Part shown: positions 1-41,114 of the stretch, one piece after another
Numbering within the stretch: position 1 is the first letter of the stretch
Layout of the letters: every line of letters starts with the position of its first letter
Source: a virus
Virus record (IMG/VR): IMGVR_UViG_3300030000_000287
Location: 1 to 41,114 of that record
Strand: one strand, 5' to 3'
DNA: 41,114 nucleotides
The notes under the pieces: generated by a model
Database searches by the model: none
What the model was told of the DNA's origin: nothing
Seen by the model: only the letters and a program-made list of their open reading frames with translations
Translations under genes and position numbers: made by a program

Positions 1-224
1 AAAGGTTGTGGACAGGAACCCAATACTTTCCGGTGGATTCCATACACATATCAAAGCAGTTATTATCAATTAACCACTGCTTGAATTGAAGAATGGAATT
101 GTTAAAAGTTGAAAATCTCTTTTTTTGAGTAATGTGGTGTAATACCCTTTGAAGTAATAATTGTAGCAACGAGAAAAGTTTTGTGAACATCGACGCCACA
201 ACAAATAGGATAGACAATTTTCAT
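1..224 (-). pseudogene. IS110-family transposase, N-terminal fragment, frameshifted and cut by window edge
   Basis: The leftward gene starts at the ATG 222-224 behind a strong AGGAGG (about 232-240). The first residues (MKIVYPICCGVDVHKTFLVA) carry the D-V-H-K signature that opens the DEDD/RuvC-like catalytic domain of IS110-family transposases. The frame breaks at a run of seven T on the plus strand (120-126). Removing one base restores the frame into KKRFSTFNNSILQF, then CFDMCMESTGKYWVPVHNL to the edge, a hallmark of the family. Either this copy is inactivated by a one-base homopolymer expansion, or the sequence has a homopolymer error. IS110 elements move by bridge-RNA-guided recombination (family knowledge). 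Only about 75 codons are in the window, so integrity of the rest cannot be judged. Confidence 0.88.
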
Positions 225-509
225 TGGTATAGCCTCCTTTTCATAATTTGTGAGGAAGAAGACATTGACTGAATCATCACACATTTAACAAAGAGCTAAA
301 ACAATGATTAGTGTGCGGTCTATTAGACCACTTATTTGTGCTTGAAAGATGATTCTTACACTGGTTATTATACTGTGAAGAAATCTACGACTCACCTCGC
401 CGTGCTTTGTAGTATATCTTCTCCTCAGTTGTATTATTGCCAAGTGGTGGAAATCGCAACACCATTTTTCATTACTATTTGTGTCGGCAGCGGCGAAATG
501 GAGGGTATT
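225..509 (-). mobile_element. Noncoding end of the IS110-family element; candidate bridge-RNA region
   Basis: This is the sequence upstream of the IS110 transposase start, without a convincing protein gene. It contains a small hairpin, GGTC-tatta-GACC at 317-329 (with G315/C331 also able to pair). In the IS110 group the noncoding bridge RNA that recognises donor and target is encoded in this upstream end (established for IS621). That it is encoded here, and that the element ends before about 500, are inferences; no terminal repeat or target junction was identifiable by eye. Confidence 0.4.
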
Positions 510-1373
510 ATGAAAAATATAAAGAAGAAATTTGAAAATGAAACTAAGACTAGAATAAACATAAAGGTTCTTATAGTTCTGCAAATGGATGAAAATGATT
601 TCGAAATATTATATATCGAATGAAGAAGGATATGAATACGTAAATCAACATAAGGATACTAGCAATAGCTATTTAAATAATGATTTTCATAGCTTATGTA
701 AAATAATATATGGAACCAAAAGTTCTTGTGCTATTATGATAGAAAGAGCATATATTGATGCTCCATCAAGTAGCGAACAATTCTCAGGAAATGTTTATAT
801 TTATTATGGTAAAGATACTAAATATAAAAATATATACAAAACTATTGAAAATAGAATTAGTGAAGATTATAAAGAACTATTTTTAATTTTAGCCAAGTGC
901 AGTGATGATATGGGCTGTTTTTCTATGTTTAGAGAAAATATTAATAAGGTAACTTTAGATAGAAGAATATTTTGTGTTGTAAATGAATTTAATTTTTATA
1001 GAGGACAATTGTTAGGAGAAGAGAATAAAATTAATGATCTTAATTTAGTTGATTCAATAAAAATGAATATATCCAAAAAATGGGAATATAAAGTGATAAA
1101 ATTATTGTAACGGAACAGTTTAATGATATTGATAAAAATACATTAAAAACTTTGAATACAAATGGTGATTTTATTAATTTATTAAAATTAGAAAGTGAAA
1201 GTATTGGAAATGTTATAAAAATCAAGCCTTTAAATCAAGAAAGAATAATAAGCATTTCATTAAATCAAGAAAGAATGAGTGTACAAGCTTTGATGGGAAT
1301 GCTCTATGATAGATATAATGGGTATTTAGTTAATTTATGGAATGAAATAATTGAAGATGAGGAAAGTAATTGA
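510..1373 (+). pseudogene. Unrecognised gene with two apparent frameshifts
   Basis: The ATG at 510 has a GGAGGG ribosome-binding site and opens a frame (MKNIKKKFENETKTRIN...) that stops at 623. The overlapping +1 frame from 589 continues with MKMISKYYISNEEGYEYVNQ to a stop at 1110. The next frame is then open from about 1099 (VTEQFNDIDKNTLKTLN) to the stop at 1373. One extra base near 600-615 and one missing A in the A-run near 1096-1099 would give a single product of about 287 residues; the 864-base span is an exact multiple of three, so the two indels compensate. No family was recognised. There are no membrane segments, and the protein is rich in K, N, I and E. It could be a decayed host gene, a decayed phage gene, or an intact gene with sequencing indels. 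Confidence 0.5.
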
Positions 1374-1500
1374 AAACAGCTTATATAAAGCTTTAGAATG
1401 TGAAAAAAATATAACTATTGATGATTTACATAGTATTTTTAAAGAAATATTTAGGAGGATGAGTGATAACATAGTCAGGTACGAAGTTTATCTTCAATAA
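1357..1500 (+). CDS. Small hypothetical protein (47 aa)
   Basis: ATG at 1357 overlaps the end of the preceding broken gene by 17 bases and runs to the TAA at 1498-1500. The product starts MRKVIENSLYKALECEKNIT. The overlap suggests translational coupling, and an upstream purine-rich stretch (GAAGATGAGG) could serve as a weak ribosome-binding site. No domain was recognised. It may be a genuine partner of the broken gene or another piece of the same decayed locus. Confidence 0.3.
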   Translation: MRKVIENSLYKALECEKNITIDDLHSIFKEIFRRMSDNIVRYEVYLQ

Positions 1501-1586
1501 AATTTTATAAACATTAAATAAAGTGAAAAATTATCATATAAAGCAAATATTAACCTCTAAGTTAAAAGTAGAAATATTGTATAAAG

Positions 1587-1628
1587 AAACTTCAGCGATA
1601 GCAAAAGAGCTAATACTGAAGTTTTTTT
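1587..1628 (+). terminator. Rho-independent terminator ending the left-edge unit
   Basis: The stem AAACTTCAG (1587-1595) pairs with CTGAAGTTT (1616-1624), with an inner TAGC/GCTA helix around an AAAAGA loop. It is followed by further T residues (to 1628). It lies after the 510-1500 locus and before the integrase region. Confidence 0.7.
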
Positions 1629-1707
1629 ATAGAGTATTATAAAGAACATATAATTTAAACATAATTATATAAAACAATTAAGATTATGCCTTAAGTTTAA
1701 GAACTGT

Positions 1708-1745
1708 ATCAAGATTTTGAAATACAGATTGATCATAATCTTGAT
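1708..1745. repeat. 9-bp inverted repeat upstream of integrase (possible attachment or arm site)
   Basis: ATCAAGATT (1708-1716) is the perfect reverse complement of AATCTTGAT (1737-1745), with a 20-base spacer. The rest of 1629-1878 holds no gene that I can see. The position between a terminator and the integrase start fits a recombinase binding or attachment region, but without the other prophage end the att core cannot be defined. Confidence 0.3.
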
Positions 1746-1878
1746 GTACAGAGACTTCAAGCACGTCATATAGTAAAATAAATGATATTTGGCTTAAACA
1801 GTGGGTTTTAGAAGGGTATAGGATAAAAAAATAGCTTTGACTACGGAATACATCTCTATTTATATGGAGGTGTATTTT

Positions 1879-2802
1879 TTGTTGTTAAAAGATTTACTAG
1901 ATGAATTTGTATTGGAATTGGAAATTCAAAATTATAGTCCCAATACAATAAGAACTTACAAAAGTAAAAATTTAAATTTTATAAACTACTTAGAAAATAA
2001 ATTTCAAATAACGAATTTAGAAGATGTTAAAACGGTAAATATTAAAACTTATATTGTAGGTCTAAAGCAAAGTAAGAGAAAAGCAACTTATATTAATTCA
2101 GTCATCAAGACGCTTCAAGCATTTTTTAAATATGCAAAGGGAGAAAATCTAATTAAAGATAATCCGATATCTGATGTTAAATTATTAAAACAGAATAAGC
2201 CAATTATTAATGTATTTACAGAAGAAGAGGTTAATCGAATGCTAAATACTTATAAGGGCAACCGATTCTTACCTATTAGAGATAAAGCAATTTTATGCAT
2301 CCTCATAGATACAGGTGTACGATGCTCGGAATTATTAAATCTCAAACTAGCTGATATGATAGATAATCATATGACTATAAGAGAGCCTAAGAGTAGAAAG
2401 GATAGAATTGTTGCATTTAGCCCTTATACAAAAAAATTTATTGCAAGATATATACGCTGTAGAGAAAGTTATTTTATTAATAAGACATTAGATACAGATT
2501 CGTATTTATTTCTATCTTATAGGTGCAAGAGGTTAACTGTAGAAGCTATAGAAAGAATAGTTAAGACAGCAGGTAAGAAAGCTAATATAAATGAGACTGT
2601 TCGTTGTAGTCCTCATACGCTAAGACATTATTTTTCAATTCAAAGTTTGAAAAATAATTTAGACATTTATTCTTTGAGTAGAATTTTAGGTCATAAGAAT
2701 ACAAATATTACCAGAGTGTATTTAGAGAATCTTAAGGATGAAGAAATAGTTGAAATGAGTTTAAAGACTAGTCCGTTAGCTAATAAGAATTTAAGGAAGT
2801 AG
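1879..2802 (+). CDS. int: Tyrosine recombinase / phage integrase (XerC/D-like)
   Basis: It catalyses site-specific integration and excision through a 3'-phosphotyrosine intermediate. The start is taken at the TTG at 1879 (or the adjacent TTG at 1882), because GGAGG at 1866-1870 lies 8 bases upstream; the in-frame upstream ATG at 1837 has no such site. From 1879 it is 307 residues. An N-terminal SAM-like core-binding domain spans about 1-105 (NYSPNTIRTYKSK motif), followed by the catalytic domain. The catalytic set is complete: R148 (TGVRCSE), K171 or K174 in the beta-hairpin, H246 and R249 (HTLRH), H272 (LGHKN) and Y281. The size and compact N-terminus resemble Xer-like phage integrases without a long arm-binding domain. 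It is the only recombinase seen and marks the left end of the prophage. Confidence 0.95.
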   Translation: MLLKDLLDEFVLELEIQNYSPNTIRTYKSKNLNFINYLENKFQITNLEDVKTVNIKTYIVGLKQSKRKATYINSVIKTLQAFFKYAKGENLIKDNPISDVKLLKQNKPIINVFTEEEVNRMLNTYKGNRFLPIRDKAILCILIDTGVRCSELLNLKLADMIDNHMTIREPKSRKDRIVAFSPYTKKFIARYIRCRESYFINKTLDTDSYLFLSYRCKRLTVEAIERIVKTAGKKANINETVRCSPHTLRHYFSIQSLKNNLDIYSLSRILGHKNTNITRVYLENLKDEEIVEMSLKTSPLANKNLRK

Positions 2803-2810
2803 GTGTAGCA

Positions 2811-2961
2811 ATGATAAATGTAGTAATATCAGATTCTAAAGAGACTATAGCAAGGCAATAAAGGTATTACAAGGCTTAATTGAGAATGATAATCCAAAAG
2901 GTAAACAAAATTACACGCTGAAGCTTTAGAACAGCTAGAAAAGGCATATGAAGCAATTTAG
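2811..2961 (+). pseudogene. Small broken ORF after the integrase
   Basis: ATG at 2811 follows an AGGTG ribosome-binding site (801-805 of the 2 kb block). Three frames each encode consecutive parts of what looks like one small acidic protein: MINVVISDSKETIA, then AIKVLQGLIENDNPKGKQ from 2855, then HAEALEQLEKAYEAI from 2914 ending at the TAG 2959-2961. Two small indels therefore separate it from an intact gene of about 50 codons. No family was recognised. Confidence 0.5.
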
Positions 2962-3002
2962 AACAACAAAAAAAGTAGCTACTAACTGGAATTAGTAGCT
3001 AC
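2962..3002 (-). terminator. Perfect 11-bp hairpin with T8 tract on the minus strand
   Basis: GTAGCTACTAA (2975-2985) and TTAGTAGCTAC (2992-3002) pair perfectly around a 6-base loop. The run of A at 2967-2974 is a T8 tract only when read on the minus strand; downstream on the plus strand the sequence is TCTAAAAC, without a T tract. It therefore looks like a terminator for leftward transcription, although no leftward protein gene lies to its right before 6388. It may also act as a plain 3' hairpin for the integrase transcript. Confidence 0.55.
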
Positions 3003-3040
3003 TCTAAAACAATAATTGAATATAGTTTTAATATTTCTTA

Positions 3041-3115
3041 TACCTTCCATTAAAAAAAGGTACTTAATCACTGTAAATTAAGTCTACCACAAAAATTTTA
3101 AAAATGGAAGTGGTA
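3041..3115 (+). other. Nested RNA-like double helix in gene-free region
   Basis: CTTCCAT (3044-3050) pairs with ATGGAAG (3104-3110), and TAC (3041-3043) with GTA (3113-3115) after a two-base bulge. Enclosed is ACTTAAT (3062-3068) pairing with ATTAAGT (3077-3083), extended by GGT/ACC flanks. This regular nesting in 75 AT-rich bases suggests a folded RNA or a protein-binding cruciform. No known family was recognised. Confidence 0.4.
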
Positions 3116-3129
3116 TGATTTATTAAAGT

Positions 3130-3640
3130 TACCCTTTTTTACAAATATATAACAAGAGGGGACTTAAAAGTAAGATGGAAGCTGACACCATCTATAAAAA
3201 ACATAGGGTTTAATGTAGCCAAAGCAAGAGAAATACATTCGGTCGTAATTATATTGTTACCTTGTAATTACGTGACGTCAGACCTTACGTGAAATTCTCC
3301 AAAGGTTGTTAAGGCTAAGGGATATAATATCCTATGTCAAAGAGGAGTGGAAAGTGGAAATCTTTTAATTAAGTGCTACATAGAGCAGTTGAAAAGCTGG
3401 ACAAGTCGGTTTATAAAGAGAAGGCTTGTTTTGATATGTATTTAATGTTGAGATACATTAAGAATTAGGTAATGTGATGCCGAGACCATAGGTTAATGTG
3501 GCAGGGTTTATACTCGATAATATCAGAATTGTACTTATAAAATTATTGGGTTAATTTTTTTATTTTGATTATTTTATAAGTGCAATTATTTCTATTTTAG
3601 GGAGACCTCGATAATACCTTGGCAATAACCATAGTCAAGT
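3130..3640 (+). ncRNA. Candidate large structured noncoding RNA, about 500 nt
   Basis: Between the integrase remnant and the next gene, 3003-3699 holds no protein gene that I can support, yet it is purine-rich and dense in helices. These include GATGG/CCATC (3174-3191), CGTAATTA/TAATTACG (3244-3272), ACAAGTC/GGCTTGT (3401-3428), ATGTAT/ATACAT (3436-3458), and a 17-bp helix 3527-3543/3571-3587 containing a single G-U pair. Near its 3' end a 12-base string (3599-3610) forms AGG-GAGA-CCT, a GNRA-capped hairpin, and the same 12 bases recur at 16042-16053 after the RNA polymerase gene. The plus strand is favoured because GAGA is a GNRA loop only in that direction. Large phage RNAs such as ROOL and GOLLD have this size and setting, but I cannot assign it to either. 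Confidence 0.4.
3527..3587 (+). repeat. 17-bp near-perfect inverted repeat
   Basis: The two 17-base arms at 3527-3543 (AATTGTACTTATAAAAT) and 3571-3587 (ATTTTATAAGTGCAATT) are reverse complements except for one T/G position that pairs as G-U in RNA. The 27-base loop is T-rich (seven T in a row). The single wobble-compatible difference favours an RNA helix over a DNA operator. Confidence 0.6.
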
Positions 3641-3699
3641 AGTTTAATCAAAATAACTAGTAAATACTTAAACTAAATACAAAGAAAGAAGTTGATAAT

Positions 3700-3894
3700 A
3701 TGAAAACTGGAGTTAATACAAGCACAATAATAAATATAAGGAAAAAGAGAAGAGAATATATGAAGAAAGCTAATGCAACTTGTAGTAAATGTAAATGGTT
3801 AGAGTTTGGATATTATTGCAGTAAGAAGAAAAGAAGTGCCACTATAGGAAATGGAAAGCTTAAATGTTACTGTAAGGATTATATTCTGAAATAA
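3700..3894 (+). CDS. Small Cys-rich (zinc-binding-like) protein
   Basis: It is 64 residues from the ATG at 3700 (weak AAGAAG site upstream), or 44 residues from the in-frame ATG at 3760, which has a comparable purine-rich site. Five cysteines sit in the C-terminal half: C-S-K-C, then YYC, then C-Y-C. This spacing fits a small zinc-ribbon or knuckle, as in many phage-encoded regulators and host-takeover peptides. No family was recognised. It stands alone between the structured region and the AIPR gene and is followed directly by a hairpin. Confidence 0.55.
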   Translation: MKTGVNTSTIINIRKKRREYMKKANATCSKCKWLEFGYYCSKKKRSATIGNGKLKCYCKDYILK

Positions 3895-3897
3895 AAA

Positions 3898-3928
3898 GGA
3901 CAACTTGCTATGGTGTAGCAAGCTATCC
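3898..3928 (+). terminator. Hairpin after the Cys-rich gene
   Basis: CTTGCTA (3904-3910) pairs perfectly with TAGCAAG (3916-3922) around TGGTG, with an outer GGA/TCC. There is no T tract, so termination would be weak; it may be a transcript-end stabiliser. Confidence 0.4.
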
Positions 3929-4373
3929 TGAATACTGGTTAATTTATTATTTGGGGAAATAATAATGTTTAACTACTTTATGTTTTTATTATATGATTAT
4001 AGTATGTCAGTGCTGTGGCAAATTTATTAACTTAATCTTAAAAAAATATAAACAATTTATAGGTTAGGGAGCAGTATAAAAACTCTCTAGCTTATTTTGG
4101 CTTCATACGATAAATTAAAAAGAATATTAAAAATACTCAAATATCTTGGAAATGGGTCTATATATAACAATATTAATAGATAATATCACTAAAAATATTA
4201 GTTAAGACATGAAATTTACAAATTAAGGAAACTTATATATTAGTTCGAATTTATATAAAGTGAGTGTTTTCAATGGTTTTAGCCAATGTGCTAAAAATAA
4301 TTAATAAATTAAAAAGAATACTGTTGAATTTACATGTATATATGTGTTATGATTTAAGATTACGAAAAAAACA
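3929..4373. other. Gene-free stretch with two hairpins
   Basis: I see no protein gene here. AGGTTAGGGAG (4061-4071) pairs over all 11 positions with CTCTCTAGCTT (4083-4093) when G-U pairs are allowed, which marks it as an RNA hairpin; the tail is only ATTTTGG. TTTTAGC (4277-4283) pairs with GCTAAAA (4290-4296). Both may end upstream transcripts before the AIPR promoter. Confidence 0.4.
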
Positions 4374-4402
4374 TTGACGAATTCAATTAGATGTAGTAAA
4401 AT
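4374..4402 (+). promoter_or_regulatory. Sigma-A type promoter for the AIPR gene
   Basis: TTGACG (4374-4379), a 17-base spacer and TAAAAT (4397-4402). The octamer TGACGAAT overlaps the -35 (4375-4382) and returns downstream of the -10 in the stretch ACATGACGAATGAT. Together they could form a direct-repeat operator. AGGAGG occurs at 4435-4440 without a recognisable start codon behind it. The gene itself begins at 4497. Confidence 0.65.
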
Positions 4403-4496
4403 TGTGTCTAAACATGACGAATGATAAAACATTTAGGAGGTACATTATAACTGATAATTTTACTGGCTAATATATTTGTGAAAGGTGATGGGATAT

Positions 4497-6293
4497 ATGG
4501 AAAGCGTTGTAATAGGACGAATAGAAGATAAAATAGAAAAATATGTAAATAACAGTGACAATACCAAGGAAAAGGGAACTTTATTTTGTAAGTGGATATT
4601 AAAATATTTATTTGAACAATCAGACAGTGAAATTGGCGATATGTGCGAAATAGATGGGAAAAGTGATAACTCTATTGATGCATTTTTTGAAGAAGATAAA
4701 ATATTTAGAATAATACAGACCAAATATAATACGTCCCATAATTGGGCAGGAGTGGCTAAATTTATTGCAGATATGAAACGTATTATAGAATTTTCTAATA
4801 AGTATGTTGGAGATAATAATTTAGTTCCAGAAGTATGCAATAAGATTGAGCAATATTTAGAAGAAGATAAACATATAGAAATATATTATATTACTAATTC
4901 CAATTTCACTAAAGAAGAGAGAGAGAAGATAGAATTTGAACTAGATAAATTTGGAAGAGAGTTTGATTGCAAATTTAATAAAGTTACTTTACATATTTTA
5001 GATATAGAAGGAATAAAAGATTTTATAGATATGTCATTAGATATCATACCTAAAAAATATAGAAATGCAACTTCTAAGTTGATATTAAAAAACTATTTTA
5101 TAAGTAATATTACATATGTAGCTGAAGTAGAATTGAGGGATTTTGCTGAATTTGTAATGAAAAATAAAGAATATTTATTTTATTCAAATATAAGAAACTA
5201 TTTAAAAAGTACACCTGTTAATAAAGGAATAGTAAAAACATTTAAAGAAAAGCCAAAAGATTTTTGGTATTTTAACAATGGAATTACAATTGTTTGTGAT
5301 GACTTCAAACCAGAATCGGAGAAAGTATTAGAAATTTTTATGCCTCAAATAGTAAATGGATGTCAAACTGCCAATACTATACTTAATGAATACAGAAAAA
5401 TAAGCACGAATCAAAAAAAGCAGAAACAAGGGACTATTTTAGTTAAAATAATAAAGGATAAAAATAAAAAAGATGAAATTACACAGTATACTAATAGACA
5501 AAATTCTGTTTCGGGTAAGGATTTTTTTGCATTAGATATTTTTCAAAAGAAAATGGTAAAAGAATTTGAGAATCTAGGTTATTTTTATGAAATACAAAAT
5601 AAGTCTAGTATTGCTAGAAAGGTTTCTGAAATGGAAAAATACAAAGGTATGAATGAATTTAGGTATTTATTTTCACATAAATTTAATAATATACTTCAAG
5701 TAAAATTAGTAGTCCAAGCATTCGCATCGGCAATGTATTTTATGCCAGGAACAGCAACTAGTCGATCAGGAGAACTTATGGTATATGGTGAGAAATGGTC
5801 TAAAATTTTTAATGACAAAACACCAGAAAAACCTTTGAATTGGCTATATCCATTTGCGGTAATGACTTATGCTAAAAATAATTTAGAATATAATAATAAA
5901 AGTAGTGTTCTCTATAAGAAATATAGTTTAATGTTCTATGTAGCTTGCTATTTCAGATGTTTAGTTCACATATTTAAAGAAATTGAGTTAATAGGGAGAA
6001 GCGAAAATATTAATCCGTTAGAAATAGAAATTGAAAACTATACAAAAATTTTTAAGAATAGTGATGTTAATAAAGAAATATTAAATTTTGTAGATGGAGT
6101 TATAAAGAGGTTTATGAGGGATAAATCAATTACAGAAGCTATTAAAAAGAAATATGATAATCTAGATATAGCTAATTTTATGAAATCTGAAGTAGAAACA
6201 AATGAAACAATTAGAACTACACTAGACGAATTTATAATAGAAGAGCTACATGATAATAGAGAATTATTATCTACTATTAAAAAAATATACTAA
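4497..6293 (+). CDS. AIPR-family abortive phage infection protein
   Basis: AIPR proteins (PF10592) are abortive-infection defence factors, first described from lactococcal Abi systems. The start is set at ATG 4497, 9 bases after AAAGGTG; upstream in-frame GTG/ATG at 4485 and 4488 overlap that site. The protein is 598 residues. The family core is clear: YLFYSNIRNYL, FWYFNNGITIVCD (about 256-268), PQIVNGCQTANT (about 283-294) and TNRQNSVSGKDFFA (about 332). The N-terminus adds a nuclease-like signature, D61 (SIDAFF) followed by Q74-T-K76 (IIQTKY), matching the D...(E/Q)xK pattern of PD-(D/E)XK enzymes. It has its own promoter and terminator, and sits between integrase and immunity switch, the usual place for prophage-carried defence genes expressed in the lysogen. 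Trigger and target are unknown. Confidence 0.88.
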   Translation: MESVVIGRIEDKIEKYVNNSDNTKEKGTLFCKWILKYLFEQSDSEIGDMCEIDGKSDNSIDAFFEEDKIFRIIQTKYNTSHNWAGVAKFIADMKRIIEFSNKYVGDNNLVPEVCNKIEQYLEEDKHIEIYYITNSNFTKEEREKIEFELDKFGREFDCKFNKVTLHILDIEGIKDFIDMSLDIIPKKYRNATSKLILKNYFISNITYVAEVELRDFAEFVMKNKEYLFYSNIRNYLKSTPVNKGIVKTFKEKPKDFWYFNNGITIVCDDFKPESEKVLEIFMPQIVNGCQTANTILNEYRKISTNQKKQKQGTILVKIIKDKNKKDEITQYTNRQNSVSGKDFFALDIFQKKMVKEFENLGYFYEIQNKSSIARKVSEMEKYKGMNEFRYLFSHKFNNILQVKLVVQAFASAMYFMPGTATSRSGELMVYGEKWSKIFNDKTPEKPLNWLYPFAVMTYAKNNLEYNNKSSVLYKKYSLMFYVACYFRCLVHIFKEIELIGRSENINPLEIEIENYTKIFKNSDVNKEILNFVDGVIKRFMRDKSITEAIKKKYDNLDIANFMKSEVETNETIRTTLDEFIIEELHDNRELLSTIKKIY

Positions 6294-6310
6294 GTATAAA
6301 TTTTAAACTT

Positions 6311-6346
6311 AAAGGATTACCTAACAATAGAATGGTAGTCCTTTTT
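6311..6346 (+). terminator. Terminator of the AIPR gene
   Basis: AAAGGATTACC (6311-6321) pairs with GGTAGTCCTTT (6334-6344) over 11 positions with one G-U, followed by T residues to 6346. Confidence 0.85.
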
Positions 6347-6351
6347 CTATG

Positions 6352-6382
6352 CAAAAAAATAAGAGTGCCATTTCTAGCACCC
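6352..6382 (-). terminator. Terminator of the leftward HTH gene
   Basis: Read on the minus strand, GGGTGC (6382-6377) pairs with GCACTC (6368-6363), followed by TTATTTTTTT. It ends the 6388-6600 gene and sits tail-to-tail with the AIPR terminator. Confidence 0.75.
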
Positions 6383-6387
6383 CTAAA

Positions 6388-6600
6388 TTATTCTTCTTTC
6401 TTTATCCATTTAATATCGTAACCAATTATTTCAGCTATTTGTAAAACTTCAGAATGTTTCAAACTAGCTTTTCTAATTTTATTACTTAAATTCTGTACAG
6501 AAGAATCAGTGCCATTTATTCTATTCAATTCAGTATTTAAATCGGTAATACTCCAACCGCTGCTTACAATATAAGCTTTAATCTCTTCTTTAAGTCCCAT
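6388..6600 (-). CDS. Small HTH regulator, probable lysogeny repressor or Cro-like protein
   Basis: 70 residues with ATG at 6598-6600 and an AGAGGTG site just upstream. The helical pattern (KAYIVSSGWSITDLNTELNR, then SVQNLSNKIRKASLKHSEVLQIAEIIGY) resembles compact Xre/lambda-repressor-fold proteins of Clostridium and other Firmicute phages that consist of a DNA-binding domain alone. It is the only leftward gene in this part, faces away from a strong rightward promoter, and the shared intergenic region carries three related palindromes, so it most likely binds them. There is no S24 peptidase domain, so SOS-induced self-cleavage is not expected; induction would need an antirepressor or another route. 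Confidence 0.75.
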   Translation of the reverse strand: MGLKEEIKAYIVSSGWSITDLNTELNRINGTDSSVQNLSNKIRKASLKHSEVLQIAEIIGYDIKWIKKEE

Positions 6601-6620
6601 TTGTTTTCACCTCTAACTAA

Positions 6621-6649
6621 ATTATACTATTAGATTAACAATTAATCAA
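6621..6649 (-). promoter_or_regulatory. Leftward promoter of the HTH gene
   Basis: On the minus strand: TTGATT (6649-6644), a 17-base spacer, TATAAT (6626-6621). The palindrome at 6633-6647 fills the spacer and reaches into the -35, so binding there would repress the gene. Confidence 0.75.
6633..6647. promoter_or_regulatory. Operator 1 (palindrome inside the leftward promoter)
   Basis: GATTAA-CAA-TTAATC, perfect 6-base arms lying between the -10 and -35 of the leftward promoter. The half-site GATT-AA matches the outer part of the other two palindromes. Confidence 0.6.
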
Positions 6650-6652
6650 ATG

Positions 6653-6668
6653 AATTTAATATTAAATC
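6653..6668. promoter_or_regulatory. Operator 2 (palindrome between the divergent promoters)
   Basis: AATTTAATATTAAATC: a perfect 14-base palindrome (ATTTAATATTAAAT) that differs from the core of operator 3 at only the first position. Confidence 0.6.
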
Positions 6669-6687
6669 AATAAGTTTAAAAAAAGTA

Positions 6688-6716
6688 TTGACATTTTAAA
6701 CCTTATGATTTAATAT
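6688..6716 (+). promoter_or_regulatory. Rightward early promoter
   Basis: Consensus -35 TTGACA (6688-6693), exactly 17 bases, then TAATAT (6711-6716). The -10 lies at the centre of the 30-base palindrome 6700-6729, so a bound dimer would block RNA polymerase directly. It drives the gene at 6795 and probably the early operon. Confidence 0.85.
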
Positions 6717-6729
6717 TAAATCATAAGGT
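6700..6729. promoter_or_regulatory. Operator 3 (30-bp perfect palindrome over the early -10)
   Basis: Left arm ACCTTATGATTTAAT (6700-6714) is the exact reverse complement of the right arm 6715-6729. The inner 16 bases GATTTAATATTAAATC (6707-6722) match operator 2 at 15 of 16. The outer ACCTTAT/ATAAGGT arms are unique to this site and could bind a second protein or extend the contact. Confidence 0.75.
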
Positions 6730-6794
6730 AAATCAAACCAAGCAATCAACAAAACCTTATAAAAATATAAAGTATAAAAGGATGGGATGATATT

Positions 6795-7151
6795 ATGGAA
6801 ACAATATTAAACAATCAATTATCAAATGAAGGATTATTTATGAATTATCAAAGACCAAGTCAAACACAAAAGGAAATTCAATGGTTAGATCTAACATGTT
6901 TTATACTTGATACAGCCATACATAACGAGGAAGATATGGGATTCATGCTTTATAAGGACTTAAAAGAAGCAGATTTTGAGAGTGCATATTTTGCATCGGG
7001 AGAAGATGCATGGGGTGCTTTTGAACAATTAGTTGGAATTGACATGGATATTATAGAAGAAAAATTTGAATGTGTAGTTGCTTGGGAAGATAACGACAAC
7101 ACATGTATTGCTAAAATAGCTGGAGCTGAGTATGCAATTTTGAGGATGTAA
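6795..7151 (+). CDS. Hypothetical early phage protein (118 aa)
   Basis: First gene behind the rightward early promoter; ATG at 6795 is preceded by AAAGGATGGGATG. The product is acidic, with no membrane segment, and Trp/Asp/Glu-rich in the middle (EDAWGAFEQLVGIDMDIIEEKFE). I do not recognise a family. Its position, directly under repressor control, is where Firmicute phages place Cro-like, excisionase or host-takeover proteins, but nothing in the sequence shows an HTH. The untranslated leader contains AAGCAATCAA, a string echoed before two later genes. Confidence 0.6.
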   Translation: METILNNQLSNEGLFMNYQRPSQTQKEIQWLDLTCFILDTAIHNEEDMGFMLYKDLKEADFESAYFASGEDAWGAFEQLVGIDMDIIEEKFECVVAWEDNDNTCIAKIAGAEYAILRM

Positions 7152-7594
7152 AAGTAAAATGAGTTATAGATTTGGTTTAAAAACAAAAATATCCTAACAC
7201 AAGAATTAAATAACATTTTATAAATTATTTTGGATTTTATGTGAAATTATTGTTGACATTAAGAAATTTATGTATTATGATAAGAACATAAATTGAGTTG
7301 CTGCTTTTTAGAGTAACAAGGTTTTACATAAAGGAAATTTAATTAATAATCAACATTATATGTTTATAAAAATTAATATGTATAACTCAAATACTAGTTA
7401 TAGGTGTATTGCGTTTTAAATGCTTTATACTATTATGTCATAGCTAGGAGTCTATACAGATATAAACAATAAGTGTTATTAAATTTATCTATATGTAGAA
7501 TATTGTTGTTGTAAAAAGTAGCAACTTTTTTGTTGCTCAAAATATGGGGGAGAATAAAATTTATCAAAGAGGATAATTTTTATAAAAAAAGTAC
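7152..7594. other. Gene-free region with a strong promoter and a long leader or small RNA
   Basis: No protein gene is supportable here. A promoter at 7253-7281 would start a transcript near 7288 that stays noncoding for more than 300 bases before the next gene. A short hairpin AGCAAC-T6-GTTGCT (7520-7537) lies toward the end; read leftward it is followed by ACTTTTT. A purine string ATGGGGGAG (about 7544-7552) resembles a ribosome-binding site without a good start codon. Either a small RNA or a long 5' leader is possible. Confidence 0.4.
7253..7281 (+). promoter_or_regulatory. Consensus promoter without an adjacent gene
   Basis: TTGACA (7253-7258), 17 bases, TATGAT (7276-7281). No ORF with a ribosome-binding site follows for about 390 bases. 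Confidence 0.7.
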
Positions 7595-7646
7595 TTGACT
7601 GAGTATTGAAAAAGTATTATATTTATATTAAGGAAATTTCAATACT
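7595..7646 (+). promoter_or_regulatory. Promoter with flanking inverted repeat (likely autoregulated)
   Basis: TTGACT (7595-7600), 17 bases, TATATT (7618-7623). AGTATTGAAA (7602-7611) in the spacer is a perfect inverted repeat of TTTCAATACT (7637-7646) just past the expected transcription start. Two half-sites bracketing the -10 fit repression by a dimer, plausibly the HTH protein encoded next. Confidence 0.7.
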
Positions 7647-7668
7647 GAGTAAAGGAAAAGTGAAGAAG

Positions 7669-8373
7669 ATGATGGGACTTGAATATATAGTTAATTTGTA
7701 TAATAAACAATTTAAAGATGTAGCTGAAGAACTTGGGATAAGTAAACAAGTAATCAATGGTTGGATTAAAGGTAGATATAATATATCTAAAAAACACTTA
7801 CCTAAACTATCCAAAATGTTTAATTTGCCAGAGCAATATTTTCAAAGACAACTCTCAGAATTAGAGAAATTAGATATTCAAAAAATAAAAATTTATAATG
7901 AAAGAACTGAATATGAGCATGAGGATACATTTACTGATCCAGATACAGGAGAAGAAATAATAATTACCGATACACGTATAGATGAATCGGATATGTTTAA
8001 TGATTCTTATATAAATTATAAAAAAGATATAATAAAATTAACAAATGAAATTAAGGAAGTAATAAACAATAAGTTTAATGATGATGCAGTTGAATCAAAT
8101 CAACTTCCATATTCAGCATTGGCAGAAGCAAGTGGTATATTAAATTTATATGAAAAATTTACAAAAATAATCAAACATGGAGGTATTTTTGAAAACATAT
8201 TAAATGATGTATTGAATGGAATGATAAATTATCAGCATCACTTTATTGGAAAACCAAAGAATGAAAATAGATTTACTAAGAAAGTAACTAAATTAATAGA
8301 TCAAGAACAAAATGGACAAATAGAAGAAGCTAAGCTGTGGATAGCGGATGATGAAACAGACGATTTACTTTAA
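7669..8373 (+). CDS. HTH-domain transcriptional regulator (234 aa)
   Basis: The start is set at the first of two ATGs (7669/7672) behind AAAGGAAAAGTG. The longer frame from 7606 would begin inside the promoter at 7595-7623, before any transcript. The N-terminus is a clear Xre-type HTH: YIVNLYNKQFKDVAEELGIS, then KQVINGWIKGRYNISKKHLP and LSKMFNLPEQYF, residues about 4-60. The remainder is acidic and helical with no recognised effector domain; it contains FTDPDTGEEIIITDTRIDES at about 88-107. No S24 peptidase is evident. Together with the leftward 70-residue HTH it makes a two-regulator switch. Confidence 0.75.
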   Translation: MMGLEYIVNLYNKQFKDVAEELGISKQVINGWIKGRYNISKKHLPKLSKMFNLPEQYFQRQLSELEKLDIQKIKIYNERTEYEHEDTFTDPDTGEEIIITDTRIDESDMFNDSYINYKKDIIKLTNEIKEVINNKFNDDAVESNQLPYSALAEASGILNLYEKFTKIIKHGGIFENILNDVLNGMINYQHHFIGKPKNENRFTKKVTKLIDQEQNGQIEEAKLWIADDETDDLL

Positions 8374-8446
8374 ATTGTAGAGTAATCAACTTGAAAGGAA
8401 GTGGTTAAATTGAATGGAATTAAAAAAGTAGCAAAAGAATGTACAT

Positions 8447-8470
8447 AAAGATATTCCCGTATCTTTAATA
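8447..8470 (+). terminator. Weak terminator-like hairpin
   Basis: AAAGATA (8447-8453) pairs with TATCTTT (8460-8466) around TTCCCG, followed only by AATA. It may separate the regulator from the next operon, giving partial termination. Confidence 0.4.
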
Positions 8471-8572
8471 TAGTACAAACTCTAACTACTCAATAATATG
8501 TATGTAATTTATGTATAAACTAATTTTAACACAAAACAAAATTTAAAGAAAGAATTTAGGAGGAATAAATTA

Positions 8573-9292
8573 ATGGAAAATATAGAAAACAACTTATATG
8601 GATTAGTAGAAGTTATAAAGCCTAGAGGTGGCTCTTATACAGCACTAGAAAAAATGAATAATTTAGAAGAAGATGATGTGGAAAACGAAGATTATAACCC
8701 AGACTGGGACTATTTAATACAAGATGAATGGGGTAATACTGGAGATCAATTAGCCTGTAGCATAATAGATAGCAACTTAGAATTAGAGCAAATAGGAAGT
8801 AGATGTTTTGAACGTCTTAGTACAGAAATAAAGGTTTATATTTGTAACGATAAATATTTAGTTGATTATGTTTCTTGTCAACAAGGAAGTTATTCTTGTG
8901 CAGAATGGATAACAGATAATATGGAGGAAAATGATTTTACAGAAGCAATAAAAGAAATTATTAAAGAATATGAAGAAGAGAAAATAATAAATGAAAGAGG
9001 AGATAAAATAATGGGAAAAGTAAATACTAAATTAATAAAAGGAAAATTTACACTAGACGAGGTTAATGAAATATTAAATTGTAAGAATGGAATAATGATT
9101 GATGAAAATTCATTTACAAGACCATTTTTTATAAGTGGTTATGAGGATTATGTTCAATGGGACATGGGAAGTATAGAAACTTTAGAAAAAATGAAATCTT
9201 TAACTAATGAAGAATTTGAACAATTAGCTGAAGCAATTAAATATCTAATGGAAAATGATTTAAATGAAGTTTGGGAATTATTTGGACTTTAA
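8573..9292 (+). CDS. Hypothetical acidic protein, apparent in-frame fusion of two small genes
   Basis: 239 residues; ATG at 8573 with TTAGGAGG upstream. No family was recognised. The sequence has two parts: residues 1-about 142 (NPDWDYLIQDEWGNTGDQLA; VSCQQGSYSCAEW) and residues 147-239, beginning at an in-frame ATG at 9011. That inner ATG has GAGGAG 8 bases upstream, and the bases before it (ATAAATGAAAGAGGAG) closely match the intergenic stretch ATTAATGAAAGAGG in front of the next gene. The simplest reading is that two formerly separate genes became fused through a read-through spacer. The second half may still be made on its own from 9011. Confidence 0.65.
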   Translation: MENIENNLYGLVEVIKPRGGSYTALEKMNNLEEDDVENEDYNPDWDYLIQDEWGNTGDQLACSIIDSNLELEQIGSRCFERLSTEIKVYICNDKYLVDYVSCQQGSYSCAEWITDNMEENDFTEAIKEIIKEYEEEKIINERGDKIMGKVNTKLIKGKFTLDEVNEILNCKNGIMIDENSFTRPFFISGYEDYVQWDMGSIETLEKMKSLTNEEFEQLAEAIKYLMENDLNEVWELFGL

Positions 9293-9343
9293 TAATTAGG
9301 ACAAGCAACAAAAAATAATAATTAATGAAAGAGGTTAAAAATT

Positions 9344-9697
9344 ATGAGAAAATGTAAAACAGTTTTTAAAAGATATTGGAAGGACACAGAAAGAGTCGGT
9401 CATGTAGATGGAGAATACTTTAGTGAATGGCTTGATAGTTTAGTATTACCAGTAGTTGTGAATGGAGAAGTTAAAACACCCGAACAATTTAGGAAAGAGG
9501 TTTTTATTGAAGATTTCCTATATGTTACTAATGCTAGTTGCAATCACAATGATAATACTTTTCTAATCAAAGACAATCTAGGAAGAGAATGGTATGTACA
9601 AGCCCCCGAAATGTTAGATAAGACAGTAGAATTAATTGATATGCCCGAATACATCGAATTACCCAATGAATTAGAAGAAGATGAAATGCCGTTATAG
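9344..9697 (+). CDS. Hypothetical phage protein (117 aa)
   Basis: ATG at 9344 preceded by GAAAGAGG. Acidic and soluble, it contains KRYWKDTERVGHVDGEYFSE near the N-terminus and a C-terminal poly-acidic tail (ELEEDEMPL). No domain was recognised. It lies in the same direction and short-spaced operon as its neighbours, which suggests expression as part of an early gene-module of host-modulating or accessory proteins. Confidence 0.6.
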   Translation: MRKCKTVFKRYWKDTERVGHVDGEYFSEWLDSLVLPVVVNGEVKTPEQFRKEVFIEDFLYVTNASCNHNDNTFLIKDNLGREWYVQAPEMLDKTVELIDMPEYIELPNELEEDEMPL

Positions 9698-9758
9698 TGA
9701 ACAGTACAAGCAATCAAAATAATATTAAATATTAAATGAATGAAAGAAGGAATTATAA

Positions 9759-10142
9759 ATGAAATTAAATATTGAAAAAAGCTTAGAATTAAAGAAACAA
9801 TTTAGAACTAAAGTAGGAAACTGTTACAGAAATGCAGTTAATCTATATTTAGATAAAAAGATATCAGAAGAATATGTAATTGGCTATTGCTCTACTAATA
9901 ATGGAAAGCACTTCTTTAGACATGCGTGGAATGTATTAGATGGTAAAATTATTGATTCTACATTAAAGGATTTAACAGAAAATATTATTTATGAGCCAAT
10001 ACATGTGTTGAATCGTGATAATTTTCATGTAGCTATGATGAGTACTTCTGGGCCAGCAATGCTTGAATTAGATTCAGAAGCTGAATGGGCAGTACAGGAA
10101 AAATTGAGAGAAGAATATGGAACTATACCTTTTTATAACTAA
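9759..10142 (+). CDS. Small protein with Cys-His-Asp triad (transglutaminase/papain-like fold)
   Basis: 127 residues; ATG at 9759 with AGAAGGA upstream. The spacing GNCYRNA (C22) ... FFRHAWNVLDGKIIDSTL (H55, D66) matches the catalytic layout of the transglutaminase/papain-like superfamily, where a Cys at a helix start is followed by an H-A-W beta-strand and then D-x-T. It may be a cysteine protease, amidase or deamidase, or an acyl-transfer enzyme acting on host proteins. There is no signal peptide, so it is expected in the cytoplasm. The match is to motif spacing only; no named family was recognised. Confidence 0.6.
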   Translation: MKLNIEKSLELKKQFRTKVGNCYRNAVNLYLDKKISEEYVIGYCSTNNGKHFFRHAWNVLDGKIIDSTLKDLTENIIYEPIHVLNRDNFHVAMMSTSGPAMLELDSEAEWAVQEKLREEYGTIPFYN

Positions 10143-10206
10143 ATGAAATGGGTGCACGATGTGTACCCAACCCAAAATAAATAAATTATCAGGAGGAGAA
10201 TAGAAA

Positions 10207-11007
10207 ATGAATAAAGATAGGATAAATATGCTAATTGCAGAAATAACAAAAAATATTACATGGGAAAAAGCCTTTAACTCCTTAGAGGATAAATTATTAA
10301 CCAAATCATTAGATAGTCTTGTAGAGCATGTAAACTTCAAAGAAAGAGAACTAGACAAACCGGCAGTAGATATATTTAATCTTCAAGAGCACGTTGATGA
10401 TGCTTTTGATTTGGAGTTGTTTGAATTAGTAGAAAAATTACCAGTTTGGCAAAATGAATACTTAGAAGCATCTAAAATATTTAGTGAAGCATTAGATAAA
10501 ATAAAAGAAAATGCTAGTGAAACTTGTAAAGCTATAAAGACTTATAAAGACGAATTTGACAATGAATTACGGCTCTATACAAGTACATCCGATAATATTA
10601 ATTTCAATACATTATATGCACGAGTTTGCTTATCAGATAAAAGATTAGAAGCTATTGTTAAAGCCTTAAAGGTTAATAAGATTGAAATTCAAGAAGAGTA
10701 TAACCTTTTGTGCGAAGATTTATTAATACTTAGTAGATTTGCAGTAAGAAAATATGATAGACACAATGCAAAGATGGATGAATTAAGAAAGCAATTAAAG
10801 AAACAGGAGAAAGAAAAATATAAAAAGATATTTCATTATAAAGATTTAGTGAAATTAGCTATTAAACAAGGATTTGAATGGGTTAGAACAAGTGGTGATC
10901 ATTTAATCTATAGAAATAAAAATCAAGATATAGCGATAATACCCGCTCATGTAAGTATGAAATATGGGACTATGATGAGTGTTCAAAAAATGATATTTAC
11001 TAATTAA
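10207..11007 (+). CDS. Coiled-coil protein with C-terminal HicA-like domain
   Basis: 266 residues; ATG at 10207 after AGGAGGAG. Residues about 1-200 are highly charged and helical (KELDKIKENASETCKAIK-type heptads; DELRKQLKKQEKEKYKK at about 190-206). Residues about 206-266 match the HicA mRNA-interferase (double-stranded RNA-binding-like) fold: KDLVKLAIKQGFEWVRTSGD-H232-LIYR ... IIPAH ... KYGTMMSVQKMI. H232 corresponds to the catalytic His of HicA toxins. No HicB antitoxin is encoded next to it, so this is probably a phage RNA-binding or RNA-processing protein rather than a free toxin. It lies just upstream of the helicase and RNA polymerase genes. Confidence 0.7.
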   Translation: MNKDRINMLIAEITKNITWEKAFNSLEDKLLTKSLDSLVEHVNFKERELDKPAVDIFNLQEHVDDAFDLELFELVEKLPVWQNEYLEASKIFSEALDKIKENASETCKAIKTYKDEFDNELRLYTSTSDNINFNTLYARVCLSDKRLEAIVKALKVNKIEIQEEYNLLCEDLLILSRFAVRKYDRHNAKMDELRKQLKKQEKEKYKKIFHYKDLVKLAIKQGFEWVRTSGDHLIYRNKNQDIAIIPAHVSMKYGTMMSVQKMIFTN

Positions 11008-11025
11008 TACCACTTAAAATATACA

Positions 11026-11067
11026 TTTAGATTGGGTTATTTCAATACTAGGATTTCCCAATCTAAA
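11026..11067 (+). other. 11-bp perfect hairpin in the helicase leader
   Basis: TTTAGATTGGG (11026-11036) pairs perfectly with CCCAATCTAAA (11057-11067) around a 20-base loop, without a T tract. It sits between the HicA-domain gene and the helicase start and could stabilise or attenuate the transcript. Confidence 0.5.
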
Positions 11068-11112
11068 GGCAAGGAAAGTTAAAGTCTAAGAAGGAAGGAC
11101 TGATGAATATTA

Positions 11113-12741
11113 ATGAAAGGTGAATATTATTTAACGGATTATATTTTAAAAGAAAATATTAAGATATCAAAAGGGTTTATAAATTTGTTTAATGCTCCAG
11201 CAGGAAGTGGAAAAACAAATTTTATATTTGCAGAGAATGGACTAATATATGATACTACAAAATTTATAAATTATGAAGGGTGTCATCCATATGCAAATAG
11301 AAAAATACCTAGAAAATATAATTTAAGCTTTAATTTAGATAAAATTTTATACATTTGTGATACTAGAATGCTTAAGGAAAAAGTATTAAGTAAATATAGT
11401 AGTATCACAAAAGGCTTTGATAAGAACTTTTTTAAAGATGCTAGAGATGATGATATTGTAAAAAAGGTTCTTGAGAAAAAAGGAAAAATAGCAGTCATTA
11501 CATATGCTCAGTTCGGTTGGATTATGGGCAAAAAAGTATTGAGAAATTTAATATATGACCAATTCGATTTAGTGATAATGGATGAATTTCATAACCTTTT
11601 TGATTATGCTAATAAATTTGATACTGAAGAAAAAACAACATACGGAAATATAATAAATAATTTAGGAGTCTTAGCACTAAACAATCTATTAGTTTGTTTA
11701 ACAGCTACTCCATATTATGCAAATAAAGGGATAGTAGGACAGAGCGATTTAAAAGAAGAATTATTTAACGTTATTTTAAATGATGAGCAAATTAAGAAAA
11801 TAAGGCAATATGAAGAGACATGGAATAAGAAAGAAGTCTATCCAATTAACGATATAAAGTGGATGTGTATAGATGGAAAAATAGATAAAATAAAAAACCG
11901 TAAATGGAAAGTTCTTATTTATACAACACAAATAAAGACTTGCAATAAATATAAAGAAATGCTAACTAATGCAGGTTATAAGGTAGAAGCTTTATGGACT
12001 CAAAGCAAAATGGATGATAGTCAAAAAGATTTGAAACAGTATTTAATAGAAAAAGAAGTATACCCAGATTATTTAGACGTGTTAATAATTAACAAAGCAT
12101 ACGATACTGGATGGGATTTAAAAGATGACCGAGTCCAATATGTAATTATAGATAGTTATAATATCACGATTCAAACACAAGTAAGAAATAGATGCAGGCA
12201 TGATATTGAAATGTTAACAACTAAATTATATGACGAGATTGAACATTACTGGAATGAAAAAGGACAAGAATGTTATGTTGAACATCACGAAACTTCACTT
12301 GTTTTTTCGTTAAATGAAGAATATTTAAATGCAAAACTAAATAATACAGTAAAGAAATTCTTGGTGGATAAATATGGGTCTGTAAATAATAAAGGTAGTT
12401 GCAATTGGAAAACTTTTAAAATTGACTTGAACAATAATGGATATATTACAAAAACATCAAATCATGGAACTTATATTTACAAAAAAGATGATGTAGAAAT
12501 AATTGATGAAAAAGTTGAGGTGAACAAAATGAACTATGGTGAATTATTAATTGACTGGATAGAAAATCAATGGGATAAATCCAGAATAACTATTAATGAT
12601 ATAAAAGATATTTTAGACATAGGAACAAAAACATTTAATGATTTGATAAAAAGTAAAACAATAGCTGATTATTTAAAAGAAAATCGTTACACAATATGCG
12701 TTCCTAAAGGCACTAAAACAAAATATCTAAGAAAATATTAG
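11113..12741 (+). CDS. SF2 (DEAD/DEAH-like) helicase
   Basis: 542 residues; ATG at 11113 behind AAGGAAGGA. An ATP-driven nucleic-acid helicase or translocase of superfamily 2: Walker A APAGSGKT (residues 28-35), motif II DEFH (157-160), motif III TATP (197-200), a C-terminal RecA-like domain with the motif V-like KAYDTGWDL, and motif VI-like QVRNRCRHD (356-364). The C-terminal 130 residues look like an added helical/winged-helix region (INDIKDILDIGTKTFNDLIK). It is the only helicase in the window and is immediately followed by the RNA polymerase gene, so it may serve replication initiation or transcription. It is not a DnaB/DnaC-type replicative helicase or loader. Confidence 0.88.
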   Translation: MKGEYYLTDYILKENIKISKGFINLFNAPAGSGKTNFIFAENGLIYDTTKFINYEGCHPYANRKIPRKYNLSFNLDKILYICDTRMLKEKVLSKYSSITKGFDKNFFKDARDDDIVKKVLEKKGKIAVITYAQFGWIMGKKVLRNLIYDQFDLVIMDEFHNLFDYANKFDTEEKTTYGNIINNLGVLALNNLLVCLTATPYYANKGIVGQSDLKEELFNVILNDEQIKKIRQYEETWNKKEVYPINDIKWMCIDGKIDKIKNRKWKVLIYTTQIKTCNKYKEMLTNAGYKVEALWTQSKMDDSQKDLKQYLIEKEVYPDYLDVLIINKAYDTGWDLKDDRVQYVIIDSYNITIQTQVRNRCRHDIEMLTTKLYDEIEHYWNEKGQECYVEHHETSLVFSLNEEYLNAKLNNTVKKFLVDKYGSVNNKGSCNWKTFKIDLNNNGYITKTSNHGTYIYKKDDVEIIDEKVEVNKMNYGELLIDWIENQWDKSRITINDIKDILDIGTKTFNDLIKSKTIADYLKENRYTICVPKGTKTKYLRKY

Positions 12742-13176
12742 ACCTTTTTATTGTTCTTAGAATAGTCATACCAATGGATATAAGGATTTATCTATATCAG
12801 AAGTGAGCAAAAGTGAAAAACAATATAGTATATAGGTTTTGATAAAATCTCACTTAGTATATAGTTAAATGTACTCTAGACCAGTAATACCAATGCTTTG
12901 AAGGGTGCAAAAGGTCTGAAAAATCTAAATAAAGTCATCATAGCCGTTTTTCTTTTGCCCTAGTGGTTTCTTTTGTCGGCTAGGCTATTGGAATGGTTGG
13001 TTGAGGTTTACCGAAACCCCATTGCTATAGGTTGGTAGAAACAAAAGAAAAGAACGTAAATAGAGTTGATATAAGTAGTTTAGGTGGATATGAGTCTTGT
13101 AGCTATCGCTACGCTTTCTTCCCTACGGTCAGAACAATACAAATTAAATTATGAAAAAGGAAGGATTGATTATATT
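12742..13176 (+). ncRNA. Long structured leader of the phage RNA polymerase gene
   Basis: 435 bases with no protein gene but many helices. AAGTGAG pairs with CTCACTT (about 12800 and 12848). GGGTGCAAAAG (12903-12913) pairs with CTTTTGCCC (12952-12960) with one bulge. TTTCTTTTGT (12967-12976) pairs perfectly with ACAAAAGAAA (13041-13050), enclosing CTAT/ATAG, AATGG/CCATT (12992-12996/13019-13023) and GGTTT-accg-AAACC. GTAGC-tatc-GCTAC sits at 13099-13112. TAGCC (12941-12945) and CCTAG (12959-12963) compete for GGCTAGG at 12978-12984, so alternative folds are possible. The local base composition is noticeably richer in G and C than the flanking genes. A cis-acting regulatory RNA, or part of a larger RNA whose tail is at 15934-16116, is plausible. 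No known class was recognised. Confidence 0.45.
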
Positions 13177-15933
13177 ATGAATAAACAAGTAAAAATGTAT
13201 TGTGTAAAATTAGGATTAGTTAGAAATGATGAAGAAAAAGAATTAGGTAATAAAAGAAATAAACTTAAACAAAGAAAATATAAATTTAGGGAAAGATATT
13301 CAAATGCAATAAAAAAAGGATTAAAAACAGAAAACTGGACTGAAGAATGTAGTGAAATATTTAAAGAGAGAATAAAAAATAGTAAATATTATTCACAAAT
13401 TGAAAAAGACTTGAGGCAAGTTAAAAAAGATATCCATGATTTGTATGTAAAAAATAAAGATTTAGATAGAAGTGTTAAATCTGAGAATATAAGAACAAAA
13501 GATATAATTGCCATAGGTGATAATAACTTAGTTAGGACATTAGGACTTGGATTAGGTACTTTTACAGATAAAATTATAACTGTTAAAGTTGGTGATATGG
13601 ATGATTTGATAATTAAAAAAATAATAAAAGATGGGTTGAAAGTTGATGATAAATCTTATATCTTTTTCACTGCTGGAGCAGGACAAACTAGGCAAAAGAA
13701 GTTCATGATGATTTTAAAGGATGTTTGGGATATATGTGAAAAAGCGTTAATGTGTGGTTTAAGTATTAAAGAACTTAATAAAAAAGGTTCATTAAATATT
13801 TCGAAGTTCCTTGCTTATTTAAGTTTAAATAATAGTGGATCAACTATATGGGGTGATGGATTTGATATAGATAAATGTATTGTGGTGGATGATTTTGAAA
13901 CAATGGTAAGTGCGACAGTAGATTATATTAGTAGAGAAACTAATAAAGTAGAAAAAACAATAGAGTTTGAAAGAAATGGTAAAAAAGTAACACAAAAAAG
14001 AAAATCTGATGTTGCTGAATGGAATATAATTAAAGGTAAAACAATGGATGTACCAGTACCACATTTTGATGGATTAGGTATCATGTTGCCAACATTAAGC
14101 AAAAAGAATATACAAGTTCGTTGCCCGTGGATAAAGGGGTTACTAACACCATTTAATTTTACTAAGTATATTGAAGAAAAAGGTTATAGCACAAAAGTTA
14201 CTGATATTTATGATAATGAATGGGATCTTATAGAAGATGATGTTCAGATAATTTTTACAAAGTCACAATTTAAGCTATGGAGCTTTTATAAAGATTGGGA
14301 GGATTATAAAAATAATTTTAAAGAATATAATTGCACAGCTAATATTTGTATGCAGGATGAAGACGAATATAAAGATATGGATATAAATTATCAAATGCTT
14401 CAACAATTAGTTAATATGTCAGATAAACAAATTGAAATTCTTTGTAAGGACTTTAAAGAGTTGATTAAAAAAGTACATAGTGACAGAAAATCTCAATTAG
14501 AGTTCTTAAAGGCAACAAATAAAAATGAACATAGAAATAATTTTCAAGAAGCTTTGAGAATATACCCAGAAATGCTTACAAGTGCTTATGTAAAAGATAA
14601 AATTTCTAAAACAATCACTAAAGCTAAAAAAGAAGCATGTAGCGGTAAAATAAGAATAAAAAATAGTAGAAGAGTTTTTATTCTTAGTGATCCAACAGCA
14701 TTTGCAGATTGGTTGTTTGGTGGTATCGAAGTACCAGAAGGCTATTTAAAAGATAATGAGGTTTACTGTAATTTATATAAAAAAGAGACTAAATTAGACA
14801 TTTTAAGAAGTCCAAGCTTATCATTTGAACATGTTATAAGAACTAATGTGAGAGCAACTAAAGGTGAATATAAATGGTTTAATACAAATGGAATTTATAC
14901 AAGCACACATGATGTAATTTCTAAGGTATTAAATTTTGATGTCGATGGAGATGAAGCACTCATTTTGGTAACAGATTGGATAATTGCTTTAGCTGAAGAA
15001 ATGATTAAAAAATATGATATTCACCCTATATATTTTGAAATGGATAAAGCAGGAGCAAAAGAAATAAATGGCGATAATATTGTAGAAAGTTTATTGTTCG
15101 TTTACCATAAGGCAAATATAGGTAAGGTTAGTAACACATTGACTAGAATTTGGAATAATGAAAATCCAATGCAATATTATGATATTATGCAAAAATTATG
15201 TGCACATAATAATGATGTAATAGATTCGGCAAAAACATTATCAATAAAAAAATTACCGAGTGATATAAAGGAAATTATTAAAAATGATAAATATCCTTAT
15301 TTCTTTCAATATGCAAAAAATAAAAAAGAATTACAATGTAAACAAATAAGTAATAGTGTAATGGATAGACTTTGCAAAAGTATAGAAAATATTAAAAATA
15401 CAAAATTTGATTATTCACAAGGTTTTGGAGCATTTAGAATGAAAACATTGATGTTTAATCAATATAATATTGATATTAATAAAGATGCAATAACTAAATA
15501 TTTAGAATTAGAAGAAGATACAACTGATAAAATTGATGAATACGCAAGAGAATTTGAAAATGAAGATGAAGAAGACATGAAGAAAACAGACTTTAAAGGA
15601 ATGTTTTATGAGACAGCAAGGAAAGATTTTGAACAATGGGCAGAGAATAATAATATAGAAATACTAGATGTGATTGATAGCATAATAAAATATACCTATA
15701 AAACAAATAGCTTGCATATGGCTTTTTTATGGAATGTTTTTGGACAAGAAATAATTAATAATATCAATATTAATATAAAGAAACCTTTAGATGATGGTTA
15801 TATGATATGTGAAGACTGTGGTAAGAGAGTAAAAAGAGAAGCAAATAATCAGCTAAGATGTAAAAAATGTGCTAGTAAAAAGAGTCATAAAAAATTAGAA
15901 AGGGATTCTGAAAAATCGTCTAAGATGGCTTGA
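13177..15933 (+). CDS. Single-subunit RNA polymerase of the YonO/QDE-1 (DbDGD) superfamily
   Basis: 918 residues from ATG 13177 (AAGGAAGG 12 bases upstream); upstream in-frame ATGs at 13084/13090 read through the structured leader and are less likely. Landmarks of the two-barrel RNA polymerase fold shared by eukaryotic RdRPs and phage YonO appear in order. FFTAGAGQTRQKK (163-175) resembles the FF..S.sQ.R motif. QVRCPWIKGLL (313-323) resembles QIRxxxxKG. ILRSPSLSF (R544-S-P) precedes IYTSTHDVISKVLNF. The catalytic Mg-binding loop is D588-V-D-G-D592. A C-terminal zinc ribbon (C878xxC881 ... C895xxC898) may contact nucleic acid. YonO of phage SPbeta is a DNA-dependent RNA polymerase transcribing late genes, and the same role is inferred here. 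A role in making primers is an alternative, since no primase was found. Confidence 0.85.
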   Translation: MNKQVKMYCVKLGLVRNDEEKELGNKRNKLKQRKYKFRERYSNAIKKGLKTENWTEECSEIFKERIKNSKYYSQIEKDLRQVKKDIHDLYVKNKDLDRSVKSENIRTKDIIAIGDNNLVRTLGLGLGTFTDKIITVKVGDMDDLIIKKIIKDGLKVDDKSYIFFTAGAGQTRQKKFMMILKDVWDICEKALMCGLSIKELNKKGSLNISKFLAYLSLNNSGSTIWGDGFDIDKCIVVDDFETMVSATVDYISRETNKVEKTIEFERNGKKVTQKRKSDVAEWNIIKGKTMDVPVPHFDGLGIMLPTLSKKNIQVRCPWIKGLLTPFNFTKYIEEKGYSTKVTDIYDNEWDLIEDDVQIIFTKSQFKLWSFYKDWEDYKNNFKEYNCTANICMQDEDEYKDMDINYQMLQQLVNMSDKQIEILCKDFKELIKKVHSDRKSQLEFLKATNKNEHRNNFQEALRIYPEMLTSAYVKDKISKTITKAKKEACSGKIRIKNSRRVFILSDPTAFADWLFGGIEVPEGYLKDNEVYCNLYKKETKLDILRSPSLSFEHVIRTNVRATKGEYKWFNTNGIYTSTHDVISKVLNFDVDGDEALILVTDWIIALAEEMIKKYDIHPIYFEMDKAGAKEINGDNIVESLLFVYHKANIGKVSNTLTRIWNNENPMQYYDIMQKLCAHNNDVIDSAKTLSIKKLPSDIKEIIKNDKYPYFFQYAKNKKELQCKQISNSVMDRLCKSIENIKNTKFDYSQGFGAFRMKTLMFNQYNIDINKDAITKYLELEEDTTDKIDEYAREFENEDEEDMKKTDFKGMFYETARKDFEQWAENNNIEILDVIDSIIKYTYKTNSLHMAFLWNVFGQEIINNININIKKPLDDGYMICEDCGKRVKREANNQLRCKKCASKKSHKKLERDSEKSSKMA

Positions 15934-16116
15934 ATAAAGGCTTGAGAGGTTATATGAAGAAAAAAATATTTTTTATAAATATGCTGTAAATGGCTTGTAC
16001 ACTAAGCTGAGAGCATATTTACAAATTACTAAGATGGATAGAGGGAGACCTCGTAATAAATCAGTAAGGTTTTGAACTTACACAAGGGTAGGATGAATAA
16101 TACTATCTTATCCTTA
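15934..16116 (+). other. Structured 3' flank of the RNA polymerase gene
   Basis: TAAATATGCT (15976-15985) pairs perfectly with AGCATATTTA (16012-16021). GAGG-GAGA-CCTC (16041-16052) is a GNRA-capped hairpin whose 12-base core 16042-16053 is identical to 3599-3610 and is followed in both places by TAATA. AAGGGTAGGAT (16084-16094) pairs over 11 positions with ATCTTATCCTT (16105-16115), two of them G-U. None has a T tract, so this is not a simple terminator. Confidence 0.5.
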
Positions 16117-16246
16117 AATGTGTATTTTGAATTTACTTATTTTTTATCAGATATAAATTATTATTTCTATATCAAACTAATTATATCATACTTTTTTATA
16201 TAAGCAATATGTTTTGTGAAAATAATGCAAATAAATTTATAGATAG

Positions 16247-16376
16247 GCAGTATATCTGCTGATTCCTTTTTATAATTTATTTTAATTTATTTGGTGGATG
16301 GATAGTTGAGTATTCAATTGTCTGTCTATCCATAGGTTTATTTGCAATCTGCATGATGATGTGCAGTGATTCCTTT
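16247..16376 (+). repeat. Repeated hairpin-plus-TGATTCCTTT element in a leader
   Basis: Two copies of a small module: GCAG-tatat-CTGC (16247-16259) followed at once by TGATTCCTTT (16260-16269), and CTGCA...TGCAG (16349-16366) followed at once by TGATTCCTTT (16367-16376). Between them ATGGATAG (16298-16305) pairs perfectly with CTATCCAT (16326-16333). The arrangement is upstream of the 16446 gene. It could be a tandem regulatory RNA, a protein-binding site, or paired promoters of the phage polymerase. Confidence 0.5.
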
Positions 16377-16445
16377 GTACGGATTTACTTCATTAAAAAT
16401 TATTATTATATGGTTATGCTACCAAGAAGGCAGAAGGAGAAGATT

Positions 16446-17129
16446 ATGAGTAAATTATCAAATAAGGAAATTAAGGAACTATTGAAGAACATCGAAGTAC
16501 AATTAAATGTACATGAACCTTGGGATGAAGAATTTTGGATTTACAAATTAGAATTATCTAAAGGTGAAATTACTTGCAAAATTTATGATGATAAATGGTT
16601 AGAGTATGTAATTAAAATTGAAGCAGCCGAAGATGTAATTAATATTTTAAAAGGGTTTATCTCATATTTATACAACAATGAAATAAATCACAGGCAATCA
16701 TTTATTAAAGGATCTGATGCTTTTAATAGAAGGAAAATAAAATCACTAGCAACATGGAGTAGTCGAGAAAATGAAGCTAAATGTAAAGATATTCAAGACG
16801 AAATGGTTGCAAGATTTAATATTGCTAAAAAAGTAAAATCAGAATTAGAAAGATATAAAAGATGGGTTTCAGATTTTTATGGGGTTTTAAATATATTAGT
16901 CCCATTTTACAAATCTGCGGAAATACATCAAGCTATATGGAAGAATTTAAAAGAGTTTAATATTGAAGATGTTGGTGTTACATATGTAAATGATACAGTT
17001 CATATTACTATTTTTGACAATGAAAAAGAAGAAATAAAGGACAGTTTTAAAATAATAGTAGATTCTTATAGTAATACTGGAATGACAGTTAATAATGCAA
17101 TACAACAAATTAGAAAGATGGTGGCTTAA
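16446..17129 (+). CDS. Hypothetical phage protein (227 aa)
   Basis: The start is set at ATG 16446 with AGAAGGAGAAG directly upstream; longer in-frame starts fall inside the repeated leader elements. Soluble, charged and mostly helical, with a WDEEFWIYKLELSKGEITCK stretch near the N-terminus. No family was recognised. It is coupled to the next gene by a two-base gap and shares the long leader after the RNA polymerase, so it may be an accessory or first target of that polymerase. Confidence 0.6.
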   Translation: MSKLSNKEIKELLKNIEVQLNVHEPWDEEFWIYKLELSKGEITCKIYDDKWLEYVIKIEAAEDVINILKGFISYLYNNEINHRQSFIKGSDAFNRRKIKSLATWSSRENEAKCKDIQDEMVARFNIAKKVKSELERYKRWVSDFYGVLNILVPFYKSAEIHQAIWKNLKEFNIEDVGVTYVNDTVHITIFDNEKEEIKDSFKIIVDSYSNTGMTVNNAIQQIRKMVA

Positions 17130-17131
17130 TT

Positions 17132-17434
17132 ATGTGTAATAAAGAAATGATAAATAAAATGGTTCGTGGAGAATTAACATGCACGGAAGCATATGAATTG
17201 GAAAATAGATTGTATACTCGTAGTGAGAAACAGATAATTGAAGATTTGAAGGAATTACCATTTGAAAGTCTTTTAAATACAAGAGATTGTATAGAAAGTG
17301 GAATAGAGAATAATCCAGAATTGGACAAAGAAGAAGTTAGAAAAAGTCTAAGATATTTAGAAACTGCAATTTCAGAGAGAGTTGATGAAATGATTAGTGC
17401 AGAAAAACAAGTAAAAGAAATATTATGTACTTAA
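17132..17434 (+). CDS. Hypothetical small helical protein (100 aa)
   Basis: ATG at 17132, two bases after the preceding stop, with GATGGTGG in the end of that gene as ribosome-binding site. Predominantly helical and acidic (EAYELENRLYTRSEKQIIED). No family was recognised. It is the last gene of the early/middle rightward run; a strong terminator follows. Confidence 0.6.
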   Translation: MCNKEMINKMVRGELTCTEAYELENRLYTRSEKQIIEDLKELPFESLLNTRDCIESGIENNPELDKEEVRKSLRYLETAISERVDEMISAEKQVKEILCT

Positions 17435-17447
17435 ATAATTAATGAGC

Positions 17448-17490
17448 AAAGCACCTAACCTTGGTCGGATGGGGTGCTTTTTATTTTTTA
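17448..17490 (+). terminator. Strong terminator closing the early/middle operon
   Basis: AAAGCACC (17448-17455) pairs with GGTGCTTT (17473-17480), followed by TTATTTTTT. It lies at the convergent end of the leftward gene 17481-17669, overlapping its stop codon. Confidence 0.9.
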
Positions 17491-17669
17491 GAATAGTTTT
17501 TCTTATAATAATCTATTATACTAGCCATTCCGAAAGGTACGAGTCCAATAGGTAGAATAGCATCTTTGAAGTTATTTGAAAATATATTATAAAGTGCAAA
17601 GCCAGCATCTATGATTGTAACTACGATTAGTATTTTAAAAGCTATATTTTGTATTTTTGATGACTTCAT
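17481..17669 (-). CDS. Small membrane protein (62 aa), leftward
   Basis: ATG at 17667-17669 with GGAGG seven bases upstream. Two hydrophobic segments (about residues 9-30, NIAFKILIVVTIIDAGFALY; and about 33-49, ILPIGLVPFGMAS) end in a Lys-rich tail, predicting a two-pass inner-membrane protein. It is one of only two leftward phage genes. An isolated orientation within a lytic operon is typical for a moron expressed in the lysogen, for example a superinfection-exclusion or membrane-modifying protein; this is inference from placement and size. Confidence 0.7.
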   Translation of the reverse strand: MKSSKIQNIAFKILIVVTIIDAGFALYNIFSNNFKDAILPIGLVPFGMASIIDYYKKNYSKK

Positions 17670-17768
17670 TTTGTACCTCCAAGAAAAGAATAATAATACT
17701 AATTTTAACATTCATATAGAAAAAAATCTATTATTTAATTATATATTGTAATGGGTTCTCCAGCCCAA

Positions 17769-17875
17769 ATTTTAGGTATATAGAGCCACTTAGTTAATTC
17801 TAGGTGGTTTTATTATATCCAAAATATTTTGGAGAGCTGATTAGAGTATATAAGACAAAATTATATACCTAAAAT
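17769..17875 (+). promoter_or_regulatory. Large inverted-repeat leader in front of the Rha gene
   Basis: A perfect 14-base inverted repeat, ATTTTAGGTATATA (17769-17782) with its complement at 17862-17875, brackets two further elements. One is a 10-bp terminator-like hairpin (17784-17809, two G-U pairs) followed by T residues; the other is a perfect 16-base palindrome TCCAAAATATTTTGGA (17818-17833). The right arm ends 10 bases before the GGAGGT ribosome-binding site of the Rha gene. The nesting fits a switchable leader (attenuator or sequestering stem) or a pair of operators in the divergent region shared with the leftward membrane protein. Confidence 0.55.
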
Positions 17876-17900
17876 AATTAAAAATGGAGGTGTTGCTATA

Positions 17901-18620
17901 ATGAGCAATACAGTATTAAAAATTTTAAAAGGACAAACTTTAGGCAGTAGAGAAGTGGCTGAAATGATGGGAAAGGAACACAAATCAGTATTAAGAATGA
18001 TTGATGGTTCAGCAGATGGAAAGGATGTAGGAATAAAGCCAACTTTGGAAAGAGCGAATTTCGTGCTATCTAAATATTTCATTGAATCTACTTACAAATC
18101 AGGTACTAGAGAATATAAATGTTATTTAGTCACTAAAATGGGTTGTGAATTACTAGGAAATAAATTACAAGGTGAAAGAGGTATTTTATTTTCAGCTAAG
18201 TATGTTGAAAAATTCAATGAATTGGAAAGTACTATCGCACAAGTAGATAGAACTGTTAAAACTAAAGGCAAATTAAGTGAATCTGACTGGAATAAAATAC
18301 AAAATAAATCAATTTATCTAACAGAAGAAATCCATGATAGAAAATCATTAAGAAAATATATAAGGAATTATGATCCGATGAAACTCGACGAATGTATAGA
18401 TACTATAGCAGAAATGACAATTAAAATGAAAGGGTCTATAAAACATGAGTTGTTGGATGTAGCAATAAAAGAACTGAAAACTATAGATGATGGACTTATG
18501 AAAGATACTATCAAAAATACTTTTATAAAGGACACAGCAACGGAAGGTATTATTATACTTCAAGATGTTAAGATTGGGAAATTCAAGAAAAGAATAAAAG
18601 CTTTAGAACAAGCAATGTAA
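17901..18620 (+). CDS. Rha-family phage regulatory protein (pRha)
   Basis: 239 residues; ATG at 17901 behind GGAGGTG. The N-terminal half is the Rha domain (PF09669): SREVAEMMGKEHKSVLRMID, then NFVLSKYFIESTYKSGTREY, then YLVTKMGCELLGNKLQGERG and FSAKYVEKFNELE. The C-terminal half (about 115-239) is helical and acidic without a recognised KilA-C or ORF6C domain. Rha proteins in temperate phages act as regulators or antirepressors that interfere with growth in the wrong host state. Here, with a non-cleavable repressor, an antirepressor function would make sense (inference). The unusual leader implies tight control. Confidence 0.85.
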   Translation: MSNTVLKILKGQTLGSREVAEMMGKEHKSVLRMIDGSADGKDVGIKPTLERANFVLSKYFIESTYKSGTREYKCYLVTKMGCELLGNKLQGERGILFSAKYVEKFNELESTIAQVDRTVKTKGKLSESDWNKIQNKSIYLTEEIHDRKSLRKYIRNYDPMKLDECIDTIAEMTIKMKGSIKHELLDVAIKELKTIDDGLMKDTIKNTFIKDTATEGIIILQDVKIGKFKKRIKALEQAM

Positions 18621-18629
18621 GGTACATAG

Positions 18630-18675
18630 GGATATAAAATATTTTTCTTGGCAGTTGATATTTTATATCCATCTT
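18630..18675 (+). terminator. Long hairpin after the Rha gene
   Basis: GGATATAAAATAT (18630-18642) pairs perfectly with ATATTTTATATCC (18658-18670) around a 15-base loop; the tail ATCTT is weak. Downstream, ATAACC/GGTTAT forms another small hairpin just before the next gene (about 18752-18770). Confidence 0.5.
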
Positions 18676-18789
18676 CATATTAATTATAACAAAAAGCAAG
18701 TGGTTTGTATATAGAAATTTAGAAAAAATCAAAATAAATATTAAGTGGATAACCGACTAAACAGGTTATTGTAAAAGAAGGGAACAACA

Positions 18790-19362
18790 ATGAATAAAAA
18801 CAAAATTACAGGAATTTATATGATTAAATGCACTCAAACAAAGAGATTCAGAATCGGTGGAGCAACAGATATAATGAAAAGATTTTCAAATTACAAAAGC
18901 AGGTTATCTTCAGGATTAGGGAATGAAAGAATGGTTGAAGATGTTGTGAATTATGGTTTGGATAGCTTTGAATTTATTGTATTAGAAGAGTGTTCTGTGG
19001 AAGATTTATTCAAATTAGAATCTAAGTATATGAATTTATATAGCGATTGTCTAAAAGATGGATATAACAGTAATAGAGTTAGAAAAAGAGAGAAATTTAT
19101 TAGGAATTTAGATGAACAAAGAGAGTATAAGGAAAAGAGAAGTAAGATAACTTCAGGAGAACTTAATGGACATTGTACAGTCTTGGATCAAGAAAAAGCT
19201 AATGAAATTTTATGGTTAAAGCTTAACACTAAAATGAAATATAAAGATATAGCTGAATTGTATGGTACTACTGGAAATATGGTTAGTAGAATTATGAAAG
19301 ATAGATGGATGCAAAGTATCCCAGTAATGCCTGTTAATTTTATTGAAAGTGAGGTAATGTAA
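18790..19362 (+). CDS. GIY-YIG family endonuclease with HTH-like tail
   Basis: 190 residues; ATG at 18790 after AAGAAGGGAA. The GIY-YIG domain is at residues 6-85: G8-I-Y10, then R21-I-G23 where most members have Y-I-G, the conserved Arg R31, and the metal-binding Glu E77 (LFKLESKYMNLY). The C-terminal region contains a helix-turn-helix-like DNA-binding module (KYKDIAELYGTTGNMVSRIM), as in free-standing homing endonucleases. The Y-to-R change in the second half-motif is unusual and may reduce activity. It is likely a mobile selfish gene inserted between Rha and the next genes. Confidence 0.82.
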   Translation: MNKNKITGIYMIKCTQTKRFRIGGATDIMKRFSNYKSRLSSGLGNERMVEDVVNYGLDSFEFIVLEECSVEDLFKLESKYMNLYSDCLKDGYNSNRVRKREKFIRNLDEQREYKEKRSKITSGELNGHCTVLDQEKANEILWLKLNTKMKYKDIAELYGTTGNMVSRIMKDRWMQSIPVMPVNFIESEVM

Positions 19363-19613
19363 TGATAATTAAAGAAAAATTAGCTAAGCATTTAAATATT
19401 GTAACTTTAGGATGTTGGACAGGAGTATTTTTATCAGTTATTTTCCAAGATTTAAATGCTAATGCTCTAAGGGAAATAGCAGTTGGATCGTGTTTTGTAG
19501 TTATAATTGATTTAATTTTCGATATGTTAGAAAATAGAGATAAAAGAATTAGAAGAAAAGTAACGTTGGAATATGTTGTTAATGAAACTGATGATAAGCA
19601 AGGTGAAGAGTGA
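19362..19613 (+). CDS. Small membrane protein (83 aa)
   Basis: Starts inside the stop of the endonuclease (TAATG overlap), so it is translationally coupled. Two hydrophobic segments (IVTLGCWTGVFLSVIF and EIAVGSCFVVIIDLIFDML) are followed by a charged tail (RDKRIRRKV ... DDKQGEE). Length and topology recall class II holins, but the position, far upstream of the tail genes and without an endolysin, argues against assigning that function. Confidence 0.6.
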   Translation: MIIKEKLAKHLNIVTLGCWTGVFLSVIFQDLNANALREIAVGSCFVVIIDLIFDMLENRDKRIRRKVTLEYVVNETDDKQGEE

Positions 19614-19972
19614 TGGGAAAGTACAATAATAAGAAAACATACATAGGTGATTTGAAGTTTGATAGTAAATTAGAAGCAGATTATCATACATATTTACAAG
19701 ATAATAAAGAAGAATTAGGTATTTGTAAGATTGAATTACAAGTACCTTTTCTATTAACTGATACAATTCATTATCATGATAAAACATATAGGAAGTCTCA
19801 ATATAAAGCAGATTTTGTTATTACATATAATAATGGATTGATTGAAGTTATAGATACAAAAGGATTTGAAACTACTGTATTTATTCTAAAAAGAAAAATA
19901 TTACTGGATAAATATAAGGATATTAATTTTTGGTGTATAAAGAAAGTTAAGGGTCAATGGATTAAATATTAA
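19613..19972 (+). CDS. DUF1064 family protein, PD-(D/E)XK nuclease-like
   Basis: 119 residues from ATG 19613 (overlapping the previous stop as TGATGG; a GTG at 19610 is an alternative). It matches the phage family DUF1064: NKKTYIGDLKFDSKLEADYHTYL, FELQVPF-like KIELQVPFLLTD, then YKADFVI and EVIDTKGFETTVFILKRKIL. D67 and D81-T-K83 form the PD-(D/E)XK pattern, with E21 as a likely additional metal ligand. Members occur in replication/recombination modules of Gram-positive phages and are suspected resolvase-like nucleases. Confidence 0.82.
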   Translation: MGKYNNKKTYIGDLKFDSKLEADYHTYLQDNKEELGICKIELQVPFLLTDTIHYHDKTYRKSQYKADFVITYNNGLIEVIDTKGFETTVFILKRKILLDKYKDINFWCIKKVKGQWIKY

Positions 19973-20014
19973 TTACAGTATTAAAATGGAGCACTATACT
20001 AAAGATAATAAAAA

Positions 20015-20023
20015 TGTTATAAT
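20015..20023 (+). promoter_or_regulatory. Extended -10 promoter element
   Basis: TGTTATAAT (TGn plus consensus TATAAT) 34 bases before the gene at 20058; the -35 region (TATACT) is poor, as expected for an extended -10 promoter. Confidence 0.5.
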
Positions 20024-20057
20024 ATTCAAGTAATTATATTATTGGGAGGTGAGATTT

Positions 20058-20450
20058 ATGATAGATCATAAGCAAATCGATTTAGATAATGATATGCCAG
20101 ATTTGAGAGAGATATTAGAAGACCATGATTTACTTAGATATAGATATTTTATCACGATAGGAGACATAAGAGATCGTGATGTAAAATATTATAAGATAGA
20201 AGATGAAGAAGTTGAAAAACAATATTCAGAAACATGTGAAGATATGTCTAGACATATGCAAAATGCAGAAATAAAAATATTAACCAATGGTAAGATTATA
20301 TTAACGTATAAATATGAAGGGCATAAACCTTATGAATGCCAGTATGAAAATAATAGAGATTGGATAATTAAAGATACTAATTTTAACTTATGGTTAGAGA
20401 AAAGAATAATTGAAGTTATTAATAAAAGGAATAATTACTATTTAGATTAA
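20058..20450 (+). CDS. Hypothetical phage protein (130 aa)
   Basis: Start set at ATG 20058, 8 bases after GGGAGGT; the in-frame GTG at 20049 lies in that site. Strongly charged, no membrane segment, ends NKRNNYYLD. No family was recognised. It is a single-gene unit with its own extended -10 promoter and a terminator. Confidence 0.6.
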   Translation: MIDHKQIDLDNDMPDLREILEDHDLLRYRYFITIGDIRDRDVKYYKIEDEEVEKQYSETCEDMSRHMQNAEIKILTNGKIILTYKYEGHKPYECQYENNRDWIIKDTNFNLWLEKRIIEVINKRNNYYLD

Positions 20451-20454
20451 AATT

Positions 20455-20486
20455 AAGAACTCTATTGATTTAGGGTTCTTTTATTA
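20455..20486 (+). terminator. Terminator
   Basis: AAGAACTCTA (20455-20464) pairs with TAGGGTTCTT (20471-20480), one G-U, followed by TTATTATG. The tail CTTTTATTATG-like sequence is shared with two other terminators in the window. Confidence 0.85.
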
Positions 20487-20504
20487 TGATAATTTGTAGA
20501 ATTA

Positions 20505-20513
20505 TGGTATAAT
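20505..20513 (+). promoter_or_regulatory. Extended -10 promoter element
   Basis: TGGTATAAT directly after the preceding terminator and 23 bases before the ATG at 20536; there is no good -35, matching the arrangement at 20015. Confidence 0.5.
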
Positions 20514-20535
20514 TGCCAATGGGGTGATTATATTA

Positions 20536-21189
20536 ATGGTATTAGGTATAATAATAGTTGTTACAATGTTTTTATTAATAGCAATTATAATAGTAATGAA
20601 TAAATTTATAGATAAAATTTCTGAAAAATTTTTCAAGAATATTTTTTGGAATTATATTATTAAAAATTTGACCAAGCAAGGGATTACAAATTTAGAAGAA
20701 GACATTAATGAAGAAGCAATAATAAGTAGAGTTAGAATATATTATAAAAATCATTATAATTATGAAAATTTGAATTTAATATTGATGAAATTAGAAAACC
20801 AAAAATTAGATAGAATTAAATTTATGATGTCAAATTTTCATGCATTATTAGTAGGTTTGTTAGTAGGCGTTGTTGGATGCTTATCAAGTTTATCAAAAAT
20901 AGATACGAACACGATAGGGTGTGTAGGTTTTATTCTATTGGTGTTAATTGGATCGGGAACATTTAAGGATTTGTTGTCAGAAGGTGAAAATAGTAGATTA
21001 GATATAGCGATTAATATACATAAAAGTGTAATTAGAGAGCAACTAAAGAAAATAGAAGAAGATAAAAAACAGCAAGAAAAAGAAGACGTAATTAAAACGG
21101 ATTTAAAAGAAATACGAGAACATGTATTAGGCGCTAAAAGAGAAACCGAAACCTTAAGAAGAATTTTTGAAACGAAAGCAAATATGTGA
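20536..21189 (+). CDS. Membrane protein with C-terminal coiled coil (217 aa)
   Basis: Start set at ATG 20536, 9 bases after GGGGTG. One N-terminal transmembrane segment (VLGIIIVVTMFLLIAIIIV) and, after about 80 polar residues, two closely spaced ones (HALLVGLLVGVVGCLSSL and TIGCVGFILLVLIGSGTF) are followed by a long charged helix (EQLKKIEEDKKQQEKEDVIK). No family was recognised. A one-gene unit between terminators just before the packaging genes, it may be a lysogen-expressed exclusion or membrane-sensing protein. Confidence 0.6.
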   Translation: MVLGIIIVVTMFLLIAIIIVMNKFIDKISEKFFKNIFWNYIIKNLTKQGITNLEEDINEEAIISRVRIYYKNHYNYENLNLILMKLENQKLDRIKFMMSNFHALLVGLLVGVVGCLSSLSKIDTNTIGCVGFILLVLIGSGTFKDLLSEGENSRLDIAINIHKSVIREQLKKIEEDKKQQEKEDVIKTDLKEIREHVLGAKRETETLRRIFETKANM

Positions 21190-21197
21190 AATTAATT

Positions 21198-21229
21198 AAG
21201 AGCAGTTGAAATATACTGCTCTTTTATTA
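21198..21229 (+). terminator. Terminator before the packaging module
   Basis: AAGAGCAGT (21198-21206) pairs perfectly with ACTGCTCTT (21215-21223), followed by TTATTATG. Confidence 0.9.
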
Positions 21230-21255
21230 TGCAAAAAATTAGGTGATGAATAGTA

Positions 21256-21708
21256 ATGGCATTAATGAAGACCTGTAGCAGATGTCACATGAAGATACCA
21301 TATGATAGTCAGTGTGAATGCATGGTACAAGCAAAGAGAGATAGTTATAAGGACTATAAGAAGAGAAGGAAAGATAAGGATAGGCAGAAGTTATATAGTA
21401 GCAATGCTTGGATTCGGTTGAGGGATATGATATATAGGTCTTGTTATGGAATGTGTGTAGTATGTTTGATAAAGGATAATGAAATAGTAAATGCAACAGC
21501 GTGTCATCATATAGAAGATACTGAAAGTAATACAAGTCGTTGGCTAGATGAAAGTAATCTTCTTGGAGTATGTCAATCATGTCACATGAAGATACATAAG
21601 CAATATGATAAAGATAATAAGAGTAAGAAAGCAATGCAAGATATATTGTTTGGATTACTTAAGAAGTTTGATAAAGAATATGGTGAGAGTTCGGAAGATG
21701 AACAATAA
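21256..21708 (+). CDS. HNH endonuclease of the DNA-packaging module
   Basis: 150 residues. Zinc-binding knuckles C7/C10, C67/C70 and C106/C109 surround the HNH core: H84-H85 (ACHHIEDTE), N101 (DESNLLGVC) and H110/H114 (CHMKIH). HNH proteins next to terminase genes in HK97-type cos phages stimulate terminase cleavage at cos (shown for HK97 gp74 and Gram-positive phages). The gene is directly upstream of a G-rich candidate cos and TerS, so the same role is expected. Confidence 0.92.
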   Translation: MALMKTCSRCHMKIPYDSQCECMVQAKRDSYKDYKKRRKDKDRQKLYSSNAWIRLRDMIYRSCYGMCVVCLIKDNEIVNATACHHIEDTESNTSRWLDESNLLGVCQSCHMKIHKQYDKDNKSKKAMQDILFGLLKKFDKEYGESSEDEQ

Positions 21709-21711
21709 AAG

Positions 21712-21842
21712 ACTCGGGGGAGGGGCAATAAGAAAAAATAGAAACACAGAAAGTCCTTGGTTTTCTCCTACTTCAAAAAATCGCCATTTTCAGATAATTT
21801 GCAGTTAGTTACAAAATTTTACAGAAAGGTAGGTGATAAAAA
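21712..21842 (+). other. Candidate cos region between HNH and terminase
   Basis: CTCGGGGGAGGGGC at 21713-21726 is a striking GC block in an AT-rich genome, placed exactly where HNH-containing cos phages carry their cohesive-end site. The HNH gene stops at 21708, and no convincing protein gene covers 21712-21842; a short overlapping frame to 21808 lacks a ribosome-binding site. The nick positions cannot be told from the sequence. Confidence 0.5.
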
Positions 21843-22310
21843 ATGCCAAATATAAAACCAAGTGCATTACAAAATGGACATAAAAGTAATGAAGAAAAAG
21901 AAGCAAGAAAACATCAAGAGGAATTGTTGAAAGGTAATACAGAAATAACAATAAAGCCACCAAAAGAATTATCAACGAATGGTAAAAAAATATATAAGAA
22001 CATAATTTCTTTATTACCTACTGGATTTTTAAATGGTGGAGATACATTTGTTGTTACAATCGTTGCAGAATCATTAGACCGTATGCAAACCTGTCAAGTG
22101 AAATTGAATGATAATGGTCTATTTACAGAAGCAGGAGAAGAAAATAATGCAGTAAAAACTTATGATAAGTATTCAAAAATATTTGAAAAGTTTTCTGGAA
22201 AATTGGGACTTTCGCCAAAAGATCGTGCATCTTTAGCAGTATTAAATTTAAATCAAGCAGAGGAGTCAAACGATGCAGTATTAAAACTTTTGCGTGGTGA
22301 TAGTCAATGA
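21843..22310 (+). CDS. terS: Terminase small subunit, P27 family
   Basis: 155 residues; ATG at 21843 after AGGTAGGTGATAAAA. It matches the P27/Terminase_4 family (PF05119): LSTNGKKIYKNIISLLPTGF, AESLDRMQTCQVKLNDNGLF, AVKTYDKYSKIFEKFSGKLG and LSPKDRASLAVLNLNQAEES, ending in the usual LLRGD. It recognises the packaging site and hands DNA to TerL. Its stop overlaps the TerL start (ATGA), so the two are translationally coupled. Confidence 0.95.
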   Translation: MPNIKPSALQNGHKSNEEKEARKHQEELLKGNTEITIKPPKELSTNGKKIYKNIISLLPTGFLNGGDTFVVTIVAESLDRMQTCQVKLNDNGLFTEAGEENNAVKTYDKYSKIFEKFSGKLGLSPKDRASLAVLNLNQAEESNDAVLKLLRGDSQ

Positions 22311-24019
22311 TTCTATTAGAGAAGGCACTTAAATATGCTAACGATGTAATAAATGGTGACCAAATAACTACAAAAGAAGTTGTGCAACAATGCACTATTT
22401 TCTTGGATGATTACAACAATAATCAACATTATAAAGATTTTGAATATTATTTTGACGAAAAGAAATTAAAAGTAATAAATGATTTATTGAAACTACTACA
22501 TTTCGCAACTGGCTTTGTAGCTGGTAAACAAGTGTTGGAAAACTTAGCTGATTTTCAATGCTTTTTTGTTGCAAATATTTTCGGGTGGAGATTTAAAGAT
22601 AAGCCTTATAAGTTTAGATATAACGACAATACACTTTTTATAGCCAGAAAGAATTCTAAGACAGCATTAATAGGAATTGTATTTATATTACTATTACTTA
22701 CAGAGCAACAGTATTCAGAATTTTATAGTATATGTTTAACTAAAGAATTATCAGCAGAAATAAAGAAAAGTATGGGACAAATTATAGGAGCAAGTCCACT
22801 GATAAAGAAACATTTTAAAGTATCTACTACTAAAACAGGTAGTATTAAATGCTTAGCTACTGGAAGTTTCTTTGAACCTAGAACATCCGAAGCAGGAAAG
22901 AACAATTCTGTACGTCCTGCATGTTTTGTGTCTGATGAGCATGGTAATTTTAGTGAAAATAGTAACTTTAATGCTATGAAATCAGGAATGAAGAACATTT
23001 TGAATGGTTTAGTTTTTCGTACAACAACTGCTTATGCTATAAATAATTCAATTATGGAAGAAGACTTGGATTATATAAGGAAAGTTTTGGATGGAATCAT
23101 TGATGATAAAAGACAATTTGCACTAATATATTATGCAAGTGAAGAAAATTTATGGAATGATACAGGAATATATCAAGCAAATCCTTTAAGAATAGAAGAA
23201 AATTATGAAACCATGAGAAAAGATAGAGAGATTGCTTTAGAAAAACCTTCTGCAAAAGAAGAATATTTAACAAAAACCATGAATGTATTTGTACAAGAAA
23301 ATAAAGATGAAGCTTATATGGATATGAAACTTTGGAAAGATTGTGGTAGAGATACTATTGACTTTACAGGAAAAGAAGTTGTGGTTGCAGTCGATGGTTC
23401 AATAAGTCTTGACCTAACAAGTGTTTCAATAATGTTTAAAGAAGATGGAGAATACTTTGGAATGTCTCATGGATTCTTACCTAAAGGAAATATGGCAGAA
23501 CGTAGGGAAAAGATTGATTATGAATTAATGAAAAAACAGGGATACTGTGACATTAATGAAGGCATGACCGTGAATTACACTAATTTAGAAAACTACATAA
23601 GAAATATTGAAAGTAAATATAAATGTAAAATAAAGTGTATAGTATCCGATCCTTACAATATGAAACAGACAATGGAGTCTCTTGGAAATGATTATGAAGT
23701 AGTATTATTAACACAGAGTTATACGAACTTAACAGTGGCAACAGGTGGCTTTAGAGATATGGTCTATAATAAAAAGTTCTATTATGAAAAGAATTCTTTA
23801 TTAGATTGGAATGTTTCTAATGCAATTCTAAATTACGGAAAAGCAGGGGCGATAATGTTAGCTAAAGATAAAGCAATGAAAAATAAGAGACGGATAGATA
23901 TGCTAGCCACCCTAATATTTTGCATGACAGAACTTTATATTGAAGAAGAAGAAACCAATTATTTAACAGAAGAATATTTGGATAAATTATATGGAGGAGG
24001 TCAAGATGGAAAAGGTTAA
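22307..24019 (+). CDS. terL: Terminase large subunit (ATPase/nuclease)
   Basis: 570 residues, Terminase_1 family (PF03354). The packaging motor ATPase has a deviant Walker A R114-K-N-S-K-T119 and Walker B CFVSD210-E211. The C-terminal RNase H-like nuclease that cuts cos has D363 (VAVDGS), D448 (VSDPYN) and D531 (RIDML). All key residues are present and the length is normal, so it should be functional. It starts at the ATG that overlaps the TerS stop by four bases. Confidence 0.96.
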   Translation: MILLEKALKYANDVINGDQITTKEVVQQCTIFLDDYNNNQHYKDFEYYFDEKKLKVINDLLKLLHFATGFVAGKQVLENLADFQCFFVANIFGWRFKDKPYKFRYNDNTLFIARKNSKTALIGIVFILLLLTEQQYSEFYSICLTKELSAEIKKSMGQIIGASPLIKKHFKVSTTKTGSIKCLATGSFFEPRTSEAGKNNSVRPACFVSDEHGNFSENSNFNAMKSGMKNILNGLVFRTTTAYAINNSIMEEDLDYIRKVLDGIIDDKRQFALIYYASEENLWNDTGIYQANPLRIEENYETMRKDREIALEKPSAKEEYLTKTMNVFVQENKDEAYMDMKLWKDCGRDTIDFTGKEVVVAVDGSISLDLTSVSIMFKEDGEYFGMSHGFLPKGNMAERREKIDYELMKKQGYCDINEGMTVNYTNLENYIRNIESKYKCKIKCIVSDPYNMKQTMESLGNDYEVVLLTQSYTNLTVATGGFRDMVYNKKFYYEKNSLLDWNVSNAILNYGKAGAIMLAKDKAMKNKRRIDMLATLIFCMTELYIEEEETNYLTEEYLDKLYGGGQDGKG

Positions 24020-24215
24020 ATTAAAATTAAATACAATAAAGCTATTTATAAACCTCAATATAGTAGAAATATTATTAATTGTAGGTTTATTTTTTATTGT
24101 AACAGCAACATTTATGATAAATACAATATTAGCTTTATATGTTATTGGAATTATTTTTGTAGCCTTAGCGATATTTCTAATAAAATATCCAAATAAAAAT
24201 ATGCGAAGGAGGTGA
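24006..24215 (+). CDS. Small membrane protein between TerL and portal (69 aa)
   Basis: ATG at 24006 lies inside the 3' end of terL and is preceded by GGAGGAGGTC. Two hydrophobic segments (IVEILLIVGLFFIVTATFMI and ILALYVIGIIFVALAIFLI) are followed by a basic C-terminus. Tiny membrane proteins at this locus are common in clostridial and bacillar siphophages, but their role is unknown. Confidence 0.7.
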   Translation: MEKVKLKLNTIKLFINLNIVEILLIVGLFFIVTATFMINTILALYVIGIIFVALAIFLIKYPNKNMRRR

Positions 24216-24225
24216 AATATTATAA

Positions 24226-25539
24226 ATGGGATTTATTAAAAATAGAATAGATATTAAAAATGCAACTGCAATTAATACAAATATAGGTTTACAAGATGCA
24301 CAACTATTAAAACTATTAGGAATTGAAGAAGGCAGTTTGACAGGCAAAGAAAGTATGGGAGAGATTACATATTATACTTGTTTAAAAGTTATTAGTGAAA
24401 GCGTAGCAAAACTTCCAATTGTTACTTATAAAACTAATAACGATAGTAAAGGTAAGGAAAAAATAAATGATAGCTATTTAAATTATATTTTGAATGTTGA
24501 GCCTAACCCATATATGACTGCATCAACCTTTTGGCAAGCAGTAGAATTAAATAGGTTACATTTTGGAAACTCTTATTTATATCAGGACTGTTATAAAGTA
24601 GGAAAAAATGCTGGTAAAGTAAAAAGCTTATGGATACTACCTTCAAATGAAGTTACTGTTTGGCAAGATGATGCTGGAATATTTGGACAAGATAATGCTA
24701 TATGGTATATTTGGCAGGATACAAGAGGTAAAGGAAAGCAATACAAATTTAGTATGGGTGAGATATTGCATTTAAAATCTAGTACATCATTTGATGGTAT
24801 TGTTGGAATTCCAGCAAGAGAAATATTAAAAACAAATTTAGAACAAGCACAATATGGAGCAAACTATTTAAAGAAACTTTATTCAAATAATCTTTTTGGA
24901 GATAAAATTCTGCTTCAATACACAGGTAATTTAGATACTAAAGCAGAAAAAGCTATAGCATCTAAAATCGAATCTTTTAGTACAGATAATACAACAAGTG
25001 GAAAATTTATTCCATTACCGATTGGCTTAACGGCTTCTAATTTGTCCAGTAAGCTTACAGACTCGGAATTTTCTGTATTAAATCAAACAAATAGTTTAAA
25101 AATATGTGCTTCACTTGGATTAAATCCAAATCACATTAATGATTATTCAAAATCTAGTTACTCTAATTCAATAAGTCAAAGTTTGGATTTCTTAACAAAT
25201 ACATTAAGTCCAATATTACTTTCATATAGCCAAGAAATGACTAGGAGATTATTAACTACAACAGAGAAAACTACAGGAATGACACTTGAACATGATACAA
25301 AGTCATTATTAAAGTTAGATCCAATTCAACAAACGGATGTATTACAAAAGCAATTGAATAATTTTTTACTAACTCCAAACGAGGGCAGAGAAATTTTAGG
25401 ATATGAATATAGTAATGACCCGAAGGCAGACCAGCTATTGGGAAATGGTGCATCAATATTATTAAATCAAGTAGGTGACCAATATGGAAGTAATTCTAAT
25501 ATAACAGGAGATGGAGGTGATAACAATAATGGAAAATAA
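24226..25539 (+). CDS. Portal protein (HK97 family)
   Basis: 437 residues; ATG at 24226 after AGGAGGTGAAA. It forms the dodecameric ring at the capsid vertex through which DNA passes. Family signatures of PF04860 are visible: YYTCLKVISESVAKLPIVTY near the N-terminus, NPYMTASTFWQAVELNRLHF with GNSYLY, the GLTASNLSSKL segment, LGLNPNHINDYSKSSYSNS and the helical clip/crown region ending NEGREILGYE. The C-terminal Gly/Asn-rich tail overlaps the protease gene start by 11 bases. Confidence 0.95.
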   Translation: MGFIKNRIDIKNATAINTNIGLQDAQLLKLLGIEEGSLTGKESMGEITYYTCLKVISESVAKLPIVTYKTNNDSKGKEKINDSYLNYILNVEPNPYMTASTFWQAVELNRLHFGNSYLYQDCYKVGKNAGKVKSLWILPSNEVTVWQDDAGIFGQDNAIWYIWQDTRGKGKQYKFSMGEILHLKSSTSFDGIVGIPAREILKTNLEQAQYGANYLKKLYSNNLFGDKILLQYTGNLDTKAEKAIASKIESFSTDNTTSGKFIPLPIGLTASNLSSKLTDSEFSVLNQTNSLKICASLGLNPNHINDYSKSSYSNSISQSLDFLTNTLSPILLSYSQEMTRRLLTTTEKTTGMTLEHDTKSLLKLDPIQQTDVLQKQLNNFLLTPNEGREILGYEYSNDPKADQLLGNGASILLNQVGDQYGSNSNITGDGGDNNNGK

Positions 25540-26302
25540 AAAGTTTTATGAATTTAAAAATAAAGCAGAAGACACCTTAGATATAATGGTTTATGGTGAA
25601 ATAGTTAGTGGTGGAATAGATAGTAAATGGGATAGTACAGATGTATGTTTTCAAGATTTTAAAAACGCATTAGATAATTTAGGTAATGCGAAAACATTAA
25701 ATATGTACATAAATTCTGTTGGTGGTAGTGTATTTACAACTCAAGGAATTGTAGCAATGTTACAAAGAGTAAAAGATAAAGGCGTTACTATAAACGCTTA
25801 TTTGGATGGAACTTGTTGTTCATGTTCTTCATTTTTGCCGATGGTTGCTAATAACATATATGCTTATAATTCAAGTATTCTCATGGTGCATAAACCTATG
25901 AATATTGCTATGGGTAATGCTGACGATTTTCAAAGCCAAATTAATGTATTAGATAAAATTGAAGATTCTGTAATGATACCACTTTATATGTCTAAAGCTA
26001 AAGAAGGAACAACAGAACAACAAATTAAAGACTTATTAAGTGCAGAAACTTGGCTAAATGCTAAAGAAATGAGTGACTTATTTGATATTACTATATTAGA
26101 AGAATCTAAAGACTTAGTAGCTTGTTGGAGTGATAAGAATTTATTAAATAAATATAAAAATATTCCACAACAAATTAAAGATTTAGTACAAGTTAAAGAA
26201 ATTGTTGAAGAACCAGTAGAAGATAAAACCGATAATGTAGAAATACAAAATAAAGAAGATCTAGAACTAGCAATAGCAAAATTAAGAATAAAATTACTAT
26301 AA
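25529..26302 (+). CDS. ClpP-like prohead protease (S14)
   Basis: 257 residues. Start set at ATG 25529, 9 bases after GGAGGTG; the in-frame ATG at 25511 overlaps that site. ClpP-fold signatures: YINSVGGSVFTTQGIVAML, the nucleophile S98 in the Cys-rich GTCCSCSSF segment (usually Ala-rich), and H121 in SILMVHKPM, followed by the long helix of the handle region. It matures the capsid by removing the N-terminal delta region of the major capsid protein. The C-terminal acidic extension (EEPVEDKTDNVEIQ) may bind the capsid scaffold. Confidence 0.92.
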   Translation: MENKKFYEFKNKAEDTLDIMVYGEIVSGGIDSKWDSTDVCFQDFKNALDNLGNAKTLNMYINSVGGSVFTTQGIVAMLQRVKDKGVTINAYLDGTCCSCSSFLPMVANNIYAYNSSILMVHKPMNIAMGNADDFQSQINVLDKIEDSVMIPLYMSKAKEGTTEQQIKDLLSAETWLNAKEMSDLFDITILEESKDLVACWSDKNLLNKYKNIPQQIKDLVQVKEIVEEPVEDKTDNVEIQNKEDLELAIAKLRIKLL

Positions 26303-26339
26303 AGAACAGTTTGAAATGATATATAACTGTTCTTTTATT
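26301..26339 (+). terminator. Intra-operon terminator between protease and capsid genes
   Basis: AAAGAACAGTT (26301-26311) pairs perfectly with AACTGTTCTTT (26325-26335), then T residues and ATTATG. It overlaps the protease stop codon. In the middle of a packaging/head operon it probably tunes protease against capsid levels or protects the capsid mRNA end. Confidence 0.8.
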
Positions 26340-26392
26340 ATGTCCAAAAATAAAGAAATAACAAAAATAAATACGAAAAGGTGGTTTTTCAT

Positions 26393-27622
26393 ATGAAAAT
26401 ATCAAACGAATTGAGACAAGAACTAGCACAATTAAAAGCAGAAGCAAAAGATTTAGCTATAAAAGATGGGGTTAAGGCTCTCGAAATTAATGCAAAAGCT
26501 GACGAAATTGATGTAATAGAAGCAAAAATTAGAATTCAAGACAAAGTTGAAGCTGAAGAATTAGCAGAAATTGAAAACAAAATTAAAAATTTAGGAGATA
26601 AGGGAGATGCAAAAGTGGAAGATAAAAATTTAGGATTAATAGTAGCAAAAGCAATTAAAGGAACAGCAACAGTAGATGAAATGACAGAAATTACAAACAT
26701 GGTTGTTGAGGGAGATAGAACAAAAGGTGGAGTAGTAATTACACCTAATATCGCTACTAAAATTATAGAATATCAAGATTCTACAAGAAATTTTGATATT
26801 AGACCATATTTAAATGTAGAACCAGTAGGAACTTTAAAAGGAAGTAGACCAATTGCAGATAATATTCCACAAGCTAGTGGATTTGCTTCACTAGATGAAG
26901 GAACAGAGATACAAGCACTATATGAACCAACATTCACAGATATGTCTTATCAAGTAAGAAAATATGCAGGTTTTATTCCATTAACAAATGAACTTTTAGA
27001 AGATTCAGCAGAAAATATTTTAGGATTTATAACTAGATGGTTGGGTGAAAATGAATTAAATACATATGCGTATCAAGTATTTAATGGTACTGGAACTAAA
27101 TCTGCTCAAGGTATTATGACAGAAGCTAATTCTACTGGATTACTAAAAGATAGTTTTGAAACAATTGAATCAGCACCAGCAATTAAGAAATTTAAGACTA
27201 TATTTAATGTAGATTTAGAAAGTATTTCTAATGCAAACCTAGCAATATACACTAATGCCGATGGATATGATTATTTAGATGGACTTGCAGATTCTACAGG
27301 AAGATTTTATTTACAACCAGATGCAACTGTAAAAAGTGGATTCACATTTTTAGGAAGAGAAATTGTAAAAGTACCTAAGAAATTCCTTGCTAATGTAACA
27401 ACTGGAACTGGTGCAAGTTTAGTGACTAAAGTACCTTTTATAATAGGTTCTCTAAAAGACCTTTATACTATGTTCGATAGAAAGCAAATGTCTATAGAAT
27501 CTTCTAACTTAGCAGGAAATGCTTGGAAAACAGATACAACTGAGGTAAAAGGTATATTCCGATTTGATGGTAAATTCTTAAATACTAAAGCAGTAAAAGT
27601 ATTAACAGCTAAATTAGCTTAG
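26393..27622 (+). CDS. Major capsid protein (HK97 fold)
   Basis: 409 residues from ATG 26393, 9 bases after AAGGTGG (the in-frame upstream start at 26381 overlaps that site). The N-terminal about 65 residues form a charged coiled coil (ELRQELAQLKAEAKDLAIKD), the delta/scaffold domain removed by the protease. The core follows: GGVVITPNIATKIIEYQDST, then SFAS-like ASGFASLDEGTEIQ, YQVRKYAGFIPLTNELLEDS (E-loop/N-arm), then GFTFLGREIVKVPKKFL and DRKQMSIESS near the C-terminus. Strong expression is expected. Confidence 0.95.
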   Translation: MKISNELRQELAQLKAEAKDLAIKDGVKALEINAKADEIDVIEAKIRIQDKVEAEELAEIENKIKNLGDKGDAKVEDKNLGLIVAKAIKGTATVDEMTEITNMVVEGDRTKGGVVITPNIATKIIEYQDSTRNFDIRPYLNVEPVGTLKGSRPIADNIPQASGFASLDEGTEIQALYEPTFTDMSYQVRKYAGFIPLTNELLEDSAENILGFITRWLGENELNTYAYQVFNGTGTKSAQGIMTEANSTGLLKDSFETIESAPAIKKFKTIFNVDLESISNANLAIYTNADGYDYLDGLADSTGRFYLQPDATVKSGFTFLGREIVKVPKKFLANVTTGTGASLVTKVPFIIGSLKDLYTMFDRKQMSIESSNLAGNAWKTDTTEVKGIFRFDGKFLNTKAVKVLTAKLA

Positions 27623-27646
27623 TAAAAAATATTATAAGGGTGATAT

Positions 27647-27697
27647 ATGATTTTAAATAGTTTTTTATTGCCCTTTTTAAGGAAAGGAATGGTGTAA
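27647..27697 (+). CDS. Possible 16-residue leader peptide
   Basis: ATG at 27647 with AAGGGTGAT upstream encodes MILNSFLLPFLRKGMV and ends at a TAA touching the TTG start of the next gene. Translation could couple to the connector gene, whose start codon is the weak TTG. Very short; it may be fortuitous. Confidence 0.25.
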   Translation: MILNSFLLPFLRKGMV

Positions 27698-27976
27698 TTG
27701 ATAGTAAGTTTAGTAGAAGCGAAAACATGGCTCAAGTGTGATTATGAAGATGAAGATTCAGAAATACAATTATTAGTAGATTCAGCAGAAGCTTATTTAC
27801 AAAATGCTACAGGCAAGGTTTTTGATAACACAAATGCTTTAGCTAGGTTATATTGTAGGGTGCTGATTACTGATTGGTTTGAAAATCGTGAACTTATGGC
27901 AGATTCTAAAACATCTGATAAAGTTAGATTTACATTACAATCTATTATTCTTCAATTGCAGTATTCTACTGTATAG
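27698..27976 (+). CDS. Head-tail connector (gp6-like, PF05135)
   Basis: 92 residues from TTG 27698, with AAAGGAATGG upstream. Typical of the HK97 gp6/SPP1 gp15 connector family: VSLVEAKTWLKCDYEDEDSE, then LLVDSAEAYLQNATGKVFDN and a C-terminal helix. It binds below the portal after DNA packaging. Position directly after the major capsid gene is canonical. Confidence 0.88.
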   Translation: MIVSLVEAKTWLKCDYEDEDSEIQLLVDSAEAYLQNATGKVFDNTNALARLYCRVLITDWFENRELMADSKTSDKVRFTLQSIILQLQYSTV

Positions 27977-27984
27977 GTGATTAT

Positions 27985-28329
27985 ATGAGTATAAATATGA
28001 ATGAAAGAATAATAATAAGTAAATATCTTGGAGAAATCCAAAATGATAATGGATTCGATGAAAAAACTTGGGATGATACTTATTATTCTTGTTGGTGTGC
28101 TTTTAGAGAAGTTATCGGTAAGGAATTTATATCTGCTAAAGCTGACAATTCTGAGAATATAGTTACATTTACAGTTAGATATTGCAATAAAACAAAAGCC
28201 TTATTAGTACCAGGAGCAACAAAAGATTATAAAATAATATTTAATAATGCTGATTATGATATTATATTTTCTTCTGATTATAACAATCTGCATAAATTCA
28301 TTGATATAAAAGCAGAAGTAAAGGCTTAA
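27985..28329 (+). CDS. Head-tail adaptor / head closure protein (SPP1 gp16-like)
   Basis: 114 residues. The pattern of an N-terminal MNERIIISKYLGEIQND and a beta-rich core (WCAFREVIGKEFISAKADNS) with a final DIIFSSDYNNLHKFIDIKAE matches Phage_H_T_join (PF05521). It closes the capsid and joins it to the tail. The 17 bases from its ribosome-binding site into its start (AGGTGATTATATGAGTA) recur exactly at the next gene. Confidence 0.85.
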   Translation: MSINMNERIIISKYLGEIQNDNGFDEKTWDDTYYSCWCAFREVIGKEFISAKADNSENIVTFTVRYCNKTKALLVPGATKDYKIIFNNADYDIIFSSDYNNLHKFIDIKAEVKA

Positions 28330-28340
28330 AAGGTGATTAT

Positions 28341-28694
28341 ATGAGTAGTATAGAATTGAGTGGATTTGAAGAGCTAGAAACATTGTTACAAGACATGATA
28401 TTAACTGAAGCTGAGGAAAAAAAGGCAGTAAAAAAATCTATAGATGTGATTGCCAAGGGAGTTGAAAGCAATACTCCTGTTGGTGAAACTGGAAGTACAA
28501 AAAAACAAATAAAAACTACTGTTAGCAAAGATGATTTTTCTATAACTGGAATAGTAAAAATGGGAGCATTTTATACTGGTTTTGAGGAATTTGGGACTAG
28601 TCAGCAAAAGCATCATGTTGGATTCGTGGAAAGGTCTGTAAATAGTTCTCAAAACGAAGCCCTAGAAGTATTAGCAAAAGAATTATTAAAATAG
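28341..28694 (+). CDS. HK97 gp10-like tail-completion protein
   Basis: 117 residues, matching the HK97-gp10_like family (PF04883): MSSIELSGFEELETLLQDM, then VESNTPVGETGSTKKQIKT and the signature AFYTGFEEFGTSQQKHHVGF. It joins or caps the tail terminus. Its translation start region duplicates that of the upstream gene, suggesting similar translation rates. Confidence 0.88.
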   Translation: MSSIELSGFEELETLLQDMILTEAEEKKAVKKSIDVIAKGVESNTPVGETGSTKKQIKTTVSKDDFSITGIVKMGAFYTGFEEFGTSQQKHHVGFVERSVNSSQNEALEVLAKELLK

Positions 28695-28704
28695 AGGTGG
28701 TGTG

Positions 28705-29052
28705 ATGGTTAATATTAAGAAATTAATGAAAGATACTTTATCAGATAATGAAATATTGAATCTTACGGCAGATAAAAAAGTATATTTTCTACATGCCAAT
28801 AGTCCTAAAACACCTTATATTGAGTATGAAATATTTGATGAGAATGGTGAAGAATGGGCAGAAAATAAAGAAATAGCAACTAATTATTATGTACAAGTAG
28901 ATATATTTAACAAAGTAGACTATACAGATTTAGAAAATAAAATTAAAGAAAAAATGATAAACGCTGGCTTTAATAGAAGTAGTTCAGCAGATTTATATGA
29001 AAATGACACACAATTATTTCATAAGGCTATGCGTTTTTTTATTACATTATAA
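28705..29052 (+). CDS. Tail terminator-like protein
   Basis: 115 residues from ATG 28705 behind GAGGTGGTG (an in-frame GTG at 28702 is less likely). Family by position and shape: MVNIKKLMKDTLSDNEILN, PKTPYIEYEIFDENGEEWA, then YYVQVDIFNKVDYTDLENKI and a final beta-hairpin, as in the DUF3168/gpU-like tail terminators encoded between gp10-like and major tail proteins. It sets the end of tail-tube growth. Confidence 0.78.
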   Translation: MVNIKKLMKDTLSDNEILNLTADKKVYFLHANSPKTPYIEYEIFDENGEEWAENKEIATNYYVQVDIFNKVDYTDLENKIKEKMINAGFNRSSSADLYENDTQLFHKAMRFFITL

Positions 29053-29079
29053 AATAAAAATGAAAGTGAGTGATAATAT

Positions 29080-29658
29080 ATGGCTATTATAGGCTTAGAA
29101 AAATTATATTATAGTAAAATTACAAAAGATGATGCAACAGGATTAACATTTGGTACTCCTATATATTTAGCAGGAGTAAAGGAAATTAAAGTTTCTCCTA
29201 AGGTTAATACTGAGAAACTTTATGCAGAAAATAAAATATGGGATCAATCTACAACTTTAGAGGATATAGAGGTAACAGTTAATGTTGCGGATTTAACTAA
29301 TGCACAATCAGCAGATCTATTAGGACAAACAATAGCGGAAGAAGGTGGGATTTTTGCTTCTGATGATGATGAAGCACCTTACATCGCTCTATTGTATAAA
29401 GCAAATAAATCTAATGGGAAAGTAAGATACGGAATTATCTATAAAGGCAAGATGTCATTACCTGATGATGCTATGAAAGGAAAAGAAGGAAAAACTGATT
29501 ACCAAACACCAGAAATGAAAGCAACTTTTCAGTCACTGATAAGCAATGGAATGTGGAAATATAACGTTGATTCAGACGATGCAGATTGTCCAACCGACAT
29601 TGATACAGCCTTCTTTACTAGTGTTATTATACCTACTAAAAAGACTGTTACATCTTAA
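29080..29658 (+). CDS. Major tail protein (phi13 family)
   Basis: 192 residues; ATG at 29080 after AAGTGAGTGATAATAT. Matches the phi13-type tail-tube family (TIGR01603/PF04630): IGLEKLYYSKITKDD, GVKEIKVSPKVNTEKLYAEN, TTLEDIEVTVNVADLTNAQS and PYIALLYKANKSNGKVRYGI. It polymerises into the siphovirus tail tube around the tape measure protein. A terminator follows at once, consistent with high-level expression separate from the downstream genes. Confidence 0.92.
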   Translation: MAIIGLEKLYYSKITKDDATGLTFGTPIYLAGVKEIKVSPKVNTEKLYAENKIWDQSTTLEDIEVTVNVADLTNAQSADLLGQTIAEEGGIFASDDDEAPYIALLYKANKSNGKVRYGIIYKGKMSLPDDAMKGKEGKTDYQTPEMKATFQSLISNGMWKYNVDSDDADCPTDIDTAFFTSVIIPTKKTVTS

Positions 29659-29673
29659 GATTAAATTAAACAT

Positions 29674-29717
29674 AAAACTCTTAGCTGAATAATTATATTT
29701 GGTTGAGAGTTTTTATA
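29674..29717 (+). terminator. Terminator after the major tail gene
   Basis: AAAACTCT (29674-29681) pairs perfectly with AGAGTTTT (29706-29713), plus further wobble pairs inward, followed by TTAT. Confidence 0.8.
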
Positions 29718-29745
29718 TTGAAAAATATGAATAGGAGTGGATAAA

Positions 29746-30093
29746 ATGTTAGAGAAAATTAAAAAATTATTAATAAAGGAAAATGAATATAGCTTTAAGA
29801 TGACTAATAAAACTATATTTAATATAGATAATAAATATGGAAACTATGGAACTATATTAGATGGAATAATGAATGGCAAGCAATTTTATACCAATGCACT
29901 TAAATTGTTAAGTTGTAGTTGTATAGAAAGAGAGTTTGATGTTGAGGAATTATTTGATTTATTAACTCCACAACAGTTAAATTGCGAAATAGCAGGGTTT
30001 GTAACAGAATTATATTTTGATTACATGGGGATAAATGACAATGGAACTGATAAAGAAACTAAGAAAACAAAGAGTAAAACTGAAAAAAACTAG
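29746..30093 (+). CDS. Tail assembly chaperone, short form (gpG-like)
   Basis: 115 residues. Start set at ATG 29746, 8 bases after AGGAG; the in-frame GTG at 29737 overlaps it. Typical G-like protein: KKLLIKENEYSFKMTNKTIF, ILDGIMNGKQFYTNALKLLS, FDVEELFDLLTPQQLNCEI, ending in a Lys/Thr-rich linker (TKKTKSKTEKN). It keeps the tape measure protein soluble during tail assembly. Ends at the TAG 30091-30093, immediately after the slippery sequence. Confidence 0.88.
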   Translation: MLEKIKKLLIKENEYSFKMTNKTIFNIDNKYGNYGTILDGIMNGKQFYTNALKLLSCSCIEREFDVEELFDLLTPQQLNCEIAGFVTELYFDYMGINDNGTDKETKKTKSKTEKN

Positions 30094-30320
30094 CTGACCA
30101 GTCAAGTCCTTACACAATGGATTTTGACTGGCTTTTTTATATTAGTAAAGTTCATTTAAATTATTCTAAACTAGAATTTATGGAATCAACTCATGCTGAA
30201 ATATATAAAATGTGGATGAGTCACATGAAATTTAATGGTTGGGAAATTGATGAAAAAGACAGTGAGAATAAAACCAATAAAGAAAAGAAGGTTTATATAG
30301 ATGAAATACCATTTTTGTAG
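29746..30320 (+). CDS. Tail assembly chaperone, frameshifted long form (gpGT-like)
   Basis: A -1 ribosomal shift at 30084-30090 moves the G gene into the frame that stays open to the TAG 30318-30320, giving about 191 residues. The added T part reads LADQSSPYTMDFDWLFYISK then VHLNYSKLEFMESTHAEIYK, the usual T-domain that recruits major tail protein. Both products in a fixed ratio are required in lambda and conserved in siphophages. Confidence 0.88.
30084..30138 (+). promoter_or_regulatory. Programmed -1 frameshift site with stimulatory hairpin
   Basis: The heptamer A-AAA-AAC (30084-30090) is in the correct zero frame (GAA AAA AAC TAG). After a 7-base spacer, CCAGTCAA (30098-30105) pairs perfectly with TTGACTGG (30124-30131). 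The hairpin is followed directly by C and six T (30133-30138), so the same structure also has the form of an intrinsic terminator. Confidence 0.92.
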
Positions 30321-30335
30321 GAAGGGGGGAAACTA

Positions 30336-33300
30336 ATGGCAGACTTAGAAAAACGGATAACGGCTAAAATGGTACTTGATGATACTGGATATAATTCTAG
30401 TATTAACGGTATAAATAGTAGCTTAAAACAGACACAAAGTGAATTTAAACTAGCTAGCGAAGGACTAAAGACTTTTGGAGCAACTAGTAATAATTTAAAA
30501 TCTGCTCAAGATGCATTGGCTAAGCAGTTTGATTTACAATCCCAAAAAGTTGATACATATAGAACTGCAATGGAAAAAGCTAACCAAAAGATGAATGATA
30601 ATATCAAGGAAAGAGACAAATTAAAAGCTAGCTTAGATAGTGCTAATACAAAATATCAACAAGCTATTAGTTTATATGGAAAAGAAAGCACAGAAGCACA
30701 AAAAGCTAAACAGACAGTTGAGCAACTTACAACAGAATATAACAAAAAAGCAAAAGCAGTTGAGTCGAATGCTAAACAAATTCAAAATTATCAAACTAAC
30801 ATGAATAAAGCCAATACTGAGATGATAAAAACTCAAGGTGAATTAAAAAAAATAAATACAGCGTTAACTGATAACGGAAATAAATGGACAAAAGCTAGTG
30901 ATGCTATAAAAAAAGCATCAAGTGGAATAAGTGGAATTGGAGATAAATTTAAAAGTGTTGGAGAAGGTATTGCTAAAAGTGGTGCAATAGTTGCAGTTAC
31001 TTTTGGGGCAATTGGTGCAGGAAGTCTTAAAGCATATGAAGACGTTAAAACTGGTACTAATCAAATCGCAAGGTTAACAGGAGCTACAGGAAAACAATTC
31101 GAAGACTTAAAACAAGTTTATGAAGATACAGCTAGAGATAGTGCTTCAAGTTTCGAAGATATAGGAATAGCAGTTGGTTCTGTTAGTCAAAGGCTAGATT
31201 TAACAGGAGACTCATTGAAACAAGCTAGTTTGGATTTTATGAAGTTTGCTAAAGTAAATAATGTGGATGTTACACAAAGTGTTGCTTTGGTTAGCAGAGC
31301 TATGGGAGATGCAGGAATTAAGACAGATGAATATAAACAATTATTAGATTTGCTTACAACTGCATCTCAACATAGTGGTATCCAAATGAGTGTATTAACT
31401 GATAATTTAGCTAAATATGGTGCACCCATGAGAGCTTTAGGATTTGATACTAAACAAACTATCGCATTATTTAGTGGGTGGGAAAAAGCTGGTGTAAATA
31501 CAGAATTAGCATTTGGTGGAATGAAAAAAGCAATTAGTAATTGGGGTAAAGAAGGAAAAGATAGCTCAGTAGAGTTTAAAAAAGTACTTAAAGATATAGC
31601 TGATACTCCAACTTTAGCTGAAGCAACCACAAAAGCAATAGGCATATTTGGTCAAAAAGCTGGACCTGATTTAGCAGATGCAATTAAAGGTGGTAGATTC
31701 GCTTATGAAGATTTTTTGGCAATATTAGATAAAAGCGATGGGACTTTAGATGCTACAGCTAAAAATATGGGTGGATACTCAGCCGAAATGAAAAAAGCAT
31801 GGCATTCTGTAACGCTTGCAACATCGGAATTAGGTGAATCTATAGCAAAAGAATTAGCACCTATAATGAAAAATACTGCTCAGACAGTTAAAGATTTTAC
31901 TAAAAGATGGGACAGTCTTAGTGATAGTACAAAACAATCCATAGCAAAATTTGGATTAACTACAATTGCTATTGGTGGAATTACAGCTACTATAGGAACT
32001 GCAATGATGGGGATAGGTGGATTTGTAAAAGGATTAGGTAGCATTGTAGGAATAGGCGGAAAACTTGTTGGTATGCTTGGTACTGTAACAGTGGCAATCG
32101 AAGGGGTAGCAACAGCAGGATCGGTAGCAGGTGGAGTTGGAGGTGCAACAGGGTTTGGTGCGTTAACAACAGGACTTGGTGGTGCAGTTGTAGCTTGTGC
32201 ACCTTATATTGCGATTGCTGGTGCAGTAGCTTTAGCTGGATATGGAATATATAAAGGATTAACTCAAGAGGTTGTTCCTAGTGTTGATTTATTTGCAGAT
32301 AAAGTTGAATATGCAAGCGAAACCGTGCAAACAGAATACGGAACTATGACACAAACTGTTGCAACTGGAACTGTCAAGATTGCTGATTCTACTAAACAAG
32401 CAGTAAAAAGTTATCTCGATTTAGATACAAATGCTAAAGGTTATCTTCAGGATTTGTATATAAATGGGCAAACTATTACAGGTCAGATTGCAACTGATTC
32501 TAAAACTAAATTTGATGATATGAAAAATAGTATTGTACAAGGTTATGAAACTCAAAAAACTGATAGTTTATCAAAATTACAGGAATTATTTACAGAACAA
32601 AATACTATTACAAGTACAGAACAGGCTGAAATTATTAAAAAGACTACAGATTTTTACACTAGCAAACAGACTCAAACTCAAACGTATGAGGATCAAATAA
32701 ATGCAATAATTCAAACTGCAAGTGAAAAAAAGAGACAATTAACAAGTGAAGAAGTTACTACAATAAGTGATTTACAAAATAAAATGAGAGAAAATGCGAT
32801 AAATTCACTTTCAAAAAATGAAGTTGAAGCTTCTGTAATTTTGCAACGTATGAAAGATTATGATGGTAGAATTACTGCTGAACAAGCATCTGAACATATA
32901 AAGAAATTAAATGAAAGTAGAGATGGAGCTGTTCAATCGGTTAATGATGAATATGATAAAAATATTGCTACAATTACAAAAATGAGAGATGAATCAGGTT
33001 CAATTACAACAGAGCAAGCAGATAAAATGATTGCTGAAGCAAAAAGACAACGTGATGAGGTAGTACAACATGCAGAAGATACTAGAACAAATGCAGTTGA
33101 CAAAATAAAAAGTATGAATACGGATATAGGAAATAATGTAGATACTACAACTGGTAAAATATTAACCTTGTGGGATAAACTTAAAAATTGGTGGAATAGT
33201 TGGCAACCACAATCTAAAACAGTAGAAGTACACATGCCTTATGACACAAATAACAATAAAAGCACAATGAACAATGGAACAATTTGGGGAACAAAAGAAA

Positions 33301-33608
33301 ACTGGACGGGAAATCAAAGTTATGAGGGAGGATTTACAACACTTCACGAAAGAGGCTATGAACTATATGATTTACCTCAAAAAACAAGAATTTGGAATCA
33401 TGATGCTAGTGAAGATTTAGTATTAAAAACTGCTGAAAGTGTTGCGACTAAAGTTGCTAATAATATGCTTCAAAATTCTAATGGAGGTAGTTCTCAACCA
33501 ATTAAAATTGAAATTCCTGTAATATTGGATGGTAAAGAAATAGCTAGAGTAACTACACCATATATTTCTAATAATATGGCATTTAATTCAAGTAGAAAGG
33601 GGTGGTAA
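30336..33608 (+). CDS. Tail tape measure protein (TP901 family)
   Basis: 1090 residues; ATG at 30336 after GGAAGGGGG. It sets tail length and is ejected into the cell. The N-terminal 190 residues are coiled coil (ALAKQFDLQSQKVDTYRTAM; KDKLKASLDSANTKYQ-like). Residues about 220-520 are the TP901 core (GATGKQFEDLKQVYEDTARD, SRAMGDAGIKTDEYKQLLDL, GFDTKQTIALFSGWEKAGVN). A strongly hydrophobic Gly/Ala region lies at about 540-650. A second coiled coil follows, and a C-terminal ERGYELYDLPQKTRIWNHD segment is typical of clostridial tape measures. No peptidase or muramidase domain was recognised. Confidence 0.95.
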   Translation: MADLEKRITAKMVLDDTGYNSSINGINSSLKQTQSEFKLASEGLKTFGATSNNLKSAQDALAKQFDLQSQKVDTYRTAMEKANQKMNDNIKERDKLKASLDSANTKYQQAISLYGKESTEAQKAKQTVEQLTTEYNKKAKAVESNAKQIQNYQTNMNKANTEMIKTQGELKKINTALTDNGNKWTKASDAIKKASSGISGIGDKFKSVGEGIAKSGAIVAVTFGAIGAGSLKAYEDVKTGTNQIARLTGATGKQFEDLKQVYEDTARDSASSFEDIGIAVGSVSQRLDLTGDSLKQASLDFMKFAKVNNVDVTQSVALVSRAMGDAGIKTDEYKQLLDLLTTASQHSGIQMSVLTDNLAKYGAPMRALGFDTKQTIALFSGWEKAGVNTELAFGGMKKAISNWGKEGKDSSVEFKKVLKDIADTPTLAEATTKAIGIFGQKAGPDLADAIKGGRFAYEDFLAILDKSDGTLDATAKNMGGYSAEMKKAWHSVTLATSELGESIAKELAPIMKNTAQTVKDFTKRWDSLSDSTKQSIAKFGLTTIAIGGITATIGTAMMGIGGFVKGLGSIVGIGGKLVGMLGTVTVAIEGVATAGSVAGGVGGATGFGALTTGLGGAVVACAPYIAIAGAVALAGYGIYKGLTQEVVPSVDLFADKVEYASETVQTEYGTMTQTVATGTVKIADSTKQAVKSYLDLDTNAKGYLQDLYINGQTITGQIATDSKTKFDDMKNSIVQGYETQKTDSLSKLQELFTEQNTITSTEQAEIIKKTTDFYTSKQTQTQTYEDQINAIIQTASEKKRQLTSEEVTTISDLQNKMRENAINSLSKNEVEASVILQRMKDYDGRITAEQASEHIKKLNESRDGAVQSVNDEYDKNIATITKMRDESGSITTEQADKMIAEAKRQRDEVVQHAEDTRTNAVDKIKSMNTDIGNNVDTTTGKILTLWDKLKNWWNSWQPQSKTVEVHMPYDTNNNKSTMNNGTIWGTKENWTGNQSYEGGFTTLHERGYELYDLPQKTRIWNHDASEDLVLKTAESVATKVANNMLQNSNGGSSQPIKIEIPVILDGKEIARVTTPYISNNMAFNSSRKGW

Positions 33609-33609
33609 A

Positions 33610-34311
33610 ATGTCTTTTATATTTTATAATAATTTAAGTAATGAACAATTTGATATGCAAATAGAAAATATTCCATCAGTTCCTGCTACTAATATTATAT
33701 ATGAAACAATACCTATTAACGGTGGAGAAAATTTAACTAAGGTAAAGGGAGTTACCGATATAGATATTAGTTTTGATTTTGTATATAAAGCTACAGCAGA
33801 TGAATATTTAATAAAAAAAGCTACAATTGATAATTGGTTATTAAGTGCAACATATAAGGAACTTTTTTATAGCTTAGATGAAAATAAAACTTATAAAGTT
33901 AAGCAAGTAAAAATAAGTGAAACCAAGACTACAAGTAGAAGTGTAAGACGTTTTACCGCAACTTTTACTTGTAATGGATTGAAATACTTAACAAGTGGAT
34001 TAAAGGCAAAAATTATAACAATAAGTGGAACAATACTTAATAATTTTGGTACATATAAAGCATTACCATTGCTAAAAATTTATGGTACAGGAAATATAAC
34101 AATAAACATAAATGATAAAAGTTTTACTATTAAAAATGTTAGTGATTATGTAGTTATAGATGGTGAAGTAAAGGAATGTTATAAAGATAATATTAATTTT
34201 GGTAGAAATATGACTGGAGAGTATCCAGTCTTTTCTATTGGGAAGAATGTTGTAAGTTGGAGTGGAAATGCAACTAAATTAGAGATTACTCCTAGATGGA
34301 GGTGTTATTAA
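33610..34311 (+). CDS. Distal tail protein (Dit)
   Basis: 233 residues; starts right after the tape measure stop behind AAAGGGGTGG. Matches the Dit/SPP1 gp19.1 family: IPSVPATNIIYETIPINGGE, the beta-sandwich core with ITFDFVYK-like DIDISFDFVYK, VSGxxRRFTATF-like SVRRFTATFTCNGLKYL, and a galectin-like C-terminal domain (LLKIYGTGNITININDKSFT, YVVIDGEVKECYKDN). It forms the hexameric hub connecting tail tube to baseplate. Its stop overlaps the next start as TAATG. Confidence 0.92.
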   Translation: MSFIFYNNLSNEQFDMQIENIPSVPATNIIYETIPINGGENLTKVKGVTDIDISFDFVYKATADEYLIKKATIDNWLLSATYKELFYSLDENKTYKVKQVKISETKTTSRSVRRFTATFTCNGLKYLTSGLKAKIITISGTILNNFGTYKALPLLKIYGTGNITININDKSFTIKNVSDYVVIDGEVKECYKDNINFGRNMTGEYPVFSIGKNVVSWSGNATKLEITPRWRCY

Positions 34312-36086
34312 TGATTAGAGTGTTTAAAAGCACTGAAACAGATTTTTCTCATAATGAAACTGTATTAAGCGAAATTATTTCTTGTAAAGTAACAGAGGAA
34401 ATAAATGCAGATTATATTGTAGAACTTGAATATCCAATTGAAGATACTAAAGGCATTTCGAGTTCTTTGAGTGTTGCTTCCACAATTAGCGTTCCGACAA
34501 TAGATTCTAGGAATAATCAATTATTTAGAATTATAGAAAAGGAAAGTACATCAAGTTCTATTATTGTACAAGCACAGGCAAAATTACTAGCTGATTTAAA
34601 AACTAATAGAATAAAAGCTTTAACTATAACAGGAAAAACAAGAAAAGAAGCTATAACAGAAGTTTTACATAATGCTTTAGAAAGCCATGATTATACTGTG
34701 GGTAATACAGATACAAATGTAAATACAAGTATTATAGTAAGTGCTAAAGAAGGAAACTTATTAACTGGAATTATAGGTGATGAAAATAGTGTTCTAGCTG
34801 AATATGGCGGAGAGTTTATAGTTGATAATGACACTATAGAAATGGTAGACCAAAGAGGAGAAGATAATGGTGTTGTAATTGAATATGGTAAGAATTTAAG
34901 TAGTATAAAGGAAACTATTAATCTCACAGATTTAACAACAGTTTTAATCCCTAAATCTGGTAATTATAGACTTCCAGAATATTATATTGAATCTCAAAAT
35001 GTTGGGGCTTATGAAAAAAGATATTATCAAGATGTCGATTTGAATTTAAATATTTGGGATGGAACTGGTACTCAAGGAGATAGTCAAATTACAGAAGATG
35101 AAGCGTATGTGCTGATGCGAGAAGCTTGTAATAAGATGTTTACTGAGGATAAAGTTGACCAAATCACATTTAATTATACAGTGGATTTTATAGAACTTAG
35201 TAAAACTGAAGAATATAAAGATTATAAGATTTTAGAAACAGTAAGTTTAGGAGACACAGTTTATATTAAACATAAAAAATTAAATTTAAACTTAGAAGGT
35301 AGAGTTAATAAAATAATTTATAGAGTAGATAGTGAAGGAATAACAACAATAGATACTGTTGAAATTGGATTCACTAAGCAAGATATTACAGATATTATAG
35401 GTAACACTGTTAAGTCTATACAATTTGCAAAAGAAGAAATTAATCTATCAATAACCAATACAGCAAAACATATTGTATCAGCTTTTTCCATTGCAGATGA
35501 TACCATTAAACAAAGCGTAACAGATTTAGATAATAAGACAGGTTCAGCCTTAAGTCTACAAGCGACAAAAATATCAGCAATAGTTGAAAGCAATGATGGT
35601 GGTATGACTTGGGTATTAAAAGATGATGCATTTATTGTAGCGTGTACCAGTGCAAGTGATTCTAATGTAACTATTAATTTAGAAGGATTAATAGTAAACA
35701 ATGGTAAGATACTTGTTAAAAACAGCAATGGAGATACAGTATTTAAAGTTAACACTAACGGAAAATGTACAGCAGTTAAAGGCTTTGTCGTTGAGGATGG
35801 TGAAGGAGAGTGCTGTTATATAACAACAGATGGAGTGAAAATAACTAATTCAGATGGTTATACGGGCATATTGCAAGCACATCCAACCAAAACAGGTTTA
35901 TATATCCCAGACGATTTATTTATTGGTAAAGATTTGAGAATAACACAAGATTTAACGGTAACTGGATATGTTGAAATAGGTGATTATGCATATGTAGATA
36001 AAGATTTAGATATAGGTGGAACATTGACAGTAGGCGGAAATACATTAAGAGAAATAATTGATGCAAGAATAAAAGCATTAACATAG
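34311..36086 (+). CDS. Tail-associated protein Tal (prophage endopeptidase tail family)
   Basis: 591 residues. Start set at ATG 34311 (coupled TAATG, GGAGGTG upstream); the in-frame ATG at 34296 overlaps that site. It matches the gp18/Tal family (PF06605): an N-terminal gp27-like domain (ADYIVELEYPIEDTKGISSS, LFRIIEKES), then EYGGEFIVDNDTIEMVDQRG, SLGDTVYIKHKKLNL and the helix-rich NTVKSIQFAKEEINLSITNT. The C-terminus ends in a repetitive beta-rich stretch (VTGYVEIGDYAYVDKDLDIG). It caps the tail tip and opens on host contact. No lytic domain was recognised. Confidence 0.9.
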   Translation: MIRVFKSTETDFSHNETVLSEIISCKVTEEINADYIVELEYPIEDTKGISSSLSVASTISVPTIDSRNNQLFRIIEKESTSSSIIVQAQAKLLADLKTNRIKALTITGKTRKEAITEVLHNALESHDYTVGNTDTNVNTSIIVSAKEGNLLTGIIGDENSVLAEYGGEFIVDNDTIEMVDQRGEDNGVVIEYGKNLSSIKETINLTDLTTVLIPKSGNYRLPEYYIESQNVGAYEKRYYQDVDLNLNIWDGTGTQGDSQITEDEAYVLMREACNKMFTEDKVDQITFNYTVDFIELSKTEEYKDYKILETVSLGDTVYIKHKKLNLNLEGRVNKIIYRVDSEGITTIDTVEIGFTKQDITDIIGNTVKSIQFAKEEINLSITNTAKHIVSAFSIADDTIKQSVTDLDNKTGSALSLQATKISAIVESNDGGMTWVLKDDAFIVACTSASDSNVTINLEGLIVNNGKILVKNSNGDTVFKVNTNGKCTAVKGFVVEDGEGECCYITTDGVKITNSDGYTGILQAHPTKTGLYIPDDLFIGKDLRITQDLTVTGYVEIGDYAYVDKDLDIGGTLTVGGNTLREIIDARIKALT

Positions 36087-36100
36087 GGAAGGGTGATTAA

Positions 36101-39100
36101 ATGAGTGATATACATATTTTAGAAACAGATTTAGACTTAAAACAAAATTTAAACATATATACAATTTCCAAGCAATTAGATACATTGCATTTAGTTTTTA
36201 ATGTTTATGATGATGGATTACAAGCAGATTTAACTAATTATAATGTTAGATTAAAAGCATTGAAATCTGATAAAGTTCCACTAATTCAAGATACTGATAT
36301 TACAGTAGTTAGCAATGTGGTAAAAATAATTGGAGATGAACAATTAACAACTACGTCTGGAAATACTCTAATAGAACTAGAGTTTATTAATAAAACTACA
36401 GGAGAAAAGAAAGCGACTTTTAATTTAAATTTAAAAGTTGTGTCTGGTGTGCTTGAAGTTAATAGAACAATTAGTACAGCTACTTATACATTACTTCAAG
36501 AATTAGAAAATAAACTAGACCAAGCAAGTGACTTTTTTGAACATATTGATGAAGCTATAATAGCAAACACTAATTTAACAGATAATATAGAAATAGGAAC
36601 TCCATTGAATATTAATTTAGAGTCCAATTTAGCAGTAGCAACTCCATTAAATAGCAATTTAGAATCTAATATAGAAACAGTGAATCAATTAACAAGTGAA
36701 ATTAATGAAGCTAATATTTTAGCAACCTCCAATATAGAAGCTATGGGAAGTTTCGGCGATGTTAGTGTAATAGCACAAACGGTAGCAGAGCATACTACAG
36801 AATTGTCAGAAATTGTTCAGGAACAAACAACCCAAAATACAAATATAGGTTTAAAAGCTAATAGCACTGATTTAGAAACTACGAATGAAAATTTAACAAG
36901 TGGATTAGCATTAAAAAGAGATAAAACTACATTAATAACTACTAATGATATAGACAAATCTACTGATGCAAATAAAATACATTTATTAGATTTAGCCGAA
37001 GAAGTTCAAAGTGCGATGGCTGGAACAACATCTGTTATTGCAACTGTAGCAGATGGAAGTGTAACAACTGAAAAGTATGCAGATAACTCTATTACAGATA
37101 GCAAAGTAGCTAATGGTATAAGTATATCAAAAATGAAAAGAATAATAGATAATACTGATAATCGCATAGCCTATAACGGAATATGGTTAATCGACAATAA
37201 AACATATTATAGTGCTGGTAGTGCAAGTTATTCAAATAGAACAAATGATTATGTTGAATATATCTTTGAAGGAACTGGCGTTAATATATTTAGTGCTAAA
37301 ACGCAAGATAGTGGAATAATCGAAATATTCTTAGATAATGTTAGTCAAGGAATTTTCGATATGTATTCATCAAGTGCATTATTTAAACAAAAAATATTAT
37401 CGATTAGTAATTTGGTTTATGAACTGCACGCATTGAAAATAATTATAAAAAGTACTAAAAATTCAAGTTCTATTGATACAACATTTTATTTAGATTATTT
37501 TGAAGTATACGGTGAAAAGTTAGCGTATCAACAAGATATGGAAGTAATAAAAAGTATAATTGGTTTTGATGAAACTGCTATAGTAGATGATTCAGATAAT
37601 AATATTTCATATATTGGAACATGGGACAGTAGTTTTCATAGTTTAGAATATTATAATAGTACACGACATATATCAAATAAAACAAATGATTATATGGAAT
37701 ATTCTTTTGAAGGAACAGGTATTAATATATTTGGACATGCTGGAATAGATTGTGGTATAGCAGAAATATTTATTGATGAAGTTAGCCAAGGGATTATTGA
37801 TGCTTATTTTCCAAGTGCAAAAGATAAACAACTACTATTTTCAATAACAAATCTAACGTACGGCTTACACTCGTTAAAAATAGTAGTTACAGGAACAAAG
37901 AATGCAAGTGCTACAGATTACTATTTTGTATTGGATTACTTTGAAATATTAAATCCTAAACTAGGCTCCAATAGTGGGATTGGTTTATCACTCGCTAGAA
38001 TAGGACTTACACCATCAACGATTATAGATAATATAGAAAATGATATAATTTATAATGGAACATGGATGCTTGAAAATAATGTTGGTTATTATAATGGTAG
38101 TGCTAGTTACTCAAAAGCAAATTATATGGAATATACATTTGAAGGAACAGGAATTAATGTTTACTCAGTCAAAAGAGGTGATTGTGGAATAGTAGAAATA
38201 TTTCTAGATGGGATTACACAAGGAACTTTTGATATGTATAATGCTACTCGATCATTTCAAGAAAAAATATTTTCAAGAAAAAATTTAACATATGGAACAC
38301 ATACAATAAAGATATTAATCAAAGGTACTAAAAATGCAAGTGCTCAAGACTATTGGTTTATCTTTGATTATTTTGAAATAATAAATGCTAAATTAAATAC
38401 CGATAATAATTTTATTCTAAATGCTCAATTATTTGGAGCAAAACATGATGGAGTTACAGATGCTATACAGAGTGTAATAAATGCGTCTGCATTAACTGGT
38501 AGAAGGATTTTCTTTCCAACTGGTACTTATTTAATTAATGGTCAACTTACTATTCCTAATTATTATGGTAGACAAAAGCCAGTTCATTTTATTGGTGATG
38601 GTGCTTATATGGATGGGCAAGGACTTGGGATTAACGGTGGAACTGTTTTTGATATGAGATATTCGGGAGTTGCTAAACTTCTTACTTTGGGCGTAGGACT
38701 ATTAGAAATAGAAGGAATAACATTTACAGACGGAGGAGGCAGTAGTACACCATTTATTTATACTACTTACACCACATTACGTATTCATGGAAATTCATTT
38801 ATTGGTTCGAAAGATGGTATTTTGTGTGATCAAGATGCTATTATTTTAGGTGGAACACAAGAAGTAGAAGTACGTAATCAAGTATCATCAGATTATGGGT
38901 TTCAAGGTTATGGAACTATAATAAAAGATAACTATTTTAATCACATTAGAAGAGCAGTGTACGGTAGAGTATTTGCAAATGCTGTTGTTGTTCAAAATAA
39001 TACTATATGGGGTGGAAGTGGTTCAAATTTAGCAGATGGTGCTTGTATTGAATTCGATGATTGTGCTGCAAATCCAGTTCAATATGACGCTGGAGGAAAA

Positions 39101-39478
39101 ATTTCTGGAAACTTAATAGAAATGACTAATTACCCTTATGGTGTAAAATTACTTAATGCTGGTTTCTTCGCACTATTAGCTAATAATCTTTATGATGCTG
39201 GAAGTGGAAATACAGCAATAGCAGGAGTATACTTCGGAACATTAAGCAAATTTAATTATTTACTTGTAGGGTTTAGTTCATATGAATATGGTAATATGGC
39301 TGAATACGAAGATCATTCAGATGGAACAAACATGATAGTAAGCCCATTAACAGGAATTAAAACTAATGCCAATATACAAAGTAGTGGATATATTTGTAAA
39401 ACTCCAGATGGTACTAAAAAATATAAACTTAGTGTTGATAATACAGGAGCAATTATTTCAACATTAGTTACGCAATAG
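36101..39478 (+). CDS. Receptor-binding tail spike: BppU N-domain, three repeats, pectate-lyase-like beta-helix
   Basis: 1125 residues; ATG at 36101 after GGGAAGGGTG. Residues about 1-125 are a BppU-type baseplate domain (LDTLHLVFNVYDDGLQADLT, ATFNLNLKVVSG). A helical linker follows, with short repeats (TPLNINLESN/TPLNSNLESN). Three homologous beta-rich modules occupy about 348-473, 495-621 and 641-765; each has YxGTW, YMEYTFEGTGIN, GIVEIFLD, QGxFD and KGTKNASAxDYxFxxDYFEI. Residues about 774-1100 form a pectate-lyase-3-like beta-helix (NAQLFGAKHDGVTDAIQSVI, RRIFFPTGTYLINGQLTIP, FIGDGAYMDGQG). Spikes of this build bind or degrade surface glycans, setting host range. Confidence 0.9.
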   Translation: MSDIHILETDLDLKQNLNIYTISKQLDTLHLVFNVYDDGLQADLTNYNVRLKALKSDKVPLIQDTDITVVSNVVKIIGDEQLTTTSGNTLIELEFINKTTGEKKATFNLNLKVVSGVLEVNRTISTATYTLLQELENKLDQASDFFEHIDEAIIANTNLTDNIEIGTPLNINLESNLAVATPLNSNLESNIETVNQLTSEINEANILATSNIEAMGSFGDVSVIAQTVAEHTTELSEIVQEQTTQNTNIGLKANSTDLETTNENLTSGLALKRDKTTLITTNDIDKSTDANKIHLLDLAEEVQSAMAGTTSVIATVADGSVTTEKYADNSITDSKVANGISISKMKRIIDNTDNRIAYNGIWLIDNKTYYSAGSASYSNRTNDYVEYIFEGTGVNIFSAKTQDSGIIEIFLDNVSQGIFDMYSSSALFKQKILSISNLVYELHALKIIIKSTKNSSSIDTTFYLDYFEVYGEKLAYQQDMEVIKSIIGFDETAIVDDSDNNISYIGTWDSSFHSLEYYNSTRHISNKTNDYMEYSFEGTGINIFGHAGIDCGIAEIFIDEVSQGIIDAYFPSAKDKQLLFSITNLTYGLHSLKIVVTGTKNASATDYYFVLDYFEILNPKLGSNSGIGLSLARIGLTPSTIIDNIENDIIYNGTWMLENNVGYYNGSASYSKANYMEYTFEGTGINVYSVKRGDCGIVEIFLDGITQGTFDMYNATRSFQEKIFSRKNLTYGTHTIKILIKGTKNASAQDYWFIFDYFEIINAKLNTDNNFILNAQLFGAKHDGVTDAIQSVINASALTGRRIFFPTGTYLINGQLTIPNYYGRQKPVHFIGDGAYMDGQGLGINGGTVFDMRYSGVAKLLTLGVGLLEIEGITFTDGGGSSTPFIYTTYTTLRIHGNSFIGSKDGILCDQDAIILGGTQEVEVRNQVSSDYGFQGYGTIIKDNYFNHIRRAVYGRVFANAVVVQNNTIWGGSGSNLADGACIEFDDCAANPVQYDAGGKISGNLIEMTNYPYGVKLLNAGFFALLANNLYDAGSGNTAIAGVYFGTLSKFNYLLVGFSSYEYGNMAEYEDHSDGTNMIVSPLTGIKTNANIQSSGYICKTPDGTKKYKLSVDNTGAIISTLVTQ

Positions 39479-39519
39479 GAGAATTGAGGAATGAATAATT
39501 AAAAATATAAGCAATGATT

Positions 39520-39545
39520 AAGGACTTTTAATAGTCTTTTTTTCT
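39520..39545 (+). terminator. Terminator ending the virion operon
   Basis: AAGGACT (39520-39526) pairs with AGTCTTT (39533-39539) around TTTAAT, followed by further T to 39543. Confidence 0.8.
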
Positions 39546-39639
39546 TGATTAATTTTAGTGGTTTAAGATATATTAAATATTTATATGTAAAAATTTACTA
39601 ATATTCTTATATATAAAAGAATTTGTATTACGGTTTATG

Positions 39640-39679
39640 TTGGATTTTATTGGTATTACGATTAAAATAATGATATAGA
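39640..39679 (+). promoter_or_regulatory. Overlapping promoters for the secreted protein gene
   Basis: Promoter A: TTGGAT (39640-39645), 17 bases, TAAAAT (39663-39668). Promoter B: TTGGTA (39650-39655), 18 bases, TATAGA (39674-39679) with an upstream TG (extended -10). The remaining bases 39546-39639 hold nothing I can name. Confidence 0.55.
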
Positions 39680-39681
39680 AA

Positions 39682-39693
39682 GAACGCGCGTTC
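39682..39693. promoter_or_regulatory. LexA (SOS) box candidate
   Basis: GAAC-GCGC-GTTC is a perfect 12-base palindrome and an exact match to the Firmicute LexA core GAAC-N4-GTTC. It lies at the expected transcription start of promoter B, 34 bases before the ATG, a position where LexA would block initiation. The GCGC centre stands out in the AT-rich surroundings. Confidence 0.65.
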
Positions 39694-39727
39694 ATTTATT
39701 ATTATATAAATAAGGGAGAAATGATAA

Positions 39728-41114
39728 ATGAAAAAATTTTCTAAAATATTATTTTTTATGTTTTTATGTTTGTTTTCGATTGGATTCGGAGATAAGGCTT
39801 TTGCTTCAGAAATTACTTGGAATCCAAGGGATCAACAAAATGTTTTATTAAGCAATAATAATTTAACAGTAGATTTTAATAGCGTTAATGGTAATGGATA
39901 TGCAAAGGCAAGTAATGGAATGACCTCTGGTAAAAAATACTTTGAGGTAAAAGTAGACAGTATGCAAGCCTTGTTGTTAACTATTGGAGCAACATATGCA
40001 ACTAGTAGTTATTCATATTCTACTCCTGTAGGTTATTATTACCAAGGTTATACTTATCCATCTGGAACGAATACAGCAAAACCATATACTACAAATGACG
40101 TAATAGGTGTAGCAATAGATTTAGATTCTGCTACAAAAACAGTTTCATTTTATTTGAATGGTACATTTGTTGCAACTGAAAATATACCTAGTTATACAGG
40201 TCAAACTATATATCCATTCGTCAATGAATATTTAAAGTATTCTGGAGGAGGAGTAATAACTGCTAATTTTGGGGCAACTGCATTTAAATATTCTATACCT
40301 ACTGGTTTTTCGGCATATAATAGTCAATTGGCTTCAAATATTTCATTAAATAAAACTACTGACAATATACAAGTAGGACAAACAGATACTATAGTTGCAA
40401 CAACTATACCTTCAGGTGTTACAGTAAATTGGGCATCTAGTGATTCTTCAATTGCTACAGTTGATCAAACTGGTAAAGTTACTGCAATAAAAGCGGGACA
40501 AGCAACAATAACTGCAACTACAACAGATGGAAGTAATTTAAATGCTACATGCACAGTAACAGTAACTAATCCAGTTTTACAAGAAATAACATTAAACAAG
40601 ATATCTGATTCACTAATTATAGGACAGACGGATAATCTAGTTGCAACAACAACACCTACTGGAGTATCAATAACTTGGTCATCAAGTGATTCAAATATAG
40701 CTACAGTAGATTCATCCGGTAAAATTACAGCTATGAGTTCAGGACAAGCGACAATTACAGTAACAACTGCTGATGGTTTAACTTCAACATGTGTAGTAAA
40801 TGTCGCCAATAAAACTGTACCAGTTGAGCCAGCACCAACAGAAAATGAGTATATAGTTAATACTGCTCGTGCAAAAGGTGATAACACCAATAATGCTAGT
40901 GGAGGAGTTTCCATTATATACAAAGGGGTAGCAGAAGTTCAATTGAGTGTTGTAAAAACAGCTGATGTACAATCGGTATTTGTAGGAGATAATTTTACAT
41001 ACACTTTAGTAGTTACTAACACTAGTTCACAAATAGCTAAAGCGGTAGTAATCAATGATAATGCTCCTAATCATATTCAATTTACAGTTAGTGGTGTAAC
41101 AACTACTCAAGGTA
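39728..41114 (+). CDS. Secreted multidomain protein: SPRY-like, two BIG2 domains, DUF11-like (partial)
   Basis: The frame opens at ATG 39728 (GGGAGAA upstream) and is still open at the window edge after 462 codons. Residues 1-26 form a signal peptide (MKKFSKILFFMFLCLFSIGF, cleavage likely after AFA). Residues about 28-200 look like a SPRY domain (YFEVKVDS, TTNDVIGVAIDLDSATKTVS, FYLNG). Two BIG2 immunoglobulin-like domains follow (about 204-281 and 285-358; each with WSSSDSxIATVDxxGKITA and GQATIT). From about 366 a DUF11-type domain starts (VVKTADVQSVFVGDNFTYTL, VVTNTSS). This is the build of a cell-surface adhesin. It sits outside the virion operon, so it is either a lysogenic-conversion gene or host DNA beyond the phage structural block. 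Confidence 0.82.
   Translation, partial: MKKFSKILFFMFLCLFSIGFGDKAFASEITWNPRDQQNVLLSNNNLTVDFNSVNGNGYAKASNGMTSGKKYFEVKVDSMQALLLTIGATYATSSYSYSTPVGYYYQGYTYPSGTNTAKPYTTNDVIGVAIDLDSATKTVSFYLNGTFVATENIPSYTGQTIYPFVNEYLKYSGGGVITANFGATAFKYSIPTGFSAYNSQLASNISLNKTTDNIQVGQTDTIVATTIPSGVTVNWASSDSSIATVDQTGKVTAIKAGQATITATTTDGSNLNATCTVTVTNPVLQEITLNKISDSLIIGQTDNLVATTTPTGVSITWSSSDSNIATVDSSGKITAMSSGQATITVTTADGLTSTCVVNVANKTVPVEPAPTENEYIVNTARAKGDNTNNASGGVSIIYKGVAEVQLSVVKTADVQSVFVGDNFTYTLVVTNTSSQIAKAVVINDNAPNHIQFTVSGVTTTQG

Follow-up and report, generated by a model that had tools for sequence, protein, structure and literature searches.

What does the noncoding sequence around a phage gene for a single-chain RNA polymerase do, and does it belong to the polymerase? 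We examined this question in a viral record (IMGVR_UViG_3300030000_000287) whose full stretch of 41,114 nucleotides, here called the window, carries a polymerase gene of the YonO type between two noncoding flanks. An earlier note, made from the letters alone, had described a polymerase gene that seemed to divide a structured RNA in two.

The polymerase gene and its phage

The open reading frame at 13177-15933 on the plus strand (ATG at 13177) codes for a protein of 918 residues. We found all the landmarks named in the earlier note at the places it had given: FFTAGAGQTRQKK at residues 163-175, QVRCPWIKG at 313-321 and the catalytic DVDGD at 588-592 (14938-14952, plus strand), as well as the proposed C-terminal zinc ribbon, with cysteines C878, C881, C895 and C898 (residues 878-898; 15808-15870, plus strand). 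Residues D588, D590, G591 and D592 and the four cysteines were invariant in an alignment of 30 relatives. The protein matched phrog_8308 along its length (E 1.2e-262), and YonO of SPBc2 (SPbeta) aligned with it at 36.5% identity in one piece covering 85% (E 2e-128). The comparison with two-barrel enzymes that the note had proposed gave an RDR2/QDE-1-like two-barrel fold: the AlphaFold2 model had a mean pLDDT of 87.6, and a Foldseek search with this predicted fold retrieved plant RDR2 and QDE-1 (E 4e-17 to 2e-12). Homology over most of the length, the DxDGD motif and the two-barrel fold were thus all present, and sequence and model together indicate a genuine YonO-type two-barrel RNA polymerase, a new member of a rare known kind. 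DNA-dependent RNA synthesis and late-gene transcription have been demonstrated for SPbeta YonO only (PMC5467207).

The window also contains integrase, antirepressor, terminase, portal, protease, capsid and tail genes, and from this gene content the virus is a temperate tailed phage. Its nearest relatives were found in Clostridium and allied genomes and in viral contigs. Two further genes drew our attention: a 602-aa protein (4485-6293) matched the PHROG 'Abi alpha-like abortive infection mechanism' (phrog_1841, E 4e-46), and the last 50 residues of a 266-aa protein with a HicA-like look (10207-11007) matched a toxin-annotated PHROG (phrog_353, E 8.5e-8). In phi3T, Goe11, Goe14 and relatives (H10-H22), the yonO match ended at query residue 683, some records name yonO_1 and yonO_2, and the 3' element described below lay further downstream than the end of the match; these sequences suggest an insertion inside yonO in that group.

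Two flanks with different properties

The leader (12742-13176, plus strand) comprises 435 noncoding nucleotides, as reported, with the upstream ORF ending at 12741; the words TAGCC, CCTAG and GGCTAGG are all present in it. Both flanks had been called rich in helices, which held for the 3' flank (MFE -44, z -3.66; 0 of 200 shuffles as good) and did not hold for the leader (MFE -95.6, z -1.01; 19 of 100 dinucleotide shuffles as good). A search of 50,697 phage records returned no match to the leader, the three closest relatives became similar to the window only from 13169-13179 onwards, and in four other loci (L012, L013, L015 and L092) another ORF ended 14-64 nt upstream of yonO. A single structured RNA interrupted by yonO, or an element in which yonO resides, would fit noncoding sequence on either side and the competing pairings that can be drawn in the leader; the idea fails because the leader lacks any match in the phage records, folds no better than shuffles, precedes the point at which similarity to the closest relatives sets in, and gives way to other genes in several related loci. 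Formation of the 3' core helices does not need the leader, and neither an intron nor any other Rfam match was found. We therefore regard this idea as extremely improbable and, on present evidence, do not count the leader as part of the element. Two leader words were also followed: ATACCAATG, present in two copies in the leader, was also seen in other yonO flanks, without significant enrichment in the window scan, and the motif RTAATACCAAYG was rejected as a signal (24 window matches against 18.5 expected, not significant).

The 3' flank is noncoding, as the note had stated, but longer than its figure of about 180 nt, with approximately 510 nt up to a likely start at 16446. Roughly the first 190 nt of this stretch form a conserved structured RNA element (15934-16125, plus strand, 3' limit approximate), located directly behind the yonO stop codon in the window and in all 10 clostridial relatives compared. 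The model R1, built from 11 sequences including the window, matched the element core once in the window (15995-16088, plus strand; 90.7 bits, E 1.2e-16). The core consists of helix 1 with a GAGA loop (GAGG-GAGA-CCTC, 16041-16052), a near-fixed linker GTAATAAATCA and helix 2 (GTAAG...CTTAC, 16064-16081), and is followed by a third, variable hairpin (16084-16115; all on the plus strand). Most relatives have a strong hairpin at this third position, with neither a consistent terminator nor a consistent U-tract at its tail.

The expectation of conserved, covarying structure in homologous flanks was borne out on the 3' side, in the two core helices, and not in the leader. Across the 11 sequences, all 99 cells of these helices were paired, 6 of the 9 pairs varied on both sides (3 of 4 in helix 1 and 3 of 5 in helix 2), and 14 cells carried double changes. 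In none of 500 shuffles did the pairing or the covariation score come up to that of the real sequences, and the pairing collapsed when the partner was slid by 1-3 columns. Folding favoured the sense strand (mean z -3.86, against -2.42 for antisense), with the lower energy on the sense strand in 11 of 11 sequences. In 10 of the 11 sequences helix 1 was capped by GAGA, which makes a GNRA loop on the sense strand only, and the sequence of loops and linker was conserved beyond the structure alone. The two core helices contained no G-U pairs.

No Rfam 15 family, with introns, riboswitches and 6S RNA among those covered, reached its gathering score in the window, and up to E 10 the region 12600-16500 gave only weak, implausible matches, leaving no credible intron or riboswitch. 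A riboswitch or leader serving the next gene was also rejected, since the first downstream ORF varies in length and place among relatives and the element stays with yonO. So was a guide-like pairing of the element elsewhere in the window, where the longest complementary matches were at shuffle level. The 3' RNA is real and conserved, outside Rfam 15 and undescribed in the open-access papers searched; its nature as an RNA and its tie to yonO are well supported, and any function is putative.

The conserved region could be read instead as the body of an antisense RNA that controls yonO from a converging promoter. In 10 of 11 clostridial loci the best promoter-like site of the flank was a minus-strand one, placed at a similar distance; in the window it is a possible sigma-A promoter (TTGCTT-16-TATAAT with TG, 16180-16207, minus strand), a score that 10% of shuffles reach. 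A simple consensus scan gave no excess of such sites over shuffles, and the fold belongs to the sense strand, which leaves an antisense RNA scarcely likely.

Distribution with and without yonO

We examined where the clostridial (A-type) element occurs. Against 100 loci, R1 recovered eleven clostridial yonO loci (two identical in sequence) and nothing else below E 1; the informative part is the lack of other hits, because most of the sequences hit had built the model. A strict 24-base pattern found six stretches in 2.9 million viral contigs, each on a contig for which yonO was detected as well. Of the 226 genomes examined from the order, yonO was found in 5 and the RNA in 4, with both together in 3; the fourth RNA genome was G132, discussed below. 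The element was thus found almost only beside yonO, and it keeps with this gene while the surrounding genes differ between clostridial phages. Further downstream, a noncoding block of the window (16332-16385) has an 87% identical counterpart in L194 (3753-3805), where the preceding yonO is only approximately 41% identical; the block is a candidate regulatory site.

In Bacillus and Paenibacillus phages a different motif (B-type, UAAGGGA...CUAAUAUACAAAG), built of the words UUAAUnGUCUUUAAGGGA-n-CUAAUnUACAAAGUnAAGAG-n-CCC, occupies the same place behind yonO; SPbeta, a B. subtilis phage in common laboratory use, has its own version (L007 6500-6690). The gap behind yonO was long elsewhere as well (median 228 nt; at least 100 nt in 87%, compared with 48% of other same-strand gaps in the same loci). 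The commonest words of these flanks were strand-specific: ATAAGGGAA was present in 19 of 120 non-redundant flanks against 0.42 expected, and its reverse complement was absent. RNAalifold found no consensus structure in the B-type set, and the B-type model R2 is therefore a sequence-only model. R2 also matched yonO loci outside its alignment, in the 3' flank and on the yonO strand (e.g. L093, L106, L040, L184, L021, L025, L077 and L039), and we set aside its matches in L206 and L207, beside or inside ordinary genes, which look like chance. The A-type and B-type are two elements in the same position that may share a common ancestry. The 3' flanks of Lachnospiraceae yonO loci (L112, L144) carried another strand-specific word set (GTTTTGTGCGTATAAG) beside the inverted repeat CGTTATTTACGG, which may represent a third form of the element.

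Three elements carried repeated units, and a profile search (run without a positive control) found no yonO in any of them. In G005, SPbeta-like units were arrayed in tandem within a region that also has genes named, from sequence only, as Rap/AimR-like and antirepressor-like. G132 had an A-type element directly behind a remnant of the YonO C-terminus (E 8e-8 against SPbeta YonO), and further repeated units between its integrase and capsid genes. G545 contained integrase, array, capsid, terminase and portal within approximately 12 kb, in the same order as in G132. The G545 capsid protein led to 36 viral contigs, most of them 12-17 kb long, only one of which (L239) had a full yonO; another (L232) kept a truncated gene for the YonO C-terminus (phrog_37506, E 3.4e-18). 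In about a dozen other contigs with related capsids R2 repeats were present, almost always on the same strand as the capsid gene, many of these matches being weak (E 0.003-0.5) and covering the model only in part.

An apparent YonO remnant in L229 was discarded as merely a shared zinc ribbon on another protein. This uncharacterised protein of about 410 aa, with a YonO-like zinc-ribbon tail, was found in L229 (2275-3504) and L232 (913-2148), 57% identical between them, and in L229 it adjoins the array region directly upstream. We also observed that the window has a long noncoding region (3000-3680) between the integrase and a small ORF, where 3176-3235 was 83% identical over 61 nt to noncoding sequence behind the G132 integrase (L204 9114-9173); L204 gave a weak ARRPOF match at its integrase-side noncoding region (E 9e-4). 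The two regions are possibly another large phage RNA.

Two other explanations of the 3' element bear on this distribution. The element could be a passive 3' UTR that acts in cis only, its helices shielding the yonO mRNA, taking part in its processing or contributing to transcript termination; its position right after the stop codon, its sense orientation and its strong hairpins suit such a function. That account does not cover the conservation of loop and linker sequence besides structure, is at odds with the lack of a consistent U-tract behind the third hairpin, and leaves the tandem arrays in elements without full yonO unexplained; we judge it rather unlikely. Alternatively, the conserved sequence could act as double-stranded DNA, i.e. 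a recombination, packaging or replication site or an operator array. Tandem repeats with palindromic words point that way, as does the candidate pac site of SPbeta mapped near yonR-yonP (PMC8270828), and a DNA role stays conceivable because the two core helices lack G-U pairs. The consistently better folding of the sense strand, the GNRA loop that exists on this strand only, the strand-specific enriched words and the location of the pac region on the opposite side of yonO all speak against a DNA element, and we consider it quite unlikely.

A possible role in late transcription

In SPbeta, YonO makes one late transcript that starts upstream of yonK and of an unannotated ncRNA, and the sequence and recognition of its promoter were given as an open question (PMC5467207). 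We placed the published start (168 position 2225998) at L007 7404 via the 168 coordinates in G038, approximately 900 nt behind yonO and outside the element, with no words shared between start site and element beyond chance. For these two reasons we rejected the element as the YonO promoter, and it is probably not the promoter itself. The SPbeta late transcript opens with about 1.25 kb of apparently noncoding sequence (L007 7404-8680, SPBc2), inside which lies a DUF3800-VIII RNA (RF03075, at L007 8381-8446).

Given its conservation with the polymerase, its absence from the RNA catalogue and its likely kin as arrays in polymerase-less elements, the 3' RNA may therefore be a signal through which the polymerase is controlled. 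Our preferred reading is that the element acts, as RNA, as a control signal for YonO-dependent late transcription; we hold it tentatively, at a probability of a little under 0.4. Linkage to the polymerase, the sense orientation and the arrays before capsid genes after loss of yonO are best explained by such a role. Counted in its favour were the covariation of the core helices, sense-strand stability, linkage to yonO, the R2 matches outside the R2 alignment, the arrays without a full yonO, and the late transcription by YonO in SPbeta (PMC5467207); against it we counted the SPbeta start, some 900 nt away with no words shared beyond chance, the no more than possible kinship of the A-type and B-type elements, the mostly weak and partial array matches, and the lack of G-U pairs in the core helices, which suits a DNA role.

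Under this control-signal reading, the host polymerase would transcribe yonO and the element together, and the folded RNA would be recognised by a late factor or by YonO, perhaps via its zinc ribbon and basic tail; these parts are named as a possible contact only because they remain before the G132 array. The folded RNA could then control YonO-dependent late transcription, either through feedback on the polymerase itself or by tagging phage transcripts. In satellite-like elements that have lost yonO, the unit might be retained and amplified as a means of exploiting a helper phage's YonO, or of titrating it. The fullest form of this proposal is a new class of RNA with single-chain YonO, linked to yonO and bound by the enzyme, that controls or directs late transcription and is arrayed before the capsid genes of yonO-less satellites to hijack or starve the helper polymerase; we find it doubtful. 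A structured RNA that travels with a polymerase gene, and seemingly outlives it in satellite-like elements, would be a candidate for the missing regulatory partner of YonO and, if the reading is true, would provide a further connection of phages with satellites, at the level of transcription.

Several known systems resemble parts of this locus. The array-bearing G545 element and the contigs with related capsids carry integrase, capsid, terminase and portal genes like those of capsid-forming phage satellites (cfPICI-like), of which they are candidate members. The phage ncRNAs DUF3800-VIII and ARRPOF of Rfam occur in the same kinds of elements (the SPbeta late ncRNA and the weak L204 match, respectively), and neither matches the 3' element. 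QDE-1 and plant RDR2 are cellular RNA-dependent enzymes of RNA silencing; the window protein resembles them in its predicted two-barrel fold, at about 12% identity. Finally, the closest known counterpart is SPbeta YonO (Forrest et al. 2017, PMC5467207), a homologous single-chain two-barrel polymerase with the same catalytic motif, encoded in a temperate phage by a gene ahead of the late genes; it differs from the window protein in sequence (36.5% identity), and its gene is followed by the B-type motif, whereas that of the window is followed by the clostridial element.
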